Assembly: GCF_021032705.1 (NCBI RefSeq)
Contig: NZ_JAHVXI010000002.1
Location: forward strand, 310,001-374,000
Length of the DNA stretch: 64,000 nucleotides
From: Psychroserpens luteolus
GTDB lineage: Bacteria > Bacteroidota > Bacteroidia > Flavobacteriales > Flavobacteriaceae
Direction: 5' to 3'
Part shown: in pieces, positions 1-64,000 of the stretch
Layout: each line of letters opens with the position of its first letter
How positions within the stretch are numbered: position 1 is the stretch's first letter
Notes under the pieces: model-generated
Told to the model about the DNA's origin: nothing
The model's input: only the letters and a program-made list of their open reading frames with translations
Database searches by the model: none
Translations under genes and position numbers: made by a program

Positions 1-2
1 TT

Positions 3-209
3 GAAAAGATCGGACTCAAACATGTTGGTATTAGCAGTGATTTTGATGGTGGTGGTGGTGTTGAAGGTTGGAGTGATGCTTCAGAAACCTTTAATGTAAC
101 TTTAGAATTAGTAAAACGTGGATACACCGAAGACGAAATTGAAATGCTATGGAGTGGTAATTTGCTTAGAGTCTTGGATGAAGTTGAAGCAATTGCCAAA
201 AAAAGTTAG
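3..209 (+). CDS. Membrane dipeptidase, peptidase M19 family (C-terminal fragment)
   Basis: The first 68 codons of the window, reading from base 3, are the end of a protein whose start lies to the left. The visible residues include ISSDFDGGGG followed by a Gly-Trp-Ser-Asp stretch, and later WSGNLLRVLDEV. This is the typical C-terminal pattern of M19 (renal-dipeptidase-type) zinc peptidases, which cleave dipeptides and use the SDFDG segment near the active site. The metal-binding N-terminal half is outside the window, so activity and signal peptide cannot be judged. The gene converges with a small leftward gene, with no clear hairpin between them. Family assignment rests on motif memory only. 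Confidence 0.85.
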   Translation, partial: EKIGLKHVGISSDFDGGGGVEGWSDASETFNVTLELVKRGYTEDEIEMLWSGNLLRVLDEVEAIAKKS

Positions 210-225
210 TAATCAAATAAAAAAG

Positions 226-537
226 TTATAAGGCGTTTTTAAAATCGATATATCGCATTACAACAGTCACTACAAATAATAAGAAGAGTATGGAATTTGC
301 AATGATCCCAAATATCTTTTTAACAGAATTAGGGTCTTTTAATCCTTTCATACTAAACACAAAACCTATAATTGAAGACACAAACACTAAGATCATTAGG
401 AAACCACTAACATATCTATAAAAATCTAGTGAGATCTTTTCATTAGCAGCTAAAAATTGTAACAACAAAAATAGTAGAAACGTTACAATTGTAATAATTG
501 CGAATTGAAAGCCTTTCTTTGAGTGTGATGATGTCAT
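226..537 (-). CDS. Small three-helix membrane protein, function unknown
   Basis: This 103-residue protein has three hydrophobic segments, at about residues 12-31, 42-63 and 74-94, so it is an inner-membrane protein. I do not recognise a named domain. The middle loop (FSMKGLKDPNSVKKI) resembles the short loop of small DUF4190-like membrane proteins, but this is weak. It starts only 9 bases beyond the stop codon of the upstream E1 dehydrogenase gene on the same strand, so it is probably co-transcribed with it. The ATG start leaves a short polar leader before the first helix. Confidence 0.6.
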   Translation of the reverse strand: MTSSHSKKGFQFAIITIVTFLLFLLLQFLAANEKISLDFYRYVSGFLMILVFVSSIIGFVFSMKGLKDPNSVKKIFGIIANSILFLLFVVTVVMRYIDFKNAL

Positions 538-546
538 GACTGTAAT

Positions 547-2547
547 TTAATAAGCTAAAAGCTCTTTTAGTGCATTTTCAAAACGTCCTTTAGCCATGTA
601 TTGTTCTTCCAATTGATTAATAAACGGAATTGGCGTTTCCATACTAGCAACGCGTCTTACTGGTGCATCCAAGTGTTCAAAAGAATGTTCCATAATTAAC
701 GATGAAATATCACTAGCAATACCTCCAAATAATGAATCTTCTTGTAAAATAATGGCCTTTCCTGTTTTCTTGACAGAATCCAAAATAGCATCTAGATCTA
801 ATGGCTGAAGGCTTCTCAAATCAATCATATCAGCACTAATATCAGCATTATTATCTAGTGTCTCTAAAGCCCAATGCACACCAGCACCATAACTAATAAT
901 TGTCACATCATTACCTTCTCTTAGCATAGAAGCCTTTCCTAAAGGTAGTGTGTAATAATCTGTAGGCACTTGTTGACGAATACTTCTGTACAACGCTTTA
1001 TGTTCAAAGAACAATACAGGGTTTGGATCTTCAATGGCTGCTGCTAATAATCCTTTTGCGTCATAAGGAAATGCTGGATATACGACTTTTAAACCTGGTG
1101 TTTTAGTAAACCAAGCTTCATTAGTTTGTGAATGAAATGGTCCAGCGGCGACACCTCCACCACAAGGCATTCTAACAACAACATCAGCCTGTTGATTCCA
1201 GCGATAATGTGATTTTGCTAAATAGTTCACTACAGGATTAAAACCAGAAGTCACAAAATCTGCAAATTGCATTTCCATGACAGCCTTCATTCCCGCAATA
1301 GATAATCCCATAGCAGCTTCTACAATAGCAGACTCACAAATTGGTGTATTTCGAACGCGATCCTTACCAAACTGCTTGACAAAACCTTCGGTGATTTTAA
1401 ATACGCCACCATATTCTGCAATATCTTGTCCCATAATAACCAAATCATCATACTTCTCCATCGACTGTTTTAAACCTTTAGAAATAGCATCAATAAGTCT
1501 AAGTTCTTCTGTTTTTGATTTAGGCTCAACCGCTTTAAAATCAAAAGCTTTATAAACATCTTTAAGTTCTGTCTCTATATTTGGTACAATAGGCGCTTCA
1601 TCAAATGCCATTTGTAAATGCTCATGAATCTCATGCATTATCCCTTCCTTGATTGCAACTTCCTGCTTTTCGGTTAAAATCTTCTCATCTTTTAAATAGG
1701 CTTGAAAATTTTCTAAAGGATCTTTCTTAGCCCATTCTTGCATCAACGTTTTAGGTACGTATTTTGTTCCACTTGCCTCTTCATGACCTCGCATTCTAAA
1801 TGTTTTGAATTCGACCAGAATTGGTCTAGGACGTTTACGAATACTTGCTGCAAGCTTTTGCATTTTTGTATAGACTTCAATAATATTATTACCATCAAGA
1901 ATAAAAGATTCCATACCATAACCCTTACCTCTATCAGCAATATCTTTACATCTGTATTGTTCATTAGTAGGTGTAGACAAACCATACCCATTATTCTCTA
2001 CACAAAATAATACTGGTAATTGCCAAACAGAAGCGACATTTAAAGCTTCATGAAAATCTCCTTCACTAGTTCCACCCTCGCCAGTAAATACAGCAGTGAC
2101 TTGTTCTTTGTTTTTTAATAGACTCGCTAATGCAATACCATCAGCGACACCTAATTGTGGCCCCAAATGTGAAATCATTCCAACAATATTAAACTCTTGG
2201 GTTCCAAAATGAAATGATCGATCACGACCCTTAGTAAAGCCATTTGCTTTACCTTGCCACTGACTGAACAAACGATACAAAGGAATCTCTCGAGTCGTGA
2301 ACACACCCAAATTACGATGCATAGGTAGTATATATTCTTCCTTGTTCATTGCCATGGTCACACCAACTGAAATAGCCTCTTGGCCTATTCCGGAAAACCA
2401 TTTAGAAATTTTACCTTGGCGCAATAGAATGAGCATTTTCTCTTCTATCATGCGAGGTTTAAGCATATTCTTATAGAGACTCAATAGGGTCTTGTCGTCT
2501 AAATTTTTTCTATCGTAGGTTATTAATCTCTTGGTTGAGGTCAACAT
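547..2547 (-). CDS. Fused E1 alpha/beta 2-oxoacid dehydrogenase (thiamine diphosphate dependent)
   Basis: At 666 residues this is a fusion of the alpha (about 1-325) and beta (about 345-666) subunits of the E1 component of a 2-oxoacid dehydrogenase, most like branched-chain or acetoin-type enzymes. The alpha half holds the thiamine diphosphate motif beginning GEGGTSEGDFHEA and ending ENNGYG. The beta half has the transketolase pyrimidine-binding region (MGQDIAEYGGVFK) and the C-terminal domain. E1 decarboxylates the 2-oxoacid and acylates the lipoyl arm of E2. No E2 or E3 gene is nearby, so the partner must be encoded elsewhere. Fused E1 proteins are common in Bacteroidota. The exact substrate cannot be told from sequence. 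Confidence 0.9.
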   Translation of the reverse strand: MLTSTKRLITYDRKNLDDKTLLSLYKNMLKPRMIEEKMLILLRQGKISKWFSGIGQEAISVGVTMAMNKEEYILPMHRNLGVFTTREIPLYRLFSQWQGKANGFTKGRDRSFHFGTQEFNIVGMISHLGPQLGVADGIALASLLKNKEQVTAVFTGEGGTSEGDFHEALNVASVWQLPVLFCVENNGYGLSTPTNEQYRCKDIADRGKGYGMESFILDGNNIIEVYTKMQKLAASIRKRPRPILVEFKTFRMRGHEEASGTKYVPKTLMQEWAKKDPLENFQAYLKDEKILTEKQEVAIKEGIMHEIHEHLQMAFDEAPIVPNIETELKDVYKAFDFKAVEPKSKTEELRLIDAISKGLKQSMEKYDDLVIMGQDIAEYGGVFKITEGFVKQFGKDRVRNTPICESAIVEAAMGLSIAGMKAVMEMQFADFVTSGFNPVVNYLAKSHYRWNQQADVVVRMPCGGGVAAGPFHSQTNEAWFTKTPGLKVVYPAFPYDAKGLLAAAIEDPNPVLFFEHKALYRSIRQQVPTDYYTLPLGKASMLREGNDVTIISYGAGVHWALETLDNNADISADMIDLRSLQPLDLDAILDSVKKTGKAIILQEDSLFGGIASDISSLIMEHSFEHLDAPVRRVASMETPIPFINQLEEQYMAKGRFENALKELLAY

Positions 2548-2572
2548 TATGTTTAAAATTGCGTTAGTAAAT

Positions 2573-2580
2573 CAAATGTA
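2573..2580 (-). promoter_or_regulatory. Bacteroidota -7 box (TAnnTTTG) for the E1 gene
   Basis: The minus strand reads TACATTTG here, an exact match to the Bacteroidota -7 consensus, 25 bases ahead of the E1 ATG. No clear TTTG -33 element is seen at the usual spacing. Confidence 0.5.
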
Positions 2581-2661
2581 AATAAAAATTGACGTTTTTA
2601 AAGGTTCAGACCATTTATTTTTAAGCGAAATTGAAATGTGTGATTTTACCAGTATTTTCGC

Positions 2662-2669
2662 TATTTTTG
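2662..2669 (+). promoter_or_regulatory. Bacteroidota -7 box for the 2OG-Fe oxygenase gene cluster
   Basis: TATTTTTG matches TAnnTTTG exactly and lies 31 bases before the ATG at 2701. No good -33 element is seen. It probably drives the rightward run of genes up to about 6.7 kb. Confidence 0.5.
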
Positions 2670-2700
2670 TTAATCGAACTACAATAAAATCCATTTTAAA

Positions 2701-3648
2701 ATGAATAGAATACCAAGTGTGAATCTTCAGGATTTTCTTTCTGGAGACGAAAGCAGAAAGCAGAAGTTTATAAATGAAATAGGAAAAGCATACCAAGAAA
2801 TTGGATTCGTAGCTCTTAAAGGTCATTTTTTAGACGATCAGCTCGTAGATAATTTATATAAAGAAGTAAAGAATTTTTTTAGTCTACCTGTGGAGACTAA
2901 AAGAAGTTATGAAATTGAAGGTATTGGCGGACAACGTGGATACGTATCCTTCGGAAAAGAAAGTGCAAAAGGGAAGAAAGAAGGTGACTTAAAAGAATTC
3001 TGGCATTTTGGTCAGTATGTCGAAGATGACCCAGAACGTGCCAAAGAATATCCTGATAATGTAGAAGTTAAGGAAGTTCCTGAATTCAATACAATTGGTA
3101 AAGAAACGTACCAGATGCTTGAAAAAACTGCTAAATATGTATTACGTGCACTAGCCTTGTTCTTAGATTTGGAAGAAAATTATTTTGATAATTACATTCA
3201 TAATGGTAATTCTATCTTAAGACCTATTCACTATCCTCCTATTCTTGAAGAACCGGAAAATGCAGTTCGTGCTGCTGCTCATGGTGATATTAATTTAATT
3301 ACACTATTAATGGGTGCTCAAGGACGAGGTCTACAAGTTCAAAATCATGAAGGCGAATGGATAGATGCCATAGCAGAGCCAGACGAATTAATGATAAATG
3401 TAGGTGATATGTTATCACGTCATACAAACAACAAACTAAAATCTACAATACATCGTGTTGTTAATCCGCCTCGTGAACTTTGGGGAACTTCACGGTATTC
3501 TATACCATTTTTTATGCATCCAATAAGTGAAATGAAATTGGATGTTTTGGATAGCTGTATTGATGAAGACCATCCGAAACAGTTTGCTGATATTACAGCT
3601 GGAGAGTTCTTAAATGAACGTTTGGTTGAACTTGGATTAAAGAAATAA
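2701..3648 (+). CDS. Isopenicillin N synthase-like 2-oxoglutarate/Fe(II) dioxygenase
   Basis: This is a 315-residue soluble enzyme of the isopenicillin-N-synthase-like superfamily. An N-terminal DIOX_N-type region covers about 1-125, followed by the double-stranded beta-helix core. The iron triad is visible as H194 and D196 in AAHGD and H251 in STIHRVV. The 2-oxoglutarate-binding Arg-x-Ser is R265-S267 in SRYSIPF. Such enzymes hydroxylate, desaturate or cyclise small molecules. The substrate here is not predictable. It leads a rightward cluster, followed after 18 bases by an SUI1-type factor. Confidence 0.88.
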   Translation: MNRIPSVNLQDFLSGDESRKQKFINEIGKAYQEIGFVALKGHFLDDQLVDNLYKEVKNFFSLPVETKRSYEIEGIGGQRGYVSFGKESAKGKKEGDLKEFWHFGQYVEDDPERAKEYPDNVEVKEVPEFNTIGKETYQMLEKTAKYVLRALALFLDLEENYFDNYIHNGNSILRPIHYPPILEEPENAVRAAAHGDINLITLLMGAQGRGLQVQNHEGEWIDAIAEPDELMINVGDMLSRHTNNKLKSTIHRVVNPPRELWGTSRYSIPFFMHPISEMKLDVLDSCIDEDHPKQFADITAGEFLNERLVELGLKK

Positions 3649-3666
3649 ATCTATTTATTATAACAA

Positions 3667-3999
3667 ATGGATTTAAAAGATCAATTAAAGAACCTCTTTC
3701 CAGATCATGTATCTGAGGATATTTCCGAAGAAAAACACACAAAAGATCAAGGCATTTGGTTACAAGATGACCCTATCCTTTGTAAGTACGAAAAAAGAAA
3801 AGGTAAGCCTATCACAATTCTTGAAGGTTACACTGGCGCTGATGAAGATTTTAAGAAGTTAGCCAAAGAACTCAAGCAAAAGTTAAGTGTTGGAGGTAGT
3901 TTCAAAGATGATAAAATCATCATTCAAGGTGACTATAGAGATAAAATCATGCAGATTTTAAAAGATAAAGGGTTTAATGTGAAGCGCGTTGGAGGTTAA
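3667..3999 (+). CDS. SUI1/YciH-type translation factor
   Basis: This 110-residue protein has a variable N-terminus and a C-terminal SUI1 domain at about 45-110. The typical signatures are ITILEGYTG, LKQKLSVGGSFKDDKI and IQGDYRDKIM, ending in VKRVGG. SUI1 proteins are homologues of eukaryotic eIF1, and bacterial YciH is thought to influence initiation fidelity on the small ribosomal subunit. The stop codon abuts the ATG of the next gene, and the codons for the final Gly-Gly form a GGAGGT stretch just before that ATG. This could act as a Shine-Dalgarno sequence, although the family motif alone explains it. Confidence 0.88.
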   Translation: MDLKDQLKNLFPDHVSEDISEEKHTKDQGIWLQDDPILCKYEKRKGKPITILEGYTGADEDFKKLAKELKQKLSVGGSFKDDKIIIQGDYRDKIMQILKDKGFNVKRVGG

Positions 4000-4947
4000 A
4001 TGAGTTTAAGTACATTACATATTACTAATGGTACAAGTTTGACCAATTATTTGTTCCAATTAGGCATTTCAACAACAGAAAATACAATTACCTGGCAAGA
4101 GACACTTTGTGTAGGCCCTACTGTTGAAGACATTTCATCAAAAGAGTTTTTCAAAATAAGAAAAGCATTTTTCAAATCATTTTATAATATTAGCTTGAGT
4201 CGGAAAGAAATGAATAGTGAACTCAAAAAGCTGGATAAAATTTCTGATTTTACTGAAATTGTATTGTGGTTCGAATATGATTTATTCTGTCATATTAACA
4301 TGGTAGCCGTTATTAGTTTATTAGAACAAAAAGGTATTTATTTACCAATATACCTTGTATGCAGTGGTCGTGTTGAAGGAGAAAAAGGACTGAAAGGACT
4401 TAGTGAACTCAAACCAAAACAATTAGAAACCCATTATCACGATAAGGTTAAGCTAACTGTTGATGATATTGCTCTGGCAAAAAACATCTGGCGGATTTAC
4501 TGCGGAAAAGATCACAACTTATTATTACCGCTTATATTAAGATCGTCTTCATTTGAATATATGAGTATTTGTTTGAAAGCTCATATTAAACGTTTTCCAG
4601 ATACTAGAAGTGGTATTAGTACCCTTGAATATAATATATTAAAACTTGTCAAAGAGAATACTATTACTTCTAGACATCACTTAGTCGGTTACACCTTACA
4701 TTATCAAGGTTACTATGGCTATGGTGATTTACAATTAGAACGTGTCATCGATTTATTATCTATTTTTTTCATTGAAGAAAAAGGTAGCTTAAAGCTCAAT
4801 CGTGAAGGTCATTTAGCATTAAGTCATCAGCACAATTATCAAAAAGAAATGAATAACACTATTTATTTTGGTGGTGTTACTAGTTTAGATTATACCTTCG
4901 ATAAAAAACAAAACAAACTTATAAAAACAGTTGTTCATGCCAATTAA
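4000..4947 (+). CDS. DUF1835 domain protein
   Basis: The 315-residue soluble protein begins with the DUF1835 pattern (TLHITNGTSLTNYL, then TWQETLCVGP). A helical C-terminal half follows, matching the companion domain often found with DUF1835. No catalytic role is established for the family that I know of. The start directly follows the SUI1 stop, and the end overlaps the next gene by 11 bases, so these genes are translationally linked. Confidence 0.75.
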   Translation: MSLSTLHITNGTSLTNYLFQLGISTTENTITWQETLCVGPTVEDISSKEFFKIRKAFFKSFYNISLSRKEMNSELKKLDKISDFTEIVLWFEYDLFCHINMVAVISLLEQKGIYLPIYLVCSGRVEGEKGLKGLSELKPKQLETHYHDKVKLTVDDIALAKNIWRIYCGKDHNLLLPLILRSSSFEYMSICLKAHIKRFPDTRSGISTLEYNILKLVKENTITSRHHLVGYTLHYQGYYGYGDLQLERVIDLLSIFFIEEKGSLKLNREGHLALSHQHNYQKEMNNTIYFGGVTSLDYTFDKKQNKLIKTVVHAN

Positions 4948-5812
4948 AGCATCAGAATTAATATTAAATCCAGACGGCAGTGTCTATCATTTAAATCTTC
5001 TGCCAGAGCATATTGCTAATACCATAATAACAGTAGGTGATCCTGATCGAGTTAGTAGTGTTACCAAATATTTTGACAAAGTAAATTTCTCGACTCATAA
5101 ACGAGAATTTCACACACAAACTGGTGTTTATAAAGGAAAACCAATAACAGTTATTTCTACTGGTATTGGTACTGATAATATTGATATCGTATTTAACGAA
5201 TTAGATGCGCTGGTAAATATTGATCTTAAAAAAAGAGAGGTGAAATCTAAGCTAACCTCATTAGATATTATTAGAATTGGTACTTCAGGATCTATACAAG
5301 CAAATATCCCAATAGATTCATTTGTCGCAAGTGAATATGCAGCTGGGTTTGATAGTTTGTTACATTTTTATGACAGCGCTCAAGTTCAATATTTTGAAAT
5401 TTCTGAAGCATTAAAACGACAAACCAATTGGTTTGAAAAAAAATCTGACCCTTATGTTGTAAAATCTAGCGAGCGCTTGTATAAACAATTGTTTAGCGAC
5501 AAGACTTTCACGGGCTTTACAGCTACAAATGTAGGTTTTTATGGACCTCAAGGAAGAATATTGAGGTTGGCTATTCAAGATAACGACTTAAATGACAAGC
5601 TTGCAAATTTCAATCATAACGGTAGGACAATTACTAACCTAGAAATGGAAACTGCAGGCATTTATGGTATCGCAAATTTACTTGGTCATCATGCGTTATC
5701 CATGAATGCCATTATCGCTAATAGAGCGACTGGTGAGTTTAGTGCTGACCCAAAAAAGGTTGTAAACGACTTAATAGTTTACACTTTAGATAAAATTTTA
5801 GATTTAGATTAA
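4937..5812 (+). CDS. Nucleoside phosphorylase
   Basis: This 291-residue member of the PNP/UDP phosphorylase family cleaves the glycosidic bond of nucleosides with phosphate. It shows the phosphate-binding GDPDRV motif near residue 36 and a second conserved block, ISTGIGTDNIDIVFNELDAL. The C-terminal LEMETAGIYG matches the ribose-binding Met-Glu-x-Glu region. I chose the ATG at 4937. A TTG at 4931 would add two residues, but MPIKASELI is the usual beginning of close homologues as I recall them. The specific nucleoside is unknown. Confidence 0.88.
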   Translation: MPIKASELILNPDGSVYHLNLLPEHIANTIITVGDPDRVSSVTKYFDKVNFSTHKREFHTQTGVYKGKPITVISTGIGTDNIDIVFNELDALVNIDLKKREVKSKLTSLDIIRIGTSGSIQANIPIDSFVASEYAAGFDSLLHFYDSAQVQYFEISEALKRQTNWFEKKSDPYVVKSSERLYKQLFSDKTFTGFTATNVGFYGPQGRILRLAIQDNDLNDKLANFNHNGRTITNLEMETAGIYGIANLLGHHALSMNAIIANRATGEFSADPKKVVNDLIVYTLDKILDLD

Positions 5813-5831
5813 CAACGACAAAGTCAACATA

Positions 5832-6689
5832 TTGAAAACTATAAAAATTGGAGGTGTACCAGAACACTTTAATCTCGCCTGGTATTTAACATTAAAAAAT
5901 GGTGAGTACAAAGAAGAAGGTATTAATTTACGTTGGAAAGATTATTTTGGAGGTACAGGAGCCATGAATAAAGCACTTCGTGAGGGCGAAATTGATATTG
6001 CTGTCATTTTAACTGAAGGTATCATAAAGGATATTATTGATGGTAACCCTTCTAGAATTGTACAAACATTTGTACAATCACCGTTAATTTGGGGAATTCA
6101 CGTTGCAAATGATTCAAAATACAATACAATCGACCAGTTAAGAGGGACTAAAGCAGCCATTAGTCGCTATGGCTCAGGTTCTCACCTTATGGCCTATATA
6201 AATGCCGAAAACAATGAATGGAATCTTGATGAAGATATGAATTTTCAAGTGATTAAAAACCTTGATGGTGCTGTAGAAGGTCTAACTAATGGTGATGCAG
6301 ATTATTTTATGTGGGAAAAGTTTACCACAAAACCCATCGTTGATGACGGTGTATTTAGACGTATAGGAAACTGTCCTACACCATGGCCTTGCTTTGTAAT
6401 TGCTGTAAGAGAAGCATTTTTAGACACCAACCTAGAAGACGTTAAAACAATACTTAACATCATAAATGATACTACTCAGGAGTTCAAGCAAATCCCAAGT
6501 ATTGACAAAACTATTGCGAATAGGTATGATCAAAAACTAGAAGATGTACAAGAATGGTTATCACTTACAGAATGGTCTCAAAATCTTATTGATGAAAACA
6601 CCATAAATACTATTCAGGACAAGTTATTTAACTTAGACATCATCCCAAAAAAAATTGATTACAAGCAACTAGTAAAACAAATCAATTAA
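5832..6689 (+). CDS. Cytosolic periplasmic-binding-fold protein (NMT1/ABC substrate-binding type) without signal peptide
   Basis: The 285-residue protein resembles type-2 periplasmic binding proteins of ABC importers (IGGVPEHFNLAWYL, GGTGAMNKALREGEIDIAV, DQLRGTKAAISRYGSGSH). It begins straight into the first beta strand with no signal peptide or lipobox. The reading frame offers only a TTG start at 5832, because no ATG lies upstream in frame before the previous stop. No permease or ATPase gene is adjacent. It may be a cytosolic enzyme or ligand sensor on this fold, rather than a transport component. It is the last gene of the rightward run from 2701. Confidence 0.7.
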   Translation: MKTIKIGGVPEHFNLAWYLTLKNGEYKEEGINLRWKDYFGGTGAMNKALREGEIDIAVILTEGIIKDIIDGNPSRIVQTFVQSPLIWGIHVANDSKYNTIDQLRGTKAAISRYGSGSHLMAYINAENNEWNLDEDMNFQVIKNLDGAVEGLTNGDADYFMWEKFTTKPIVDDGVFRRIGNCPTPWPCFVIAVREAFLDTNLEDVKTILNIINDTTQEFKQIPSIDKTIANRYDQKLEDVQEWLSLTEWSQNLIDENTINTIQDKLFNLDIIPKKIDYKQLVKQIN

Positions 6690-6866
6690 TTTTTAGCTAG
6701 GAAAAACTAAAATTCAGTTGTTATATAATTGATTGATTTGGCTATTTGTAACGTCTAGAAATTAACGAAATTTTAGCTTTTTATTTCGTTAACTTTCTAT
6801 TTATCAAAATTTTAATTACATTTACCCCAACCAAATCTATGTGCTACTTGACAAAAACTATACATT

Positions 6867-7052
6867 ATGATAATAACAATTACTCTAATACTTTCATCTT
6901 TAGTTGCATTAAATTTTTTGTTATTGATATTTAGCTGTAACAAAACGACTAAGAAAGTTACTACAGAAAATAAAGTAATTTTTAAACCTACTAAATTACA
7001 AAAACCGACAAAACAACTTACTGCTACACAGTTGGCTCCTACTGGAAGTTAA
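6867..7052 (+). CDS. Small single-helix protein, function unknown
   Basis: This 61-residue product has one hydrophobic segment at about residues 2-24, containing a Cys, and then a basic, Thr/Gln-rich tail. It is either an inner-membrane anchor or a poor lipoprotein signal (LIFSC at about 20-24). A near-consensus -7 box (TACATTTA, 6817-6824) lies 43 bases before the ATG. I recognise no family. The hydrophobic start and the promoter-like sequence argue that it is real, but it is short. Confidence 0.5.
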   Translation: MIITITLILSSLVALNFLLLIFSCNKTTKKVTTENKVIFKPTKLQKPTKQLTATQLAPTGS

Positions 7053-7057
7053 GGTGT

Positions 7058-7723
7058 TTACCAGTGTATTTCTTTTATATTTCTAGATTTTAATTCTTTA
7101 TTGGCTTTGCTAAAATGCTTATTCCCAAACCAATAACCTCTATTAGCGCTTAATGGTGAAGGGTGACCAGAAGTTAATACTATATGTTTAGTAGAATTAA
7201 TAAGTTTAGCTTTCTTTTTAGCAAATCCACCCCAAAGTAGGAACACTACGTTTTCTTTTTCATCGCTCACTAGCTTAATTACTTGATCTGTAAATAACTC
7301 CCAACCCTTATTTTGGTGACTACCAGCTTGATGTGCTCTAACACTTAATGTTGCATTGAGCAATAGTATGCCTTGTTTTGCCCAACGCTCTAAATTACCA
7401 GATTCAGGATAAGGAATATCTAAATCGCTTTCAATTTCTTTGAAAATATTAATGAGCGATGGTGGATGTGAAATACCATCTGCAACTGAGAAACACAATC
7501 CGTTGGCTTGACCATCTCCATGATACGGATCTTGACCAATAATAACAACTTTAACAGCGTCTAAAGGACATAAATCAAACGCAGAGAATATTTGTGATCC
7601 AGGTGGAAAACATTTCGTTTTTGCATACTCATGCTTAACAAAATCCACTAAGTCTATAAAGTATGGTTTTTCAAATTCGTTAACTAGCCTGTGTTTCCAG
7701 CTATGGTGTATATTTACTTTCAT
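7058..7723 (-). CDS. ung: Uracil-DNA glycosylase
   Basis: This 221-residue family-1 uracil-DNA glycosylase excises uracil from DNA and so starts base excision repair. The water-activating motif GQDPYHGDGQANG is at 63-75 (catalytic D65). The uracil-binding region includes LLLNATLSVR, and the leucine-loop motif HPSPLS has H187. The length fits the family. It stands alone, converging with the small gene at 6867. Confidence 0.97.
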   Translation of the reverse strand: MKVNIHHSWKHRLVNEFEKPYFIDLVDFVKHEYAKTKCFPPGSQIFSAFDLCPLDAVKVVIIGQDPYHGDGQANGLCFSVADGISHPPSLINIFKEIESDLDIPYPESGNLERWAKQGILLLNATLSVRAHQAGSHQNKGWELFTDQVIKLVSDEKENVVFLLWGGFAKKKAKLINSTKHIVLTSGHPSPLSANRGYWFGNKHFSKANKELKSRNIKEIHW

Positions 7724-7768
7724 TTTATCTAAAAAAGAATCTTATTATCTAAAATATGAAATATGTCA

Positions 7769-7776
7769 TAAATTTG
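7769..7776 (+). promoter_or_regulatory. Bacteroidota -7 box ahead of the cupin gene
   Basis: TAAATTTG is an exact TAnnTTTG match 82 bases upstream of the ATG at 7859. It would give a leader of about 75 bases. No -33 element is visible. Confidence 0.4.
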
Positions 7777-7858
7777 TAGTATCATTTATAGTATATTCGC
7801 TATTACAAACATTAATTAGCTTAAAAACAAATAGATAACAAATCTTAACCATAACACC

Positions 7859-8737
7859 ATGTCACAAGAATTAAGAAATAGAATACAGAGTTTATTAGAT
7901 AAACCTCTGCTTGACCTGGAGACAATCGATACAATTAGCCACAAGGATTTTTTAAATAATTACATAAAAAAAAGAAAGCCAGTTAAAATTACCAATATGA
8001 TGGAAGACTGGGGAGCTACTAAGAAATGGTCCTTAGATTATTTTGAAGAAATTGGAAAAAACAAACAGGCGTATATTTCTAAAGGAAATATTAGACAGCA
8101 AGAAACTAAATGGGAATACGGGAATTTTATAGACTACGTAAAACAAATTAGAAATGCTAAAGATCATAAAGATGTTACATATCTAGCAAATCTTTCCATT
8201 ATTAGAATGTTTCCAGAATTAAAAGATGATGTTGATTTCTCTATACTTTCAGATCATAAAGTCAAAGACTCTATGTCGATTTGGATTGGTCCAAAAGGAA
8301 CAATCACTGGGTTTCACCAAGATAGAGCAGACAATATTCTTGCTCAAGTAAAAGGGTCTAAAGTTTGGTTAATTGTCGACGACAAACAGTCTAAATATAT
8401 GTATCGCAGTAAAAAATTCGAACCAGGATCAATTTTAAGCGAAATTGATTTAGAAAATTTTGATCGCGATAAATACCCTTTATTACAAGAAGCAGATATT
8501 TATTTTGTAGAGATTAACGCTGGCGAAATGGTTTTTAATCCTAAGAACTTTTGGCATTGTGTGTACTCGACAGATACTTCAATAAGTGTCAACTGCATGT
8601 CTTACACAAACTATGATTACATCGAAGGAAAATTAAAGAGTTTTGCTAAGGTAAGCCTGCACAACTTAGGCTTATACGGAACCGAAGATTGTGTATGCCA
8701 TTTTATTGATGATAATGGAAAACGCATAAGACGTTAA
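7859..8737 (+). CDS. JmjC-like cupin (cupin_8) 2OG-Fe(II) oxygenase
   Basis: This 292-residue protein has the JmjC/FIH-like cupin_8 fold. The iron triad is readable as H153 and D155 in FHQDRADN and H233 in NFWHCV, with supporting residues in KGSKVWLIV. The N-terminus holds the usual KKRKPVKITNMMEDW segment that precedes the fold. Bacterial members hydroxylate protein side chains such as ribosomal proteins, but this target is unknown. It has its own promoter-like box and lies 80 bases ahead of the MutS2 gene. Confidence 0.85.
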   Translation: MSQELRNRIQSLLDKPLLDLETIDTISHKDFLNNYIKKRKPVKITNMMEDWGATKKWSLDYFEEIGKNKQAYISKGNIRQQETKWEYGNFIDYVKQIRNAKDHKDVTYLANLSIIRMFPELKDDVDFSILSDHKVKDSMSIWIGPKGTITGFHQDRADNILAQVKGSKVWLIVDDKQSKYMYRSKKFEPGSILSEIDLENFDRDKYPLLQEADIYFVEINAGEMVFNPKNFWHCVYSTDTSISVNCMSYTNYDYIEGKLKSFAKVSLHNLGLYGTEDCVCHFIDDNGKRIRR

Positions 8738-8780
8738 TGACTATTAGATTTAAACATTTTATTAGTACCCCATTAATAAT

Positions 8781-8788
8781 TACCTTTG
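8781..8788 (+). promoter_or_regulatory. Bacteroidota -7 box for the MutS2 gene
   Basis: TACCTTTG matches TAnnTTTG exactly, 29 bases before the ATG at 8818. TTTT at 8757-8760 sits 20 bases upstream and could serve as a degenerate -33 element. Confidence 0.55.
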
Positions 8789-8817
8789 CGTCTTTTAGTA
8801 TGTAGAGGTAAACATTA

Positions 8818-10983
8818 ATGATTAATATTCACGAAAAAACATTACAAGATATTGAGTTTTACTCAGTTTTGCAGCAAGTTGCAGAGCTTTGTATAACCGA
8901 TTTGGGAAGACTTGAAGCTTTAAAAATAAAGCCGTTTTCTTCGCAAGAACTTGCTATGCAATCTCTTGAGTATACTAATGAATATGTCTCTTCATTTTAT
9001 AATGATAATAGAATCCCAAATCATGGGTTCGAACCTATTACAAAGGAAATTAAGCTTTTAAACATTGAAAATTCTTATTTAGATACTAAAAGCTTTAAGA
9101 AAATTGCCGCTATCACACTTTGTGTAAATGATCTCTTAGTATTTCTAAAAAAGTTCCAAGAGTACTACCCAACATTATATCAATCGTCTTCTAATCTTGA
9201 GGTTATCAAACATGTGGTTACAGAAATAGATGCGATTATTGATCGCTTTGGAGATGTAAAGGATAATGCCTCAGAAACACTATATCAACTACGAAAAGCC
9301 ATAAATTTAGTAAGAGGAAAAATCAATCAAAGTTTTTCATCTGCACTAAACACCTATCACAATCTCGATTACCTCGATGATATTAGAGAGTCTGTAGTAG
9401 AAAATAAGCGTGTACTTGCTGTAAAAGCTATGTACAGACGTAAAGTGAAGGGCAGCATTATGGGCAGCAGCAAAACAGGAAGTATTGTTTACATACAACC
9501 TGAACAAACTTTTCAATACGCAAGAGAACTCAACAATTTAGAATTTGACGAAAGTGAGGAAGTTGACAAAATACTTAGAAACCTAACAGAATACATAAGA
9601 CCTTACACAGCTTTACTACAGCAGTATCAAAACTTCTTGGTTAATATAGATGTCGTTTACGCTAAAGCAAAATATGCGCAATCTATAAATGCTATACGTC
9701 CTGAAATTAATAATGAGAAAGTCTATATAGCAAAAGATGCGTATCATCCGCTACTTTATTTATCTAACAAAACTGAAGGCAAAAAAACATTTCCGCAGTC
9801 TATCATTTTAAATCCAGAAAATAGGATCATCGTTATTTCTGGACCAAATGCTGGTGGAAAAAGTATTACGCTAAAAACCATTGGTTTGCTGCAAGTCATG
9901 TTACAAAGTGGTTTATTAATTCCAGTTCATGAGAAAAGCAACATTTGTCTATTTGATAGAATTATTAGTGACATAGGTGACAATCAATCTATTGAAAACC
10001 ACCTTAGTACATATAGTTACAGATTAAAGCAGATGAATTTTTTCCTTCGGAAATGTAACAAGAATACTCTATTCTTAATTGATGAGTTTGGCACTGGAAG
10101 TGATCCAGAACTTGGAGGCGCTCTAGCCGAAACATTCTTAGAAGAGTTTTATTATCGTGAAGCTTACGGCATTATAACGACCCACTACTCCAATCTAAAG
10201 GTATTAGCCAACGAACTGCCATATATGCAAAATGCCAATATGATGTTTGATGAAAAAAGCTTAGAACCTATGTTTAAACTGGTTTTAGGTCAGGCTGGTA
10301 GTTCATTCACATTTGAAGTCGCTCAAAAAAACGGAATTCCGTACAGCCTTATCAATCGCGCAAAAAAGAAGATAGAGCGTGGTAAAGTTCGTTTTGATGC
10401 AACGATAGCAAAGCTTCAAAAAGAACGTAGTAAACTTGAAAAAACAGAACGTTCCCTTAAAGAAAATGAGAAGAAAAAGCAATCAGAAGCCGACAAACTA
10501 GAAGAAGTAAATGCTAAGGTTCAAAAAAAGCTAGAAAGCTTTCAAGAACTCTATGATACGAATCAGCGTTTGATTTATCTCGGACAAAAATTCAATGATA
10601 TTTCAGAAAAATACTTCGATAACAAAAAGAAGCGTGAGCTTATGGCTGAACTGTTTAAACTGGTTCAGATAGAAAATTCCAAGCGAAAGAAAGTTTCTGC
10701 CAAACAAAAACGTGCCGAAAAAGCGAAAGAAGCTCAAATCAAAAAAGAGGCTGAAAAGAAAGTCGCAGTGATTCGCCAAAAGAAAAAATCGGCAAAGAAA
10801 AAAGAAATCAAGATTGAAAAACCGAAGCCTATTTTAAAAGTCGGTGATCGTGTGCGAATGCACGATGGAAGAGCCATAGGATCTATTGACTCTATCGAAA
10901 AAGGAAAAGCGATAGTAAACTATGGTATTTTCACGACAAATGTTAATACAGAATTGTTAGAGTTAGTTGAAGCCAAGAAGTAA
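8818..10983 (+). CDS. MutS2-family DNA-binding ATPase lacking the Smr domain
   Basis: This 721-residue protein has a helical lever/clamp region in the first 320 residues. A MutS-type ATPase follows, with Walker A GPNAGGKS at about 342-349 and Walker B LFLIDEFGTGSDP. A long charged coiled coil at about 520-640 is rich in Lys and Glu. The end (about 677-721, VGDRVRMHDGRAIGSI) is a KOW-like beta domain. The Smr endonuclease domain of Bacillus-type MutS2 is absent. MutS2 proteins restrain recombination or rescue collided ribosomes; which role applies here is open. Confidence 0.9.
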   Translation: MINIHEKTLQDIEFYSVLQQVAELCITDLGRLEALKIKPFSSQELAMQSLEYTNEYVSSFYNDNRIPNHGFEPITKEIKLLNIENSYLDTKSFKKIAAITLCVNDLLVFLKKFQEYYPTLYQSSSNLEVIKHVVTEIDAIIDRFGDVKDNASETLYQLRKAINLVRGKINQSFSSALNTYHNLDYLDDIRESVVENKRVLAVKAMYRRKVKGSIMGSSKTGSIVYIQPEQTFQYARELNNLEFDESEEVDKILRNLTEYIRPYTALLQQYQNFLVNIDVVYAKAKYAQSINAIRPEINNEKVYIAKDAYHPLLYLSNKTEGKKTFPQSIILNPENRIIVISGPNAGGKSITLKTIGLLQVMLQSGLLIPVHEKSNICLFDRIISDIGDNQSIENHLSTYSYRLKQMNFFLRKCNKNTLFLIDEFGTGSDPELGGALAETFLEEFYYREAYGIITTHYSNLKVLANELPYMQNANMMFDEKSLEPMFKLVLGQAGSSFTFEVAQKNGIPYSLINRAKKKIERGKVRFDATIAKLQKERSKLEKTERSLKENEKKKQSEADKLEEVNAKVQKKLESFQELYDTNQRLIYLGQKFNDISEKYFDNKKKRELMAELFKLVQIENSKRKKVSAKQKRAEKAKEAQIKKEAEKKVAVIRQKKKSAKKKEIKIEKPKPILKVGDRVRMHDGRAIGSIDSIEKGKAIVNYGIFTTNVNTELLELVEAKK

Positions 10984-11109
10984 TTCGTCATCTCCTATTT
11001 ATTCTATTATAATTACTTATACCCAAAAACACCTTCTTTAAAAGAAGTTTACCTTGGCAAGACACTTACGATTTAACTCAATTTTTAAATACCTTAGAAT
11101 TGGTTATTG

Positions 11110-11117
11110 TATCTTTG
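11110..11117 (+). promoter_or_regulatory. Bacteroidota -7 box, placing the DCC gene start at GTG 11122
   Basis: TATCTTTG matches TAnnTTTG exactly and ends 4 bases before a GTG codon. Transcription would begin about at that codon, so the mRNA may be leaderless. It also rules out the in-frame TTG at 11107 as the start. Confidence 0.5.
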
Positions 11118-11121
11118 TAAT

Positions 11122-11541
11122 GTGATTGAAAGCCTACCAAAACATAAACAATTGATTCTCTTTGATGGTGTATGTAACTTATGCAACTCATCTATTCAAT
11201 ATGTTATCAAACATGATAAAAAGGACCTTTTTATGTTTGCTCCTCTACAGAGTTCTATTGGAACACAGATCATCAACGAATTTAAAATTGATACCACAAA
11301 AACCGATTCTATATTATTGTATTCTAATGAAAACGGACTTTCGAGTAGGTCAACAGCAGCTTTAAAGATTGCAATGCATTTAGGGTTTCCAAGACATCTC
11401 CTAGTGATTTTCTACATCGTCCCTGCCTTTATGCGCAATTGGGTCTATGATTATATTGCAAAAAATCGATACAAGTGGTATGGTAAAAAAGACGAATGTA
11501 TGATTCCTACGCCAGAACTAAAAGCTAAGTTCCTAGCATAA
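11122..11541 (+). CDS. DCC-family (DUF393) thiol-disulfide oxidoreductase-like protein
   Basis: This small DUF393 protein carries the family-defining DGVCNLCNSS motif (Cys-x-x-Cys) close to its N-terminus. FAPLQS follows, and Ser-Arg-Ser-Thr-Ala precedes a hydrophobic helix near residue 90. DCC proteins are thioredoxin-like and presumed redox active, but their substrates are unknown. I place the start at GTG 11122 (139 residues, MIESLPKHKQ) because the -7 box occupies the codons of any longer form. A terminator hairpin follows directly. Confidence 0.8.
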   Translation: MIESLPKHKQLILFDGVCNLCNSSIQYVIKHDKKDLFMFAPLQSSIGTQIINEFKIDTTKTDSILLYSNENGLSSRSTAALKIAMHLGFPRHLLVIFYIVPAFMRNWVYDYIAKNRYKWYGKKDECMIPTPELKAKFLA

Positions 11542-11543
11542 AA

Positions 11544-11569
11544 AAAGCCCTTTCGGGAAAAAGGACTTT
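11544..11569 (+). terminator. Probable intrinsic terminator after the DCC gene
   Basis: The arms AAAGCCCTTT and AAAGGACTTT pair with one C/A mismatch around a six-base loop, starting 3 bases after the stop codon. The following T-tract is weak, so termination may be partial. Confidence 0.55.
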
Positions 11570-11908
11570 AATAATTAACAACTAATTAAAACTTAATTTA
11601 ACTCTTAAATAATTTCTTAATCAAAGAGGGATTATCTAGTATTAGATGAATTTGATTAATAGCACATTATTTATAGTATAAATCTACTCTATAACTCAAA
11701 GTTTGAGCAAAAACATCGGTATAAACCCAAAAATATTTGTTAAAAAAGAGAGACGTGCAAAAAACATCTATGAGTTGCACAATTGTGATGTTTTGTTTTA
11801 AACTCATCCATAATAGGTCTTTACTCATTCAAAATATAGATTCCCTCAAGTGTGATTTTCTGCCTTAAAAACATGATATAGTTTTACCTTAAATAAAACA
11901 ACCATATC
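11570..11908. other. Gene-free stretch with nested inverted repeats
   Basis: I see no reading frame of note in this 339-base gap. It contains a nested palindromic zone. AAAACATC at 11761-11768 pairs with GATGTTTT at 11787-11794. ATGAGTT at 11770-11776 pairs with AACTCAT at 11801-11807. Between them is the perfect 10-base palindrome CACAATTGTG at 11778-11787. A degenerate -7 box (TAGTTTTA) lies near 11880, ahead of the next gene. The palindromes could be an operator or an RNA element. Confidence 0.4.
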
Positions 11909-14080
11909 ATGAAACAGCTAGTATTATTCTTATTTCTTATCAGCACATTGAGCTTTGCTAATACCGAAAAAGGCACGCCATCAAAACTTAAAAAAGTGAC
12001 CGTATATCTAAGCGGAGCACAAATTGAAAGAACTGCGGATCTTATACTTCCAGTTGGTACTACCCAATTTGTATTTGATAAATTATCGCCAAACATCCAA
12101 GAAAGTAGCATTCAAGTTTCTGGCCTTGACAACGCTACGATTCTATCTATCAATTACGGCATCAATTACTTATCAAAGCAAGATCGATCTGAAGACGTTG
12201 AACGTATTCAAAATGAAATTAAAGTCATTTATGATGATGTTCAAGCCCAAGACCATCTTATTGCTGGATATAGCGAAGAAATATACCTCATTACACAAAA
12301 CAGAGTTCTTGGAAATACCAATGAAGTTGTTAGTTTAGAAAAACTTAAAACTTTTGCTACATATTATAGAACTCGAACTACCGAAATTAAAGCTAAAATT
12401 TATGCCTCTCAAAAATTAAAAAGGGAGTTGAATGCACAAATTTCAGATTTAAAAAAACAACTCAACGAACTTAATGTTGATGACAAAATACAAACAGGTG
12501 AAATTAAAATCAAGCTCAACTCTGATATCAAAACCGAATTAAAACTTCGTATTACCTATAATGTTAGCAACGCTGGATGGTTTCCTATTTACGATATTAA
12601 AGCCGAAAAAATAAACGAACCTATCCAACTCGTCTATAAAGCACATGTGTATCAAAACACCGGAAATGATTGGGATAATGTAAAACTAACCTTATCTACA
12701 AGTGATCCAAATACGAATAATGTCAAGCCAGATGTGAATCCGAAATACTTGAATTTCATTAGTGCCAATAGCAACTATCGCAGCAATAGAGCAACAAAAA
12801 ATTACAATTACAAATACAATCCATTAGTAAAAACTGTATCTGGCGTTGTGACATCTAGCGACGACGGATTGCCTCTACCTGGAACAACTGTTATGGAAAA
12901 AGGAACAACCAATGGTACGCAAACCGATTTTGATGGCAAGTATTCTATTAAAACTCAAGGAGGTCAAGAGCTGGTATACTCATTTGTTGGTATGAAAACT
13001 GAAAGCTTGCCCATTCACTCTAGCATTATGAATGTTGTAATGGACACAGATGCTAGTGCATTAGAAGAGGTTGTAATCGTTGGTTATGGCGGCAAAAATA
13101 CTGCCGCAACAAAAAGGGTTTCGGCCGAAACTATAGAGAACAGACCAAATGCTGGTTTTGTACAAACATTGTCCGGACAACTACCTAGTCTAAACATTAC
13201 CTCCAATTCCGGGCAACCTGATGCGAATGCATATGTGCAATTAAGAGGAGTGGCCTCGGTAGATAAAAATGTACAACCTTTATTTATTGTTGATGGAGTT
13301 CCAGTAAATGCTTTTAGGTTTCGCGGATTAAATCCTAACGATATTGCATCTGTGGAGGTTCTAAAAGATGAGGGAGCGACTTCTATTTATGGTAATAGAG
13401 CCGCAAATGGTGTAATTGTAGTAGAAACAAAAAAAGGAAACTACACCTCTAATGGTGATGTCATAGAAGAAGGCATTACCAATACACGTTTTGAAATTAA
13501 TAAATCATACACGATACCAAGTGATGGTGATGTGACAGTAATTGAAATCGAAGATTATGAGGTGCCAGCAACTTATGCCTATTTTGCCGCTCCTGTTTTA
13601 AACGAAAACGTGTTTTTAACCGCTAAAATTGATGATTGGGAACAATACAATTTATTGCCAGCCGAAGCCAATGTATACTTTGAAGGCAGCTATTCTGGAA
13701 AAACTAATATCAATCCACAAAGCACAACCGAAGAACTCACCATCTCTTTAGGTGTTGATCCAAATGTGGTTGTTAAACGCACGCAACCAACAGATTTTAA
13801 AAAGAATGCCTTCATTGGTAGCAACAAAATCATTTCTAAGCATTATGACATTGAATTAAAAAATAATAAATCTTCAGCTATAGACTTGATATTATATGAT
13901 AGAATTCCAATTAGTCAAAACAAAGAGATCAAGATTGATGATATAGAAACTGGTAATTCTGAATATGATGATAAAAAAGGCATCTTAAAATGGACTGTCA
14001 ATATGCCAGCAAACAACAAAGAGACATTTAGTTTCTCCTATATCATAAAATATCCAAAGTATAAGCGGGTTAATTTATAG
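11909..14080 (+). CDS. MuiA-like DUF4140/DUF4139 protein with inserted carboxypeptidase-regulatory and TonB-plug domains
   Basis: The 723-residue protein starts with a signal peptide (1-17) and a DUF4140 domain (about 25-125, KKVTVYLSGAQIER). A helical stretch to about 195 follows, then the first part of DUF4139 (about 205-300, YNVSNAGWFPIYDI). Residues about 308-385 form a carboxypeptidase-regulatory-like beta domain (GVVTSSDDGLPLPGTTV, DFDGKYSI). Residues about 390-510 form a TonB-receptor plug of SusC type (EEVVIVGYGG, LSGQLPSLNI, LFIVDGVPV, VEVLKDEGATSIYG). DUF4139 resumes at about 530-723. No beta barrel follows the plug. The protein is probably in the periplasm or on an outer-membrane face. 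The MuiA name (mucoidy inhibitor) is from a poorly characterised homologue. Confidence 0.85.
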   Translation: MKQLVLFLFLISTLSFANTEKGTPSKLKKVTVYLSGAQIERTADLILPVGTTQFVFDKLSPNIQESSIQVSGLDNATILSINYGINYLSKQDRSEDVERIQNEIKVIYDDVQAQDHLIAGYSEEIYLITQNRVLGNTNEVVSLEKLKTFATYYRTRTTEIKAKIYASQKLKRELNAQISDLKKQLNELNVDDKIQTGEIKIKLNSDIKTELKLRITYNVSNAGWFPIYDIKAEKINEPIQLVYKAHVYQNTGNDWDNVKLTLSTSDPNTNNVKPDVNPKYLNFISANSNYRSNRATKNYNYKYNPLVKTVSGVVTSSDDGLPLPGTTVMEKGTTNGTQTDFDGKYSIKTQGGQELVYSFVGMKTESLPIHSSIMNVVMDTDASALEEVVIVGYGGKNTAATKRVSAETIENRPNAGFVQTLSGQLPSLNITSNSGQPDANAYVQLRGVASVDKNVQPLFIVDGVPVNAFRFRGLNPNDIASVEVLKDEGATSIYGNRAANGVIVVETKKGNYTSNGDVIEEGITNTRFEINKSYTIPSDGDVTVIEIEDYEVPATYAYFAAPVLNENVFLTAKIDDWEQYNLLPAEANVYFEGSYSGKTNINPQSTTEELTISLGVDPNVVVKRTQPTDFKKNAFIGSNKIISKHYDIELKNNKSSAIDLILYDRIPISQNKEIKIDDIETGNSEYDDKKGILKWTVNMPANNKETFSFSYIIKYPKYKRVNL

Positions 14081-14086
14081 ATGAAT

Positions 14087-14228
14087 AAAGCCTTAAAGTG
14101 ACAGTATCAGCTTGAGCCTGACTTCAGTTAGTTAGGAACAGATCAAGTTCTTCTTTAATGTGAAGGTCTAACAATAAAGAAGTTTCAGAATTAAAACCTC
14201 AGATTAGAAATGTTGACTTTAAGGCTTT
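14087..14228. repeat. 142-bp segment bounded by 13-bp perfect inverted repeats
   Basis: AAAGCCTTAAAGT at 14087-14099 is the exact reverse complement of ACTTTAAGGCTTT at 14216-14228. A second pair, CTTCTTTA at 14150-14157 and TAAAGAAG at 14175-14182, is nested inside. The segment fills the gap between two convergent genes, and its right arm touches the stop codon of the leftward one. It may be a small non-autonomous element or a long bidirectional terminator. No clear target duplication is visible. Confidence 0.45.
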
Positions 14229-15388
14229 TATTTCAAGCTCTTTAAAATAAAGTCCAAGTTCTTATTAGAGTTATCGTTGTTGATGTAAGAATCTGTATAA
14301 TACTTTGAAGAGATCGCCAACCCGAGATCTTGAAGCTTTTTAATGGTATCTATATAATCTAAACTCACTTTTCCTGTGAGAAGAATATCAAGATCACCAC
14401 CTTGCTTCGCATAATTATAAACACGATTGATCCCTGTTAGATATTGATGATCTTTAGTAAAGCCTCCTCCTCTATGCACTCTAAGTGTTATTGAAAACGC
14501 CTTATCTCTATTGAGTTTGTATTGACTGTAAAGTAAATCAAACGTATCAGCAAAGCTATAACCTTTATTAAGTGTATCTACAGCTATGACGCGATATGCC
14601 AGTTCTTTAAGACGCTTCATAGTTAAACATCCAGACATGTATTCTGAATACACTGCTAAGCCTTCTTGGGTTTCTACGTTATTTGGAAACCCATTTGAGA
14701 ATACCTTTAATGGTTGCGCCAATCCGTTAAACGTCGTAACCATGTGCACACCAACTTCATGGTTGGTTAAAACCTTTAATTGATTTTTACTGAATTTATG
14801 ATTTTTATGTAACACCAAAGTTTGTGAATGGTTTAAGACCATAGCTGCAGCCGAAAGGTTGGTAGACAACTTGATATTGTAATCAAAATCATAACGCTTA
14901 GAATACTCCTTAAAATAATCTACGGCGTCGGTCGCCGAATACATAGGTAACATCTCCTCATCAAAATCACTATCATCAAAGCGCAAGATAAATTTAGCAT
15001 TATCAATATCTTTCTCTGTTGGTGTACCAAAACTCTTGAGACTATTAAAGTAGAATTTACGCCCTTGGTTAATGGTTTCAATACATTCTATCAACCCAGA
15101 ATATTCATAGATTACATCTTCATACAACTGTCTAATATCATCATCGGTTATGCGTTCCAGTCTTTGAGAAAAGAATAGACGATGCAATTTATAACCGTTA
15201 AATTTCATTTTCGGGTATTTAAATACGGGGTCGTAGGTAAACTTTGAAGAAAAGAATTGTTTTTTCTCGCGTTGGATATTCAACGGATTAATATAATTAA
15301 GTACCTCTATCTTCTTTACTAATCGATTTAAATTAGCATCAATATCAAATAGATCTTGGTATTCGTCTGTACTTGTAATTTGTGGCAT
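14228..15388 (-). CDS. QEGLA-motif DUF1704 metallopeptidase (MATCAP-related)
   Basis: This 386-residue soluble protein belongs to the family called flavohemoglobin expression-modulating QEGLA motif protein (DUF1704). The zinc-peptidase-like HEVGVH motif is at 210-215. ETQEGLAVYSEYM follows, with QEGLA at 241-245; its Glu is the expected third ligand or catalytic residue. Eukaryotic relatives (MATCAP) remove the C-terminal tyrosine of tubulin, so a carboxypeptidase-like activity is a reasonable guess. The start lies two bases after the N-formylglutamate amidohydrolase stop, so the two are one operon. The natural substrate is unknown. Confidence 0.85.
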   Translation of the reverse strand: MPQITSTDEYQDLFDIDANLNRLVKKIEVLNYINPLNIQREKKQFFSSKFTYDPVFKYPKMKFNGYKLHRLFFSQRLERITDDDIRQLYEDVIYEYSGLIECIETINQGRKFYFNSLKSFGTPTEKDIDNAKFILRFDDSDFDEEMLPMYSATDAVDYFKEYSKRYDFDYNIKLSTNLSAAAMVLNHSQTLVLHKNHKFSKNQLKVLTNHEVGVHMVTTFNGLAQPLKVFSNGFPNNVETQEGLAVYSEYMSGCLTMKRLKELAYRVIAVDTLNKGYSFADTFDLLYSQYKLNRDKAFSITLRVHRGGGFTKDHQYLTGINRVYNYAKQGGDLDILLTGKVSLDYIDTIKKLQDLGLAISSKYYTDSYINNDNSNKNLDFILKSLK

Positions 15389-15390
15389 TG

Positions 15391-16218
15391 TTAAGCGTGC
15401 TTTTTATAAAAATTTGCGGCATGCTCTGGTAATCTTGTTCTCAACTGTTCTTCAACACTTGCAACAACTTCTGGATACATAACATAATTGTATTCATCAC
15501 AGTAAACCTTTGCAATCTCAGTTGCCAAAACTAAGGTATTTTGAAAGTTTTTCGTTATAAATTTCAAGAAATATCCATTTCCTTGAAACGTGTCATTGAT
15601 TTTTGAGGTCGATTTAATTTCATGAGGCAAAATCATCTCTGATAATCGTTTCCTCCATTGTTCGATATCGGCTCCAAATCTATCGTTATCTACATTAGAA
15701 GTTCCTAAATTCCACGTTGGTACTTCTCGATCCCAACGTTTCCAATTGTAACTATGCATATCATAAACTATAGCCACACCAAATTTCGCTTCGAGCTTAG
15801 TGATTAAGGCGTGAACAACCTTATAGAAATTCTCATGCTTTAGCAAGCTCTTTTGTTTTTTCTCTTCGGAAAGTGGCTCATACCATAACTGTTTTCCCCA
15901 AGCTGTATCAAAAACGGCATCTTTGGGTGCTCTGTTTAGGTCGTATTCAAAACGAGAATCACAACCTGCAATGACAATAGGATGAGATTTTACCATGTTT
16001 TTTGTTTCAGGATCTTCCTCATACCAACGCTCATAGTCTGTATGTATACAATTGTCCCAAAGCTCTTTTCTAAATTGATGTCCGTCATGCACTGCTCCAC
16101 AAGCATAGTGAACATAGTCATCTATTTTGATTGTGAATGAATAATCCTCTGCCACAGCGTGAAAGCATTTTTCAGTATTGATATTCTCAATGATGGTTTG
16201 AATTGGTAAGCGCTCCAT
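15391..16218 (-). CDS. N-formylglutamate amidohydrolase family protein
   Basis: This 275-residue protein matches the N-formylglutamate amidohydrolase family. Visible blocks are ACGAVHDGHQFR, GCDSRFEYDLNR and YDMHSYNWKRW, where the His and acidic residues are the likely zinc site. Family members hydrolyse N-formyl-glutamate in histidine breakdown, but many relatives sit away from hut genes, as here. The position between a TerB-like gene and a QEGLA peptidase points instead to processing of an amide-linked product. The gaps of 5 and 2 bases to its neighbours mark an operon. Confidence 0.85.
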   Translation of the reverse strand: MERLPIQTIIENINTEKCFHAVAEDYSFTIKIDDYVHYACGAVHDGHQFRKELWDNCIHTDYERWYEEDPETKNMVKSHPIVIAGCDSRFEYDLNRAPKDAVFDTAWGKQLWYEPLSEEKKQKSLLKHENFYKVVHALITKLEAKFGVAIVYDMHSYNWKRWDREVPTWNLGTSNVDNDRFGADIEQWRKRLSEMILPHEIKSTSKINDTFQGNGYFLKFITKNFQNTLVLATEIAKVYCDEYNYVMYPEVVASVEEQLRTRLPEHAANFYKKHA

Positions 16219-16223
16219 AAAAT

Positions 16224-16553
16224 CTAACTTAATATTCTTTTTAAGCTATTGTATATAGCATGTTCCATTTGATCCATTCGACCGTCTGCAAAAGCCATCA
16301 ATTTGATGTCGGCAAAAAGGGCATCAGGATGATCACTATAAGTAGATTCTGTATTTACAGCATCCACAATTTTAGTAATACTCTGATAATCGTTATCACT
16401 TTCAAATTCGGTTTTGATGTGCTTATACGTCTCTTTATCTACACGAGATAAGATATAATCGTGTTCTTGCTGTGTTTCTTTTAGATCAGAATGCGCCACA
16501 TATAATAAAATATAGGCTACTAGTTCTTGCTTTGTCCAATTAGTGTGTGCCAT
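16224..16553 (-). CDS. TerB-like small helical protein
   Basis: This 109-residue, all-helical, acidic protein has no signal or membrane segment. The segment ending LMAFADGRMDQMEHAIYNSL resembles the Asp-Gly-x-(Ile/Met)-Asp-x-x-Glu pattern of the TerB tellurite-resistance fold, which binds metal in some members. The match is only to the general pattern. It is the first gene of the three-gene operon ending in the QEGLA peptidase, with a consensus promoter 87 bases upstream. Confidence 0.6.
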   Translation of the reverse strand: MAHTNWTKQELVAYILLYVAHSDLKETQQEHDYILSRVDKETYKHIKTEFESDNDYQSITKIVDAVNTESTYSDHPDALFADIKLMAFADGRMDQMEHAIYNSLKRILS

Positions 16554-16639
16554 CGTCTTATCTGTTATTTAAGTTGAACTCATATAAAACGTTTTCAAAA
16601 TTAAAATGAGAATCGTCAAGATTCTTCTTAAAGCTTATA

Positions 16640-16669
16640 CAAAAATAAAGCTACTAATAATATCACAAA
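16640..16669 (-). promoter_or_regulatory. Full Bacteroidota promoter for the TerB/amidohydrolase/QEGLA operon
   Basis: On the minus strand TTTG (16669-16666) is followed after 18 bases by TATTTTTG (16647-16640). This matches both the -33 and -7 consensus at accepted spacing. It shows that the three-gene operon can be expressed independently of the sulfurtransferase and ATP-grasp genes upstream. Confidence 0.65.
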
Positions 16670-16704
16670 AAACACATATATAGCATTATATTTTGCATGT
16701 AAAA

Positions 16705-17529
16705 CTATTTAGTTAATGTTCCAAATTCTGTCCACGAGCCATCATAAACCGATATGTTTTGATACCCAGAAATGTCCGCGGCTAAAGCCAAAATACAAGC
16801 TGTAATCCCAGAACCACAAGAAAAGGTCAAGGATCTATTCGCAATATCAAAAGATTTAAAAATAGCTTTTAATTCTTCTTCAGGCCTTAAGCAATTACCA
16901 TTCAATAATTTGGTATACGGAAGATTGCCCGAATTAGGAATAGTTCCGCTTCGCAAGCCAATTCTAGGCTCAGGAGCAATCCCTTTAAAGCGGTCTTCTG
17001 AACGCGCATCTAGGATACCACAGTTCTCATCTCTAGCGATGTTAAGTATGTGATGAAAAAAGCGCATTTTATCTTGCTGAAATTTGGCTTTAAAATCCCC
17101 TTCTTCCCAATGCGATATGGCTAATGAATTTATTGTGTTATAGTTATGACGTTCCCATTCTGGAAGCCCTCCATCTAATACAGCAATATTATTGAATCCA
17201 AATGACTTGAATAGCCACCATACTCTCGGACTCCAATATATACCTTTATCATCATAAACAACAATCAAGGAATTGTTATTTATGCCTAGGTTTCTGGCCT
17301 CTCGTTCAAACTGTTCTTGCGATGGAAATGCATTAGGAAATTCATCGTCTTGATCACTGAATTTCCCTTTAATATCAAAATATCTTGAGTTTGGAATATA
17401 AGTTTGTGAGGTGAAATCATCAGCTTTTAAAACTCGAGCATCTAGAATAACAAGTTCCTCTATATGCTGATTTTGAAACAACCACTCACAACTTACAATA
17501 GTCGAAACTAATCGACTGGCATTAGGCAT
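16705..17529 (-). CDS. Two-domain sulfurtransferase (thiosulfate/3-mercaptopyruvate type)
   Basis: This 274-residue protein has two rhodanese domains. The first (about 10-128) is inactive-type, and the second (about 155-274) carries the active loop CGSGITA with Cys238. A CGSG-type loop is typical of 3-mercaptopyruvate sulfurtransferases, which transfer sulfur to cyanide or thiols. I chose the ATG at 17529 rather than a TTG two codons earlier. The gene overlaps the stop of the upstream ATP-grasp gene by 8 bases, so the two are coupled. Confidence 0.9.
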   Translation of the reverse strand: MPNASRLVSTIVSCEWLFQNQHIEELVILDARVLKADDFTSQTYIPNSRYFDIKGKFSDQDDEFPNAFPSQEQFEREARNLGINNNSLIVVYDDKGIYWSPRVWWLFKSFGFNNIAVLDGGLPEWERHNYNTINSLAISHWEEGDFKAKFQQDKMRFFHHILNIARDENCGILDARSEDRFKGIAPEPRIGLRSGTIPNSGNLPYTKLLNGNCLRPEEELKAIFKSFDIANRSLTFSCGSGITACILALAADISGYQNISVYDGSWTEFGTLTK

Positions 17530-18559
17530 CCTCAACAGTTTTTCTTAAACGTGTACGTCTGTCAAATGCTTGTAATTGATCGACTACTTTACTTTCAAGA
17601 AAATCAATAACGCGCTCTTCAACTTTAACCTTATTCTTATAGACTTTGTTGATATATGTAATTCCGCCTGGAGACATCACATTAACCTCTACGAGTTTTC
17701 CGCCTATAACGTCAATTCCAACGAAATATAAACCGTCTTTAACCAATTTTGGACCTATTTGCTTACACAATGCTTTTTCAGCTTTGGTCAATGAGTGCTT
17801 TTGAACCGAACCACCTGCTGATACATTAGAACGATGATCATCAGTACCAGGAACACGTTTCATAGCTCCAACTGGTTCTCCATTAAGTAACAAAATTCTA
17901 ACGTCACCTTGATCGGCGCCTTCAATATAATCTTGAAGAATCACATAGTTTGATGTGCCATCACCACTCGTGATATAAAAGTCTAATAATGAATTAATAT
18001 TACTCATTGCCGATTTTTCAATAAGTATCACACCAGAGCCTCCAAAGCCATTTAAAGGCTTTAAGATCATTTTATCAGCTTTAGATTCCTTAATTTGCTG
18101 TATGAGATAGTTTTTGTTTTTTGATACATGTGTATTTGGAATGATATTACTATGAGCATCACCAAAAGCAGCAGTATACAATTTGTTATTTGCCTCACGC
18201 ATACCTTGCAATGAATTCACTATAAACACATCATCTTTTACTGAATCCAAAAAATTAAGCATTATTGGGTCTAGTGGCGGATTAGCTCTAAAGAAAATAG
18301 CATCAAAACCAGCAAGCGGTAACATTTCTTCTCTTAGGGTTGCTTTATTGTAAAAAGCTTTTAATGTTGATGGCACTTTTTCCATACGATTAATAACCGT
18401 ACAAAATGCATTAGTAACACTATCTCTAATAGTTAAGTTAGCTGGTGTACATGTAGCAACACCATGACCTCTTTTAACACATTCTTTTATTAAAGCTAAA
18501 CTTGTATCGTTTTCAGGATCTATTTGTTCCCAAGGATACATGATAAAACAAACATTCAT
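17522..18559 (-). CDS. GshB-like ATP-grasp ligase (glutathione synthase family)
   Basis: This 345-residue ATP-grasp enzyme resembles prokaryotic glutathione synthase. The N-terminal domain has MYPWEQIDPENDTSL. The ATP-grasp core has KPLNGFGGSGV, DYIEGADQGDVRILL, DHRSNVSAGG, and a metal-binding end with VEVNVMSPGG. Such ligases join a carboxylate to an amine through an acyl phosphate. No gamma-glutamylcysteine ligase gene is in the window, so a glutathione product is not assured. The ATG at 18559 is preferred over a TTG two codons upstream. The context with rhodanese, amidohydrolase and peptidase suggests thiol or peptide-ligation metabolism. Confidence 0.85.
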   Translation of the reverse strand: MNVCFIMYPWEQIDPENDTSLALIKECVKRGHGVATCTPANLTIRDSVTNAFCTVINRMEKVPSTLKAFYNKATLREEMLPLAGFDAIFFRANPPLDPIMLNFLDSVKDDVFIVNSLQGMREANNKLYTAAFGDAHSNIIPNTHVSKNKNYLIQQIKESKADKMILKPLNGFGGSGVILIEKSAMSNINSLLDFYITSGDGTSNYVILQDYIEGADQGDVRILLLNGEPVGAMKRVPGTDDHRSNVSAGGSVQKHSLTKAEKALCKQIGPKLVKDGLYFVGIDVIGGKLVEVNVMSPGGITYINKVYKNKVKVEERVIDFLESKVVDQLQAFDRRTRLRKTVEDA

Positions 18560-18615
18560 AGTCAATTATTTTGGTTGGATATTATAAATTTAAAAAGAAT
18601 AATCTATTCTTAAAA

Positions 18616-19938
18616 CTATTTCACGGCTTCATAATGATCATCCCATTCTTTAGGTTGTGGGTCATGCAACTTGTCTAATGATTTAGCAACCATCATAGAA
18701 ACTGTTGCATCACCAGTTACATTTACAACTGTTCTACACATATCTAATGGTCTATCAACTGCAAAAATAAGTGCCAATCCGATTGGTAATAATTCTGCTG
18801 GAAACCCAATAGATTCTAATACAATCACTAACATTACCATTCCTGCACTAGGCACAGCGGCACTACCAATAGACGCTAACAACGCTGTAGCGATAATCAC
18901 TAACTGATTGGTAAAAGTTAAGCCCTCAGGCCAAATGACTTGCATAATAAAAACAGCAGCAATACCTTGATACAAACTGGTACCATCCATATTTACAGTA
19001 GCTCCAACAGGTAATACAAACCCAGACACTTCTTTGTCAACACCAATATGCTCTTCGACACGTTCCATAGTTACCGGAAGCGTTGCTGCACTACTACTAG
19101 TTGAAAATGCTAAAAGCTGAGCTGGAGAAATTTTATTTAAAAACCAAAGAGGAGATTTTTTGGTATACACCTTTACAAGAATAAGATAAAATACAATCAT
19201 CAAGGCTAAACCAATTACTACGCAAAGTGCGTAATTAAGCAGTTTTAAGAGAATTTCAGTATCGTCAAAAGCAATAATAACATTAGCCATTAATGCAAAA
19301 ACGGCATAAGGTGCAAACAACATGATAAGGTCTACCATTTTCATAACGACCTCATTGAGCGAGTCAAAAAATTTCACCAATGGTTTGGCTTTTTCTTCAG
19401 GAATTAATAACAAACAAATTCCAACAAACAGAGCAAAGAAAATCACTTGAAGCATTTTAGCTTCTGCGAATGACGTGAAAATATTGCTAGGAAAAATATC
19501 GACTAAAGCTTGCAATGGCCCAGCATCTTTTGTGGCAGAGGCTTTTTCTAACTTATCTAAGACACCAGCATCATTTTCGTATTTCATTTTAATCTTAGCT
19601 ATAGTTTCCTCTGACATTCCTGTACCTGGCTGTACGGTGTTCACAATAGACAATCCAATGACGATGGCAATCAATGTTGTTCCTATATAGATGATTATTG
19701 TACGTAATCCCATGGATTTAATCTTGGAAATATCTTTAAGATCAGATATCCCTTTGATAAGCGATGCTAATATTAAAGGAATGGCAATTAATTTCAATAA
19801 ATTAATAAAAATAGTACCAAAAGGTGAAATCCAATTGGTCACAAAATCTTTTCCTCCTACAGAATTCATAATAAAACCAAAGATGATTCCTAAAACCATT
19901 CCAATTATTATTTTCCAGTGTAATGCTAGTTTTTTCAT
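18616..19938 (-). CDS. Dicarboxylate/amino acid:cation symporter (DAACS family)
   Basis: This 440-residue integral membrane protein has about eight hydrophobic helices and the two re-entrant signature regions. The serine-rich loop AFSTSSSAATLPVT precedes PVGATVNMDGTSLYQG, where the NMDGT motif binds Na+ and substrate. Relatives (GltP, GltT, DctA) import glutamate, aspartate or C4-dicarboxylates with Na+ or H+. The substrate here cannot be chosen between these. It stands between the ATP-grasp gene and chorismate synthase, without tight coupling to either. Confidence 0.93.
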   Translation of the reverse strand: MKKLALHWKIIIGMVLGIIFGFIMNSVGGKDFVTNWISPFGTIFINLLKLIAIPLILASLIKGISDLKDISKIKSMGLRTIIIYIGTTLIAIVIGLSIVNTVQPGTGMSEETIAKIKMKYENDAGVLDKLEKASATKDAGPLQALVDIFPSNIFTSFAEAKMLQVIFFALFVGICLLLIPEEKAKPLVKFFDSLNEVVMKMVDLIMLFAPYAVFALMANVIIAFDDTEILLKLLNYALCVVIGLALMIVFYLILVKVYTKKSPLWFLNKISPAQLLAFSTSSSAATLPVTMERVEEHIGVDKEVSGFVLPVGATVNMDGTSLYQGIAAVFIMQVIWPEGLTFTNQLVIIATALLASIGSAAVPSAGMVMLVIVLESIGFPAELLPIGLALIFAVDRPLDMCRTVVNVTGDATVSMMVAKSLDKLHDPQPKEWDDHYEAVK

Positions 19939-19982
19939 ATGTAGTATTTAGCTTTTTCCAAAGGAAAAAGTAGTTATTTTGT

Positions 19983-21044
19983 TTAATTATAGAGTTTATT
20001 CAGTAAATAAAAATCGGCCAAGACTAGTGCAGCCATAGCTTCCACTATTGGAATAGCTCTAGGCACTACGCAAGGATCATGCCTACCTTTACCCTGCATT
20101 TCTACTAAGTCTCCAGAACTATTTAAAGTTTCTTGTTTTTGAATAATAGTTGCTACTGGTTTAAAGGCTACTCTAAAGTAAATATCCATACCATTGCTAA
20201 TTCCACCTTGAATACCACCAGACAAATTGGTTGTTGTCGTTCCGTCTTCATTGAATAGGTCATTATGTTCGCTTCCTTTCATTTTCGCGCCACAAAAGCC
20301 ACTGCCATATTCAAAACCTTTAACCGCGTTAATAGAAAGCATGGCTTTACCTAAATCGGCATGCAATTTATCAAAAACAGGTTCGCCTAAACCAATAGGC
20401 ACATTTTGAAGTACGCAAGTCACAGTACCTCCAATAGTATCACCTTCTTTTCTAATGGCCTTTATTTTAGAAATCATCTGTTCGGCAGTAGTCTCATCTG
20501 GGCAGCGTACGCTATTACTTTCAATTTTAGAAAAATCTAAATCCTGATACGGTTTTTCTAAAAACAAATCACCAACCGAAGATGTGTAAGCGTTAATCTT
20601 AATTGTACTTAGCAGTTGCTTTGCAATTGCTCCAGCAACAACGCGACATGCAGTTTCTCGCGCTGAACTACGTCCACCACCTCTATAATCACGCACGCCA
20701 TATTTTTTTTCATACGTGTAATCGGCATGACTTGGTCGATAGACATCCTTGATATGCGAATAGTCTTTAGATTTTTGATTTGTATTTCTAATAATAAATC
20801 CAATTGGAGTTCCTGTAGTTTGGCCTTCAAAAATTCCGGATAAAAACTCAACACTATCAGGCTCTTTGCGCTGTGTCACGATGTCAGATTGACCAGGCTT
20901 TCGGCGATCCATTTCTGCTTGAATCGCATCTAAATCTAATTTTAATCCTGCAGGACATCCATCAATTACACCTCCAATAGCAATACCATGAGACTCACCA
21001 AAGGTGGATAATTTAAAAATTTTTCCAAAGGAATTTCCTGCCAT
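19983..21044 (-). CDS. aroC: Chorismate synthase
   Basis: At 353 residues this is a full-length chorismate synthase, the last shikimate-pathway step, which converts EPSP to chorismate with reduced FMN. Signatures are [19 protein letters not shown] at the N-terminus, [22 protein letters not shown] in the middle, and [18 protein letters not shown] near the C-terminus. It appears to be monocistronic, with neighbours that do not belong to the pathway. Confidence 0.97.
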
Positions 21045-21206
21045 AGACTTAGATTTTACGCTAATGTAATTCTAAAAATAGAGAAACAAAAACAGAATTT
21101 CATAAAGCCTTTAATTTCCATAGAAAAAACATATAACAACAGCTAAACAATTTACTGATTGCTTGATAATTACAGAAATTATCACAACTCTATTTGAATT
21201 AATTAA

Positions 21207-24128
21207 TCAAATCAATGCTCGCCTCAAAATAGTAATAGGATGTAAAGCCTCACGTCCTGTTCCATCTTTAATTTGATGCCTACAACTTGTCCCATTAGCA
21301 GAAATGATAATATTCTTGTTTGCATTTCTAATCACAGGAAACAAGGTCTGCTCTCCTATCTTCATACTCACTTCATAATGCTCTTTTTCATAACCAAAAC
21401 TTCCAGCCATACCACAGCAACCACTAGGAATGATAGTCACTTTATAGTTTTTAGGTAAGTTCAAAGCCGCAAAACTAGACATTTGATTTGCCAAGGCTTT
21501 CTGGTGACAATGTCCATGAAATTTTATAGTCTTATGTTCTAATGTAAACTGATCTGAGCTAATATTGCCAAGTTTTATTTCTTGTTGAATGAACTCTTCT
21601 ATCAAAAATGTGTGTTTTGCGAGGTGTTCGGCGGACTCTTTATCATCGGCTAATCTTAAATATTCATCTTTAAACGTAAGAATAGCCGAAGGTTCTATCC
21701 CAACAAGTGGTGTGTCTTCTGAAATTAACTCTTTAAATAAAGACACATTTTTGTTAGCAAAACCTTTAGCCTGATCTAATAATCCTTTTGATAAAAATGC
21801 TCGACCAGATTCATGATGTTCAATAATTTTTATTTCGTAATTAAGACCTTTTAACAAGGTGATAGCATCAATCCCAATCGAGGTATCTAAATAGTTTGTG
21901 AATTCGTCATTAAACAAATAAATTGTCTTTATATAATTACTATTATTTAATTCATTTTTAGAACTTTGAAGTTCTTTATATAAATTTTTACTTGATAATA
22001 ATGGCAAGGTTCTTTTCTTCGAAATTCCGAAGATTTTTTTCAGAATAAAAGACGTCAATACATTCGAAAATATAAAATTCGTTACCCATGGAAAGTGACT
22101 TCCAAATTTGTTTAAACGATTGTTATATGCAAAGAGCTTTGTACGCCAACTTACACCATTAGCTTTTTGATATTGATATTGAAACTCAGTTTTCAAACTA
22201 GCGACATCAACACTACTTGGGCATTCACTAACACAGGCCTTACAACTCAAACACAAATCAAAAACTGTTTTTAACTCATCATGATTAAATCTATTAGCTT
22301 TTTCTGAGTGCGTCAAAAATTCACGTAAAGCATTAGCTCTTGCTCTAGTTGTATCTTTTTCATTTCTTGTAGCACGATAACTCGGACACATTGTTCCGCC
22401 AAATTCAGGTAGTTTCCTACAATCACCAGACCCATTACACTTCTCAACTTCTCGCAATATCCCTAAAGACTTCGAGAAATCTAAAACCGTTTCAATTTCT
22501 GGTTCTTGACGACCAGGCTCATAACGTAGTGACTCATCCATTGGAAATGCATCAATAATCTTTCCTGGATTAAAGATGTTTTCAGGATCAAATATAGACT
22601 TGATACGTTTTAAAATTTCATAATTAGACTCGCCAATCATCATTGGAATAAACTCGGCACGTACAATACCGTCTCCGTGTTCTCCACTCATAGAACCATT
22701 ATAACGCTTTACCAAATGAGCAACATCTGTAGTTATCTCTCTAAACAACACAACATCTGCTTTTTTCTTTAAATTGAGTATTGGTCTTAAATGTAGTTCT
22801 CCCGCTCCTGCATGTGCATAATAGACTGGTTTCTGATCATACTTTTTCATTAATTCAGAAAACGCCTTGATATAACTGGACAAATCTTCTAATGCCACTG
22901 CTGTATCTTCAATACAAGCAGCTGTCTTCTCATCACCTATCATATTTCCCAATAAACCTAATCCCGCTTTTCGTAAATCGTTAGCCCTATCGATCATGGC
23001 TTCTTCAAGCAATACATTAGCGTAAGATAAATTAGAGTCCTGCAGGTCAACAATTAGCGATTGAGACAACCTTTTCAACTCCTCTTCATTATCAGACCTC
23101 AATTCGCACATCAATATAGCCTCTGGATCTCCTTCCAAAAACTGACGATTAGCCTGTTGCTTTGTATTATACTTTGTAAGATCCAAAATGGTTTTATCCA
23201 GCATTTCACAGGTGTACAAATCATGATTCATGACCAATGAAACTGCATCCAAACAACTTTCTATAGATTCGAAATGTGCAGCAATCATTACATTTTTTGA
23301 AGGAGGAAGCTCATCCAATTGCAGTGTGATTTGTGTAGTAAATGCTAATGTTCCTTCACTTCCCGACAATAAAGCACACATATTAAAAGCATCAGGAGAC
23401 GTATCAAATATTTCATTTTTCAACAACTCATCTATAGCATAACCAGTATTTCTACGATGTATTTGAGGTTTAGGAAAATTGTCTTTTATTTGTTTTTGAA
23501 TGTGCTCTTCTTTTAATTCAGAATATATTGTTTTATAAATCTGCCCTTCCAATGTACTTGATCTCATTTTCTCTTGAAAACTTTCCATTGACACACTCGA
23601 AAACACCGCCTCACTCCCATCACTTAAAATCACATCAAGCGCCAATACCTTATCTCTAGTTACACCATATTTTATAGATGTTGTCCCAGAAGAATTATTG
23701 CCAACCATGCCTCCAATCATACACCGATTAGAGGTAGACGTATTAGGACCAAAAAATAAACCAAAAGGCTTTAAATAGTTATTTAACTCATCTCTTACAA
23801 CTCCAGGTTGCACTGTAACAGTGCGCTTTTTTTCGTTGATATCGACTATTTTATTAAAATATTTAGAGACATCAACTACAATACCGTTCCCTACACACTG
23901 ACCAGCAAGTGACGTGCCTGCTGTTCTTGGAATAAGTGATGTATTATACACTCTAGCAAAGTCAATGAGGCATTTTATATCTGCTTTAGTTTTAGGAAGC
24001 GCAACAGCTAACGGCATCATTCTATATACCGAAGCATCAGTCGCATAAAGTGTTTTTGTCAAGTCATCAAAATGCAACTCACCATCTAATTGAGAAGACA
24101 ATACTTGTAGCTGTGAATTGATTATCAT
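21207..24128 (-). CDS. FAD-linked oxidase fused to Fe-S/CCG-domain oxidoreductase (YdiJ-like)
   Basis: This 973-residue fusion begins with a PCMH-type FAD-binding domain (PRTAGTSLAGQCVGNG, GNNSSGTTSIKYG) and a FAD-oxidase C-terminal domain to about 525. A 4Fe-4S region at about 625-640 follows (CLSCKACVSECPSSVD), preceded by a CNGSGDCR-containing linker. Two cysteine-rich CCG-type segments end the protein (HGHCHQKAL and SGCCGMAGSFGY, near 880 and 900). Homologues oxidise D-2-hydroxyacids such as D-lactate or D-2-hydroxyglutarate and pass electrons on. The protein has no signal peptide and is probably a membrane-associated cytosolic enzyme. Confidence 0.9.
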   Translation of the reverse strand: MIINSQLQVLSSQLDGELHFDDLTKTLYATDASVYRMMPLAVALPKTKADIKCLIDFARVYNTSLIPRTAGTSLAGQCVGNGIVVDVSKYFNKIVDINEKKRTVTVQPGVVRDELNNYLKPFGLFFGPNTSTSNRCMIGGMVGNNSSGTTSIKYGVTRDKVLALDVILSDGSEAVFSSVSMESFQEKMRSSTLEGQIYKTIYSELKEEHIQKQIKDNFPKPQIHRRNTGYAIDELLKNEIFDTSPDAFNMCALLSGSEGTLAFTTQITLQLDELPPSKNVMIAAHFESIESCLDAVSLVMNHDLYTCEMLDKTILDLTKYNTKQQANRQFLEGDPEAILMCELRSDNEEELKRLSQSLIVDLQDSNLSYANVLLEEAMIDRANDLRKAGLGLLGNMIGDEKTAACIEDTAVALEDLSSYIKAFSELMKKYDQKPVYYAHAGAGELHLRPILNLKKKADVVLFREITTDVAHLVKRYNGSMSGEHGDGIVRAEFIPMMIGESNYEILKRIKSIFDPENIFNPGKIIDAFPMDESLRYEPGRQEPEIETVLDFSKSLGILREVEKCNGSGDCRKLPEFGGTMCPSYRATRNEKDTTRARANALREFLTHSEKANRFNHDELKTVFDLCLSCKACVSECPSSVDVASLKTEFQYQYQKANGVSWRTKLFAYNNRLNKFGSHFPWVTNFIFSNVLTSFILKKIFGISKKRTLPLLSSKNLYKELQSSKNELNNSNYIKTIYLFNDEFTNYLDTSIGIDAITLLKGLNYEIKIIEHHESGRAFLSKGLLDQAKGFANKNVSLFKELISEDTPLVGIEPSAILTFKDEYLRLADDKESAEHLAKHTFLIEEFIQQEIKLGNISSDQFTLEHKTIKFHGHCHQKALANQMSSFAALNLPKNYKVTIIPSGCCGMAGSFGYEKEHYEVSMKIGEQTLFPVIRNANKNIIISANGTSCRHQIKDGTGREALHPITILRRALI

Positions 24129-24188
24129 ATATGAATAACTATGTTTATAAAACTAAAAAGAAATTTAATAAAACCTGTTTTTTGGCGT

Positions 24189-24196
24189 TATTTTTG
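24189..24196 (+). promoter_or_regulatory. Possible -7 box for the beta-barrel gene
   Basis: TATTTTTG matches TAnnTTTG exactly, 83 bases upstream of the ATG at 24280, implying a leader of roughly 75 bases. A -33 element is not visible at the usual distance. Confidence 0.4.
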
Positions 24197-24279
24197 TAAA
24201 GTTAATCCGAAAAAGAAAGCAAACGTCTTTATTTGACTTTCATTCGTAATTAATTAATAACAACAAAAACTTAAATTTT

Positions 24280-24762
24280 ATGAAAAAATTATTTTTATTA
24301 GCATTAGCTTTAATTGGCTTTACAACCGTAAATGCACAAGACATTGCAGATAACGCTATTGGTCTTCGTTTAGGAGACAGTGATGGTTTTGGCGCTGAAA
24401 TTTCATACCAAAGAGCCCTTGGAGATAACAATCGTTTAGAGTTAGATCTCGGTTTAAGAAGCGGGAATAATTATGATGGCTTTAAGCTTGCTGGACTTTA
24501 TCAATGGGTTTGGAATATTGATGGCGCTTTTAACTGGTATGCAGGTGCTGGTGGCGGTGTTGGATCATACAGTTTCGACAATGTTCCTAATGGTGCTGAT
24601 GACAGTGAAACGTTTATATTCGTAGCTGGAGATATTGGTATTGAATACAATTTTGACATTCCGCTACAATTATCTCTTGATGCTAGGCCAGAACTTGGTT
24701 TTGGCGACTTTAGAGATGATTTAGATTTCGATATTGCACTCGGAATTAGATATAGATTCTAA
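24280..24762 (+). CDS. Small outer-membrane beta-barrel protein
   Basis: This 160-residue protein has a clear signal peptide (MKKLFLLALALIGFTTVNAQ, cleavage after residue 19 or 20). Alternating-residue strands follow, ending in LGIRYRF. The terminal Phe and the alternating aromatic residues are typical of an outer-membrane barrel of about eight strands. Glycine-rich turns such as GAGGGVGSYSF are present. The function is unknown, since many such OmpA/OmpW-like proteins are structural. A strong terminator follows 21 bases after the stop. Confidence 0.8.
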   Translation: MKKLFLLALALIGFTTVNAQDIADNAIGLRLGDSDGFGAEISYQRALGDNNRLELDLGLRSGNNYDGFKLAGLYQWVWNIDGAFNWYAGAGGGVGSYSFDNVPNGADDSETFIFVAGDIGIEYNFDIPLQLSLDARPELGFGDFRDDLDFDIALGIRYRF

Positions 24763-24783
24763 AATCAATCTAAGACTATATTT

Positions 24784-24817
24784 AAAAAGCCACTTCGTTT
24801 GAAGTGGCTTTTTTTTT
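24784..24817. terminator. Strong bidirectional intrinsic terminator
   Basis: AAAAAGCCACTTC (24784-24796), a GTTT loop and GAAGTGGCTTTTT (24801-24813) form a perfect 13-bp stem followed by more T residues. The A-run on the left gives a T-tract on the other strand. It can therefore end both the barrel gene and the convergent DinB gene. Confidence 0.9.
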
Positions 24818-25331
24818 ATAAGTATCGTTCTTTAATAACGTCACAGTGATGGTTCTCATGTCCAGTAACAATAAATGCCACAGCCCGTGGAGATAAATTA
24901 CTATTGCTCGCTGTTCCAATTTTAGCAAGCATCTCTTCAGTAAAGCCATCAAATAAATTAATAGTAGCTAATCGAACAGCTTTATACTCATTCATTAAAC
25001 TATATATCGAGCGATTGTTTGCATTACAACTGGCTGCATACTCATCTTGATCAAAACCAGGGAATAAAGTTTTATCGCCTCTAGCAATACCAAGCGCTCT
25101 ATAAGTAAATACGCGTTCTGTATCAATTAAATGCTGTATAATCTCTTTTACAGTCCACTTCCCTTCAGCATATCTATATTCCAGTTTGTCCTCTGGAATA
25201 GACTCTAAAAAAGCAATTGTAGCATTACCATTATCTTTTAAACCTTCATTTAAATGAGATGAATCTGCCTTTTCTATATAGGTTTGATAATAAGGGTTAT
25301 ATTCACTTTTTAATAAGTCATCTTTAGTCAT
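24816..25331 (-). CDS. DinB-family four-helix protein
   Basis: This 171-residue DinB/YfiT-like protein has a four-helix bundle with the spaced histidines of a metal site: IIQHLIDTERVF near residue 66, and the C-terminal GHENHHCDVIKERYL. DinB proteins are often thiol-dependent transferases or hydrolases acting with bacillithiol or related thiols. In this phylum the substrate is unknown. Its 3' end reaches the shared terminator. Confidence 0.82.
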   Translation of the reverse strand: MTKDDLLKSEYNPYYQTYIEKADSSHLNEGLKDNGNATIAFLESIPEDKLEYRYAEGKWTVKEIIQHLIDTERVFTYRALGIARGDKTLFPGFDQDEYAASCNANNRSIYSLMNEYKAVRLATINLFDGFTEEMLAKIGTASNSNLSPRAVAFIVTGHENHHCDVIKERYL

Positions 25332-25360
25332 AATTATGGTGTTTAGAATTTAAATGCAAC

Positions 25361-25394
25361 AAAAAACCCTTCATCAAATACATGACAAAGGGTT
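25361..25394 (-). terminator. Intrinsic terminator after the Lrp/AsnC gene
   Basis: Read on the minus strand, AACCCTT and AAGGGTT arms flank a 16-base loop and are followed by TTTTTT. It lies 22 bases beyond the Lrp stop codon and before the DinB start. Confidence 0.65.
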
Positions 25395-25416
25395 AATTTT
25401 ATAAATGTTAAAATAG

Positions 25417-25896
25417 TTATAGTTCATTAAAAATAGTATGCATTAAACGCTTCTTGTCGTTAATACTTTCTTCTAGAGAAATCATAGTCTCTGTTCTGTA
25501 AATTCCTTCAATATCGTCTAGCATAAAGATAATATCTTTTGCATGAGACGTGTTCTTTGCTCTCACCTTACAGAAAATATTGAACTTACCAGTAGTGATG
25601 TGCGCAACAGTTACATAAGGTATCTGAGCAATACGCTCTAAAACAAATTTCGTTTGAGATGTATTATTCAAAAACACACCAACATAAGCTATGAATGAAT
25701 ACCCAAGCTTTTGGTAATCTAGAGTTAAAGACGAGCCTCTGATAATACCAGCTTCTTCCATTTTTTTAACTCTTACATGCACAGTTCCTGCCGAGATCAC
25801 TAATTTTTTAGCAATATCCGTAAAAGGAATTCTCGTATTATCGATTAACATATCTAAAATTTGATGATCAATTTCATCTAATTTAAATTTCGCCAT
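25417..25896 (-). CDS. Lrp/AsnC-family transcriptional regulator
   Basis: This 159-residue regulator has an N-terminal winged helix-turn-helix (LDEIDHQILDMLIDN, AKKLVISAGTVHVRVKKMEEAG) at about 1-60. A RAM/ligand-binding domain follows at about 65-150 (YVGVFLNN, VAHITTGKFNIFC). Members bind amino acids and control amino-acid metabolism or transport. The target genes here are not obvious. A TAnnTTTG box lies 27 bases upstream on the minus strand. Confidence 0.93.
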   Translation of the reverse strand: MAKFKLDEIDHQILDMLIDNTRIPFTDIAKKLVISAGTVHVRVKKMEEAGIIRGSSLTLDYQKLGYSFIAYVGVFLNNTSQTKFVLERIAQIPYVTVAHITTGKFNIFCKVRAKNTSHAKDIIFMLDDIEGIYRTETMISLEESINDKKRLMHTIFNEL

Positions 25897-25922
25897 TTTC
25901 TTACTTTTTTATAAATATTATA

Positions 25923-25930
25923 CAAAAATA
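25923..25930 (-). promoter_or_regulatory. Bacteroidota -7 box for the Lrp/AsnC gene
   Basis: The minus strand reads TATTTTTG, an exact consensus match, 26 bases before the ATG. No -33 element is seen. Confidence 0.5.
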
Positions 25931-25971
25931 ATGCAATTTCCTTAAAGATACTGCATTAAAAATGGACTTTT

Positions 25972-27102
25972 TTACGGTTTTAATAAGAATTTTTCATTAT
26001 TTATGACTACGAAATCGTTTTCGTTGCCCTCGGAAATTGTAGTATTATTCTCTCCGAATACTTGATATCCATTAGCATTGAGCTCTTTATGTGCATTAAA
26101 ATCGCTTAAATCTGAGATTTTTTCAATTTTAGGGATAAATTTCACCTCACCACCCACTAGCCTTTCATGAAATTGAACAGCCACATCCAATCCGCTAGTA
26201 TTTCTAATAATAATGTCATAGAACAACTTTTCGTTTTTTGGAATATCTAAATAGGTCGCATATTTATGTCCGTTTACTACATTGTTCGCAATGTAAGATA
26301 GTGACACTAGTAATGACTGAAACATGAATTCTCGCGTTTGCTCTCTCATATAGTCATTTGTAAAATGACCAGCCTCAAATAACACCGTTGGCACATCTTT
26401 AGCTTGAAATGTATCGCCTACACAGTTAATATTGAATCCGTCATCATATATACCAACCTGATCTTTAATCTGCAATTGGAGATTCTTATTCATTACAGTA
26501 ATAATCTCCATAGCTACCATTCTGGATGACGTAACTGTACGCTCAGCATCTTGTGCTGGAGCTAGAAAGGATACTGTTGCCGATTTATTCGTATGCCCAG
26601 CACTAAAGATTGTTCGTTGTCCATGTAAATTATAGCAAAAATGCGGTTTAAATTTTTCAAAAACAGAACGCAACACCCTGCTTTCAGGCTGGGATAAGTC
26701 TTGAGCATCACGATTTAAATCTATATCATTTGCATTATGTCTCGTATAAGCTAAAGCTCCATCAGGGTTTAAAATTGGAATTATTTTAATAGTACATTGC
26801 TCCAAAATTAAATCCAAATCAAAAGTGTTCTCAGCAAAAGCATTGAGCATATCAAAAATTGCCTTGGTTGTTGTGCTTTCGTTGCCATGCATTTGAGACC
26901 ACATTAAAACCTTTTTGTCTCCATGCCCCAAAGTAATTGTATAAACAGGTAATGAATTCACAGAAGTCCCAACCAAATCAATGCTAAAATTTTTATCAAA
27001 TTTCTTAAGTAAAGGCGCTATAAAACCATGGTGAATATAGCGTCCAAAAAGCAACTTTTCTTTGTGTGTTTTGAATAATGTTTTAAGAGTTTCTAACTGC
27101 AT
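25972..27102 (-). CDS. M14-family zinc carboxypeptidase
   Basis: This 376-residue M14 peptidase has no signal peptide. The zinc ligands are H72 and E75 in MHGNESTT, and H160 in CYNLHGQRT. The substrate-binding DLNRDAQ occurs near 128, and a Glu in VLFEAGHF near 240 is a candidate catalytic base. The cytosolic location suggests processing of internal peptides or peptidoglycan fragments. It is divergent from an XRE regulator, with palindromes between them. Confidence 0.88.
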   Translation of the reverse strand: MQLETLKTLFKTHKEKLLFGRYIHHGFIAPLLKKFDKNFSIDLVGTSVNSLPVYTITLGHGDKKVLMWSQMHGNESTTTKAIFDMLNAFAENTFDLDLILEQCTIKIIPILNPDGALAYTRHNANDIDLNRDAQDLSQPESRVLRSVFEKFKPHFCYNLHGQRTIFSAGHTNKSATVSFLAPAQDAERTVTSSRMVAMEIITVMNKNLQLQIKDQVGIYDDGFNINCVGDTFQAKDVPTVLFEAGHFTNDYMREQTREFMFQSLLVSLSYIANNVVNGHKYATYLDIPKNEKLFYDIIIRNTSGLDVAVQFHERLVGGEVKFIPKIEKISDLSDFNAHKELNANGYQVFGENNTTISEGNENDFVVINNEKFLLKP

Positions 27103-27121
27103 ATTTACAAATTACCAATCA

Positions 27122-27155
27122 CAAAGGTAAACATTTGTTAATTTACAATTGTAAA
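27122..27155 (-). promoter_or_regulatory. M14 peptidase promoter overlapped by a 14-bp palindrome
   Basis: On the minus strand TACCTTTG (27129-27122) is an exact -7 box 19 bases before the ATG. The perfect palindrome TTTACAATTGTAAA at 27142-27155 covers the position of the -33 element (TTTA with a 22-base spacer). This arrangement would suit a repressor site. Confidence 0.55.
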
Positions 27156-27367
27156 CACACGAAATATCCAATTACAGTTTCATTTGTTGATATTTGTATA
27201 CAATTTACCTCTTATACCTAAATGTTAATTGAAGAAAATGCAATAAAAAATATTTATTAGCATCAAATAATTAATATTCAGATAATTAAATCAATTTAAG
27301 TAAAGTTTAAGTTTTATATATAATATATTATTATTAGTTCTTTATCTTTAGAGTTTACAATTTTATT
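27156..27367. other. AT-rich intergenic region between divergent M14 and XRE genes
   Basis: This stretch between the two promoter zones is very AT-rich (TATATATAATATATTATTA near 27315-27333). It holds no reading frame of note. A further half-site, TTTACAA, occurs near 27354, matching the left half of the 27142 palindrome. Confidence 0.5.
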
Positions 27368-27385
27368 TACATTTGTAACGTTACA
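27368..27385 (+). promoter_or_regulatory. XRE gene promoter with overlapping TGTAACGTTACA palindrome
   Basis: TACATTTG (27368-27375) is an exact -7 box. The perfect 12-bp palindrome TGTAACGTTACA (27374-27385) begins in its last bases and covers the predicted transcription start. This is the usual layout of an autorepressor operator. The ATG is at 27408. Confidence 0.6.
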
Positions 27386-27407
27386 TAATTAAACTTTAAG
27401 GTTTACA

Positions 27408-27785
27408 ATGATCAACAACGAAGAATTTACAAAACGACTTCAAAAAGTCATCGATTTTTACGGAGAATCGGCATCTTCTTTTGCAGAAAAAATAGGCGTC
27501 CAACGCTCTAGTATTTCTCATATATTATCTGGTCGAAATAAGCCAAGTTTAGATTTTGTTTTAAAAGTACTCTCCTCCTTTCCTGAAGTGGAATTATACT
27601 GGCTAATGAATGGCAAAGGAAATTTCCCATCTAAAAAAAACAAAGCATCTTCTCATCCCATTTCCGAAGTTGAAAAAAATGCGGTCTTAGAAATTCCTCA
27701 AATTTCTAAACCCGACGATAAATCAATAGAACGCATAGTCATATTTTATAAGGATGGTACATTTAAGAATTTTGAGCAGTCATAA
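27408..27785 (+). CDS. XRE-family helix-turn-helix regulator
   Basis: This 125-residue protein has an N-terminal HTH_3 domain at about 5-65 (ESASSFAEKIGVQRSSISHILSGRNKPSLDFV, read as two overlapping blocks here). A Lys/Pro-rich linker and a short C-terminal segment follow (SIERIVIFYKDGTFKNF). The C-terminal part could be a dimerisation strand pair. It is divergent from the M14 peptidase gene. Palindromes at its own promoter and at the peptidase promoter suggest it controls both. Confidence 0.85.
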   Translation: MINNEEFTKRLQKVIDFYGESASSFAEKIGVQRSSISHILSGRNKPSLDFVLKVLSSFPEVELYWLMNGKGNFPSKKNKASSHPISEVEKNAVLEIPQISKPDDKSIERIVIFYKDGTFKNFEQS

Positions 27786-27850
27786 ATCTGCTAGCTATTT
27801 TTTTAATACCTGATTATTCTAATATGTCTCATAAATCATGTTCCATTTTG

Positions 27851-27858
27851 TAATTTTG
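27851..27858 (+). promoter_or_regulatory. Bacteroidota -7 box fixing the lipoprotein start
   Basis: TAATTTTG matches the consensus exactly and ends 15 bases before the ATG at 27874. An in-frame ATG at 27838 lies upstream of this box and so is unlikely to be translated. Confidence 0.5.
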
Positions 27859-27873
27859 TACAAAACTCAAATT

Positions 27874-28260
27874 ATGCGACACTGGTTACTTCTTCTTCTG
27901 CCATTATTTTTTCTAAATTGCTATGAAGCTGAGCGCAATTGTACCGACTTTAAAACCGGAACCTTTGAATTCACTTACATAATTGATGGTATTGAAAAGA
28001 CAGGCACATTTGTTAGGACTAAAGATTATAACATCGATTATTTTGACAATAAAATTGATTCCGCATCCATACGATGGATTAATGATTGTGAATTTATTCA
28101 GAAAGAGTTACACCCCAAAAATAAGGAAGAGCAGAAAGCTATTCATTTTAAAATATTGAGCACAACTGAAGATTCTTATACTTTTGAGTATAAATTAGCT
28201 GTAAAAGAGGATTTTAAAAAGCAACGTGTAGAAAAAGGCATTGCAAAAAAGATAAAATAA
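27874..28260 (+). CDS. Lipoprotein of unknown function upstream of TerC
   Basis: This 128-residue lipoprotein has the signal MRHWLLLLLPLFFLNC, with lipobox FLNC and lipidated Cys16. The mature part is beta-rich with NCTDFKTGTFEFTY and IRWINDCEF, so two further Cys (about 22 and 69) may form a disulfide. I do not recognise a characterised family. It probably faces the periplasm on the outer membrane. TerC starts one base after its stop, so they form an operon. Confidence 0.75.
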   Translation: MRHWLLLLLPLFFLNCYEAERNCTDFKTGTFEFTYIIDGIEKTGTFVRTKDYNIDYFDNKIDSASIRWINDCEFIQKELHPKNKEEQKAIHFKILSTTEDSYTFEYKLAVKEDFKKQRVEKGIAKKIK

Positions 28261-28261
28261 C

Positions 28262-29080
28262 ATGTTAGAATTTTTATTAACTGGTGATGCTATAATTGCA
28301 TTGTTAACTTTGACATTTTTAGAGATAATTTTAGGAATAGATAATATTGTATTTATTTCTATTGCAGCTAATAAACTTCCGGAGAATCAGAGAAGCAAAG
28401 CCACAAATATAGGGCTAATCCTAGCTTTAGTGCAACGCGTTATTCTTCTGTTTTTTGTCTCTTTTCTTGTTGGTTTGTCTAAACCTTTTTATACTATTGA
28501 GAACAACTGGCTCCAGCTGCATATTAGTTGGCAAGCCCTAATTTTGTTTATTGGTGGTTTATTTTTGATTTATAAAAGTACTTCTGAAATTAGAGAAAAA
28601 GTTACAGATCCAGAGCATGATGAAGACCAGGTGAAAGGAAAGACAATTAAATCTTTATCTAACGCATTGGTGCAAATACTCATTATTGATTTTATTTTTT
28701 CCATAGATTCTATCCTTACAGCAGTAGGAATGACCAATGGGCTGCATCCTAATCAAAATTACACCTTAGTATTAATGATTATTGCTGTAATGATCTCTAT
28801 TGTGATTATGATTGCTTTTGCAAATCCTATACGTCGCTTTATAGATACCAATCCGAGTATTCAAATGTTAGGACTAGCCTTTTTAATATTAATAGGTTTT
28901 ATGCTAATTACCGAAGCTGCTCACTTATCGAATACAGAGTTCTTTGGAAATAAGGTTGGCGCAATACCTAAAGGTTATCTCTATTTTGCTATCGCTTTCT
29001 CTTTATTTGTAGAGTTTTTGAATTACAGGCTCAATAAAAAGGCACAGAAGAAGAACAAGAAAAAAACAAAAACAGACTAG
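28262..29080 (+). CDS. TerC-family membrane protein
   Basis: This 272-residue integral membrane protein has about seven helices and the family's two acidic motifs, LEIILGIDNIVFI near residues 21-33 and DFIFSIDSILTAVGM near 141-155. TerC proteins are linked to tellurite resistance and, in some bacteria, to manganese export during secretion of metalloproteins. A charged linker at about 113-126 and a basic C-terminus (KKAQKKNKKKTK) are cytosolic. Its TAG stop overlaps the stop of the convergent DUF3570 gene in the shared bases CTAG. Confidence 0.92.
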   Translation: MLEFLLTGDAIIALLTLTFLEIILGIDNIVFISIAANKLPENQRSKATNIGLILALVQRVILLFFVSFLVGLSKPFYTIENNWLQLHISWQALILFIGGLFLIYKSTSEIREKVTDPEHDEDQVKGKTIKSLSNALVQILIIDFIFSIDSILTAVGMTNGLHPNQNYTLVLMIIAVMISIVIMIAFANPIRRFIDTNPSIQMLGLAFLILIGFMLITEAAHLSNTEFFGNKVGAIPKGYLYFAIAFSLFVEFLNYRLNKKAQKKNKKKTKTD

Positions 29081-30393
29081 TCCATTATAAACTTAAAGCC
29101 TGTCGTTATAATACTTGAACTTAAGCTATTATCTCTATCATAATAGGTGTATTTCAAGTCGATACTCTTTAGTCCGAGTTTCCATATATGAAGTTTTGTA
29201 AAAATATCTGTATACGAAGCTCCAAAACTAAACTGATTCGCACTATACTTAGATAAATCATAATCTGATGTATAGAACTCATCTGTAGACAAATGCCCTT
29301 CATAAATATTGAAATAATCTGCTGCTGTTTGATTATAAAAGCGATAGGATGGATACAAGGTGAATTTATCACTTATTTTTATAGGAAGTTCAACACTAGT
29401 AGTATGAGACTTAATTCCCCAATCATCGGTATAATAGCGATAAAACGTTCTTAACACAAATGTTTCATCTATATAATAATTTAATCGTCCTCCCAATGCG
29501 ATTTTAAATCTAGAGTCTGGTAAACGCTCTATATCATCAGCGAGATGAAAATTATCAATAAATGAATCTTCTATATCACTAAAATAAACACGCTGAAAAG
29601 GTGTAGATAACAGCCCGTCTTGCATAACTAAATCAAGTGCAATAGACCCTTGAAGGTTTTTGGATAGTATTTGAGAAAACCCAAAACCCAAGGCATAGGA
29701 GTTACGACCTTCATTATCAAAAATTGTGAAATTTGGATTATAATTAGAGTTTCCTGTAACTATATTTTGGTTGAACAAACTGCTATTTAAGCCTTCACCG
29801 CCTTCTTGAAACGGCCTTAACTCTGTTGGGTAAAGGGCATTCCAAGTATCTATATAAACATTTCCATTAATACTAATTTCAGTATTTTTTTCATTAAAAA
29901 GTTTTGTATAACTCCCTCCAACTCCTATTGAGAAATAATCATATTCTGCAGATATAGAAAGCTTAGCAGACCAAATGTCATTTCTATCATCAGAACTATG
30001 GCTATAAGATCCTGTTATATTAGTCCAAACATCACCTTTAGAAGCTCCTGAGCTAGCAACAAATGGATCAGCTCCACTATCTACATCAAAAGGACCAACG
30101 TTACTTGAAGATGCCGACGTATAAGCAGAAACACCTGCATCTATTGTTAATATATCATCGTCATTTAATGGAATAGACACTATAAATGTTGCTGTAACAT
30201 CTGTAAGTTCTTCTGTCCCAATTCCACCACTTACAGCAGCATTATCTCCATCTTGAGTATAATAACTCGACAGAAAATCAACTTCAGTAGTCTCCAAAAC
30301 TCTCTTTTTATAAACTTGCGTAGAATCTTGAGATTGTCCAAATACAAATTGAAATGAACATATGGCAAGAACAATCAAACTTCCTTTTTTCAA
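29077..30393 (-). CDS. DUF3570 outer-membrane beta-barrel-like protein
   Basis: This 438-residue protein has a signal peptide (1-20, ending VFGQ) and then many amphipathic strands, ending with ITTGFKFIMD. It matches DUF3570 as I know it from clusters with ApbE and DUF4266. An SSGAS sequence at residues 114-118, in a loop preceded by acidic residues, resembles the Ser/Thr-Gly-Ala-Ser/Thr core that ApbE modifies with FMN. It lacks the usual Asp three residues before, so this is only a suggestion. It is the last gene of the operon. Confidence 0.8.
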   Translation of the reverse strand: MKKGSLIVLAICSFQFVFGQSQDSTQVYKKRVLETTEVDFLSSYYTQDGDNAAVSGGIGTEELTDVTATFIVSIPLNDDDILTIDAGVSAYTSASSSNVGPFDVDSGADPFVASSGASKGDVWTNITGSYSHSSDDRNDIWSAKLSISAEYDYFSIGVGGSYTKLFNEKNTEISINGNVYIDTWNALYPTELRPFQEGGEGLNSSLFNQNIVTGNSNYNPNFTIFDNEGRNSYALGFGFSQILSKNLQGSIALDLVMQDGLLSTPFQRVYFSDIEDSFIDNFHLADDIERLPDSRFKIALGGRLNYYIDETFVLRTFYRYYTDDWGIKSHTTSVELPIKISDKFTLYPSYRFYNQTAADYFNIYEGHLSTDEFYTSDYDLSKYSANQFSFGASYTDIFTKLHIWKLGLKSIDLKYTYYDRDNSLSSSIITTGFKFIMD

Positions 30394-30414
30394 ATTTCTG
30401 TTTTATTTAATTAT

Positions 30415-30627
30415 TTAATTGCAACCACAGCCGCCTCCGGTTTTTCCTCCATTAGCACCAGACGCTGCTTCTCTATAAGAATGAGCTGTTAATATATTTC
30501 TATCCGATTTCCTGTCGGCCAAAACCATATCAGGATCATTAAGGTTTACTTTTTCATATTCTTTTACTGCCACACAAGACGTTAAAAATGATATCGACAT
30601 AACGAGTAATAATGCTTTTTTAATCAT
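30415..30627 (-). CDS. DUF4266 small lipoprotein
   Basis: This 70-residue lipoprotein has the lipobox FLTSC (Cys18), then VAVKEYEKVNLNDPDM and ADRKSDRNILTAHSYREAASGANGG (split here across its conserved blocks). It ends in the striking glycine/cysteine tail GGGCGCN. DUF4266 proteins regularly accompany DUF3570 and ApbE. The terminal Cys-Gly-Cys might bind metal or exchange disulfide with the thioredoxin encoded upstream. The ATG overlaps the ApbE stop by 8 bases. Confidence 0.85.
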   Translation of the reverse strand: MIKKALLLVMSISFLTSCVAVKEYEKVNLNDPDMVLADRKSDRNILTAHSYREAASGANGGKTGGGCGCN

Positions 30628-31606
30628 CTGATTTGATTTTTATATTATTTGATGTAAAGAGATTACCATTATCATCGATGATAATGCACTCTATATTTTG
30701 CAATTGATTTACCCTATTTAGACCTACATCTATTCCCATAACAAATACCGAAGTTGCTAACGCATCGGCTAACTCGGCTTTTGGAGCAAATACAGTAACA
30801 CTTATAATTCCCGATGATGGATAACCGGTTCTAGGATCTATAATATGAGAATAACGCTTATTGTTAAACGTGACGTGTTTCTCGTAATTACCCGAAGTCA
30901 CTACTGCTCCATTAGATATAGGTAACAGCGCATAAGCTTTGGCTTTGTCTAATGGGTTAGTGATTGCCACGTTCCATTCGTCTCCACTTACCTGTTTACC
31001 CCAAGTATTCATGTCTCCCGAAGCATTTATAATTCCCGAGGCTACTCCTTTGGATTTCAAAAGAGATTTGGCTTTATCTGCTGCATAACCTTTCCCTATG
31101 GCTCCAAAGCCAATCTTCATTCCTTTTTCTTTTAAAAAAACTGAAGAATTATCAGAATTCAATACTACATTTTCGTATCCAACTTTTTCAACTGACGCTT
31201 TTATATCTGTTTTTGAAGGCATTTGCTTCATACTTCCATCAAACTTCCAAATTTTATCCATTGAAGCATAAGAAATATCAAAGGCGCCATCTGTTAGTTT
31301 AGAGATAGATAATGAGCGTTGAATTAAATCAAACAACTCTTTATCTACTACAACTGGTTTTAAACCAGCATTTCTATTAATTTCGGAAGTTTGAGATTTT
31401 ATATCCCATGAGGAAATCAGTTTTTCAATTCTCGTTATTTCCAAGACAGCTAAATCAATATATTGATTTGCCTGAATAGTATCTTTTGCCACTACTGTAA
31501 TATCAAATCGGCTACCCATAAGCTTTAAAGTACGTTTATGTGTGATTTGTCCTTGAACACAAAATTGTGTGAGAAGTAAAAAGAGTAGTATTGAGATCTT
31601 TTTCAA
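30620..31606 (-). CDS. apbE: FAD:protein FMN transferase
   Basis: This 328-residue ApbE-family enzyme has a signal peptide (about 1-19). It shows the conserved blocks MGSRFDI, DGAFDIS, GFGAIGKGYAADKA, NASGDMNTWG and HIIDPRTGYPS, plus the Mg-binding ADALATSVFVMG near the C-terminus. ApbE transfers FMN from FAD to a Thr or Ser of periplasmic or surface proteins. The neighbours are a thioredoxin 4 bases upstream and DUF4266/DUF3570 downstream. These point to a dedicated extracytosolic redox module rather than to an NQR or RNF complex, neither of which is nearby. Confidence 0.93.
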   Translation of the reverse strand: MKKISILLFLLLTQFCVQGQITHKRTLKLMGSRFDITVVAKDTIQANQYIDLAVLEITRIEKLISSWDIKSQTSEINRNAGLKPVVVDKELFDLIQRSLSISKLTDGAFDISYASMDKIWKFDGSMKQMPSKTDIKASVEKVGYENVVLNSDNSSVFLKEKGMKIGFGAIGKGYAADKAKSLLKSKGVASGIINASGDMNTWGKQVSGDEWNVAITNPLDKAKAYALLPISNGAVVTSGNYEKHVTFNNKRYSHIIDPRTGYPSSGIISVTVFAPKAELADALATSVFVMGIDVGLNRVNQLQNIECIIIDDNGNLFTSNNIKIKSDD

Positions 31607-31610
31607 AATA

Positions 31611-32048
31611 TTATAATTTAAAAGACTCTAAAATTTTTATATAATCGGAAGGCGACATTTTTTTATAACCAGTAGCTCCTAACTTATTCCCTTTAGCATC
31701 CAGAACGACAACAAAAGGGAAATATCCATTTTTATTATAAGTTTCAGCTAATTTATTATTGTGTTCTTGCTGAGATTGAGATAATGCATTTTTCTTTCGT
31801 TTTGGAAAGTCAGCTTTAAGCATTATAAAATGATCTTTGGCGTAATTTTCAAATTCATCCGTATGCCATATCTCTTTATCTAATTTGATACAAGGCGCAC
31901 ACCAGTCTGATCCTTGAAAAACCAGCACTATTTTTTTATTTTCTTCTTGAGCTGAAGATTTAGCTGTGTCAAAATCTGTAATCCATTCTTGAGAAAATGC
32001 CGATACAGAAAAAAGTATACATAAAGCAACTATGATATTATGCTTCAT
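31611..32048 (-). CDS. Secreted thioredoxin-like protein
   Basis: This 145-residue thioredoxin-fold protein has a signal peptide (1-19, ending SAFSQ) and the active site SDWCAPCIKL (Cys-Ala-Pro-Cys near residues 50-53). The cis-Pro loop is YFPFVVVLD. It would act in the periplasm as a disulfide reductase or oxidase. As first gene of the ApbE operon it may keep the DUF4266 cysteines in a given redox state. Confidence 0.88.
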   Translation of the reverse strand: MKHNIIVALCILFSVSAFSQEWITDFDTAKSSAQEENKKIVLVFQGSDWCAPCIKLDKEIWHTDEFENYAKDHFIMLKADFPKRKKNALSQSQQEHNNKLAETYNKNGYFPFVVVLDAKGNKLGATGYKKMSPSDYIKILESFKL

Positions 32049-32208
32049 AATGATTAATAGTTAATAGGTTGTTGTTACAACGGCAAAAAAATCAAATACA
32101 TACAATCGGTCAGTTAAAAAATGTTAAAACTAACTTTTCAACTTACACAACTGTCACTAAAAATCAAATTACTGAAGTATTCAAATCCTATAAAATGATA
32201 ACTATCAA

Positions 32209-34857
32209 TTAAAACAAAGTAATCTGTCCCTCATCGTCTTCAGTATCCTTTTTAGGATTATCTTCAGGTTTTTCATCAGAAGCAGACTTCGTATCAGAAG
32301 GTTCTACAGTTTCATCAATCACTTCAATTTCTACCGCTGGAATCTCCTCAGGCGCTTCATATGGTAATGGCTCCAATAGATTGACTTGGTTGATCTTCTC
32401 TTTCGTCAATTGATTACCTAAAGCATTAATTCCTTTTATTGCAATAAATTCTTCGAGATTAATCTCTTCGTTATCCTTTCTATCTTTTCCACGTTCTTTT
32501 TTAAATTCTATTTCAGCCATTGGCTTCCAATCTGTAGAAACGATTTCTAATTGAGAGTCTGGATGGTCTGAAATAAAAGATTCTTCCTTACCTTCATTCT
32601 CTATAAGAAAGCGTTTAACATAGTACATTTCCTTTTCTCCATTGTAGTATACGACAGAGATAGGCTTCTTCGGAATCCATTTTTCCAATACAATCATATC
32701 ATCATCAAAATGCGTACTTAACTCTGGCAAAATCGTTTTTACAACACCAGACTGTGTAATTATAAGCAATCTATCTTCTCCTCTAAATTCACCTATCAAT
32801 TCTCCACGCTCGTCAACATTAAGTCGTTGCACTGTATCATCAAACCATATTTTACGCGGTTTCAATGTCGAAACTCCCTTTTCTTTGAGTTCTATTTTCT
32901 TAACCGAATACTTCGTTACCAGGTTACCTTTTGAAGCTCTACCTTTAATTAATACATCAGCAAAATCTAAGTCCCATTTAAGCTTTTTAATACTTCCTAC
33001 TTGGCGCAAATGGACTGTGATAACCTCAGCTTCTCCATTTGGGTTTGCAGAAAAGTACCATAACTTAGAACTTTTTGATCCGTTAGTAAGGTCATATTCT
33101 TTATCTCTTGTCATAGACGTCACCGCAAAACGCTTCACATAAGTTGGCCCTTTACTCCCATCGCGATAAATCAAATTATAGATAGTACGTTTATCTTTCT
33201 TTTTAAAGACAGCAACATGTATAATATCTTTCCCAACAAAGGTTTTACTTCCCACTTTAGTCACCATCATTTTACCTTCCTGAGTAAACACTATAATATC
33301 ATCAATATCACTACAATCGCAAACATATTCATCTCTTCTAAGCGATGTCCCTATGAAGCCTTCTGCTCTATTGACATATAGTTTTGTGTTTCTAATCACA
33401 ACTTTAGTTGCATCTACATCTTCAAATGTTCTAATTTCTGTTTTACGCTCACGACCATCGCCATAATCCTTTTTTAAACGTTGAAAATAGGAAATAGCAT
33501 AATCGATAAGGTTAGCCAAATGATGTTTAACCTCATCAATTTGATCTTCAAGCGCATCAATTTTTTGTTGCGCCTTGTCAATATCAAATTTTGAAATACG
33601 TTTAATTCTAATCTCGGTTAGACGTGTAATGTCGTCGACTGTAATTTCGCGTTTAAGATGCTTCACATGAGGCTTCAACCCTTTATCTATAGCTTGAATC
33701 ACACCTTCCCAAGTTTCTTCTTCTTCAATATCACGATAAATTCGGTTTTCAATAAAAATACGCTCTAAAGATGCAAAATGCCATTGCTCTTCAAACTCAC
33801 CAAGTTTAATTTCCAATTCACTTTTCAGAAGTTGAACTGTATTATCTGTTGAACGTCTCAACATTTCAGAAACACCAATAAACAACGGTTTATTATCTTC
33901 AATCACACAACCTAGAGGCGAAATTGAAGTTTCACAATTGGTGAATGCATAAAGCGCATCTATTGTTTTGTCTGGTGAAATACCGCTAGGTAAATGCACC
34001 AAAATCTCTACATCTGCAGCAGTATTATCTTCGATTTTTTTAATCTTAATCTTTCCTTTGTCATTTGCTTTCAGAATAGAATCAATCAAAGACGATGTGT
34101 TTGTAGCGAAAGGGATTTCGGTAATAACCAACGTGTTTTTGTCTAATTGGGAGATCTTAGCACGTACGCGAACCTTTCCTCCTCGAAGTCCGTCATTATA
34201 ATTAGATACATCAGCAATACCAGCTGTTGGGAAATCTGGAACAATAGTAAAACGTTTTCCTTTAAGGTGTTTAATAGAAGCATCTATAAGTTCTATAAAA
34301 TTATGGGGCAATATTTTGGTTGACAATCCTACAGCAATACCTTCTCCGCCTTGAGCTAGAAGTAAAGGAAACATCACTGGAAGATTGATTGGTTCTTTAC
34401 GTCGACCATCATAACTTGCTTGCCATTGTGTAATTTTTGGATTATAAACCACGTCCAATCCAAACTTAGAAATACGTGCTTCGATATAACGAGAAGCAGC
34501 AGCGCTATCACCTGTAAGTATGTTTCCCCAGTTTCCTTGCGTGTCGATAAGAAGGTCTTTTTGACCAATCTGAACCATAGCATCAGCAATACTAGCGTCA
34601 CCATGAGGATGGTACTGCATGGTATGACCAACTATATTTGCAACCTTATTATATCGACCGTCATCTAAATCTTTCATAGAATGCATAATACGACGTTGCA
34701 CAGGCTTGAAGCCGTCTTCAATTGCAGGAACTGCTCTTTCGAGAATTACATAAGATGCATAATCTAAAAACCAATCTTTATACATACCAGTAACTCTGGT
34801 AATGCTTTCTTGTGGTTCATCTTGATTATCAATGATATCAGTATTATCTTCGCTCAT
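32209..34857 (-). CDS. parC: DNA topoisomerase IV subunit A (GyrA/ParC family)
   Basis: This 882-residue type IIA topoisomerase A subunit relaxes and decatenates DNA. The breakage-reunion domain covers about 20-480, with the catalytic Tyr124 in ASRYIEARIS and the QTVK-region equivalent PHGDASIADAMVQIG. The C-terminal beta-pinwheel (about 500-790) is followed by an acidic tail that ends GQITLF. Operon mates include parE, which supports ParC rather than GyrA. The ATG shares one base with the stop of the upstream gene (TAATG). Confidence 0.93.
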   Translation of the reverse strand: MSEDNTDIIDNQDEPQESITRVTGMYKDWFLDYASYVILERAVPAIEDGFKPVQRRIMHSMKDLDDGRYNKVANIVGHTMQYHPHGDASIADAMVQIGQKDLLIDTQGNWGNILTGDSAAASRYIEARISKFGLDVVYNPKITQWQASYDGRRKEPINLPVMFPLLLAQGGEGIAVGLSTKILPHNFIELIDASIKHLKGKRFTIVPDFPTAGIADVSNYNDGLRGGKVRVRAKISQLDKNTLVITEIPFATNTSSLIDSILKANDKGKIKIKKIEDNTAADVEILVHLPSGISPDKTIDALYAFTNCETSISPLGCVIEDNKPLFIGVSEMLRRSTDNTVQLLKSELEIKLGEFEEQWHFASLERIFIENRIYRDIEEEETWEGVIQAIDKGLKPHVKHLKREITVDDITRLTEIRIKRISKFDIDKAQQKIDALEDQIDEVKHHLANLIDYAISYFQRLKKDYGDGRERKTEIRTFEDVDATKVVIRNTKLYVNRAEGFIGTSLRRDEYVCDCSDIDDIIVFTQEGKMMVTKVGSKTFVGKDIIHVAVFKKKDKRTIYNLIYRDGSKGPTYVKRFAVTSMTRDKEYDLTNGSKSSKLWYFSANPNGEAEVITVHLRQVGSIKKLKWDLDFADVLIKGRASKGNLVTKYSVKKIELKEKGVSTLKPRKIWFDDTVQRLNVDERGELIGEFRGEDRLLIITQSGVVKTILPELSTHFDDDMIVLEKWIPKKPISVVYYNGEKEMYYVKRFLIENEGKEESFISDHPDSQLEIVSTDWKPMAEIEFKKERGKDRKDNEEINLEEFIAIKGINALGNQLTKEKINQVNLLEPLPYEAPEEIPAVEIEVIDETVEPSDTKSASDEKPEDNPKKDTEDDEGQITLF

Positions 34858-35339
34858 TAATCTTTCTTGTTTTTATTCATTTTAATAATTTTACTTAGAG
34901 ACTGCCTGATATAGCGCCGTTTTTTTCGAGGAACCAGAGTTACATTAAAGGACTGCTTGGTTTTTCTACCACGACTATCTCTAAGATAAAATGTAAGTGT
35001 TTTATAAACGATATAGTTTCTAAACTTAAACGCATATAATCGTTCTTTTTCAAATTCTAATTTACGCTCTCTATAATTGTATTTTTCTGAAAGCAGCAGC
35101 CCTCGATTAATTACCACTACTTTAACACCATCACTATCATACTCAAAATATTTTGAAATGTAATGTACTAAAACTAAAAGCATCACAAACCCAAAAACAA
35201 TAATAAAAAAAGTAAGCGTTGGGTTATCAGTGACTTCACTAAACGCCCTAAAGACAGTCGCAAAAAGCACAGCAAGAAGTATCAATACAAAATATACTGA
35301 TATGATTGTGTTCTTTACTTTTGAATTATTGGTACGCAT
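34857..35339 (-). CDS. Membrane protein with PH-like cytosolic domain, in the par operon
   Basis: This 160-residue protein has two hydrophobic helices (about 11-32 and 42-61). A soluble part follows with beta strands and many basic residues (GVKVVVINRGLLLSEKYNY, LVPRKKRRYIRQSL), reminiscent of bacterial PH domains. No named function is recognised. It lies between the aspartyl protease and parC with a one-base overlap, so it is co-expressed with topoisomerase IV. Confidence 0.65.
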   Translation of the reverse strand: MRTNNSKVKNTIISVYFVLILLAVLFATVFRAFSEVTDNPTLTFFIIVFGFVMLLVLVHYISKYFEYDSDGVKVVVINRGLLLSEKYNYRERKLEFEKERLYAFKFRNYIVYKTLTFYLRDSRGRKTKQSFNVTLVPRKKRRYIRQSLSKIIKMNKNKKD

Positions 35340-35343
35340 TGTA

Positions 35344-36579
35344 CTAATTTAATTTAATATTAAAATCACTTAAAATAGTAGTGAGGTCTTTTTTGGTGAT
35401 ATCTACATCTATAATTTCTCCCTCTTTATTTTTTACTTTTAAAGTTAATTGTTTTAATTCTTCTGTATTTGAAGCTTTAGTAATATAGTCACAAATTTTA
35501 CTTTCTGTAATCTGTTCTCCATTTACGGCAAGGATTTGGTCACCATAATTAAGTCTTTTTTGTAGCGCTTTATCCCAAACATAGCCAACAACAATAGTAT
35601 TATTTTTATATGTCGAAGTATATCCAGACATTGGCTTACTCACATCTAATGTTTCTGTTTTTGGTTTGAAGTAAAATCGCTTATTTCTATAATCGATTGT
35701 CATTACACCATAATTTAATAATTCAGCGCCTATTTTAGAATTATCATCTTTAGTGGTGTGCGTGATACAATTTTCAATTTCAAAATCATTGATAACCAAT
35801 TTCGGCAAATGCACTCTTAACTGATTATTCACAGGAACTTCACCAAATAAACTTACTGATGACGCTCCATTACTTTGACCAATAGCATTAAAGATAGCTT
35901 TGGATTTAAAAATATCATAATTTTCTCGAGACAGATCATATAGACCTCCCATACCTGTGTCAATTAAAACGAGTTCCCTGCCTTTGTCTTTTCCATGAAG
36001 TTCTATCCAAACATAGGGACTACCTTGATTACCTACTAGTTTAATTTTGTTAGATTCTTTCTTGTTTAAGCCTAGTTTTTTTGGTTTATCTGTTAGTATT
36101 AAAACTTTATTCGAAGCATCAAATTGAATAATAGACTGTTTGAGCAAGTTACTACCAATAAATCCATCGACACCAAAACACTTAAATATATCACTTCCAT
36201 TGAGATCATATACCAATGCTGTAGCATTTTCAAATTCAATTCCACCAAGCTTTAAGCTTTTTAATGACACCACATCTAGTTGTTGGCGTTTTCTGTTAGC
36301 ATCAGTCGTGGGAATCGTTGTTACTACTTTAGGTTTTACAGTTTGTAAAACTTCAGAAGATATAATATTAGGAGCTCCTGTATCTAACAAAAACCTATAC
36401 ACCTTTCCTTCTATTTCTACAGGAACGATGATTTTGTTTTTCTCAAACTCAAATGGAATTTCCTCATAATAATTTTTAGCATTAACTTTTCCTTGCCTAA
36501 GACTACTACTTTGAGCACAAGCATTTAAAGTAAAAGCAAGGATAATTAGCTTAAATACGATTTGATTAATACACTTCAT
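35344..36579 (-). CDS. Retropepsin-like aspartyl protease lipoprotein with PDZ-like end
   Basis: This 411-residue lipoprotein has the signal MKCINQIVFKLIILAFTLNAC (lipobox LNAC, given here in 20 residues plus Cys). Two Asp-Thr-Gly motifs, LLDTGAPNII (D66) and LIDTGMGGLY (D207), form a pepsin-like pair within one chain. A PDZ-like domain covers about 325-395 (YGDQILAVNGEQI). It should act in the periplasm. I chose ATG 36579, one base after the parE stop, because the longer TTG form lies inside parE and would bury the lipobox. It is placed between the topoisomerase subunit genes. Confidence 0.82.
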   Translation of the reverse strand: MKCINQIVFKLIILAFTLNACAQSSSLRQGKVNAKNYYEEIPFEFEKNKIIVPVEIEGKVYRFLLDTGAPNIISSEVLQTVKPKVVTTIPTTDANRKRQQLDVVSLKSLKLGGIEFENATALVYDLNGSDIFKCFGVDGFIGSNLLKQSIIQFDASNKVLILTDKPKKLGLNKKESNKIKLVGNQGSPYVWIELHGKDKGRELVLIDTGMGGLYDLSRENYDIFKSKAIFNAIGQSNGASSVSLFGEVPVNNQLRVHLPKLVINDFEIENCITHTTKDDNSKIGAELLNYGVMTIDYRNKRFYFKPKTETLDVSKPMSGYTSTYKNNTIVVGYVWDKALQKRLNYGDQILAVNGEQITESKICDYITKASNTEELKQLTLKVKNKEGEIIDVDITKKDLTTILSDFNIKLN

Positions 36580-36580
36580 T

Positions 36581-38440
36581 CTACTTTTCGTCTTCAACCA
36601 AATCTAATTCAACTTTCAAATTATTTATAATAAACTCTTGACGAGATGGTGTATTTTTCCCCATGTAGAAAGATAACAATTCCTCAATCGACATGTCTTT
36701 ATCTAGCATTACTGGATCTAAACGAATATCATCGCCAATGAAATGCACAAATTCATCAGGAGAAATCTCACCAAGACCTTTAAATCGTGTAATTTCTGGT
36801 TTTGGTTTTAACTTCTCAATGGCATTGCGACGTTCCGCATCTGAATAGCAATAAATGGTTTCTTTTTTATTTCGGACTCTAAATAAAGGTGTTTGTAAAA
36901 TGTATAGATGTCCTTCCTTAATGACTTCTGGAAAAAACTGCAAAAAGAATGTGATTAACAATAATCTAATATGCATACCATCAACATCAGCATCGGTAGC
37001 AATTACGATATAATTATAACGCAAATCTTCTAGCGATTCTTCAATATTTAAAGCAGCTTGCAATAAATTAAACTCTTCATTTTCATAGACGATTTTTTTA
37101 CTCAAACCATAACAATTAAGAGGTTTTCCTTTTAAACTGAAAACAGCTTGAGTATTGACATCTCTAGATTTTGTGATACTACCAGATGCAGAATCTCCCT
37201 CTGTAATAAATAATGTAGTCTCTAGATTACGTTCATTTTTGGTGTCTCCAAAATGCACGCGGCAATCCCTCAATTTTTTATTGTGCAAACTTGCCTTCTT
37301 TGCTCTGTCTTTTGCTAACTTTCTAATTCCTGAAAGCTCCTTACGTTCGCGCTCAGCTTGTAAAATCTTACGTTGAATTTTCTCTGCAGTATCTGGATTT
37401 TTATGCAAGTAGTTATCCAGATAACGCTTCATAAAATCGTTGATATATGTTCTTACCGTTGGCAAGCCTCCTCCCATATCTGTAGAACCTAATTTTGTTT
37501 TTGTCTGACTTTCAAAAACAGGCTCCATGACTTTGATTGAGATCGCTGAGGCTACAGATTTTCTAATATCTGATGCTTCATAGTTCTTTCCGTAGAACTC
37601 ACGCAAGGTTTTTACTAGAGCTTCTCTAAACGCTGCTAAATGCGTCCCTCCCTGTGTTGTGTTTTGTCCATTTACAAAACTGTGATATTCTTCGCTGTAT
37701 TGTGTTTTACTATGTGTTAGTGCCACTTCAATATCATTTCCTTTTAAATGGATAATATCATAGAGGCGATCTGTTTCATTTATGTTTTCAGATAAGAGAT
37801 CTTTAAGTCCGTTCTCACTAAAATACTTTTCTCCATTAAAAACGATTGTTAATCCCGGATTGAGATACACATAGTTTTTAAGCATCTTTGAGACATACTC
37901 ATTACGATACTTATAATTTTTGAAAATAGTCTCATCTGGAATAAATGATACTTTGGTCCCTTTTCGTCTAGATGTATCATCAAGCAATTCTTGATTAGAA
38001 AGATTTCCTTGTTCAAATTCGGCCGAAGCAGACTTCCCATCACGTGTTGATTCTACTCGGAAATAATTAGATAAAGCATTTACCGCTTTTGTACCAACAC
38101 CATTTAATCCGACAGATTTCTTAAAAGCTCTAGAATCATATTTTCCTCCAGTGTTCATTTTAGAGACCACATCAACTACTTTTCCTAATGGAATTCCTCG
38201 TCCATAATCCCTTACGATTACTTTATTACCTTGGATAGAAATTTCTATAGTCTTACCTGCTCCCATGACATATTCGTCAATGGAATTATCTAAAACTTCT
38301 TTAAGTAGAATATATATACCATCATCTGGTGATGAGCCATCACCTAATTTACCAATATACATACCAGGTCGCATTCTGATGTGTTCTTTCCAATCAAGCG
38401 AGCGTATGTTATCTTCGGTATATTTGGTTTCTTGAGACAT
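36581..38440 (-). CDS. parE: DNA topoisomerase IV subunit B (GyrB/ParE family)
   Basis: This 619-residue type IIA topoisomerase ATPase subunit has a GHKL ATP-binding region ([38 protein letters not shown]). The transducer domain follows. The TOPRIM domain is at about 405-525 ([26 protein letters not shown]). The C-terminal segment has [13 protein letters not shown]. It pairs with ParC to transport DNA duplexes with ATP. It heads a four-gene leftward operon ending in parC. Confidence 0.94.
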
Positions 38441-38557
38441 AAATGGATGAAAAATTAAGATAGAACGCTAATATAACATAACGTTACAAAAAATGAAATA
38501 GGGATCCCACAAAGTAATTAACAATAAAAGCCCAATATTGTTGAGAACGTTACTGTT

Positions 38558-39022
38558 TTATTGATTATAAGATAATTCTTCAGCTTTTTCTTTCAAAAAC
38601 GTATTTCGAGTCACTAATAAGTTAGTCATATAGTGCTTTAAAAACAGAACGTTTGCGATTTTTCCGAAGATCCCAAAAGGCGATTGAAAATAAAACGTAT
38701 CAACCATCACAGTACCATCATTTTCAATTTGAAATCGATGTTCATGCTTAAACGATTTAAAAGCTCCAGAAACCATTTCATCTACAAAATAGTATGGAGG
38801 ATCAAATTGCGTAATTTTAGAGGTTAGTTTCTGTGTAATTCCGAAGTGTTTTGCTTCCCATGTCACCCATTCTCCTAGTGCAATCAAACCTGATGTTTTA
38901 CCAGCTATTGCTTTTTCGCCAGAATCCACCATGGACATTTTATGAAAATCTATATCACGTGACAGGTCAAAACAGACTTGAATGTCTGCATCAATAAATG
39001 TCTTGATTTCGATTAAAGGCAT
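38558..39022 (-). CDS. SRPBCC-family (START-like) protein
   Basis: This 154-residue soluble protein has the helix-grip fold of the SRPBCC superfamily (IEIKTFIDADIQVCFDL, then EMVSGAFKSFKHEHRF and TFYFQSPFGIFGKIA). Such cavities bind hydrophobic ligands, but none can be named. It overlaps the YchF stop by one base (TAATG), so translation is coupled. A structural or signalling role is as likely as an enzymatic one. Confidence 0.8.
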   Translation of the reverse strand: MPLIEIKTFIDADIQVCFDLSRDIDFHKMSMVDSGEKAIAGKTSGLIALGEWVTWEAKHFGITQKLTSKITQFDPPYYFVDEMVSGAFKSFKHEHRFQIENDGTVMVDTFYFQSPFGIFGKIANVLFLKHYMTNLLVTRNTFLKEKAEELSYNQ

Positions 39023-40116
39023 TATACATTAAATAAGAAGTGCATAACATCACCATCCTTGACAATATAATTTTTACCTTCAACACGCATTTTACCGGCT
39101 TCTTTAACTTTTGCTTCACTACCATACTGTACATAGTCATCATAGGCAATAACCTCTGCTCTAATGAAGCCTTTTTCAAAGTCGGTGTGGATCACACCAG
39201 CAGCTTGAGGTGCTGTTGCGCCTATATCTACTGTCCAAGCTCGAACTTCCTTGACACCAGCAGTAAAATACGTTTGCTGATTTAATAACTTGTAAGCAGA
39301 TCTTATTAATTTTGAAGAACCTGGTTCATCCAAACCAATATCTTGAAGAAACATTTGACGTTCTTCGTAATCATCAAGTTCATTAATATCGGCTTCTGTA
39401 CCTACGGCTAAAACCAAAACTTCTGCTTTTTCATCTTTTACAGCTGCTCTTACTTGTTCTACATAAGCATTTCCAGATACAGCACTTGCCTCGTCGACAT
39501 TACATACATACATCACTGGTTTAGAAGTGATCAATTGCGCAGGACCAACAAATTCCTCTTGTTCATCATCGCTAAACTCCAATGCTCTAACCGATTTTCC
39601 AGCTTCGAGGCCATCTTTAAGTTTTAGCAATATAGCTTCTTCCTTTTGTGCTTCTTTATTTCCTGTTTTTGCTGCACGCTTCACTTTATCAAGTTTCTTT
39701 TCTACAGTTTCAAGATCCTTAAGCTGCAATTCCATATCGATAGTTTCCTTATCACGAATAGGGTCTACACTGCCATCTACATGCACAATATTATCATTAT
39801 CAAAACAACGCAACACATGAAGAATAGCATCGGTTTCACGAATGTTTCCCAAAAACTGATTTCCTAAACCTTCACCTTTACTCGCTCCTTTTACTAAACC
39901 TGCAATATCTACAATTTCAACAGTAGCAGGCATAACACGCTCAGGGTTTACCAAAGACTCTAATTTTTGAAGCCTTGGGTCTGGCACATTAACCACACCA
40001 ATATTGGGTTCGATCGTACAAAACGGAAAATTTGCGCTCTGCGCTTTAGCATTAGATAAACAGTTAAATAAGGTCGATTTACCTACGTTTGGCAATCCTA
40101 CAATTCCAGCTTTCAT
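39022..40116 (-). CDS. ychF: Redox-regulated ATPase YchF (OLA1 family)
   Basis: This 364-residue P-loop NTPase of the Obg/YchF group has the Walker [11 protein letters not shown] at 7-16, the G2/G3 region [16 protein letters not shown], a central coiled coil at about 130-165 and a C-terminal TGS domain (about 280-362, with [19 protein letters not shown]). YchF prefers ATP over GTP and associates with ribosomes. The length and motif order are those of the bacterial family. No neighbouring gene explains regulation. Confidence 0.96.
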
Positions 40117-40207
40117 AAGTTTTGTTTTTGCGAGTGCAAATGTAGTTAAATATCTTATTGTTTTAAATAAAAACGAGAAGTAAGATTACAGAGACTAGGA
40201 GACGTCT

Positions 40208-41008
40208 CTATTTTCTAATTATTATAGCACGATATACCGTATCTTGTAGAGATAGCATCGTTTCTTCTATAGGGAATCCTGTACTGTCCATATGAATAAC
40301 AGTCGTGTAGACAGGTTGAGAATCATTAGCCTTTTTAAGTTGTTGCACATCTACTCGCTTTAAAACAGACTCATTCCAAGAGTAAGTTATAATTTGATTT
40401 AATCCAAATTCAGCTTTAGGATGATCCTTTTTCTTTATAGCTTTCTTTATAAGTTGATTTTTTTCATTGTAGTAATAATCTATATGGTCATAAAACTCTG
40501 GGTAATTCATAATTTTCCCTTCTTCTAGTTCACCATCTCTTGAAACGATTTTTTCATTTTTAACGACATATTTATAGTGAATTCCCCATCCAAAGTTAGA
40601 CATCTCACTTTCAAAAATAGTATCAGTATTGCGTGTTCTTTCATAAGTGTATAATTCGGAATAATCGGTAAATATGTTTTTTTTCATTAATAATCCTGTG
40701 GAATCAAATTCAAAATGATTGGTGCAACACATAAAGCCTCTTCTATTTTCCATGACAATATTATTTTTTTGCAAAATAAAATAGCTTAAGGTATCGCCCA
40801 CTATAGAACCAGCAACTTTCCCATGAGTAAGAATTTCAAAAACCAAACCTGCATCAGAAGCCTTCATCAAATGTGGAATATCATCGATACAGTTAACCAA
40901 TAAAGGGTCTAAAGATGTTTTCTTTTCTACAGAATCTGAAGACGTCCTCTTGTCTTTAGAACAGGACAGGAAAAGACACACACATAAAACTAAAGTAATA
41001 TATTTCAT
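40208..41008 (-). CDS. Lipoprotein, function unknown
   Basis: This 266-residue lipoprotein has the signal MKYITLVLCVCLFLSC (lipobox LFLSC). I chose the ATG at 41008, because the five-residue extension only pushes the lipobox further in. The mature part has repeated beta strands with aromatic YxY patterns (YYYNEKNQLIKK, FEFDSTGLLMKKN). These resemble the short repeats of RHS/MORN-like surface proteins, but not clearly enough to name. It probably sits on the outer membrane. A terminator follows a small gene upstream of it. Confidence 0.7.
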   Translation of the reverse strand: MKYITLVLCVCLFLSCSKDKRTSSDSVEKKTSLDPLLVNCIDDIPHLMKASDAGLVFEILTHGKVAGSIVGDTLSYFILQKNNIVMENRRGFMCCTNHFEFDSTGLLMKKNIFTDYSELYTYERTRNTDTIFESEMSNFGWGIHYKYVVKNEKIVSRDGELEEGKIMNYPEFYDHIDYYYNEKNQLIKKAIKKKDHPKAEFGLNQIITYSWNESVLKRVDVQQLKKANDSQPVYTTVIHMDSTGFPIEETMLSLQDTVYRAIIIRK

Positions 41009-41021
41009 TAAATAACTAAAC

Positions 41022-41049
41022 AAAAAAATCCTAAGCTTATTGCTTAGGA
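41022..41049 (-). terminator. Intrinsic terminator after the 42-codon membrane gene
   Basis: TCCTAAGC (41029-41036) and GCTTAGGA (41042-41049) form a perfect 8-bp stem with a five-base loop. On the minus strand the stem is followed by ATTTTTTTG. It lies 22 bases beyond the small gene's stop and only 14 bases before the lipoprotein start. Confidence 0.75.
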
Positions 41050-41070
41050 CATTTATTTCTTAGTATAGTA

Positions 41071-41199
41071 TTATCTTAAAAACATCAACTTCAGTATGAT
41101 ATAGATGACATAAAGAAATACGCAACCCGTAACAATCATAAGTGTACAACCTAAGTGCTTCCAAAATCCGTTATACTCTTCTTTGTCTTTGTGCTCCAT
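41071..41199 (-). CDS. 42-residue membrane protein, function unknown
   Basis: Reading the minus strand from ATG at 41199 gives MEHKDKEEYNGFWKHLGCTL, then a hydrophobic helix (MIVTGCVFLYVIYIILKLMF) and a stop at 41071. The charged N-terminus and single helix are typical of small inner-membrane proteins. Two Cys flank or lie in the helix. It is bracketed by two intrinsic terminators on the same strand, which supports a separate transcription unit. No family is recognised. Confidence 0.6.
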   Translation of the reverse strand: MEHKDKEEYNGFWKHLGCTLMIVTGCVFLYVIYIILKLMFLR

Positions 41200-41214
41200 A
41201 AAGGCAATTTAAAC

Positions 41215-41240
41215 AAAAAACCCCAAGCAATAAGCTAGGG
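41215..41240 (-). terminator. Intrinsic terminator after the ferredoxin gene
   Basis: CCCAAGC (41222-41228) pairs with GCTAGGG (41234-41240) with one A/A mismatch and an AATAA loop. The minus strand then has a T-run. The loop and inner stem repeat the sequence of the terminator at 41022-41049, suggesting local duplication. Confidence 0.65.
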
Positions 41241-41272
41241 ATTCAATTTTATAATTAAATATTTTGTATTGC

Positions 41273-41626
41273 TTAATCATCAGGATGCATAAAGCGTTGC
41301 TTTCCAAGCAGTACCTCTTCTGTTTCCACATGGTCATCATCAGGAACACAACAATCTACAGGACATACAGCTGCACATTGTGGTTCTTCATGAAACCCTT
41401 TACATTCTGTACATTTATCGGGAACGATATAATAAATCTCATCGCTAATAGGCTCTTGTGCTTCATCTGCATTAACAGCATTACCGTTTGGTAAAACAAC
41501 ATGTCCTCCTAAACTCGTACCATCTTTATATCTCCAATCATCTGCGCCTTCATATATCGCTGTATTAGGACATTCAGGTTCACATGCGCCACAGTTGATA
41601 CACTCATCTGTTATTATAATTGCCAT
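41273..41626 (-). CDS. 4Fe-4S dicluster ferredoxin
   Basis: This 117-residue ferredoxin has two clusters. The first motif is [12 protein letters not shown] and the second [22 protein letters not shown], with the longer CxxCx8CxxxC spacing of the Alvin-type/FdxN class. It carries electrons in the cytosol. The ATG at 41626 is the start, because the family begins [13 protein letters not shown] and the 19-codon upstream extension has no support. It is divergent from the acyl-CoA reductase gene, which may be coincidental. Confidence 0.92.
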
Positions 41627-41654
41627 AGTAATTTTTCTTTTAAATAAGCTTGCG

Positions 41655-41662
41655 TAAATTTG
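41655..41662 (+). promoter_or_regulatory. Bacteroidota -7 box for the acyl-CoA reductase gene
   Basis: TAAATTTG matches the consensus exactly and lies 44 bases before the ATG at 41707. It falls within a longer in-frame reading from ATG 41650, arguing for the downstream start. A TTTT run at about 41635 is a weak -33 candidate. Confidence 0.5.
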
Positions 41663-41706
41663 CAGTTGCAAAAATAAAGCCAAAACATCGTATAACCAAA
41701 CACAAT

Positions 41707-42768
41707 ATGGATTTACAACAAAGAATTAACGCTTTTTCCAAACTGGGCGATTTTTTAAGTCAGTTTTCTTCGGAAGGCATCGAAAAAAAAGACAACATTA
41801 TAAATAACGATTTGTTTTTTAACGGCTTTAAACATCAAATCAAATTAGCACAAGAGCATAACGGTTGGTTTACAAAAGAGAACATATTATTTGCTTTAGA
41901 CGGATGGTCTAACCAATTGACTGATAGTAATATTAAACAATGGTTATCAAAGTATAAGTTTACTACCGAAAACTTAAAAATCATAGCTATTATTATGGCA
42001 GGAAATATTCCGCTAGTAGGCTTTCATGATTTTTTGTCTGTATTAATTTCTGGTCAAAATGTTTTGGTGAAACAATCGTCTAATGACAAACATCTTTTAC
42101 CCTATTTAGCCAAATATTTAGAGCATGTAGAACCTGAATTCAAAGGTCGAATTTCATTCACCGAAGGTAAGCTAGACGATTTCGATGCAGTTATCGCAAC
42201 AGGAAGTGATAATACAGCGCGCTACTTTGAATATTATTTTAAAGACAAGCCTTCAATCATTAGAAAGAATCGAAACTCAGTAGCTGTATTAACTGGAAAC
42301 GAGACCGAAGACGAACTGAAAGCACTTTCCGAAGATATTTTTAGATATTATGGTTTAGGATGCCGAAATGTATCTAAACTGTTTGTTCCTGAAGGATATG
42401 ACTTTGACAATTTCTTTAAAGGAATGTATGACTGGAATCCAATCATAAACCAAGCAAAATATGCCAACAATTATGATTATAACAAGGCTGTGTATTTAAT
42501 GAGCGAATTTGAAATGTTAGAAAATGGGTTTCTGATGATTAAAGAAGATGACAATTTCTCTTCTCCTATCGCGACAGTTTTTTATGAACATTACAAGTCA
42601 AAAGAACAATTGACAAATATTTTAAAAGAGAAGGCAGAACGTATTCAATGTGTTGTTGGTAATGGCATACTGGACAATGAAATTAAATTTGGCCAAACAC
42701 AATTGCCTAACTTATGGGATTATGCCGATGCTATAGATACTATTACGTTTTCGTTGACAATCTGTTAA
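41707..42768 (+). CDS. LuxC-like acyl-CoA reductase
   Basis: This 353-residue NAD(P)-dependent aldehyde dehydrogenase-fold enzyme is related to LuxC, which reduces acyl-CoA or acyl thioester to aldehyde. Conserved blocks include [34 protein letters not shown] and [15 protein letters not shown]. The expected catalytic Cys is in [15 protein letters not shown] near residue 220. The ATG at 41707 was chosen over ATG 41650 because the promoter box falls between them. No other lux genes are nearby, so bioluminescence is not implied. Confidence 0.83.
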
Positions 42769-42873
42769 TAAAATATCGATATTATATCTCGTTTTTTAGC
42801 AGAAATCACCACCTTTGTGAGAAGTGAAAATACAACTTATTTTTTCGTTAATTCGGAATTAAAATCTACATAA

Positions 42874-43935
42874 ATGAAAAGACATAATTTTAGTGCAGGT
42901 CCATGTATTTTACCTGGTGAAGTACTACAGAAAGCTTCTGAAGCAGTGATAAATTTTGACAATGGATTATCACTCTTAGAAATATCACATCGAAGCAAGC
43001 CCTTCGTAGACGTGATGGAGAATGCAAGAGCGCTGGCTTTAGAATTACTTGGACTTGAAGGTAAAGGTTATAAAGCGTTATTCTTACAAGGAGGTGCAAG
43101 TACACAGTTTTTAATGGTGGCACTCAACATGCTCGAAAAAAGAGCAGGATATCTTAATACTGGAACTTGGAGTGACAAAGCGATAAAAGAAGCTAAAATA
43201 TATGACGACATCTATGAAGTAGCCTCGTCTAAAGATGCAAATTATAATTATATCCCAAAAGGATATGATATCCCAACAGATTATGACTATTTTCACTGTA
43301 CATCCAATAACACCATTTTTGGAACACAGATGAAAGAATTCCCTAACTCTCCTATCCCAATGGTTTGTGATATGAGTAGTGACATTTTTTCACGCCAATT
43401 GGATTTTTCGCAATTCGACTTAATCTATGCTGGAGCTCAAAAAAATATGGGACCTGCAGGAGCTACTCTAGTTGTTGTTAAAGAAGATGTATTAGGAAAA
43501 GTGTCACGAAAAATTCCTTCTATGATGGATTATAAAGTACACATAGGCAAAAGCAGTATGTTTAATACACCTCCTGTTTTTTCGGTGTACGTATCTATGC
43601 TAACCTTACAATGGTTAAAGGACCTTGGAGGCATAGCTGCTATAGAAAAAGAAAATGATAAAAAAGCCCAGTTAATTTATTCAGAAATTGATCTCAACCC
43701 ACTATTTAAAGGGTTTTCTACAAAGGCAGATCGATCAACCATGAATGCAACATTCACTTTAGCTAATGACCATTTAAAAGAAACCTTTGAAACTATGGTT
43801 AAAGAAGCTGGAATAAATGGCCTTAATGGTCATAGAAGTGTTGGTGGTTACCGAGCATCTATGTATAACGCCTTGTCTCTTGAAAGCGTTGGTATTCTTG
43901 TGGATGTTATGAGTGAATTAGAAAGAAAAGCATAA
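42874..43935 (+). CDS. serC: Phosphoserine aminotransferase
   Basis: This 353-residue class-V aminotransferase makes O-phosphoserine from 3-phosphohydroxypyruvate and glutamate. It starts MKRHNFSAGPCILPGEVL, the usual SerC N-terminus. The PLP-binding lysine lies in YAGAQKNMGPAGATL near residue 190, and the C-terminus has NGHRSVGGYRASMYN. It is followed after 10 bases by serA, so two consecutive serine-pathway steps are co-transcribed. Confidence 0.95.
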   Translation: MKRHNFSAGPCILPGEVLQKASEAVINFDNGLSLLEISHRSKPFVDVMENARALALELLGLEGKGYKALFLQGGASTQFLMVALNMLEKRAGYLNTGTWSDKAIKEAKIYDDIYEVASSKDANYNYIPKGYDIPTDYDYFHCTSNNTIFGTQMKEFPNSPIPMVCDMSSDIFSRQLDFSQFDLIYAGAQKNMGPAGATLVVVKEDVLGKVSRKIPSMMDYKVHIGKSSMFNTPPVFSVYVSMLTLQWLKDLGGIAAIEKENDKKAQLIYSEIDLNPLFKGFSTKADRSTMNATFTLANDHLKETFETMVKEAGINGLNGHRSVGGYRASMYNALSLESVGILVDVMSELERKA

Positions 43936-43945
43936 ATAAAATTAA

Positions 43946-44896
43946 ATGAAAGTATTAGCAAACGATGGTGTTTCGCAAAGCGGGATTACAGCATTAGAAA
44001 ATGCTGGTTTTGAAGTTCTAACTACAACTGTTGCCCAAGAACAATTAATCAATTATATAAATGAGAATGACATTGATGTTCTTCTAGTAAGAAGTGCGAC
44101 TAAAGTTCGAAAAGACTTAATCGACGCTTGTGCTAATTTGAAAATAATTGGTCGTGGTGGTGTTGGCATGGATAATATTGATGTTGAATATGCTCGCGGC
44201 AAGGGAAAACATGTTATTAATACACCTGCAGCATCTTCTCAATCTGTTGCAGAGTTAGTTTTTGCTCACTTATTTGGAGGTGTTCGTTTTTTACATGATT
44301 CGAATAGAAACATGCCTTTAGATGGTGACACAAAATTTAAAGCTTTAAAGAAAAACTATGCTAAAGGTGTAGAATTACGAGGAAAAACACTTGGTATTAT
44401 TGGATTTGGAAGAATTGGTCGTGAAGTTGCAAAGATTGCATTGGGTATTGGAATGAAAGTTATTGCTAGCGATAAATTTGTAGGTAAGGCGAATGTGAAA
44501 GTTGAATTTTATAACGGACAGTTTATCAACGTGGAAATTGAGACAGAGCCAATGAAAGATGTTTTACAACATGCAGACTTCATTACTTTACATGTACCAG
44601 CACAGAAAGAATATGTAATTGGTGACAAACAATTCAATCTAATGAAAGATGGTGTTGGAATAGTTAATGCTGCACGTGGTGGTGTTATCGATGAAGTTGC
44701 TTTGGTCAAAGCCATAGAGTCTGGCAAAGTTGCTTTTGCCGGTTTAGACACTTTTGAAGAAGAACCAACTCCTGCTGTTCAAGTCTTGATGAATGGACGC
44801 ATTTCTTTAACACCTCATATTGGAGCCGCAACAAACGAAGCTCAAGATAGAATCGGAACAGAATTGGCAGATCAAATCATTAGTATTTTGAATTAA
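43946..44896 (+). CDS. serA: D-3-phosphoglycerate dehydrogenase (short form)
   Basis: This 316-residue D-2-hydroxyacid dehydrogenase lacks the C-terminal ACT regulatory domain. The NAD-binding Rossmann motif is LGIIGFGRIGREVA near residue 150. The catalytic residues are Arg in NAARGGVID, Glu in FEEEPTP and His in TPHIGAATNEAQ. Oxidation of 3-phosphoglycerate is assigned because the gene is directly downstream of serC. Absence of ACT implies no serine feedback by that route. A strong terminator follows. Confidence 0.92.
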   Translation: MKVLANDGVSQSGITALENAGFEVLTTTVAQEQLINYINENDIDVLLVRSATKVRKDLIDACANLKIIGRGGVGMDNIDVEYARGKGKHVINTPAASSQSVAELVFAHLFGGVRFLHDSNRNMPLDGDTKFKALKKNYAKGVELRGKTLGIIGFGRIGREVAKIALGIGMKVIASDKFVGKANVKVEFYNGQFINVEIETEPMKDVLQHADFITLHVPAQKEYVIGDKQFNLMKDGVGIVNAARGGVIDEVALVKAIESGKVAFAGLDTFEEEPTPAVQVLMNGRISLTPHIGAATNEAQDRIGTELADQIISILN

Positions 44897-44929
44897 TTGG
44901 TCAAAATTGTGACCAAAACAAAAAAGAGG

Positions 44930-44957
44930 AGTCCTAATATATGTTAGGACTTTTTTT
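44930..44957 (+). terminator. Intrinsic terminator after serC-serA
   Basis: AGTCCTAA (44930-44937), a six-base loop and TTAGGACT (44944-44951) form a perfect 8-bp stem, followed by a run of T residues. Confidence 0.88.
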
Positions 44958-45003
44958 CGTAAATTGAATGTCCAATTTATATTAACTTTATTCAAACAAT
45001 ATT

Positions 45004-45639
45004 ATGTCAGGAATTTTAGACTTATTAAACAGTGACCTCGGTAAAACAATAATTAGTGGTGTATCGAACGAAACAAGACAACCACAAAACAAAACCCAAG
45101 ATGTATTAACTATGGCGCTACCAGTGTTAATGAAAGCCATGGAGCGAAATGCAGCTACACCTCAAGGCGCTGAAGGGTTAATGGGAGCACTAAAAAGCAA
45201 ACACGATGGAAGCATTTTAGACAATCTTGGCGGCTTATTTGGTGGCGGAGTTAATGAAGAGGTAAAAACTGATGGTGATAAAATTTTAGGGCATGTTCTA
45301 GGCAACAGAAGACAAGGTGTTGAAAAAATTATTGGTGAAAAATCTGGTATAGACATTGGATCTGTTGGTAATATTCTTAAAGTTGCGGCACCAATATTAA
45401 TGGGTGTTTTAGGAAAACAAACAAGACAAAACAATGTAAGTTCTCCAAATGATTTAGGTGGCTTATTAGGTGGCTTACTTGGAGGAAATAGTGCTCAAAA
45501 AGAACAAGGTTTCTTAGAGAAGATTTTAGATGCCGATGGTGATGGAAGTGTTATTGATGATGTTGCAGGAATGGTTTTAGGTAACTCAAAGAAAAAAGGC
45601 GGACTTGGTGGTTTGCTAGGTGGACTTTTCGGGAAATAA
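45004..45639 (+). CDS. DUF937 domain protein
   Basis: This 211-residue Gly/Leu-rich protein matches DUF937 (LPVLMKAMERNAATPQGAEGL, DKILGHVLGNRRQGVE, AAPILMGVLGK). It has low-complexity glycine-rich linkers such as LGGLLGGLLGGNS. Near residue 177 it has DADGDGSVIDD, which fits a calcium-binding EF-hand/dockerin-like loop. DUF937 proteins form helical bundles of unknown role. There is no signal peptide. Confidence 0.85.
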   Translation: MSGILDLLNSDLGKTIISGVSNETRQPQNKTQDVLTMALPVLMKAMERNAATPQGAEGLMGALKSKHDGSILDNLGGLFGGGVNEEVKTDGDKILGHVLGNRRQGVEKIIGEKSGIDIGSVGNILKVAAPILMGVLGKQTRQNNVSSPNDLGGLLGGLLGGNSAQKEQGFLEKILDADGDGSVIDDVAGMVLGNSKKKGGLGGLLGGLFGK

Positions 45640-45662
45640 AACAACCTATACGTTATATATTT

Positions 45663-45690
45663 AAGCCAAACCTTGTGTTTGGCTTTTTTT
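45663..45690 (+). terminator. Intrinsic terminator after the DUF937 gene
   Basis: AAGCCAAAC (45663-45671), a five-base loop and GTTTGGCTT (45677-45685) form a perfect 9-bp stem followed by TTTTT. Confidence 0.88.
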
Positions 45691-45847
45691 ATATCCAATT
45701 CACTCACTCAAATACAGTATTCACTCATTACTGTTTTTCAAAGAGATATTTACCACATACTTTTGATATATCAAAAAAACTAATAATTGAAATCTAAAAA
45801 GCACATAGTGCTTCGGAATGATTTTCGTAACTTTAAAAGAAAAAACA

Positions 45848-46276
45848 ATGAAACATTTTTTAACCCTTTTTGTAATAACATTTTTGTTATTTAATTGTGG
45901 GGCAACGCAAACAACAAACGAACCTGAGCTTGCAGATGTACCAGAAGAAGATATTGTTAGAATTTCTAACGACGATATTGAATATGAAATTATAATTATT
46001 GAACCTGGTTTTAATGGATGGCTTGCTTCTATTGCCAGACCTGAAGGGTACTACTCTCAATCATTTCTTGAAGCAAGAAACAGAATCCTTGTGCAGGAGT
46101 GGAATACTAGAGTTTTACAGGTTAACAGATTTGACCCTAGCCTTTACGAATTGCCAATTGATTACAAAGCTAATGTTGATTATGGCTATGATGTAAACTA
46201 TAAACTTTATAATTATTTTATTTATTTCCAATTAACATACAAACAGCAATTATCTACATTTGTTCCTAGAATTTAG
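45848..46276 (+). CDS. DUF6146-type lipoprotein
   Basis: This 142-residue lipoprotein has the signal MKHFLTLFVITFLLFNC (lipobox LFNC) and an acidic linker. The segment that follows (EYEIIIIEPGFNGWLASI, ARPEGYYSQSFLEARN) I associate with DUF6146 of Flavobacteriia. I moved the start from ATG 45818 to 45848, because a near-consensus -7 box (TAACTTTA, 45828-45835) lies between them and the signal peptide starts there. Function is unknown. Confidence 0.75.
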   Translation: MKHFLTLFVITFLLFNCGATQTTNEPELADVPEEDIVRISNDDIEYEIIIIEPGFNGWLASIARPEGYYSQSFLEARNRILVQEWNTRVLQVNRFDPSLYELPIDYKANVDYGYDVNYKLYNYFIYFQLTYKQQLSTFVPRI

Positions 46277-46286
46277 AGTATCTTTG
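46259..46286 (+). promoter_or_regulatory. Promoter for the DUF6787-like/metal-uptake gene run
   Basis: TATCTTTG (46279-46286) is an exact -7 box, with TTTG (46259-46262) 16 bases upstream, slightly short of the usual spacing. The ATG at 46304 follows by 17 bases. Confidence 0.55.
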
Positions 46287-46303
46287 CATAGCAAAAACAA
46301 GCT

Positions 46304-46801
46304 ATGTTTAAAGACTTCAAATCAAACTGGGACATACAACAACATTGGCACCTTATTTTTCCTATATTAGGATTAATAGGTTTAGGATATAGCGCCTATA
46401 AGTTATCATTTGTATTTACAAAGTCTTATCACATTTCAATAACAATAACACTTTCTGTGGTATTGTTTTTTTTATTACTCAAATTGACCCTCTTTATTTT
46501 TAAAAAATTGAAGAATAAGTGGGTTGTTAAGCATCGTTGGGAAATGATTCGAATTTTCATTGTATTTGCCATTACAGGCTCCTCTTCGGTATATGTAGGG
46601 CGACCAATAATGGATCTTTTAGGAATTACTAAAGAAAATTTAAATCCTTTTGTTTATTGGGTTTTATTCATTATCATTGGCCTAATTTTCTACCAAATTC
46701 TGCTAGTGACTTTTGGTTGGCTCTTTGGTCAGTTTAAGTTTTTCTGGGAATTTGAAAAGAAAATACTCAAACGCTTTGGTTTAGGGAAATTTATTAATTA
46801 A
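46304..46801 (+). CDS. Multi-pass membrane protein (DUF6787-like)
   Basis: This 165-residue protein has four hydrophobic segments, at about 18-34, 43-66, 83-102 and 118-145. The soluble N-terminus is FKDFKSNWDIQQHWHLIF. A second Trp-rich block, KNKWVVKHRWEMIRIF, repeats the pattern of the first. I think this matches the family DUF6787, but only from memory. It shares one base with the next gene (TAATG), so the two are coupled and probably linked to the TonB-receptor locus. Confidence 0.6.
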   Translation: MFKDFKSNWDIQQHWHLIFPILGLIGLGYSAYKLSFVFTKSYHISITITLSVVLFFLLLKLTLFIFKKLKNKWVVKHRWEMIRIFIVFAITGSSSVYVGRPIMDLLGITKENLNPFVYWVLFIIIGLIFYQILLVTFGWLFGQFKFFWEFEKKILKRFGLGKFIN

Positions 46802-47133
46802 TGACAAACGTAAAACAACATATCACTATTAGACTTGCATCATTATTGCTTGCATTTGTATTGGTGTTGCCTTCTGTTGTTAAATTTTCTCATGCTTTAA
46901 GCAGTCACGAACATGAGGTATGTTTTGTTAAAAGTCAAACGCATTTTCATAATATTGATATTGACTGCGAATTTTATAAGTTTAAGCTAAGTAATAGTCT
47001 ATATATTCAACTAGAAAATTATTCCTTAACAGCGAATGATAAGTTGTATAAACCTATTACTACTTATCATAATTTCTTAAAAAGTCATCAGCACTTATCC
47101 TCATACCTAAGAGGTCCTCCTACTTTAATGTAA
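46801..47133 (+). CDS. His/Cys-rich small secreted protein upstream of a TonB receptor
   Basis: This 110-residue protein has an N-terminal hydrophobic segment (about 10-31) that may be a signal or anchor. A cluster of potential metal ligands follows (HALSSHEHEVCF, then THFHNIDIDCEFYKF), with two Cys and several His in about 26 residues. This is the pattern of a periplasmic metal-binding protein. I do not recognise a named family. It lies 36 bases before a TonB-dependent receptor gene. Confidence 0.6.
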   Translation: MTNVKQHITIRLASLLLAFVLVLPSVVKFSHALSSHEHEVCFVKSQTHFHNIDIDCEFYKFKLSNSLYIQLENYSLTANDKLYKPITTYHNFLKSHQHLSSYLRGPPTLM

Positions 47134-47169
47134 TTTTAAGAATAGCATCTTTACATTAAATAATTTTCA

Positions 47170-49569
47170 ATGAAATATTATATTTTATGCATTGTGATAT
47201 CAATTTTTGGTATAAGCAATGCTCAAGATTGTTCGTTGACGTTATTAGGAGAAATTACTGATTTTCATGACAATACTCCTATAGCTTCAGCAAACATCTA
47301 TATCAAGAATTTTGACCGTTACATAATTTCTGATTTAGACGGTAAGTTTAAAATAGAAAACCTGTGCAAAGGAGAATTAACATTAGTAATTTCTCATGTT
47401 GGTTGTGAAACAAAAACAGTGACTTACAACATTGTAAGTGATGTCTATAAGTCTATTGTTTTAGAACACCATATTGAGGAACTGAATGAAGTCTCTATTA
47501 AAGGTAATAGCACAAAAAAGGAAACAAAAACGGCTCAAGAAACCGTAATCAAAGCAAAAACATTAGATAGGTATAGTTCTTTAAATTTAGGTGATGCCTT
47601 AAAAGAAGTATCTGGTGTCTCGTCTATCAATACAGGTAACAGTATAGTTAAGCCTATGATAAATGGTATGCATAGTAGTCGCCTTTTAATTTTAAACAAT
47701 AATGTGCGTTTACAAGATCAGGAATGGGGTATTGAACATGCTCCTAATATTGATATAAATTCTGCAGAACAGATTTCGGTTATTAAAGGCTCAGGAACAT
47801 TAGCTTATGGCGGAGATGCTATTGGAGGAATAATTGTGATTAATCCTTCCAATATTAGACTTAAAGATACCATATATGGAAAAACAATCCTTGGTGGGCA
47901 AACCAATGGTAGAGGTTACAGTATTGCGACAAACTTTAATTCAAATTTTAGCTCAGGATGGTTTGCGAACGTTCAAGCTAGTTTGAAAAAAAATGGAGAT
48001 TTTGAAGCACCAGATTATATCTTAACCAATACAGGCAATGTATCAAAAGGTATATCATTTCATGGTGGTAAGAAAAAGTTTGAAAGTGGTTTTGAATTGT
48101 TCTATAGTTATGTGAATAATGAAATTGGTATTTTACGAGCATCTCATATAGGAAATATTAGCGATTTAGTATCAGCAATTAATACGCAACAACCATTAGT
48201 TGTTGACGATTTTAGTTATGATATCAATTCTCCTAAACAAGAGGTTACTCATCATTTACTAAAAGCATCTTATTATCAGAGGTTTAAAAACTTTGGAAAA
48301 CTTACGTTGCAATATGATTATCAAAACAACCAACGTTTTGAATTTGATGTTCGCGTAGGTGACGATAGAAACAAACCAGCTTTAGATTTAACACTTCAAA
48401 CTCATACAGTGACTGCAGATGTTATTTTGGATGCAAAAAGTATATACAAATTAAATTTTGGTGTACTGGGACGTTATCAAGATAATTTTGCTAACCCAGA
48501 TACAGGTGTAAGACGTTTAATACCAGACTATCAACGCTATGATTTTGGAACGTATATCACTTCAGAATGGGGTATTAATGATCGATTAACCTTAGATGCA
48601 GGAATACGATATGATTTTAATAGAATTGATGCTAAAAAATTCTATCAAACTAGTCGTTGGGAAGAACGTGGTTATGATGAAGATTTTGGTTCAATTATTA
48701 TTGAAGATTTAGGAACTCAACTCCTGACTAACCCTGTTTTTAATTTCCATAATTTTTCTGTTGCTACTGGTATGAAATATGACTTGAATGATAACAGCTT
48801 TATCTCTGGAAATTATGCCTTAGCAAGTAGACCTCCAAATCCGTCAGAATTGTTTAGTGATGGCTTACACCATTCGGCCGCTAGAATAGAACTAGGTGAT
48901 TTACGCCTTGATCAAGAACTATCAAATCGTTTATCAGCCAGTTATTCTTACAATCAAAGCGACCTAAATGTATTAATTGAAGCGTTTTATAACAACATTA
49001 CGGACTTTATGTATTTACAGCCTACAGGAATTGAGCAAACAATAAGAGGTGCTTTTCCCGTTTGGAGTTACCAACAAACCAATGCTGCATTATATGGAAT
49101 AGACTTATCATTAAATTACAAATTTGCAAAGTCTTTAGATTTTACAAACAAATCGTCTTTCATAAAAGGAGATGATTTAAAAAATGATACGGCATTAATT
49201 GACATACCTGCATTTAATACAATAAATGAAATTAGATATGTCAACCCTAAATGGAATGACTTTTCAACAAGTTTAAAAAGTGAGTGGGTGCTTGAACAAA
49301 CTAGGTTTCCAGATTATAATTTTGAAACCTTTATTGCTACTACAAATGAAACTGTTTTGGTAGATATTAGTTCGCCTCCTCCTGCTTATCACTTATTGCA
49401 TTTTTATAGCAGTATTAACTTTAATATTGCTAAGCACACTAAGCTAAATGTAGCCCTATCTATTAATAACATATTTGATACTAATTATAGATCATATTTA
49501 AACAGACTGAGATATTTTGCTGATGACCTCGGAAGAAATGTGATGTTACAATTACAATTAAATTATTAA
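47170..49569 (+). CDS. TonB-dependent outer-membrane receptor
   Basis: This 799-residue receptor begins with a signal peptide (1-18). A carboxypeptidase-regulatory-like domain covers about 22-105 (LLGEITDFHDNTPIASANIY). The plug covers about 110-225 (LKEVSGVSSINTGNSIVKP, VIKGSGTLAYGGDAIGG) and a 22-strand-type barrel ends LQLQLNY. The plug's GGDAIGGIIVIN is the usual plug end. Ligand is not encoded in the sequence. The adjacent His-rich protein and lipoprotein suggest a metal or metal-chelate. Confidence 0.92.
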   Translation: MKYYILCIVISIFGISNAQDCSLTLLGEITDFHDNTPIASANIYIKNFDRYIISDLDGKFKIENLCKGELTLVISHVGCETKTVTYNIVSDVYKSIVLEHHIEELNEVSIKGNSTKKETKTAQETVIKAKTLDRYSSLNLGDALKEVSGVSSINTGNSIVKPMINGMHSSRLLILNNNVRLQDQEWGIEHAPNIDINSAEQISVIKGSGTLAYGGDAIGGIIVINPSNIRLKDTIYGKTILGGQTNGRGYSIATNFNSNFSSGWFANVQASLKKNGDFEAPDYILTNTGNVSKGISFHGGKKKFESGFELFYSYVNNEIGILRASHIGNISDLVSAINTQQPLVVDDFSYDINSPKQEVTHHLLKASYYQRFKNFGKLTLQYDYQNNQRFEFDVRVGDDRNKPALDLTLQTHTVTADVILDAKSIYKLNFGVLGRYQDNFANPDTGVRRLIPDYQRYDFGTYITSEWGINDRLTLDAGIRYDFNRIDAKKFYQTSRWEERGYDEDFGSIIIEDLGTQLLTNPVFNFHNFSVATGMKYDLNDNSFISGNYALASRPPNPSELFSDGLHHSAARIELGDLRLDQELSNRLSASYSYNQSDLNVLIEAFYNNITDFMYLQPTGIEQTIRGAFPVWSYQQTNAALYGIDLSLNYKFAKSLDFTNKSSFIKGDDLKNDTALIDIPAFNTINEIRYVNPKWNDFSTSLKSEWVLEQTRFPDYNFETFIATTNETVLVDISSPPPAYHLLHFYSSINFNIAKHTKLNVALSINNIFDTNYRSYLNRLRYFADDLGRNVMLQLQLNY

Positions 49570-49627
49570 CAAAAATTATTTTTAAAAACGAATTACCATG
49601 ATTATCAAAAATTTAAAATTAGAAACA

Positions 49628-50197
49628 ATGAAAACCATAAAAATATTGGCATTTATTTTATGCACTTCAGCATTAATTACTTCATGCTCAAATGATGACG
49701 ACAATCCTCCTCCTGTAAATGAGGAAGAAGTAATCACAACACTAACTGCAACATTAACACCAGTTGGAGGCGGAACAGAAATCACCTTACAAACTAGAGA
49801 TTTGGATGGTGACGGTCCAAACCCTCCAGTTATAACTGTTTCAGGGCCTTTAGCTGTTGGAACTACTTATAATGGCAGTTTAGAACTTTTAAATGAAACA
49901 GAAACACCTGCCGAACTTATCAATACAGAAATTTTAGGAGAAGATGACGAACATCAATTTTTCTTTCAATCAACAAACAGTATTGCTACGTTTACTTATA
50001 GCGATACAGATGGTGATGGTAATCCTTTAGGATTGGAATTTACGCTAACAACTGCTGGTTCTGCTGGTTCAGGAAATATTACGATTATACTTCGTCACGA
50101 ACTTGATAAAAACGCTACAGGGGTAAGTGATGGTGATATAACCAATGCTGGTGGAGATACAGATATTCAAACTTCGTTTACGGTGATGTTACAATAA
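49628..50197 (+). CDS. Acidic repeat lipoprotein next to the TonB receptor
   Basis: This 189-residue lipoprotein has the signal MKTIKILAFILCTSALITSC (lipobox LITSC). I used ATG 49628, since the ten-residue extension from 49598 has no signal character. The mature part is Thr/Asp-rich with Asp-Gly-Asp-Gly loops (RDLDGDGPNPP, SDTDGDGNPLG) that could bind calcium. Two beta-sandwich-like halves are seen. It probably sits on the outer surface beside the receptor as a ligand-binding partner. Confidence 0.7.
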   Translation: MKTIKILAFILCTSALITSCSNDDDNPPPVNEEEVITTLTATLTPVGGGTEITLQTRDLDGDGPNPPVITVSGPLAVGTTYNGSLELLNETETPAELINTEILGEDDEHQFFFQSTNSIATFTYSDTDGDGNPLGLEFTLTTAGSAGSGNITIILRHELDKNATGVSDGDITNAGGDTDIQTSFTVMLQ

Positions 50198-50215
50198 AAT
50201 GCATTTCCAAAAACT

Positions 50216-50249
50216 AAAAATCCCTTTCATTGGTTTGAAAGGGATTTTT
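50216..50249. terminator. Strong bidirectional intrinsic terminator
   Basis: AAAAATCCCTTTCA (50216-50229) and TGAAAGGGATTTTT (50236-50249) form a 14-bp perfect stem. It serves the lipoprotein gene and the convergent membrane protein gene, whose stop is at 50252. Confidence 0.92.
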
Positions 50250-50251
50250 AT

Positions 50252-50536
50252 TTACGCTTCTATTATTGTTGCTTTCTCTTTACTAAACACATAGGTGTAA
50301 ATCCACATTAAAGTAAAGGTTGGAATAACGTCCATAAAAGGTAAAGCTTCTTCTACAAATGATATTACAGCCGCAATTTTTCCTTTTTTGCCTTTATACA
50401 ATTTGGTCATTAACCAAGCCGAAGCTGGAGCCCAAATAAAATCAAAAGGTGGGAATATAAATGAAAGATAGCCTAAAGCATCAAAGAGAAGACTTAACGC
50501 TAGTTTTTTGTGTTTTGAAATGTGTTCTAATGTCAT
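50252..50536 (-). CDS. Small membrane protein, function unknown
   Basis: This 94-residue protein has two or three hydrophobic stretches (about 12-38, 47-61 and 68-82). The block FPPFDFIWAPASAWLMTKLY looks like the most conserved part. I placed the start at ATG 50536 (MTLEHISKHKKLA), as the upstream extension is hydrophilic and near the FolE stop. It is on the same strand as folE, 53 bases after it, and may be part of its transcript. Confidence 0.65.
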   Translation of the reverse strand: MTLEHISKHKKLALSLLFDALGYLSFIFPPFDFIWAPASAWLMTKLYKGKKGKIAAVISFVEEALPFMDVIPTFTLMWIYTYVFSKEKATIIEA

Positions 50537-50589
50537 AGTTGTATTTGTAATTCGCTTATAGTAAAGCAAATAGTGTTCCAAATCATAAA

Positions 50590-51186
50590 CTATGACAGTT
50601 TTTCACTAATAAGTTTTAAAAACTCAGTTCGAGTCTCCATATTTTTAAACGCACCACGAAATCCAGATGTAGTTGTTGTAGAATTTTGTTTCTGTACACC
50701 TCGCATCATCATGCACATATGGGATGCCTCAATAACCACGGCAACACCTTCAGGTTTTAATGTATTGTTAATACAATCTAAGATCTGTTCGGTTAAACGC
50801 TCTTGCACTTGCAAACGTCTGGCAAACACATCAACAATTCTAGGCAATTTACTCAATCCAACGATATGTCCGTTAGGAATATAGGCAATATGCGCTTTTC
50901 CGAAAAACGGTAAAATATGATGTTCACATAATGAATATAACTCAATATCTTTTACAATAACCATCTCATTATAAGATTCCTTAAACATGGCACTCTTTAA
51001 TATTTCGGCAGCATCTTGATTATAACCTTGCGTTAAAAACTGCATGGCTTTAGAAGCACGTTCAGGCGTTTTTAAGAGTCCTTCACGCTTTGTGTCTTCT
51101 CCTAATTCTTCAATTATTTGCTCATAGCGTTGTTTAACATCATCAGTAACTTGAATATTATATTCCTCAAATTTTTGGTAAGGCAT
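50590..51186 (-). CDS. folE: GTP cyclohydrolase I
   Basis: This 198-residue GTP cyclohydrolase I converts GTP to 7,8-dihydroneopterin triphosphate, the first step of folate/pterin synthesis. The zinc and catalytic motifs are [33 protein letters not shown], and the C-terminal [10 protein letters not shown] with its second metal-binding Cys. It has full family length. No other folate genes are adjacent. Confidence 0.96.
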
Positions 51187-51320
51187 TATATGTCAGAATT
51201 AAATTTTATTAAATGTAAGTAAAAAAAATCAGACAAAATTTTAATATTCTATTATCAAAAGATTAACAGTAAGCTAACCTTTTTAACGTTTGCTTATGAA
51301 AATTGAGCGATTTGCATGGG

Positions 51321-51328
51321 TAGATTTG
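51321..51328 (+). promoter_or_regulatory. Bacteroidota -7 box for the DUF5916 gene
   Basis: TAGATTTG matches exactly, 75 bases before the ATG at 51404. A TTTG at 51289-51292 is too far away (28 bases) to be the -33 element, and ATTG at 51302-51305 is too close. Confidence 0.4.
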
Positions 51329-51403
51329 TACCCCTAACTGTAACAAATAAAAAAATCTAGTGTCTATATGTTAATCAGCCACTAATCATCAATCAATATA
51401 AAA

Positions 51404-53914
51404 ATGAAAATCCGCTTACTGCTTCTCATATTAGTGCTTTCTATTAGTTATTCTCATAGTCAAGATACAATACCAAAAAAGCTACTTCAGATTAAACGAA
51501 CAAACATTGCGCCCAAGATTGATGGTGTTCTAGATGACAAAGTATGGGAAGATGCCGATATAGCTACCGATTTCATACAGTTTAGACCAGACATGGGAAA
51601 AGCCGCTACCGAGGACATAAAAACCATTGTAAAGTTGGCCTATGATGATACAGGAATTTATGTTAGTGCTTACATGTACGATGACCCTAATCTAATATCA
51701 AAACAGTTTACTAGTCGCGATAATTTTGGGCAATCCGATTTTTTCTTAATTGTTCTCAATCCTAATAATGACGCACAAAACGACACCGAATTTTTCGTTT
51801 TTAGCTCTGGAACACAAGCAGATGCTGTGGCAAATCCTAATAGTGGTGAAGACTTTAGTTGGAATGCTGTTTGGGATAGCGCAGTTAAAATAAATGATGA
51901 CGGATGGTCTGTAGAAATGAAAATACCATATCGAGCTTTGCGTTTTTCTACTGATGTTGAAACATGGGGACTTCAGTTTCATAGACGATTTAGACGAAAC
52001 AATGAACAGTACACATGGAATCCCTTAGATGTTACCAAAGGTAATATAGGTCTTTATCATGGTGAGCTCAAAGGGATAAAGGACATCCACCCTCCTGTTC
52101 GACTCAATTTATACCCTTTTGCCTCAACAGTTTTTGATAATATGGCTAGACCTCAATTCAATCTTGGTATGGATGTGAAATATGGTATTACCGAAAATAT
52201 CACTTTAGATGCGACCCTTATACCTGATTTTAGTCAAGCTGGTTTTGATAATCTAAGCCTTAACCTAGGGCCATTTGAACAAACTTTTAGTGAACAAAGA
52301 CAATTCTTTACTGAAGGTGTTGATCTGTTTAGCAAAGGTAATCTGTTTTTTTCCAGACGTGTTGGAAACGCACCAACAGGAAGTGTAGATCTTACAGAGG
52401 ATGAAGAGCTTGTAGATTATCCAAATGAAGTTAAAGTTTTAAATGCGGTTAAAGTTTCAGGACGCACAAAAAATGGATTAGGAATAGGGTTCTTTAATGC
52501 TATTACTGAAAAAACCGATGCATCAATTAGAAACAATGTTACTGGTGAAATTAGAAAGGAAACGGTAGAACCATTCACTAATTATAACATTCTTGTACTT
52601 GATCAACAATTCAATGGAAATTCGTCAATAGGAATCGTAAACACCAATGTACTTCGAGAAGGTAGCTTTAGAGATGCCAATGTAACTGCTTTAGTTGGTA
52701 ATATTTCTAATAAACGAAACACCTATAATATTAGAGCAGATGTAAAGATGAGTAATCGTAATCTTTCCACTGGTACCGAAACTGGTTTGAGTTCTTTTTT
52801 CCTTATAAGAAAATCACATGGAAAAGTAAGATATAGTTTTGATCATAGATTTTCTGATGAAGAATTCAATATTAATGACTTAGGGCTTAACTTTAGAAAT
52901 AACCTTAACAATTTTGGTGTTGACGCATCTTATCAGATTTTTGAAGCAACAGAAAAACTGAATCAATTTAGAATAAATGGTTGGTATAACTATAGACGTT
53001 TATATAGACCTAGTACATTTACTGGTCAGAATGCAGGTATAAATGTATTTGGTAATACAAAAAAGACACTAATGGCCTTTGGTGGAAATCTCAACTATCA
53101 AATGGGTAAACAATTTGATTTTTTCGAACCTCGTGATTTTGCAAACAAGCGTTTCTTTATTTATGAAGATCGTGTAAACGGAAATGTTTGGATCTCTACT
53201 AATTATAATAAACCATTTGCCATTGACGCCAATGTTGGTGGAGCCTTAATGTTTGAAGATGTAAGAACTGATTATTCAACCCTATGGTTTGGTATAAGTC
53301 CTAGATTTCAATTTAATGACAAGTTCTTAGTGTCCTATTCTTTTAATTATCAGAATGAATTAAATGATAGAGGTTATGCAAATAACTCTAATGATTTGGA
53401 TAATGAAATTGTATTTGGAGAACGCGACCAAAAAACCATTACCAATAGTGTCTCAGGAAGTTATAATTTTAACCCATTTAATTCATTAAACCTTACGTTT
53501 AGAAATTATTGGACCACAGTGCATTATGACGCGAATCCATTTTTCTTACAGGACAATGGCAGACTCTTACAATCTGATGATAGTTTTGAAGACTTAGGAT
53601 TAGGCGATTCAAATATAAACTTTAGCACGTGGAATATTGATTTGAGCTACTCATGGCAATTTGCTCCAGGTAGCTTCTTGACAGCGCTTTACAGAAATCA
53701 ATTATTCAACTCCAATACACGTTCTGATGATAGTTTTGTGGATAGCCTTAATAATTTATTAGATCAAGACATGCAACATATCTTATCTTTAAGACTGCAA
53801 TATTTTATCGATTATAGTGGTATCAAACAAATCTTTAAAAAGAGAGACAGAAACGCCGAGAAGTTAAGTCGTTTATCACGAGCTTCAAATTCTAGTTCAC
53901 AACAGGTACTATAA
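51404..53914 (+). CDS. DUF5916 outer-membrane protein with N-terminal CBM9-like domain
   Basis: This 836-residue protein has a signal peptide (1-19). A carbohydrate-binding-family-9-like domain lies at about 30-215 (KIDGVLDDKVWEDADIATDF, RYSF-type strands). A DUF5916 barrel follows, with SEQRQFFTEGVDLFSKGNL near 295. DUF5916 proteins occur widely in Bacteroidota outer membranes, and none has an established substrate. The end is a basic, serine-rich tail. A sugar- or peptide-binding role is only inferred from the CBM9 domain. Confidence 0.85.
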   Translation: MKIRLLLLILVLSISYSHSQDTIPKKLLQIKRTNIAPKIDGVLDDKVWEDADIATDFIQFRPDMGKAATEDIKTIVKLAYDDTGIYVSAYMYDDPNLISKQFTSRDNFGQSDFFLIVLNPNNDAQNDTEFFVFSSGTQADAVANPNSGEDFSWNAVWDSAVKINDDGWSVEMKIPYRALRFSTDVETWGLQFHRRFRRNNEQYTWNPLDVTKGNIGLYHGELKGIKDIHPPVRLNLYPFASTVFDNMARPQFNLGMDVKYGITENITLDATLIPDFSQAGFDNLSLNLGPFEQTFSEQRQFFTEGVDLFSKGNLFFSRRVGNAPTGSVDLTEDEELVDYPNEVKVLNAVKVSGRTKNGLGIGFFNAITEKTDASIRNNVTGEIRKETVEPFTNYNILVLDQQFNGNSSIGIVNTNVLREGSFRDANVTALVGNISNKRNTYNIRADVKMSNRNLSTGTETGLSSFFLIRKSHGKVRYSFDHRFSDEEFNINDLGLNFRNNLNNFGVDASYQIFEATEKLNQFRINGWYNYRRLYRPSTFTGQNAGINVFGNTKKTLMAFGGNLNYQMGKQFDFFEPRDFANKRFFIYEDRVNGNVWISTNYNKPFAIDANVGGALMFEDVRTDYSTLWFGISPRFQFNDKFLVSYSFNYQNELNDRGYANNSNDLDNEIVFGERDQKTITNSVSGSYNFNPFNSLNLTFRNYWTTVHYDANPFFLQDNGRLLQSDDSFEDLGLGDSNINFSTWNIDLSYSWQFAPGSFLTALYRNQLFNSNTRSDDSFVDSLNNLLDQDMQHILSLRLQYFIDYSGIKQIFKKRDRNAEKLSRLSRASNSSSQQVL

Positions 53915-53963
53915 TTATCATTTCTCATTTTAAAATGGTATTTTCGAAGTTCATTTCAATAGG

Positions 53964-54626
53964 ATGATCAAAGCAAAAAACATTCATAAATATTATGGAG
54001 ATCTGCATGTTTTAAAAGGTGTGGATCTTGATATTAATAAAGGAGAAGTTGTATCCATCGTTGGTGCTTCTGGTGCAGGAAAAACAACATTGCTCCAAAT
54101 CATAGGCACTTTAGATCAGATAAGCACAAATAACTCAAGCGAACTTGTAATTAATAATGTGTCTATTCCGCAATTGGCAGACAAGGCCTTGGCAAAATTT
54201 AGAAATGAACACATTGGCTTTATCTTCCAATTTCATCAGTTATTACCAGAGTTCACAGCTTTAGAAAATGTATGTATTCCAGCTTTTATTTTCGGAAAAT
54301 CTCAACATGAAGCCGAAACACGCGCTAAAGAATTGCTGGACTTTTTAGGATTATCACATCGCTATGATCACAAACCCAATGAACTTTCGGGAGGTGAACA
54401 ACAACGTGTAGCTGTGGCTAGAGCATTGGTAAATAATCCTAGTTTGATTTTTGCCGATGAACCGTCTGGGAACCTAGATAGTGAATCTGCAGAAAATTTG
54501 CACAACCTCTTTTTTAAACTTCGCGACGAGTTTGGCCAAACCTTTGTTATTGTAACACATAATGAGGAATTAGCGAACATGGCCGATAGAAAGTTAACCA
54601 TGGTTGACGGGAAAATTGTTGGGTAA
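53964..54626 (+). CDS. LolD-like ABC transporter ATP-binding protein
   Basis: This 220-residue ABC ATPase has Walker [12 protein letters not shown] near 37-47 and a Q-loop in [12 protein letters not shown]. The signature is [16 protein letters not shown], Walker [10 protein letters not shown], and the switch His is in [10 protein letters not shown]. Sequence and length suit the MacB/LolD group that powers lipoprotein release or peptide export. The permease gene is not next to it, so the partner is not known. It could act with LolCE. Confidence 0.88.
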
Positions 54627-54674
54627 TTAAAGTTTTTTTACTTTTTTTCCAATTCTTAATAGAGTTAGATAACT

Positions 54675-55130
54675 TTATTCCACAACAATCTTACTTCGAT
54701 ATTCGATCTCAACACGCTTCCCAAAAGTAAAATCATAGTAATTCGCTTCTCCTTTTTTACCTTCAACTTCTAGCTTTGCACGTCCTGTTTCAAGTCCATT
54801 TTTATCAAAAGCCTTCACGTAAATAATGTCCTTAAAATCCTGATCGAAAATAATATATAGCGTAAGTAAGTTGTCTTTACCGCCTTGTGGATTATTAGAT
54901 ATTGAGTACTTCCCAGTACTTAAACCACTTGCCTTCAAATCTGAAGACATGGCTATTTTTACCTCTAAAGTTTTATCAATTCCTTCCGAAACACCTTCTA
55001 TAAATTCGGTAGCCGATTTCCCTACAGCTTCTCCTCCTGCATTAATTGTTTCTTGAGTTTTATCTTTTACACGTTGGCAAGAGACTAATGTGAATACACA
55101 TAATAAGGTGATGTAGATTGATGTTTTCAT
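54675..55130 (-). CDS. Lipoprotein, function unknown
   Basis: This 151-residue lipoprotein has the signal MKTSIYITLLCVFTLVSC (lipobox LVSC). An amphipathic helix follows (about 20-50, INAGGEAVGKSATEFIEGV) and then a beta-rich part ending in YRSKIVVE. No family is recognised. It should be periplasmic. A consensus -7 box on the minus strand lies 18 bases upstream of the ATG. Confidence 0.7.
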   Translation of the reverse strand: MKTSIYITLLCVFTLVSCQRVKDKTQETINAGGEAVGKSATEFIEGVSEGIDKTLEVKIAMSSDLKASGLSTGKYSISNNPQGGKDNLLTLYIIFDQDFKDIIYVKAFDKNGLETGRAKLEVEGKKGEANYYDFTFGKRVEIEYRSKIVVE

Positions 55131-55148
55131 AATATAAGGTTATACTCA

Positions 55149-55156
55149 CAAAATTA
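55149..55156 (-). promoter_or_regulatory. Bacteroidota -7 box for the divergent lipoprotein gene
   Basis: TAATTTTG on the minus strand matches exactly. GTTG lies 17 bases upstream as a near-consensus -33 element. Confidence 0.55.
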
Positions 55157-55169
55157 GCAATTCTAAACT

Positions 55170-55201
55170 ATTGCAACAACTATTAAAGTAATGTAAATTT
55201 G
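55170..55201 (+). promoter_or_regulatory. Bacteroidota promoter for the TIGR02757 gene
   Basis: TAAATTTG (55194-55201) is an exact -7 box. ATTG (55170-55173) 20 bases upstream is a near match for the -33 element. Confidence 0.6.
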
Positions 55202-55223
55202 TAAGTATTAAAGTCATAATCAT

Positions 55224-55988
55224 TTGAATAAAATAGAGCTTAAAGAATTTTTAGACGCTAAGGTTGAACAATACAATCATCCGCGATTCATTGAAAGTGA
55301 CCCTATCCAAGTCCCTCATCAGTTTTCAAAAAAAGAAGATATTGAAATTTCAGGATTTCTAACAGCAACCATAGCTTGGGGAAACCGTAAAAGCATTATT
55401 AATAATGCCAATAGAATGATGATATTACTTGACCAAGCGCCTTACGATTTTGTTAAGAATCATAACGAATCAGATTTGGAGACATTAGATAGTTTTGTAC
55501 ATCGCACGTTTAATGGTTTAGATTTTATTCAATTTATAAAAAGCTTAAAGCATATCTACAACAATCATGGTGGCTTAGAAGCTGTCTTTTCTACAGGCGT
55601 AGAAAAGAATAACCTTCAGTTGGCAATCCACAGATTCAAATCCATTTTTTTCGAAATAGAACATTTAGAACGTACTAAAAAACACGTGAGTGATCCTTTA
55701 AAAAATTCGGCAGCTAAACGTATCAATATGTATTTGCGATGGATGGCAAGACAGGACAATAATGGTGTAGACTTTGGTATTTGGAACAGTATCTCTCCTG
55801 CTCTACTCTCTTGCCCTTTAGACGTACACTCAGGAAATGTAGCTAGAAAATTAAAACTTCTCAAGCGAAAACAAAACGACGGAAAGGCGTTACTTGAACT
55901 TGATACAGCCTTAAGAAAATTAGATTCCAATGATCCCGTGAAGTATGATTTTGCATTATTTGGATTAGGGGTTTTTGAAGGCTTTTAA
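55224..55988 (+). CDS. TIGR02757-family protein (Bacteroidota conserved)
   Basis: This 254-residue soluble helical protein has the order of blocks I know from TIGR02757: EFLDAKVEQYNHPRFIESDP, GFLTATIAWGNRKSIINNA and LFGLGVFEGF at the end. Its role is unknown, and the fold appears related to HhH-type DNA glycosylases in the latter half (LLSCPLDVHSGNVARKLKLL), which I hold weakly. The only good start is TTG at 55224, since no in-frame ATG precedes it. The promoter 22 bases upstream supports this. Confidence 0.82.
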   Translation: MNKIELKEFLDAKVEQYNHPRFIESDPIQVPHQFSKKEDIEISGFLTATIAWGNRKSIINNANRMMILLDQAPYDFVKNHNESDLETLDSFVHRTFNGLDFIQFIKSLKHIYNNHGGLEAVFSTGVEKNNLQLAIHRFKSIFFEIEHLERTKKHVSDPLKNSAAKRINMYLRWMARQDNNGVDFGIWNSISPALLSCPLDVHSGNVARKLKLLKRKQNDGKALLELDTALRKLDSNDPVKYDFALFGLGVFEGF

Positions 55989-56002
55989 TTTTTTTATATT
56001 TG
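55974..56002 (+). promoter_or_regulatory. Full-consensus Bacteroidota promoter for the 92-residue gene
   Basis: TTTG (55974-55977) is followed after 17 bases by TATATTTG (55995-56002), matching both elements. The -33 element lies in the last codons of the TIGR02757 gene. The ATG at 56034 follows by 31 bases. Confidence 0.7.
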
Positions 56003-56033
56003 TAGTCCCCTAGCTAATCTAAAATTAACCAAA

Positions 56034-56312
56034 ATGAAATATTCTTTTAAATTAAAGAAATCTCAACTTAAGTCTGTTTTTTCTAACAAAATGGGGTTTA
56101 AAAGTTTAACTATTCAGAATAAAAATGACGTGCAAAACGCTATAAATACTGTACTCATGTTTATTGAATTAGAAGACAAACTTGTACCAATTAATTTCTC
56201 ATATAATTTTCTGAATAACTCAATTACGTTTGAACTAACATACCAATCCAGTTCTGATAAAAAATTGTTTTTCGACTCTATCAGAAAATTTGAAAATTAT
56301 ATAACTGGCTAG
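56034..56312 (+). CDS. Small soluble protein, function unknown
   Basis: This 92-residue protein is basic at the start (MKYSFKLKKSQLKSVFSNKM) and has mixed helix and strand (KNDVQNAINTVLMFIE, then IDSTIRKFENYITG-like end). No signal peptide or membrane segment is present and no family is recognised. A perfect promoter ahead of it and a hairpin after it argue for a real gene. I cannot predict the function. Confidence 0.65.
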   Translation: MKYSFKLKKSQLKSVFSNKMGFKSLTIQNKNDVQNAINTVLMFIELEDKLVPINFSYNFLNNSITFELTYQSSSDKKLFFDSIRKFENYITG

Positions 56313-56325
56313 CGACTTAATAAAA

Positions 56326-56357
56326 AAAGCTGACAAATAGTACTATTTATCAGCTTT
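56326..56357 (-). terminator. Long hairpin terminator after the M61 gene
   Basis: AAAGCTGA (56326-56333) pairs with TCAGCTTT (56350-56357), and AAATAG pairs with CTATTT inside, with one A/C mismatch. On the minus strand it is followed by TTTTA, so it terminates the M61 gene. It may also slow rightward transcription. Confidence 0.8.
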
Positions 56358-56384
56358 CCTCTATGATTGTAAAGACTATTTGAT

Positions 56385-58274
56385 TTAGCCTTTCAACCAA
56401 GCCTTTCTTGTATTTATCTGAGCATCTGTCGCATTTTCAGCCTCTATAATACTACGAGATGTCGTAAACGACGGGACTAATTTAGCCTCGACTACAACTT
56501 CTTCACCATCACGTTCTAATACAACTTTAATATCATCGCCTTCTTTCCATTGGTACATAGCACCAAGCATTGCTTGTGCATTCTGCATTGTTAAGGCTTC
56601 TCCATTTACAGTTTTAATAATATCATTTGGCATCACACCTTGATCTGCCCAAAAACTATTGTTTTTTACACCTTCAGAAAAGAAGATCTCTCCTTTTTCC
56701 TGATTGGCACCAAAAATAAAACCTGATCCACTTTGAATGTAACTTGTAGGCACTCTTTTTTCACCAAATGTTAATCCTACTTTTTCAAAGAACTTTGAGT
56801 AGTCTATTGGTGTTCCTCCAACAACATGAGTGTTTAAAAACTCACCCACAGAAGGATAAGTCATCTCAGTGATTTCTGCAATGATATTATCATCAACGAA
56901 TGGTTTTTCTTTTCCATACTTAGCAGATAACTCTTTCATTAATGACAACATACTTCTATTTCCATCGCTTTCCTCACGCATTAAAATATCAATACACATA
57001 CCAATCAAAGCACCTTTCATATAAACATTGTAATAGTTAGTTGCATAAGGTTCTTCAAGTACATTTTCACTCATTGTCGTAAAGCTCATCGAATCATCCA
57101 TGTTTTTAGACACTTGGATTTTTTGATTCATCGTAGCATAATAAGTATCAGCATCTACTAAACCTTCATAAATCTGGAAATGCTGTGCAAAATATTCGGT
57201 TACACCTTCATACATCCATAAATGTTTTGAGAATGTAGGGTCATTATAATCAAAGTAGTGTACATCTTCAGAATGTACAGAAAGTGGTGTTACAATGTGA
57301 AAGAACTCATGTGCAACTACATCTGTCATTGATGCTGCTAATTGCTCTTTAGATGAGTTTTCACCGAGCACTACAACAGTTGATGTGTGGTGTTCTAACG
57401 CACCAAATCCTTTAGGTGCTTTTTCAGTACCGTCAGATAGGTATAAATAAATATCATAACGTGGCGTACTATTGACGTCGCCTAAATATGCTTTTTGAGC
57501 CTCCATCATTTTGTAAACCGTCTCTTTCATACTCGCAGCACTATGTACTTTGTTTGGAGAGTAGACACTTAATACAATCTTAATATCACCAACCATAAAC
57601 TCTTCTACATCTAGTTTACCATACATCATTGGATTATCAGTGATGTCAAAATAACGTGGCGCAAAATATGATGTCGTGATTTGTGTTCCGTCAGAACTTG
57701 AAGTTGTATTTCTAGTTTCTAAAGCAGATGTACGTTCAAAATTAGCAGGAGCTGTTACGTCTAATGTATACTGTGCATTTTTTAAAGAATCAAAATATCC
57801 TATAAAACCGTGTAAATTTAATACGTAGTTGTCTGGTTCAATATTTGTTCCTGCAGGTGAAAAAGGAACATCTCCTCCAATACCACCACTCACTTCTTGA
57901 TCGAACGTATCATTAACCATATACTCTATTTTATCAAGCTCCTTTGCGTTTGCAATGGTCCAAGTATTCGTATTTTCTTTAACGACAGTCATTTCTTTAC
58001 CGTTATAGTCAAATGCTTTAAAATCGTCAACATACTTTCCGAAGTCACTCACAGAGTACGTACCTTGAACAACCTTAGGTAATCTGTACGTCACTACCTC
58101 TTCGGTGAATCGTCCAGGGTTTATAATTACAGGTGCTTTATCGTCAGTAACTGCAGATAAGTTGATAGATGTTGAAATTGGATTTGCTGTCGCTAAGTCA
58201 TTCACCGAAGACTTAGAAGAGCCACAAGCTACAAGTAATGCACTAGTAGCAAAAATTGATAGGATTTTTTTCAT
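56385..58274 (-). CDS. M61 family metallopeptidase lipoprotein
   Basis: This 629-residue lipoprotein has the signal MKKILSIFATSALLVAC (lipobox LVAC). The N-terminal beta domain covers about 30-240. The zinc-peptidase core has VVAHEFFHIVTP near residue 318 (His-Glu-x-x-His), and a downstream Glu ligand near EGVTEYF. A PDZ domain lies at about 520-590 (QGVMPNDIIKTVNGEAL). M61 peptidases include glycyl aminopeptidases. It should act in the periplasm or at the outer membrane. Confidence 0.92.
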   Translation of the reverse strand: MKKILSIFATSALLVACGSSKSSVNDLATANPISTSINLSAVTDDKAPVIINPGRFTEEVVTYRLPKVVQGTYSVSDFGKYVDDFKAFDYNGKEMTVVKENTNTWTIANAKELDKIEYMVNDTFDQEVSGGIGGDVPFSPAGTNIEPDNYVLNLHGFIGYFDSLKNAQYTLDVTAPANFERTSALETRNTTSSSDGTQITTSYFAPRYFDITDNPMMYGKLDVEEFMVGDIKIVLSVYSPNKVHSAASMKETVYKMMEAQKAYLGDVNSTPRYDIYLYLSDGTEKAPKGFGALEHHTSTVVVLGENSSKEQLAASMTDVVAHEFFHIVTPLSVHSEDVHYFDYNDPTFSKHLWMYEGVTEYFAQHFQIYEGLVDADTYYATMNQKIQVSKNMDDSMSFTTMSENVLEEPYATNYYNVYMKGALIGMCIDILMREESDGNRSMLSLMKELSAKYGKEKPFVDDNIIAEITEMTYPSVGEFLNTHVVGGTPIDYSKFFEKVGLTFGEKRVPTSYIQSGSGFIFGANQEKGEIFFSEGVKNNSFWADQGVMPNDIIKTVNGEALTMQNAQAMLGAMYQWKEGDDIKVVLERDGEEVVVEAKLVPSFTTSRSIIEAENATDAQINTRKAWLKG

Positions 58275-58315
58275 CGTAATGTTAATTGTTTTTCAGATAT
58301 TTTTTATCTGACGCA

Positions 58316-58323
58316 CAAAACTA
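58316..58323 (-). promoter_or_regulatory. Bacteroidota -7 box for M61 gene with a leader hairpin
   Basis: TAGTTTTG on the minus strand matches exactly, 41 bases before the ATG. Between them TCAGATA (58293-58299) and TATCTGA (58305-58311) form a 7-bp hairpin with a five-T/A loop at the predicted transcript start. Confidence 0.5.
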
Positions 58324-58365
58324 CAATCTGTTACCAGTAATTTAGCTAAGGTTTTGTTAAAATGG

Positions 58366-58373
58366 TACTTTTG
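58366..58373 (+). promoter_or_regulatory. Bacteroidota -7 box at the glycosyltransferase start
   Basis: TACTTTTG matches exactly and ends 4 bases before the ATG at 58378, so the transcript may be leaderless. TTTA 21 bases upstream (58341-58344) is a partial -33 match. Confidence 0.5.
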
Positions 58374-58377
58374 TAAC

Positions 58378-59385
58378 ATGTCAAATCCCTTAATTAGTAT
58401 TCTTACACCTTTTAAAAATACGGAACAATATCTTCCAGAATGTTTAGAATCCATTCAAAATCAAAGTTATCAAAATTGGGAGTTACTTATTGTTGATGAT
58501 CATTCTAACGATAAAAGTTATGAGCTTGTGAATACTTTCGCAGCGCATGATAAGCGTATTAAATTATATAAAAATAAAGGTAACGGGATTATTAACGCAT
58601 TGCGACTTGCTTTGTCCAAAAGTTCAGGAGACTATATCACTAGAATGGATAGTGATGATATCATGCATCCTGAAAAGCTAAGCATGATGCTCAACGATTT
58701 GCAAACTCATGGGAAGCAACATATCGCGTTGGGATTAGTAAAATATTTCAGTGATAATGGAATTGGAGATGGCTATGCTAAATATGAATCATGGCTTAAC
58801 AATTTAACTCAATATGGACATAATTACACCGAAATCTATAAAGAATGTGTTATTCCATCTCCTTGTTGGATGTTACATCGTGATGATCTCCTTAACTGTC
58901 AAGATTTTATTCCTGAACGCTATCCTGAAGATTACGATCTCACATTTCGGTTTTATAAAAACAATATCAAATGTATTCCTAGTAACACCGTTTTACACTA
59001 CTGGAGAGACTATAGCACTAGAGCTTCGCGAACAGATGAGCATTATGCCGAAAATCATTTCTTAGAACTAAAAGTCGATTATTTTTTAGAGCTTAATTAT
59101 GATGCCTTCAGGCCGCTCACTATTTGGGGAGCAGGACAAAAAGGAAAAAAAGTTGCCCAACTATTAAAGACCAAGCATATTCCTTTTATTTGGATTTGCG
59201 ACAACCCCAAAAAGATAGGAAAACACATCTATGATGAATTATTGCACAATTTCCAGTATCTAGAAGATCTTAAAAACCCTCAAAGCATTGTTACTGTTGC
59301 CAATGCTGAGTCTCAAAAAGAGATTACCTCCTATTTTCTAGAACAAGAAATGGTATCAATGATTGATTATTTTTTCTTTTGTTAG
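58378..59385 (+). CDS. Family-2 glycosyltransferase with a Rossmann-like C-terminal domain
   Basis: This 335-residue protein has a GT-A fold family-2 glycosyltransferase (about 1-235) with ISILTPFKNTEQYLPECL, WELLIVDDHSNDKS and the metal-binding RMDSDDIMHPEKL. The last 100 residues begin LTIWGAGQKGKKVAQLLK, a Gly-x-Gly-x-x-Gly nucleotide-binding-like turn, and continue FIWICDNPKKIGKHIYDEL. This is a small Rossmann-like domain. The ATG at 58378 is chosen because the promoter box occupies the earlier codons. The glycan target is unknown. Confidence 0.85.
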   Translation: MSNPLISILTPFKNTEQYLPECLESIQNQSYQNWELLIVDDHSNDKSYELVNTFAAHDKRIKLYKNKGNGIINALRLALSKSSGDYITRMDSDDIMHPEKLSMMLNDLQTHGKQHIALGLVKYFSDNGIGDGYAKYESWLNNLTQYGHNYTEIYKECVIPSPCWMLHRDDLLNCQDFIPERYPEDYDLTFRFYKNNIKCIPSNTVLHYWRDYSTRASRTDEHYAENHFLELKVDYFLELNYDAFRPLTIWGAGQKGKKVAQLLKTKHIPFIWICDNPKKIGKHIYDELLHNFQYLEDLKNPQSIVTVANAESQKEITSYFLEQEMVSMIDYFFFC

Positions 59386-59433
59386 ATTGAACTCTCAAAA
59401 ATTTGTAATTTACTCTTAATAAAACAAGTCATT

Positions 59434-59874
59434 ATGAAATATCTAATTGTACTATTAATTTTACCGTTTTCAGTGTTTAGTCAAAATTCTGAAAAAGACA
59501 TAAAAGAGAAACTCATTCAGTTAAATGAGGATATTTACAAAGAATATGCACTTCATAAAAATGAAGCATTCTTTAATGAACATGTTAAAGATGATTTCAT
59601 TTTAATAGCAGGTATTGGCATCACTGAAAGCAAATCACAGGCTATTAAAGGCATCAAGAATCTTAATGTTTCAAGTGTTGACGTTGTAGCTAATACAATT
59701 ATCGTAAATGCAGATAGTGCCATTATTGTTGGCGTATTGAAATTAGATGGAAAAATCATGGGAAATCCAATTCCTAACATGCGCTATATGAGTGTATTTA
59801 CAAAACATGAAGGGTTGTGGAAACTTCAAGCAAGAAGCATGACGCCTATTAGAGAAATGAAAAAAAAGCAATAG
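59434..59874 (+). CDS. Secreted NTF2-like (DUF4440) protein
   Basis: This 146-residue protein has a signal peptide (1-16, ending FSVFSQ) followed by an NTF2/DUF4440-type fold (EAFFNEHVKDDFILIAGIG, KHEGLWKLQARSMTPI). NTF2-like proteins are cavity-forming, used for small-molecule binding or as enzymes. No catalytic residues can be assigned. It follows the glycosyltransferase gene by 48 bases. Confidence 0.8.
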   Translation: MKYLIVLLILPFSVFSQNSEKDIKEKLIQLNEDIYKEYALHKNEAFFNEHVKDDFILIAGIGITESKSQAIKGIKNLNVSSVDVVANTIIVNADSAIIVGVLKLDGKIMGNPIPNMRYMSVFTKHEGLWKLQARSMTPIREMKKKQ

Positions 59875-59943
59875 CCTTACTTTGATAATTAGATAAACGT
59901 TAAAATTCTCAAAAGCTAAAGCAACTAATCGCTTATCATTTTC

Positions 59944-59951
59944 TATATTTG
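59944..59951 (+). promoter_or_regulatory. Bacteroidota -7 box for the BatA operon
   Basis: TATATTTG matches exactly, 31 bases before the ATG at 59983. No -33 element is found. Confidence 0.5.
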
Positions 59952-59982
59952 ATTCCAAACAAAAACAATCCCAAAAAAAGGA

Positions 59983-61908
59983 ATGCAGTTTAAACACCCA
60001 GAACTTCTTTACGCTTTATTTCTGCTTATCATTCCAATTATTGTTCACTTATTTCAATTAAGAAAATTCAAGAGCGTCCCCTTTACTAATGTTCAATTTT
60101 TAAAGGAATTAACCATTCAAACACGTAAAAGCTCACAATTAAAAAAGTGGCTTACATTAATTACACGTTTATTGCTTTTGGCTTTTACTATCATTGCTTT
60201 TGCACAACCTTACATTTCAAATTCTGAAAGCTTCAATACAAAAAGTGAAACAGTTATTTATCTCGACAACTCATTTAGTATGCAATCACCAAGTACTAAT
60301 GGCAGTTTGTTGAATTCGGCTATACAAGACATTATAGAAAACGTTGACGAGAATGAACAGCTTTCTATTTTCACTAACGATGCAAACTTTAATAATACGA
60401 GCATAAAAGCCATTAAAAATGAGTTGATCCAATTAAAGCACTCAGCAAATCAACTAGCTTATGATGCTGCCATTTTAAAAGGGAAAAAGTTATTCTCAAA
60501 TGATGAAAGCAGCATCAAAAATCTCGTGTTAGTATCCGATTTTCAGCAAAAAGCTGAGGCCATAACTGCTACAAACGATAGCCTAATCAACTTGAAATTA
60601 GTACAGCTTAAACCTACAAATCAAAGCAATATTGGTATTGATAGTGTGTTTATATCAAAAACCACAGTAGAGAATATTGAACTCACCGTAGGTATAAAAA
60701 ATCAAGGAGACCCTATAGAAACCTTGCCTGTGTCATTATATAATGATGATAAACTCATTGCAAAAACGGCTGTAAACATTAGTAATGAGACGACAACCAA
60801 TTTCACAATCCCTGTAAACACTGTTTTTAATGGTAAGCTTGTTATAGAAGATAGTAATCTTCAGTATGATAATACCCTGTATTTCAATATTGATAGACGT
60901 GAAAAAATAAACGTTCTAGCTATAAATGAAGCTGATGATTTCTTTCTTAAAAAAATATATACAAGTGATGAATTTGAATACACATCATCAAATTTTAATG
61001 CGCTAAATTACAATACGATCGAACGTCAAAATTTAATTATTTTAAACGAATTAAATACAATTCCAAACGCTCTCATTACGACGTTGAAATCATTTACCGA
61101 CAACGGAGGAAGTATTTTAATAATACCTTCAGTAAATTCAACTTTAATCGCTTATAATCAATTGTTTAACCAGTATAACCTTTCTAATTTTGGTGCTATT
61201 AATTCGATAGAAAAAAAGATTACAACGATTAATTTTTCACATCCGCTACTTAACAATGTATTTGATAAACGTGTTAACAATTTTCAATATCCAAAGGTAA
61301 ATTCATTTTATACCAATGCAACAAACTCTGTCAACTCTATTTTAAGTTTTGAAGATGGAATGTCATTTTTGGCGCAATCAGGAACTGCCTTTAGATTTTC
61401 AGCAGCTTTAGATCCTGCAAATTCGAATTTTAAAAACTCTCCGCTAATTGTTCCTGTGCTCTATAATATTGGAAAACAAAGCTTGAAAACTGGCAATCTA
61501 TTTTACACTATTGGACAAGAAAACAGTATAGATATTGCAACGCAATTACAACAGGACGATATTTTAACACTCGTAAATGGTGACAATTCTGTAATTCCTT
61601 TGCAGCAAACCTATGACAATAAAGTGGAGCTTATTACAAACACTTATCCAGACATAGCTGGTATTATCTCGGTTAAAAATAAAGATAGTTTTCTTAAAAA
61701 TTTAAGCTTTAATTTTAATAGAAATGAAAGTCAATTAAATTACTTTGATATTCAAAACATTGCGAATACCAGTATGAATAATTCGGTGGCTACAGCCATA
61801 AGTGATATCAAAAGTGCAACGAATGTTAATGAACTATGGAAATGGTTTGTTATTTTTGCAGTGATTTTCTTAATCATCGAAATGCTTATCTTAAAATTTC
61901 TGAAATGA
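59983..61908 (+). CDS. BatA-domain membrane protein
   Basis: This 641-residue protein begins with the BatA N-terminal domain: a first helix (about 6-22, ELLYALFLLIIPIIVHLF), the basic LRKFKSVPFTNVQFL and a second helix (about 58-76). A von-Willebrand-A-like region has TVIYLDNSFSMQSPS near 85, with the DxSxS core. A long periplasmic beta region follows and the chain ends with a helix (about 618-638, WFVIFAVIFLIIEMLIL). Such proteins occur widely in Bacteroidota; their role is unclear. It overlaps the next gene by 4 bases (ATGA). Confidence 0.85.
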   Translation: MQFKHPELLYALFLLIIPIIVHLFQLRKFKSVPFTNVQFLKELTIQTRKSSQLKKWLTLITRLLLLAFTIIAFAQPYISNSESFNTKSETVIYLDNSFSMQSPSTNGSLLNSAIQDIIENVDENEQLSIFTNDANFNNTSIKAIKNELIQLKHSANQLAYDAAILKGKKLFSNDESSIKNLVLVSDFQQKAEAITATNDSLINLKLVQLKPTNQSNIGIDSVFISKTTVENIELTVGIKNQGDPIETLPVSLYNDDKLIAKTAVNISNETTTNFTIPVNTVFNGKLVIEDSNLQYDNTLYFNIDRREKINVLAINEADDFFLKKIYTSDEFEYTSSNFNALNYNTIERQNLIILNELNTIPNALITTLKSFTDNGGSILIIPSVNSTLIAYNQLFNQYNLSNFGAINSIEKKITTINFSHPLLNNVFDKRVNNFQYPKVNSFYTNATNSVNSILSFEDGMSFLAQSGTAFRFSAALDPANSNFKNSPLIVPVLYNIGKQSLKTGNLFYTIGQENSIDIATQLQQDDILTLVNGDNSVIPLQQTYDNKVELITNTYPDIAGIISVKNKDSFLKNLSFNFNRNESQLNYFDIQNIANTSMNNSVATAISDIKSATNVNELWKWFVIFAVIFLIIEMLILKFLK

Positions 61909-63158
61909 ACGTACTTGTAAAATCCGCCACTATAGTTGATCCTAAAAGCGATTTTCACAATCAAACCGTTGATATTTTAATAGAAAAAGGGACCATCTCC
62001 CAAATCTCTAAACGCATACAAAATCCAAAAAACTACAAAGAAATAAGATTAGATAACCTCCATGTATCTCAAGGCTGGTTTGATAGTAGTGTGAGTTTTG
62101 GCGAACCCGGTTTTGAAGAACGTGAAACTATAGATAACGGACTCCAAACAGCCGCTTACTCAGGTTTTACAAGTATAGCAGTAAATGCCAATACAAACCC
62201 TGTTATCGATTCATATGCTGATATTTCATTTTTAAAATCAAAAGCTGCAAAACATGCAGTAAACCTCTATCCTATTGGAGCTTTAACCAAAAACAGTGAT
62301 GGTATAGAGCTAGCTGAGTTATTTGATATGAAAACAGCTGGAGCCGTAGCTTTTTATGATTACCAAAAACCTATTTCAAATCCGAATCTCATGAAACTAG
62401 CCTTACAATATGCTAGTAACTTTAGTGGATTGGTGTGTTCATTTCCACAAGAATCAAAAATTAGTGGATTGGGAGTCATGAATGAAAATGTGACAAGTAC
62501 GTCATTGGGACTAAAAGGAAATCCTGCCTTAGCAGAAGAATTACAAATAGCAAGAGACTTGTTTATTTTAGAATACACCGAAGGGAAACTCCATATTCCA
62601 ACAGTATCTACTGCAAAATCTGTCGCGTTAATTAGAGCGGCGAAACAGAAAAAACTAGATGTCACTTGTAGTGTTGCTATTCATAATATCTTATATACAG
62701 ATGAACAACTCAACACCTTTGACACCAACTATAAAGTATTACCTCCTTTGAGAACTCAAAATGATATTGATGCACTTGTTGACGGACTAAAAGACGGTAC
62801 TATCGATATGGTGACTAGCGATCATAATCCTTTAGATATCGAGCACAAAAAAATTGAGTTTGATTATGCTAAATATGGTACCATTGGACTTGAAAGTGCC
62901 TTTGGAGCTTTGAATTCTATATTCACAGTAAAGAAAACCATAGAATTATTGACTAAAGGTAGAGAACGGTTTGGTTTAACAACAACTCCTATTGCAGTTG
63001 GTAATGATGCTAATGTATCGCTTTTCAATCCAAGTGGAAATTATACCTTTTCAGATGACAACATCTTATCTACATCTAAAAACGCTATATACAAAGGAAA
63101 AGAACTCAACGGAACTGTATATGGTATTGTAGCAAATAACCAACTACTAATCAAATAA
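61905..63158 (+). CDS. Dihydroorotase homologue lacking the HxH metal site
   Basis: This 417-residue amidohydrolase-fold protein aligns with dihydroorotase, which closes carbamoyl-aspartate to dihydroorotate. Where the family has Asp-x-His-x-His-x-Arg-Glu-Pro-Gly it reads DSSVSFGEPG (60-69), so both metal-binding His are Ser (62 and 64) and the Arg is Gly. A later His pair reads AIHNIL, while the C-terminal Asp is kept (SDHNPLDIEHK). It is therefore probably catalytically inactive alone, like PyrC' subunits of other bacteria. ATG 61905 is chosen because its ATGA overlaps the BatA stop. Confidence 0.85.
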   Translation: MNVLVKSATIVDPKSDFHNQTVDILIEKGTISQISKRIQNPKNYKEIRLDNLHVSQGWFDSSVSFGEPGFEERETIDNGLQTAAYSGFTSIAVNANTNPVIDSYADISFLKSKAAKHAVNLYPIGALTKNSDGIELAELFDMKTAGAVAFYDYQKPISNPNLMKLALQYASNFSGLVCSFPQESKISGLGVMNENVTSTSLGLKGNPALAEELQIARDLFILEYTEGKLHIPTVSTAKSVALIRAAKQKKLDVTCSVAIHNILYTDEQLNTFDTNYKVLPPLRTQNDIDALVDGLKDGTIDMVTSDHNPLDIEHKKIEFDYAKYGTIGLESAFGALNSIFTVKKTIELLTKGRERFGLTTTPIAVGNDANVSLFNPSGNYTFSDDNILSTSKNAIYKGKELNGTVYGIVANNQLLIK

Positions 63159-63163
63159 ATATA

Positions 63164-63496
63164 ATGACTGAAGATATCATAAAACAAGGAAAAACCTTGG
63201 CTTGCGTGAGCTACCTTCCTATTTTTGGAACTCTAATTGCTTATTATTTAAATGCAGATAAAAAAAACCCTTTCACTAGTTTTCATATAAGACAAGCGTT
63301 AGGCTTATGGTTGGCTTACTTGATATGTGCCATAAGTGTTAGCAACTTTGATTCTGCAACGTTGCGTATGTGCTTATGGGTGTTTTTTGGTACATTAGTA
63401 TTATATGGGTTCATTATTGCATTTTTAGGAAAACTTCAAACTATTCCTGTTTTAGGGCCTTATTTCCAAAAGTGGTTTTCAAACATAGGTAAATAA
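63164..63496 (+). CDS. Tic20/DUF4870-like four-helix membrane protein
   Basis: This 110-residue membrane protein has four hydrophobic segments (about 12-28, 44-58, 66-78 and 80-92). The pattern TLACVSYLPIFGTLIAYYLN with FTSFHIRQALGLWL is typical of DUF4870/Tic20-like proteins. The function in bacteria is not known. It follows the dihydroorotase homologue by 5 bases and is probably in the same operon. Confidence 0.75.
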   Translation: MTEDIIKQGKTLACVSYLPIFGTLIAYYLNADKKNPFTSFHIRQALGLWLAYLICAISVSNFDSATLRMCLWVFFGTLVLYGFIIAFLGKLQTIPVLGPYFQKWFSNIGK

Positions 63497-63500
63497 CAAT

Positions 63501-64000
63501 ATGAAATTACATTATATCACTAGGCCATCATCGTTAAAAGAGAATGCTCCATTACTCATCATGTGCCATGGCTATGGTAGTGACGAGAATGATTTGTTTT
63601 CATTTGCGCAAGAACTTCCCGAAGAGTTGTTTATCATTTCTTTAAGAGCACCATACCCAATGCAACCTTTTGGAAATGCTTGGTATGCTATTAATTTTGA
63701 TGCACAACAAAACAAATGGAATGATGTCGAACAAGCTATCGAATCGCGAGATAAAATTTCAAGCTTTATCGATGAAGCTTGTGCAACCTATCCTGTTAAT
63801 AAAGAGAATGTTACCTTGTTGGGTTTTAGCCAAGGCACTATTTTAAGCTATGCGGTCGCTCTTACCTATCCAGAAAAAGTAAAAAATATTGTAGCCTTAA
63901 GTGGCTATGTTAGTGAAGATATGATCACAAATAGCCAAAACAGTGATTACTCACATCTTGATTTCTATTGTTCTCACGGAAGTGTAGACCAAGTCATTCC
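63501..64000 (+). CDS. Phospholipase/carboxylesterase-type alpha/beta hydrolase (3' end outside the window)
   Basis: Starting at ATG 63501, 166 codons are visible before the window ends. The sequence shows LLIMCHGYGSDENDLF, which holds the oxyanion-hole region, and the nucleophile elbow LGFSQGTIL (Gly-Phe-Ser-Gln-Gly). The last visible part, YCSHGSVDQVIP, should contain the acid of the triad. These proteins hydrolyse esters or thioesters and are cytosolic. The C-terminal His lies outside. The gene starts 4 bases after the previous stop. Confidence 0.88.
   Translation, partial: MKLHYITRPSSLKENAPLLIMCHGYGSDENDLFSFAQELPEELFIISLRAPYPMQPFGNAWYAINFDAQQNKWNDVEQAIESRDKISSFIDEACATYPVNKENVTLLGFSQGTILSYAVALTYPEKVKNIVALSGYVSEDMITNSQNSDYSHLDFYCSHGSVDQVI

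Follow-up and report, generated by a model that had tools for sequence, protein, structure and literature searches.

The gene at 11909-14080 on the plus strand of the window, a 64,000-nucleotide stretch of the Psychroserpens luteolus genome, raises the question of what the N-terminal extension (NTE) and plug of a SusC-type TonB-dependent receptor are doing within the DUF4139 domain of a protein that has no β-barrel. The gene is a single continuous frame of 723 aa (here termed Q) with the DUF4140-coiled coil-DUF4139 organization of the MuiA family (TIGR02231), as given by the open reading frame list, Pfam and NCBIfam. Its features, all on the plus strand, begin with a Sec-type signal peptide, MKQLVLFLFLISTLSFAN (11909-11962), which was read from the sequence with no predictor and has no lipobox cysteine, followed by DUF4140 (residues 30-124, 11996-12280; Pfam E 1.2e-19), two long coiled-coil-like helices in the AlphaFold2 model (residues 94-188, 12188-12472) and the first part of DUF4139 (12545-12808; Pfam and AlphaFold2 model). 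The insert opens with a CarbopepD_reg_2 domain, the SusC NTE (residues 308-384, 12830-13060), recognized by Pfam, alignment, tree and Foldseek and bearing a PIHSS motif typical of the NTEs of DUF4139 proteins. It continues with a Ton-box-like motif, LEEVVIVGYG (residues 385-394, 13061-13090), identified in alignments and by comparison with the Ton box of Bt1763, of which LEEVVI (385-390) lies directly after the NTE, and with a full TonB-dependent receptor plug (residues 398-502, 13100-13414) placed by Pfam, trees and identities. The second part of DUF4139 (residues 516-717, 13454-14059; Pfam and AlphaFold2 model) completes the domain.

Judged by profile score, these domain matches lie far beyond chance. 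Pfam extends DUF4139 over residues 213-717 with the insert within it, and places CarbopepD_reg_2 at 310-390 (E 1.2e-15) and Plug (PF07715) at 398-502 (E 3e-16, 60.3 bits against a gathering score of 23.9). The NCBIfam model TIGR02231 (MuiA) scores 266.9 bits against a curated cut-off of 112.6, which places Q in the family, whose whole backbone it shares. The SusC model TIGR04056 aligns its positions 1-207 of 981 to residues 308-511 and scores 230.9 bits, below the whole-protein cut-off of 368.25 as expected for a protein lacking the barrel, while the SusC signature TIGR04057 reaches 49.7 bits against a cut-off of 46.2. The best PDB relatives by sequence are RagA (1.2e-39) and SusC homologues. 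Past residue 511 the frame re-enters DUF4139, and neither Pfam nor NCBIfam matched a β-barrel family in Q. Q is a member of the MuiA family and, having no barrel, is not a SusC receptor. As in SusC/RagA (TIGR04056), NTE, Ton-box-like motif and plug follow one another in the same order, and residues 308-515 share 61% identity with the SusC encoded at G000:C52 in the same genome (a SusC according to the profile match of the 744 aa covered); unlike SusC/RagA, Q carries the module internally rather than at the N-terminus, with DUF4139 on both flanks. The Pfam, NCBIfam and PDB sequence matches thus bear out the original prediction of a SusC NTE and plug within a barrel-less DUF4139 protein, and its insert coordinates, 12830-13440, were correct; it had quoted the string EEVVIVGYGG, leaving the Ton-box-like nature of these residues uninterpreted.

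No NCBIfam model of a type 9 secretion (T9SS) C-terminal sorting domain matched Q at E up to 1 and the protein presents only a Sec-type N-terminus, so that a periplasmic site is more likely than release from the cell; the earlier suggestion of a secreted decoy is not upheld. In a full-length AlphaFold2 model built from a shallow alignment of 21 sequences (mean pLDDT 66.4, pTM 0.44), block means are 77-87 for the NTE and approximately 60-92 for most of the backbone, and pLDDT falls below 50 over residues 385-479, 486-503 and 505-509, nearly all of the plug. The modelled NTE matches the SusC NTE structures 9hfj and 6ytc in Foldseek. An insert-only model from nine sequences (mean 33.9) carries no information on the plug, since even the NTE came out low. 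For the DUF4139 core no Foldseek match was found at E 0.001 or better, and adaptin-like matches at E of about 0.01 were not used.

Twenty relatives of Q were retrieved from public genomes. The NTE and Ton-box-like motif stand at the same place in all 20, and a recognizable plug is present in eight (L001-L007 and L010), the other 12 having a short linker or a remnant. The closest relative, L009 (93% identity over the core protein, 88% overall), has no plug. Flanking gene order is common to Q, L001, L005, L009 and L011; one neighbour is DCC1-like by Pfam, and the others we take to be MutS2-like, DUF1704-like and N-formylglutamate-amidohydrolase-like. Loci were paired with genomes by equal frame lengths (L001, L002, L004, L005 and L006 with G397, G389, G415, G045 and G417; L009, L010 and L011 with G393, G416 and G396), and for L002 and L005 the pairing was confirmed by sequence identity.

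The insertion site in the DUF4139 loop is, as far as the sampled sequences go, widely used. In the genus the gene is present in 9 of 23 genomes. In a family sample, DUF4139 was found in 39 of 149 genomes, and 23 of 38 DUF4139 proteins match the plug of Q at E 1e-3 or better, a count that includes L039 through its identical copy L005. L066 (G117:C28), a DUF4139 gene split over three reading frames and possibly a decayed copy or the product of sequencing errors, was left out of this sample and of the alignments. A phylum sample of 247 genomes contains 91 that match DUF4139, 78 of them above the cut-off; when matches with E above 1e-11 are excluded, 58 strong loci are new to the set examined, and only three of these have a plug match (L134, L139 and L178), most TIGR02231 members in this sample differing from Q in having a short linker or a plugless NTE at the site. 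Among 114 distinct DUF4139 proteins, a set enriched in kin of the window (116 before the copies L005 and L018 were dropped), Pfam at E 1e-3 finds CarbopepD_reg_2 in 69 and Plug in 32, or 52 and 30 of 57 in one batch and 17 and 2 of 57 in the other. The original prediction had noticed the insert, and its expectation that the insert would recur in many species holds in both samples; it overlooked how widely the loop is used, and also that plugs entered it separately from SusC-type genes, as described below.

What occupies the loop varies: NTE, Ton box and full plug; NTE and Ton box with a mini-plug roughly 55 aa long (PLYIIDG ... LK ... YGSRGxNGVVVITTK); NTE and Ton box; a Ton-box-like motif alone; or nothing. 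Among the relatives the plug accordingly is full, reduced to a mini-plug or absent. Three proteins (L050, L134 and L139) have a plug with neither NTE nor Ton box, and the loop of L152 is rearranged, a plug-like LAGKISGIQIRG standing ahead of LNEVVAVGYG. In the linkers of both L152 and L159 a plug-like motif (weak in L159) precedes the Ton-box-like motif, the reverse of the SusC order. Across 43 short linkers, with patterns that were picked after the linkers had been seen, a Ton-box-like motif occurs in six (shuffled mean 0.094, maximum 2 in 1000) and an LQGK-type plug motif in three (shuffled 0).

NTE and plug differ in their history. For the genus set, in a tree without L202 (motif not found) and L210, the NTEs of DUF4139 proteins form one clade (10 versus 29 other rows, support 100/98), and on this tree evidence the NTE was inherited together with the DUF4139 gene. 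The motif PI[HY][SAG] is present in 48 of 61 DUF4139 NTEs and in none of 30 others, a count that sets aside L210, a DUF4139 gene initially grouped with the others. A larger NTE tree calls for four changes of the DUF4139 label, two of which are forced, one of the two being the mislabelled L210; the long-branched receptor rows L202 and L204 fell among the DUF4139 rows.

For the plug, a single DUF4139 clade was rejected in each of three trees: 30 DUF4139 rows versus 34 (p-AU 5.25e-5, at least six label changes forced on starred branches), eight versus 41 (p-AU 2.3e-4, at least two forced) and five full plugs versus 41 with the Ton box trimmed (p-AU 1.1e-4, at least three forced). One ancient gain followed by losses only is rejected by these tests, which do not fix the individual gain events. 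The comparison rows are not pure SusC sets, because plugs of alpha-2-macroglobulins (A2Ms) and of a VWA-like protein are included: the 34 rows labelled TBDT contain three A2Ms (L025, L197 and L213), and the 41 rows (40 listed places and G000:C52) contain the A2Ms L261, L262 and L266 and the VWA-like L267 (= L238). The 30 versus 34 tree was built after removal of L210 (= L002), L039 (= L005), L205 (= L022) and of three rows shorter than 62 aa. Such short domains give weakly resolved trees, and L004 and L005 are long-branched.

Several placements recur. The plug of Q has as nearest relatives the G000:C52 SusC of its own genome and the orthologues of that gene, with support of 82/94 in the 30 versus 34 tree and of 96/93, with four such rows, in the five versus 41 tree; in the eight versus 41 tree its fork was unresolved and Q sat beside L004. 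In that same tree L003, L006 and L010 join SusC-type plugs of G416 and G417 (100/97), grouping instead with two A2M plugs in the 30 versus 34 tree (100/84), and L002 and L005 join SusC-type plugs of G389, G415 and G045 (92/87). L001 joins L023-type SusC in the 30 versus 34 tree (96/90), a branch not starred in the other two. In a profile check of six loci, L022, L023, L192, L196 and L232 pass as SusC and L238 fails. For all seven DUF4139 plugs whose genome was searched, the best-scoring SusC group is found in the same genome, and a SusC-type plug of that genome lies within 4 points of the best score. For four of the seven (L004, L005, L006 and L010) another DUF4139 plug outscores every SusC, so several share an origin; G393 and G396, whose DUF4139 proteins lack a plug, have the matching SusC groups as well.

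Rejection of a single clade, together with the presence of the best-scoring SusC groups in the plugs' own genomes, gives good support to import of the plug on more than one occasion, most likely by ectopic recombination between SusC genes and the gene of Q, which would proceed through their common NTE, Ton-box and plug sequences. The plug of Q and that of the G000:C52 SusC share about 68% identity in DNA (mean of nine 12-codon windows) and 66% in protein, so that the copying would not be recent or the donor would be another gene. In line with separate imports, Q is nested beside the plugless L009. The plugless linker of L009 and L011 is found also in L038, there alongside a mini-plug; plug loss in some lineages is therefore likely too. 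The separate histories of NTE and plug are, on these trees, a new point, and open-licence PMC texts yielded no paper on gene conversion of plugs. As a separate observation, the SusC at G000:C52 (~6.9-7.3 kb) and its copy at G393:C4 are 100% identical over 131 residues, unlike Q and L009 (taken as the G393 gene), which are only 88% identical.

Q is not alone in its genus in carrying a plug with no barrel matched. L078, in the same genome (G000:C11, ~916.8 kb), is an A2M with A2M and TED domains, a Ton box and a full plug, and in its kin L197 and L213, as in L078, the Ton box and complete plug immediately precede the A2M domain, about where, we assume, A2Ms carry their bait region. No barrel was matched on the parts of these three proteins covered (1107 of 1528 aa for L078). 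A single clade of the five A2M plugs is not readily obtained (p-AU 0.025), and we found no paper on an alpha-2-macroglobulin with a TonB plug in Bacteroidetes among open-licence PMC texts. L097:862-3120 (G000:C53, ~37 kb) is an M56/BlaR1-type protein with two tandem mini-plugs, each about 55 aa long, and likewise no barrel match. L238 (G396:C36, ~209.6 kb), whose contig also carries the G396 DUF4139 gene that lacks a plug, has a VWA-like stretch (VWA_2 below cut-off), an NTE and plug, and then TPR-like repeats and DUF2135, and it matched no barrel over the 952 of 1165 aa covered. These proteins resemble Q in their plugs and differ from it in their scaffolds, and they belong to no formal family with it; on their domain matches, at least three other scaffolds in the genus have taken up SusC parts, since plugs occur in A2M, M56/BlaR1 and VWA-like proteins. 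The plug match of L068 has a barrel. A further M56/BlaR1-type protein, L295:1134-3467 (G000:C11, ~336 kb), has two TonB C-terminal domains, and the window itself also encodes, at 47170-49569, a TonB-dependent receptor of the ordinary kind, complete with NTE, plug and barrel.

The reading we prefer, to which we give roughly even chances, is that Q is a periplasmic scaffold of the MuiA family in which NTE and Ton box form a handle for TonB and the plug, of multiple SusC-type origin, is an accessory. The handle would be gripped by the C-terminal domain of TonB, driven by the ExbBD motor, and this grip might pull or position Q, or Q might compete for TonB; the plug would be the SusC-matched part of the handle. 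The presence of the Ton-box-like motif in every relative, against a plug in fewer than half, favours a handle, and the genome has ten TonB_C matches in nine frames, nine of them over the cut-off. According to the available portion of the Bt1763 study (PMC7782687), the Ton box of this SusC protein (DEVVVTG) comes straight after the NTE and has no structure when the NTE is isolated, its mutation or removal causes a growth defect like that of SusD deletion, and deletion of the NTE gives no growth in 24 h. The NTE has been implicated in TonB interaction by a 2025 paper (PMC12204202), which cites a 2021 review. As far as the available text of that paper goes, PorE of the T9SS, a periplasmic or outer-membrane protein that is not a receptor, resembles Q in its NTE-like domain and is proposed to use a TonB-like force transducer; it differs in its scaffold, and the same text makes no mention of a plug. 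Following the logic of this literature on Bt1763 and PorE, we infer that NTE and Ton box, the most conserved unit of the insert, are most simply a TonB handle. Against this, an LxEVVV-like motif follows the NTE in three other proteins of the same genome in which no barrel was matched (L112 LNEVVV, L117 LEEVVV and L120 LDEIVL) and could therefore be linked to the NTE instead of marking a TonB site. Moreover, the plug is dispensable, as the relatives without a recognizable one indicate, and the plugs of L050, L134 and L139 come with no handle at all.

The plug might alternatively have no function, recombination having placed plug DNA in a tolerant loop where it then decays. SusC genes are numerous and share homology with the NTE that the DUF4139 loop carries, insert lengths vary widely, SusC parts occur in other non-receptor proteins, and among close relatives the plug is present, shortened or absent, as between Q and L009; the open frame by itself is no evidence for plug function, because the downstream domain needs the frame. 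Substitution rates within the plug nevertheless speak against such neutral accretion, which we consider rather unlikely. For L003 and L010, whose plugs are of the same origin, plug dN/dS is 0.14 (95% 0.066-0.26), with 0.057 for the rest of the protein, and the pairs L003/L006 and L010/L006 give 0.18 and 0.15, the three pairs being drawn from three related sequences and so not independent; L002/L005 gives 0.12 at saturated dS. These pairwise estimates, which include YN00 (without a value for several pairs), are rough because dS is about 1 and near saturation, though they are far from 1. A value of 0.625 for the 'plug' of Q and L009 (44 codons) compares non-homologous linkers and was not used. 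The core motifs RG, DG, YG and TK are invariant across nine aligned rows. In the one same-origin set tested, the estimates show the plug to be under purifying selection.

A broader proposal, which we hold only tentatively, is that the SusC plug is a portable cassette, which Bacteroidota would have copied repeatedly from their resident SusC genes, sometimes along with NTE and Ton box, into one and the same loop of DUF4139 proteins and into A2M, M56 and VWA-like proteins, its barrel-less copies being kept by selection as genome-matched mimics that would engage TonB, SusC barrels or agents that attack SusC. In a separate reading, the plug of Q would be displayed as a copy of that of the cell's own SusC and occupy something that acts on SusC plugs, such as a periplasmic protease, a protein from a phage or a bacteriocin, or a SusC barrel still empty while it is being assembled; the match of all seven plugs to SusC groups of their own genomes is consistent with such bait, as is the position of the A2M plug near the presumed bait region, and renewed import would hold the copy in step with the SusC of its own genome. 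Against this, 82 of the 114 family members are plugless by Pfam, and the resemblance to SusC could arise merely from recombination or from relatedness at the genus level, which leaves bait or mimicry improbable. Finally, fusion of the 5' end of a SusC gene to the DUF4139 gene in a chimeric contig, for which the plugless state of the nearest relative at the same locus might speak, is rejected as exceedingly improbable, in keeping with the original prediction, since the frame is continuous, the plug stands at the same site in relatives and across the family sample, the architecture and flanking order are kept, and the NTE of Q bears the DUF4139-type motif.

That a loop of Q holds the front module of a receptor without its pore suggests that receptor parts are used beyond receptors in a way that has drawn little notice. 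It is also unusual in evolution for a domain to be imported more than once between genes that are unrelated. In annotation, a plug-domain match in Bacteroidota is not always a receptor. If barrel-less plugs are functional, plug and NTE would be more than receptor parts, forming an interface that can be reused, whether with the TonB motor or with SusC, and the NTE requirement in SusC function, unexplained in the Bt1763 study (PMC7782687), would then be open to study in a soluble protein.
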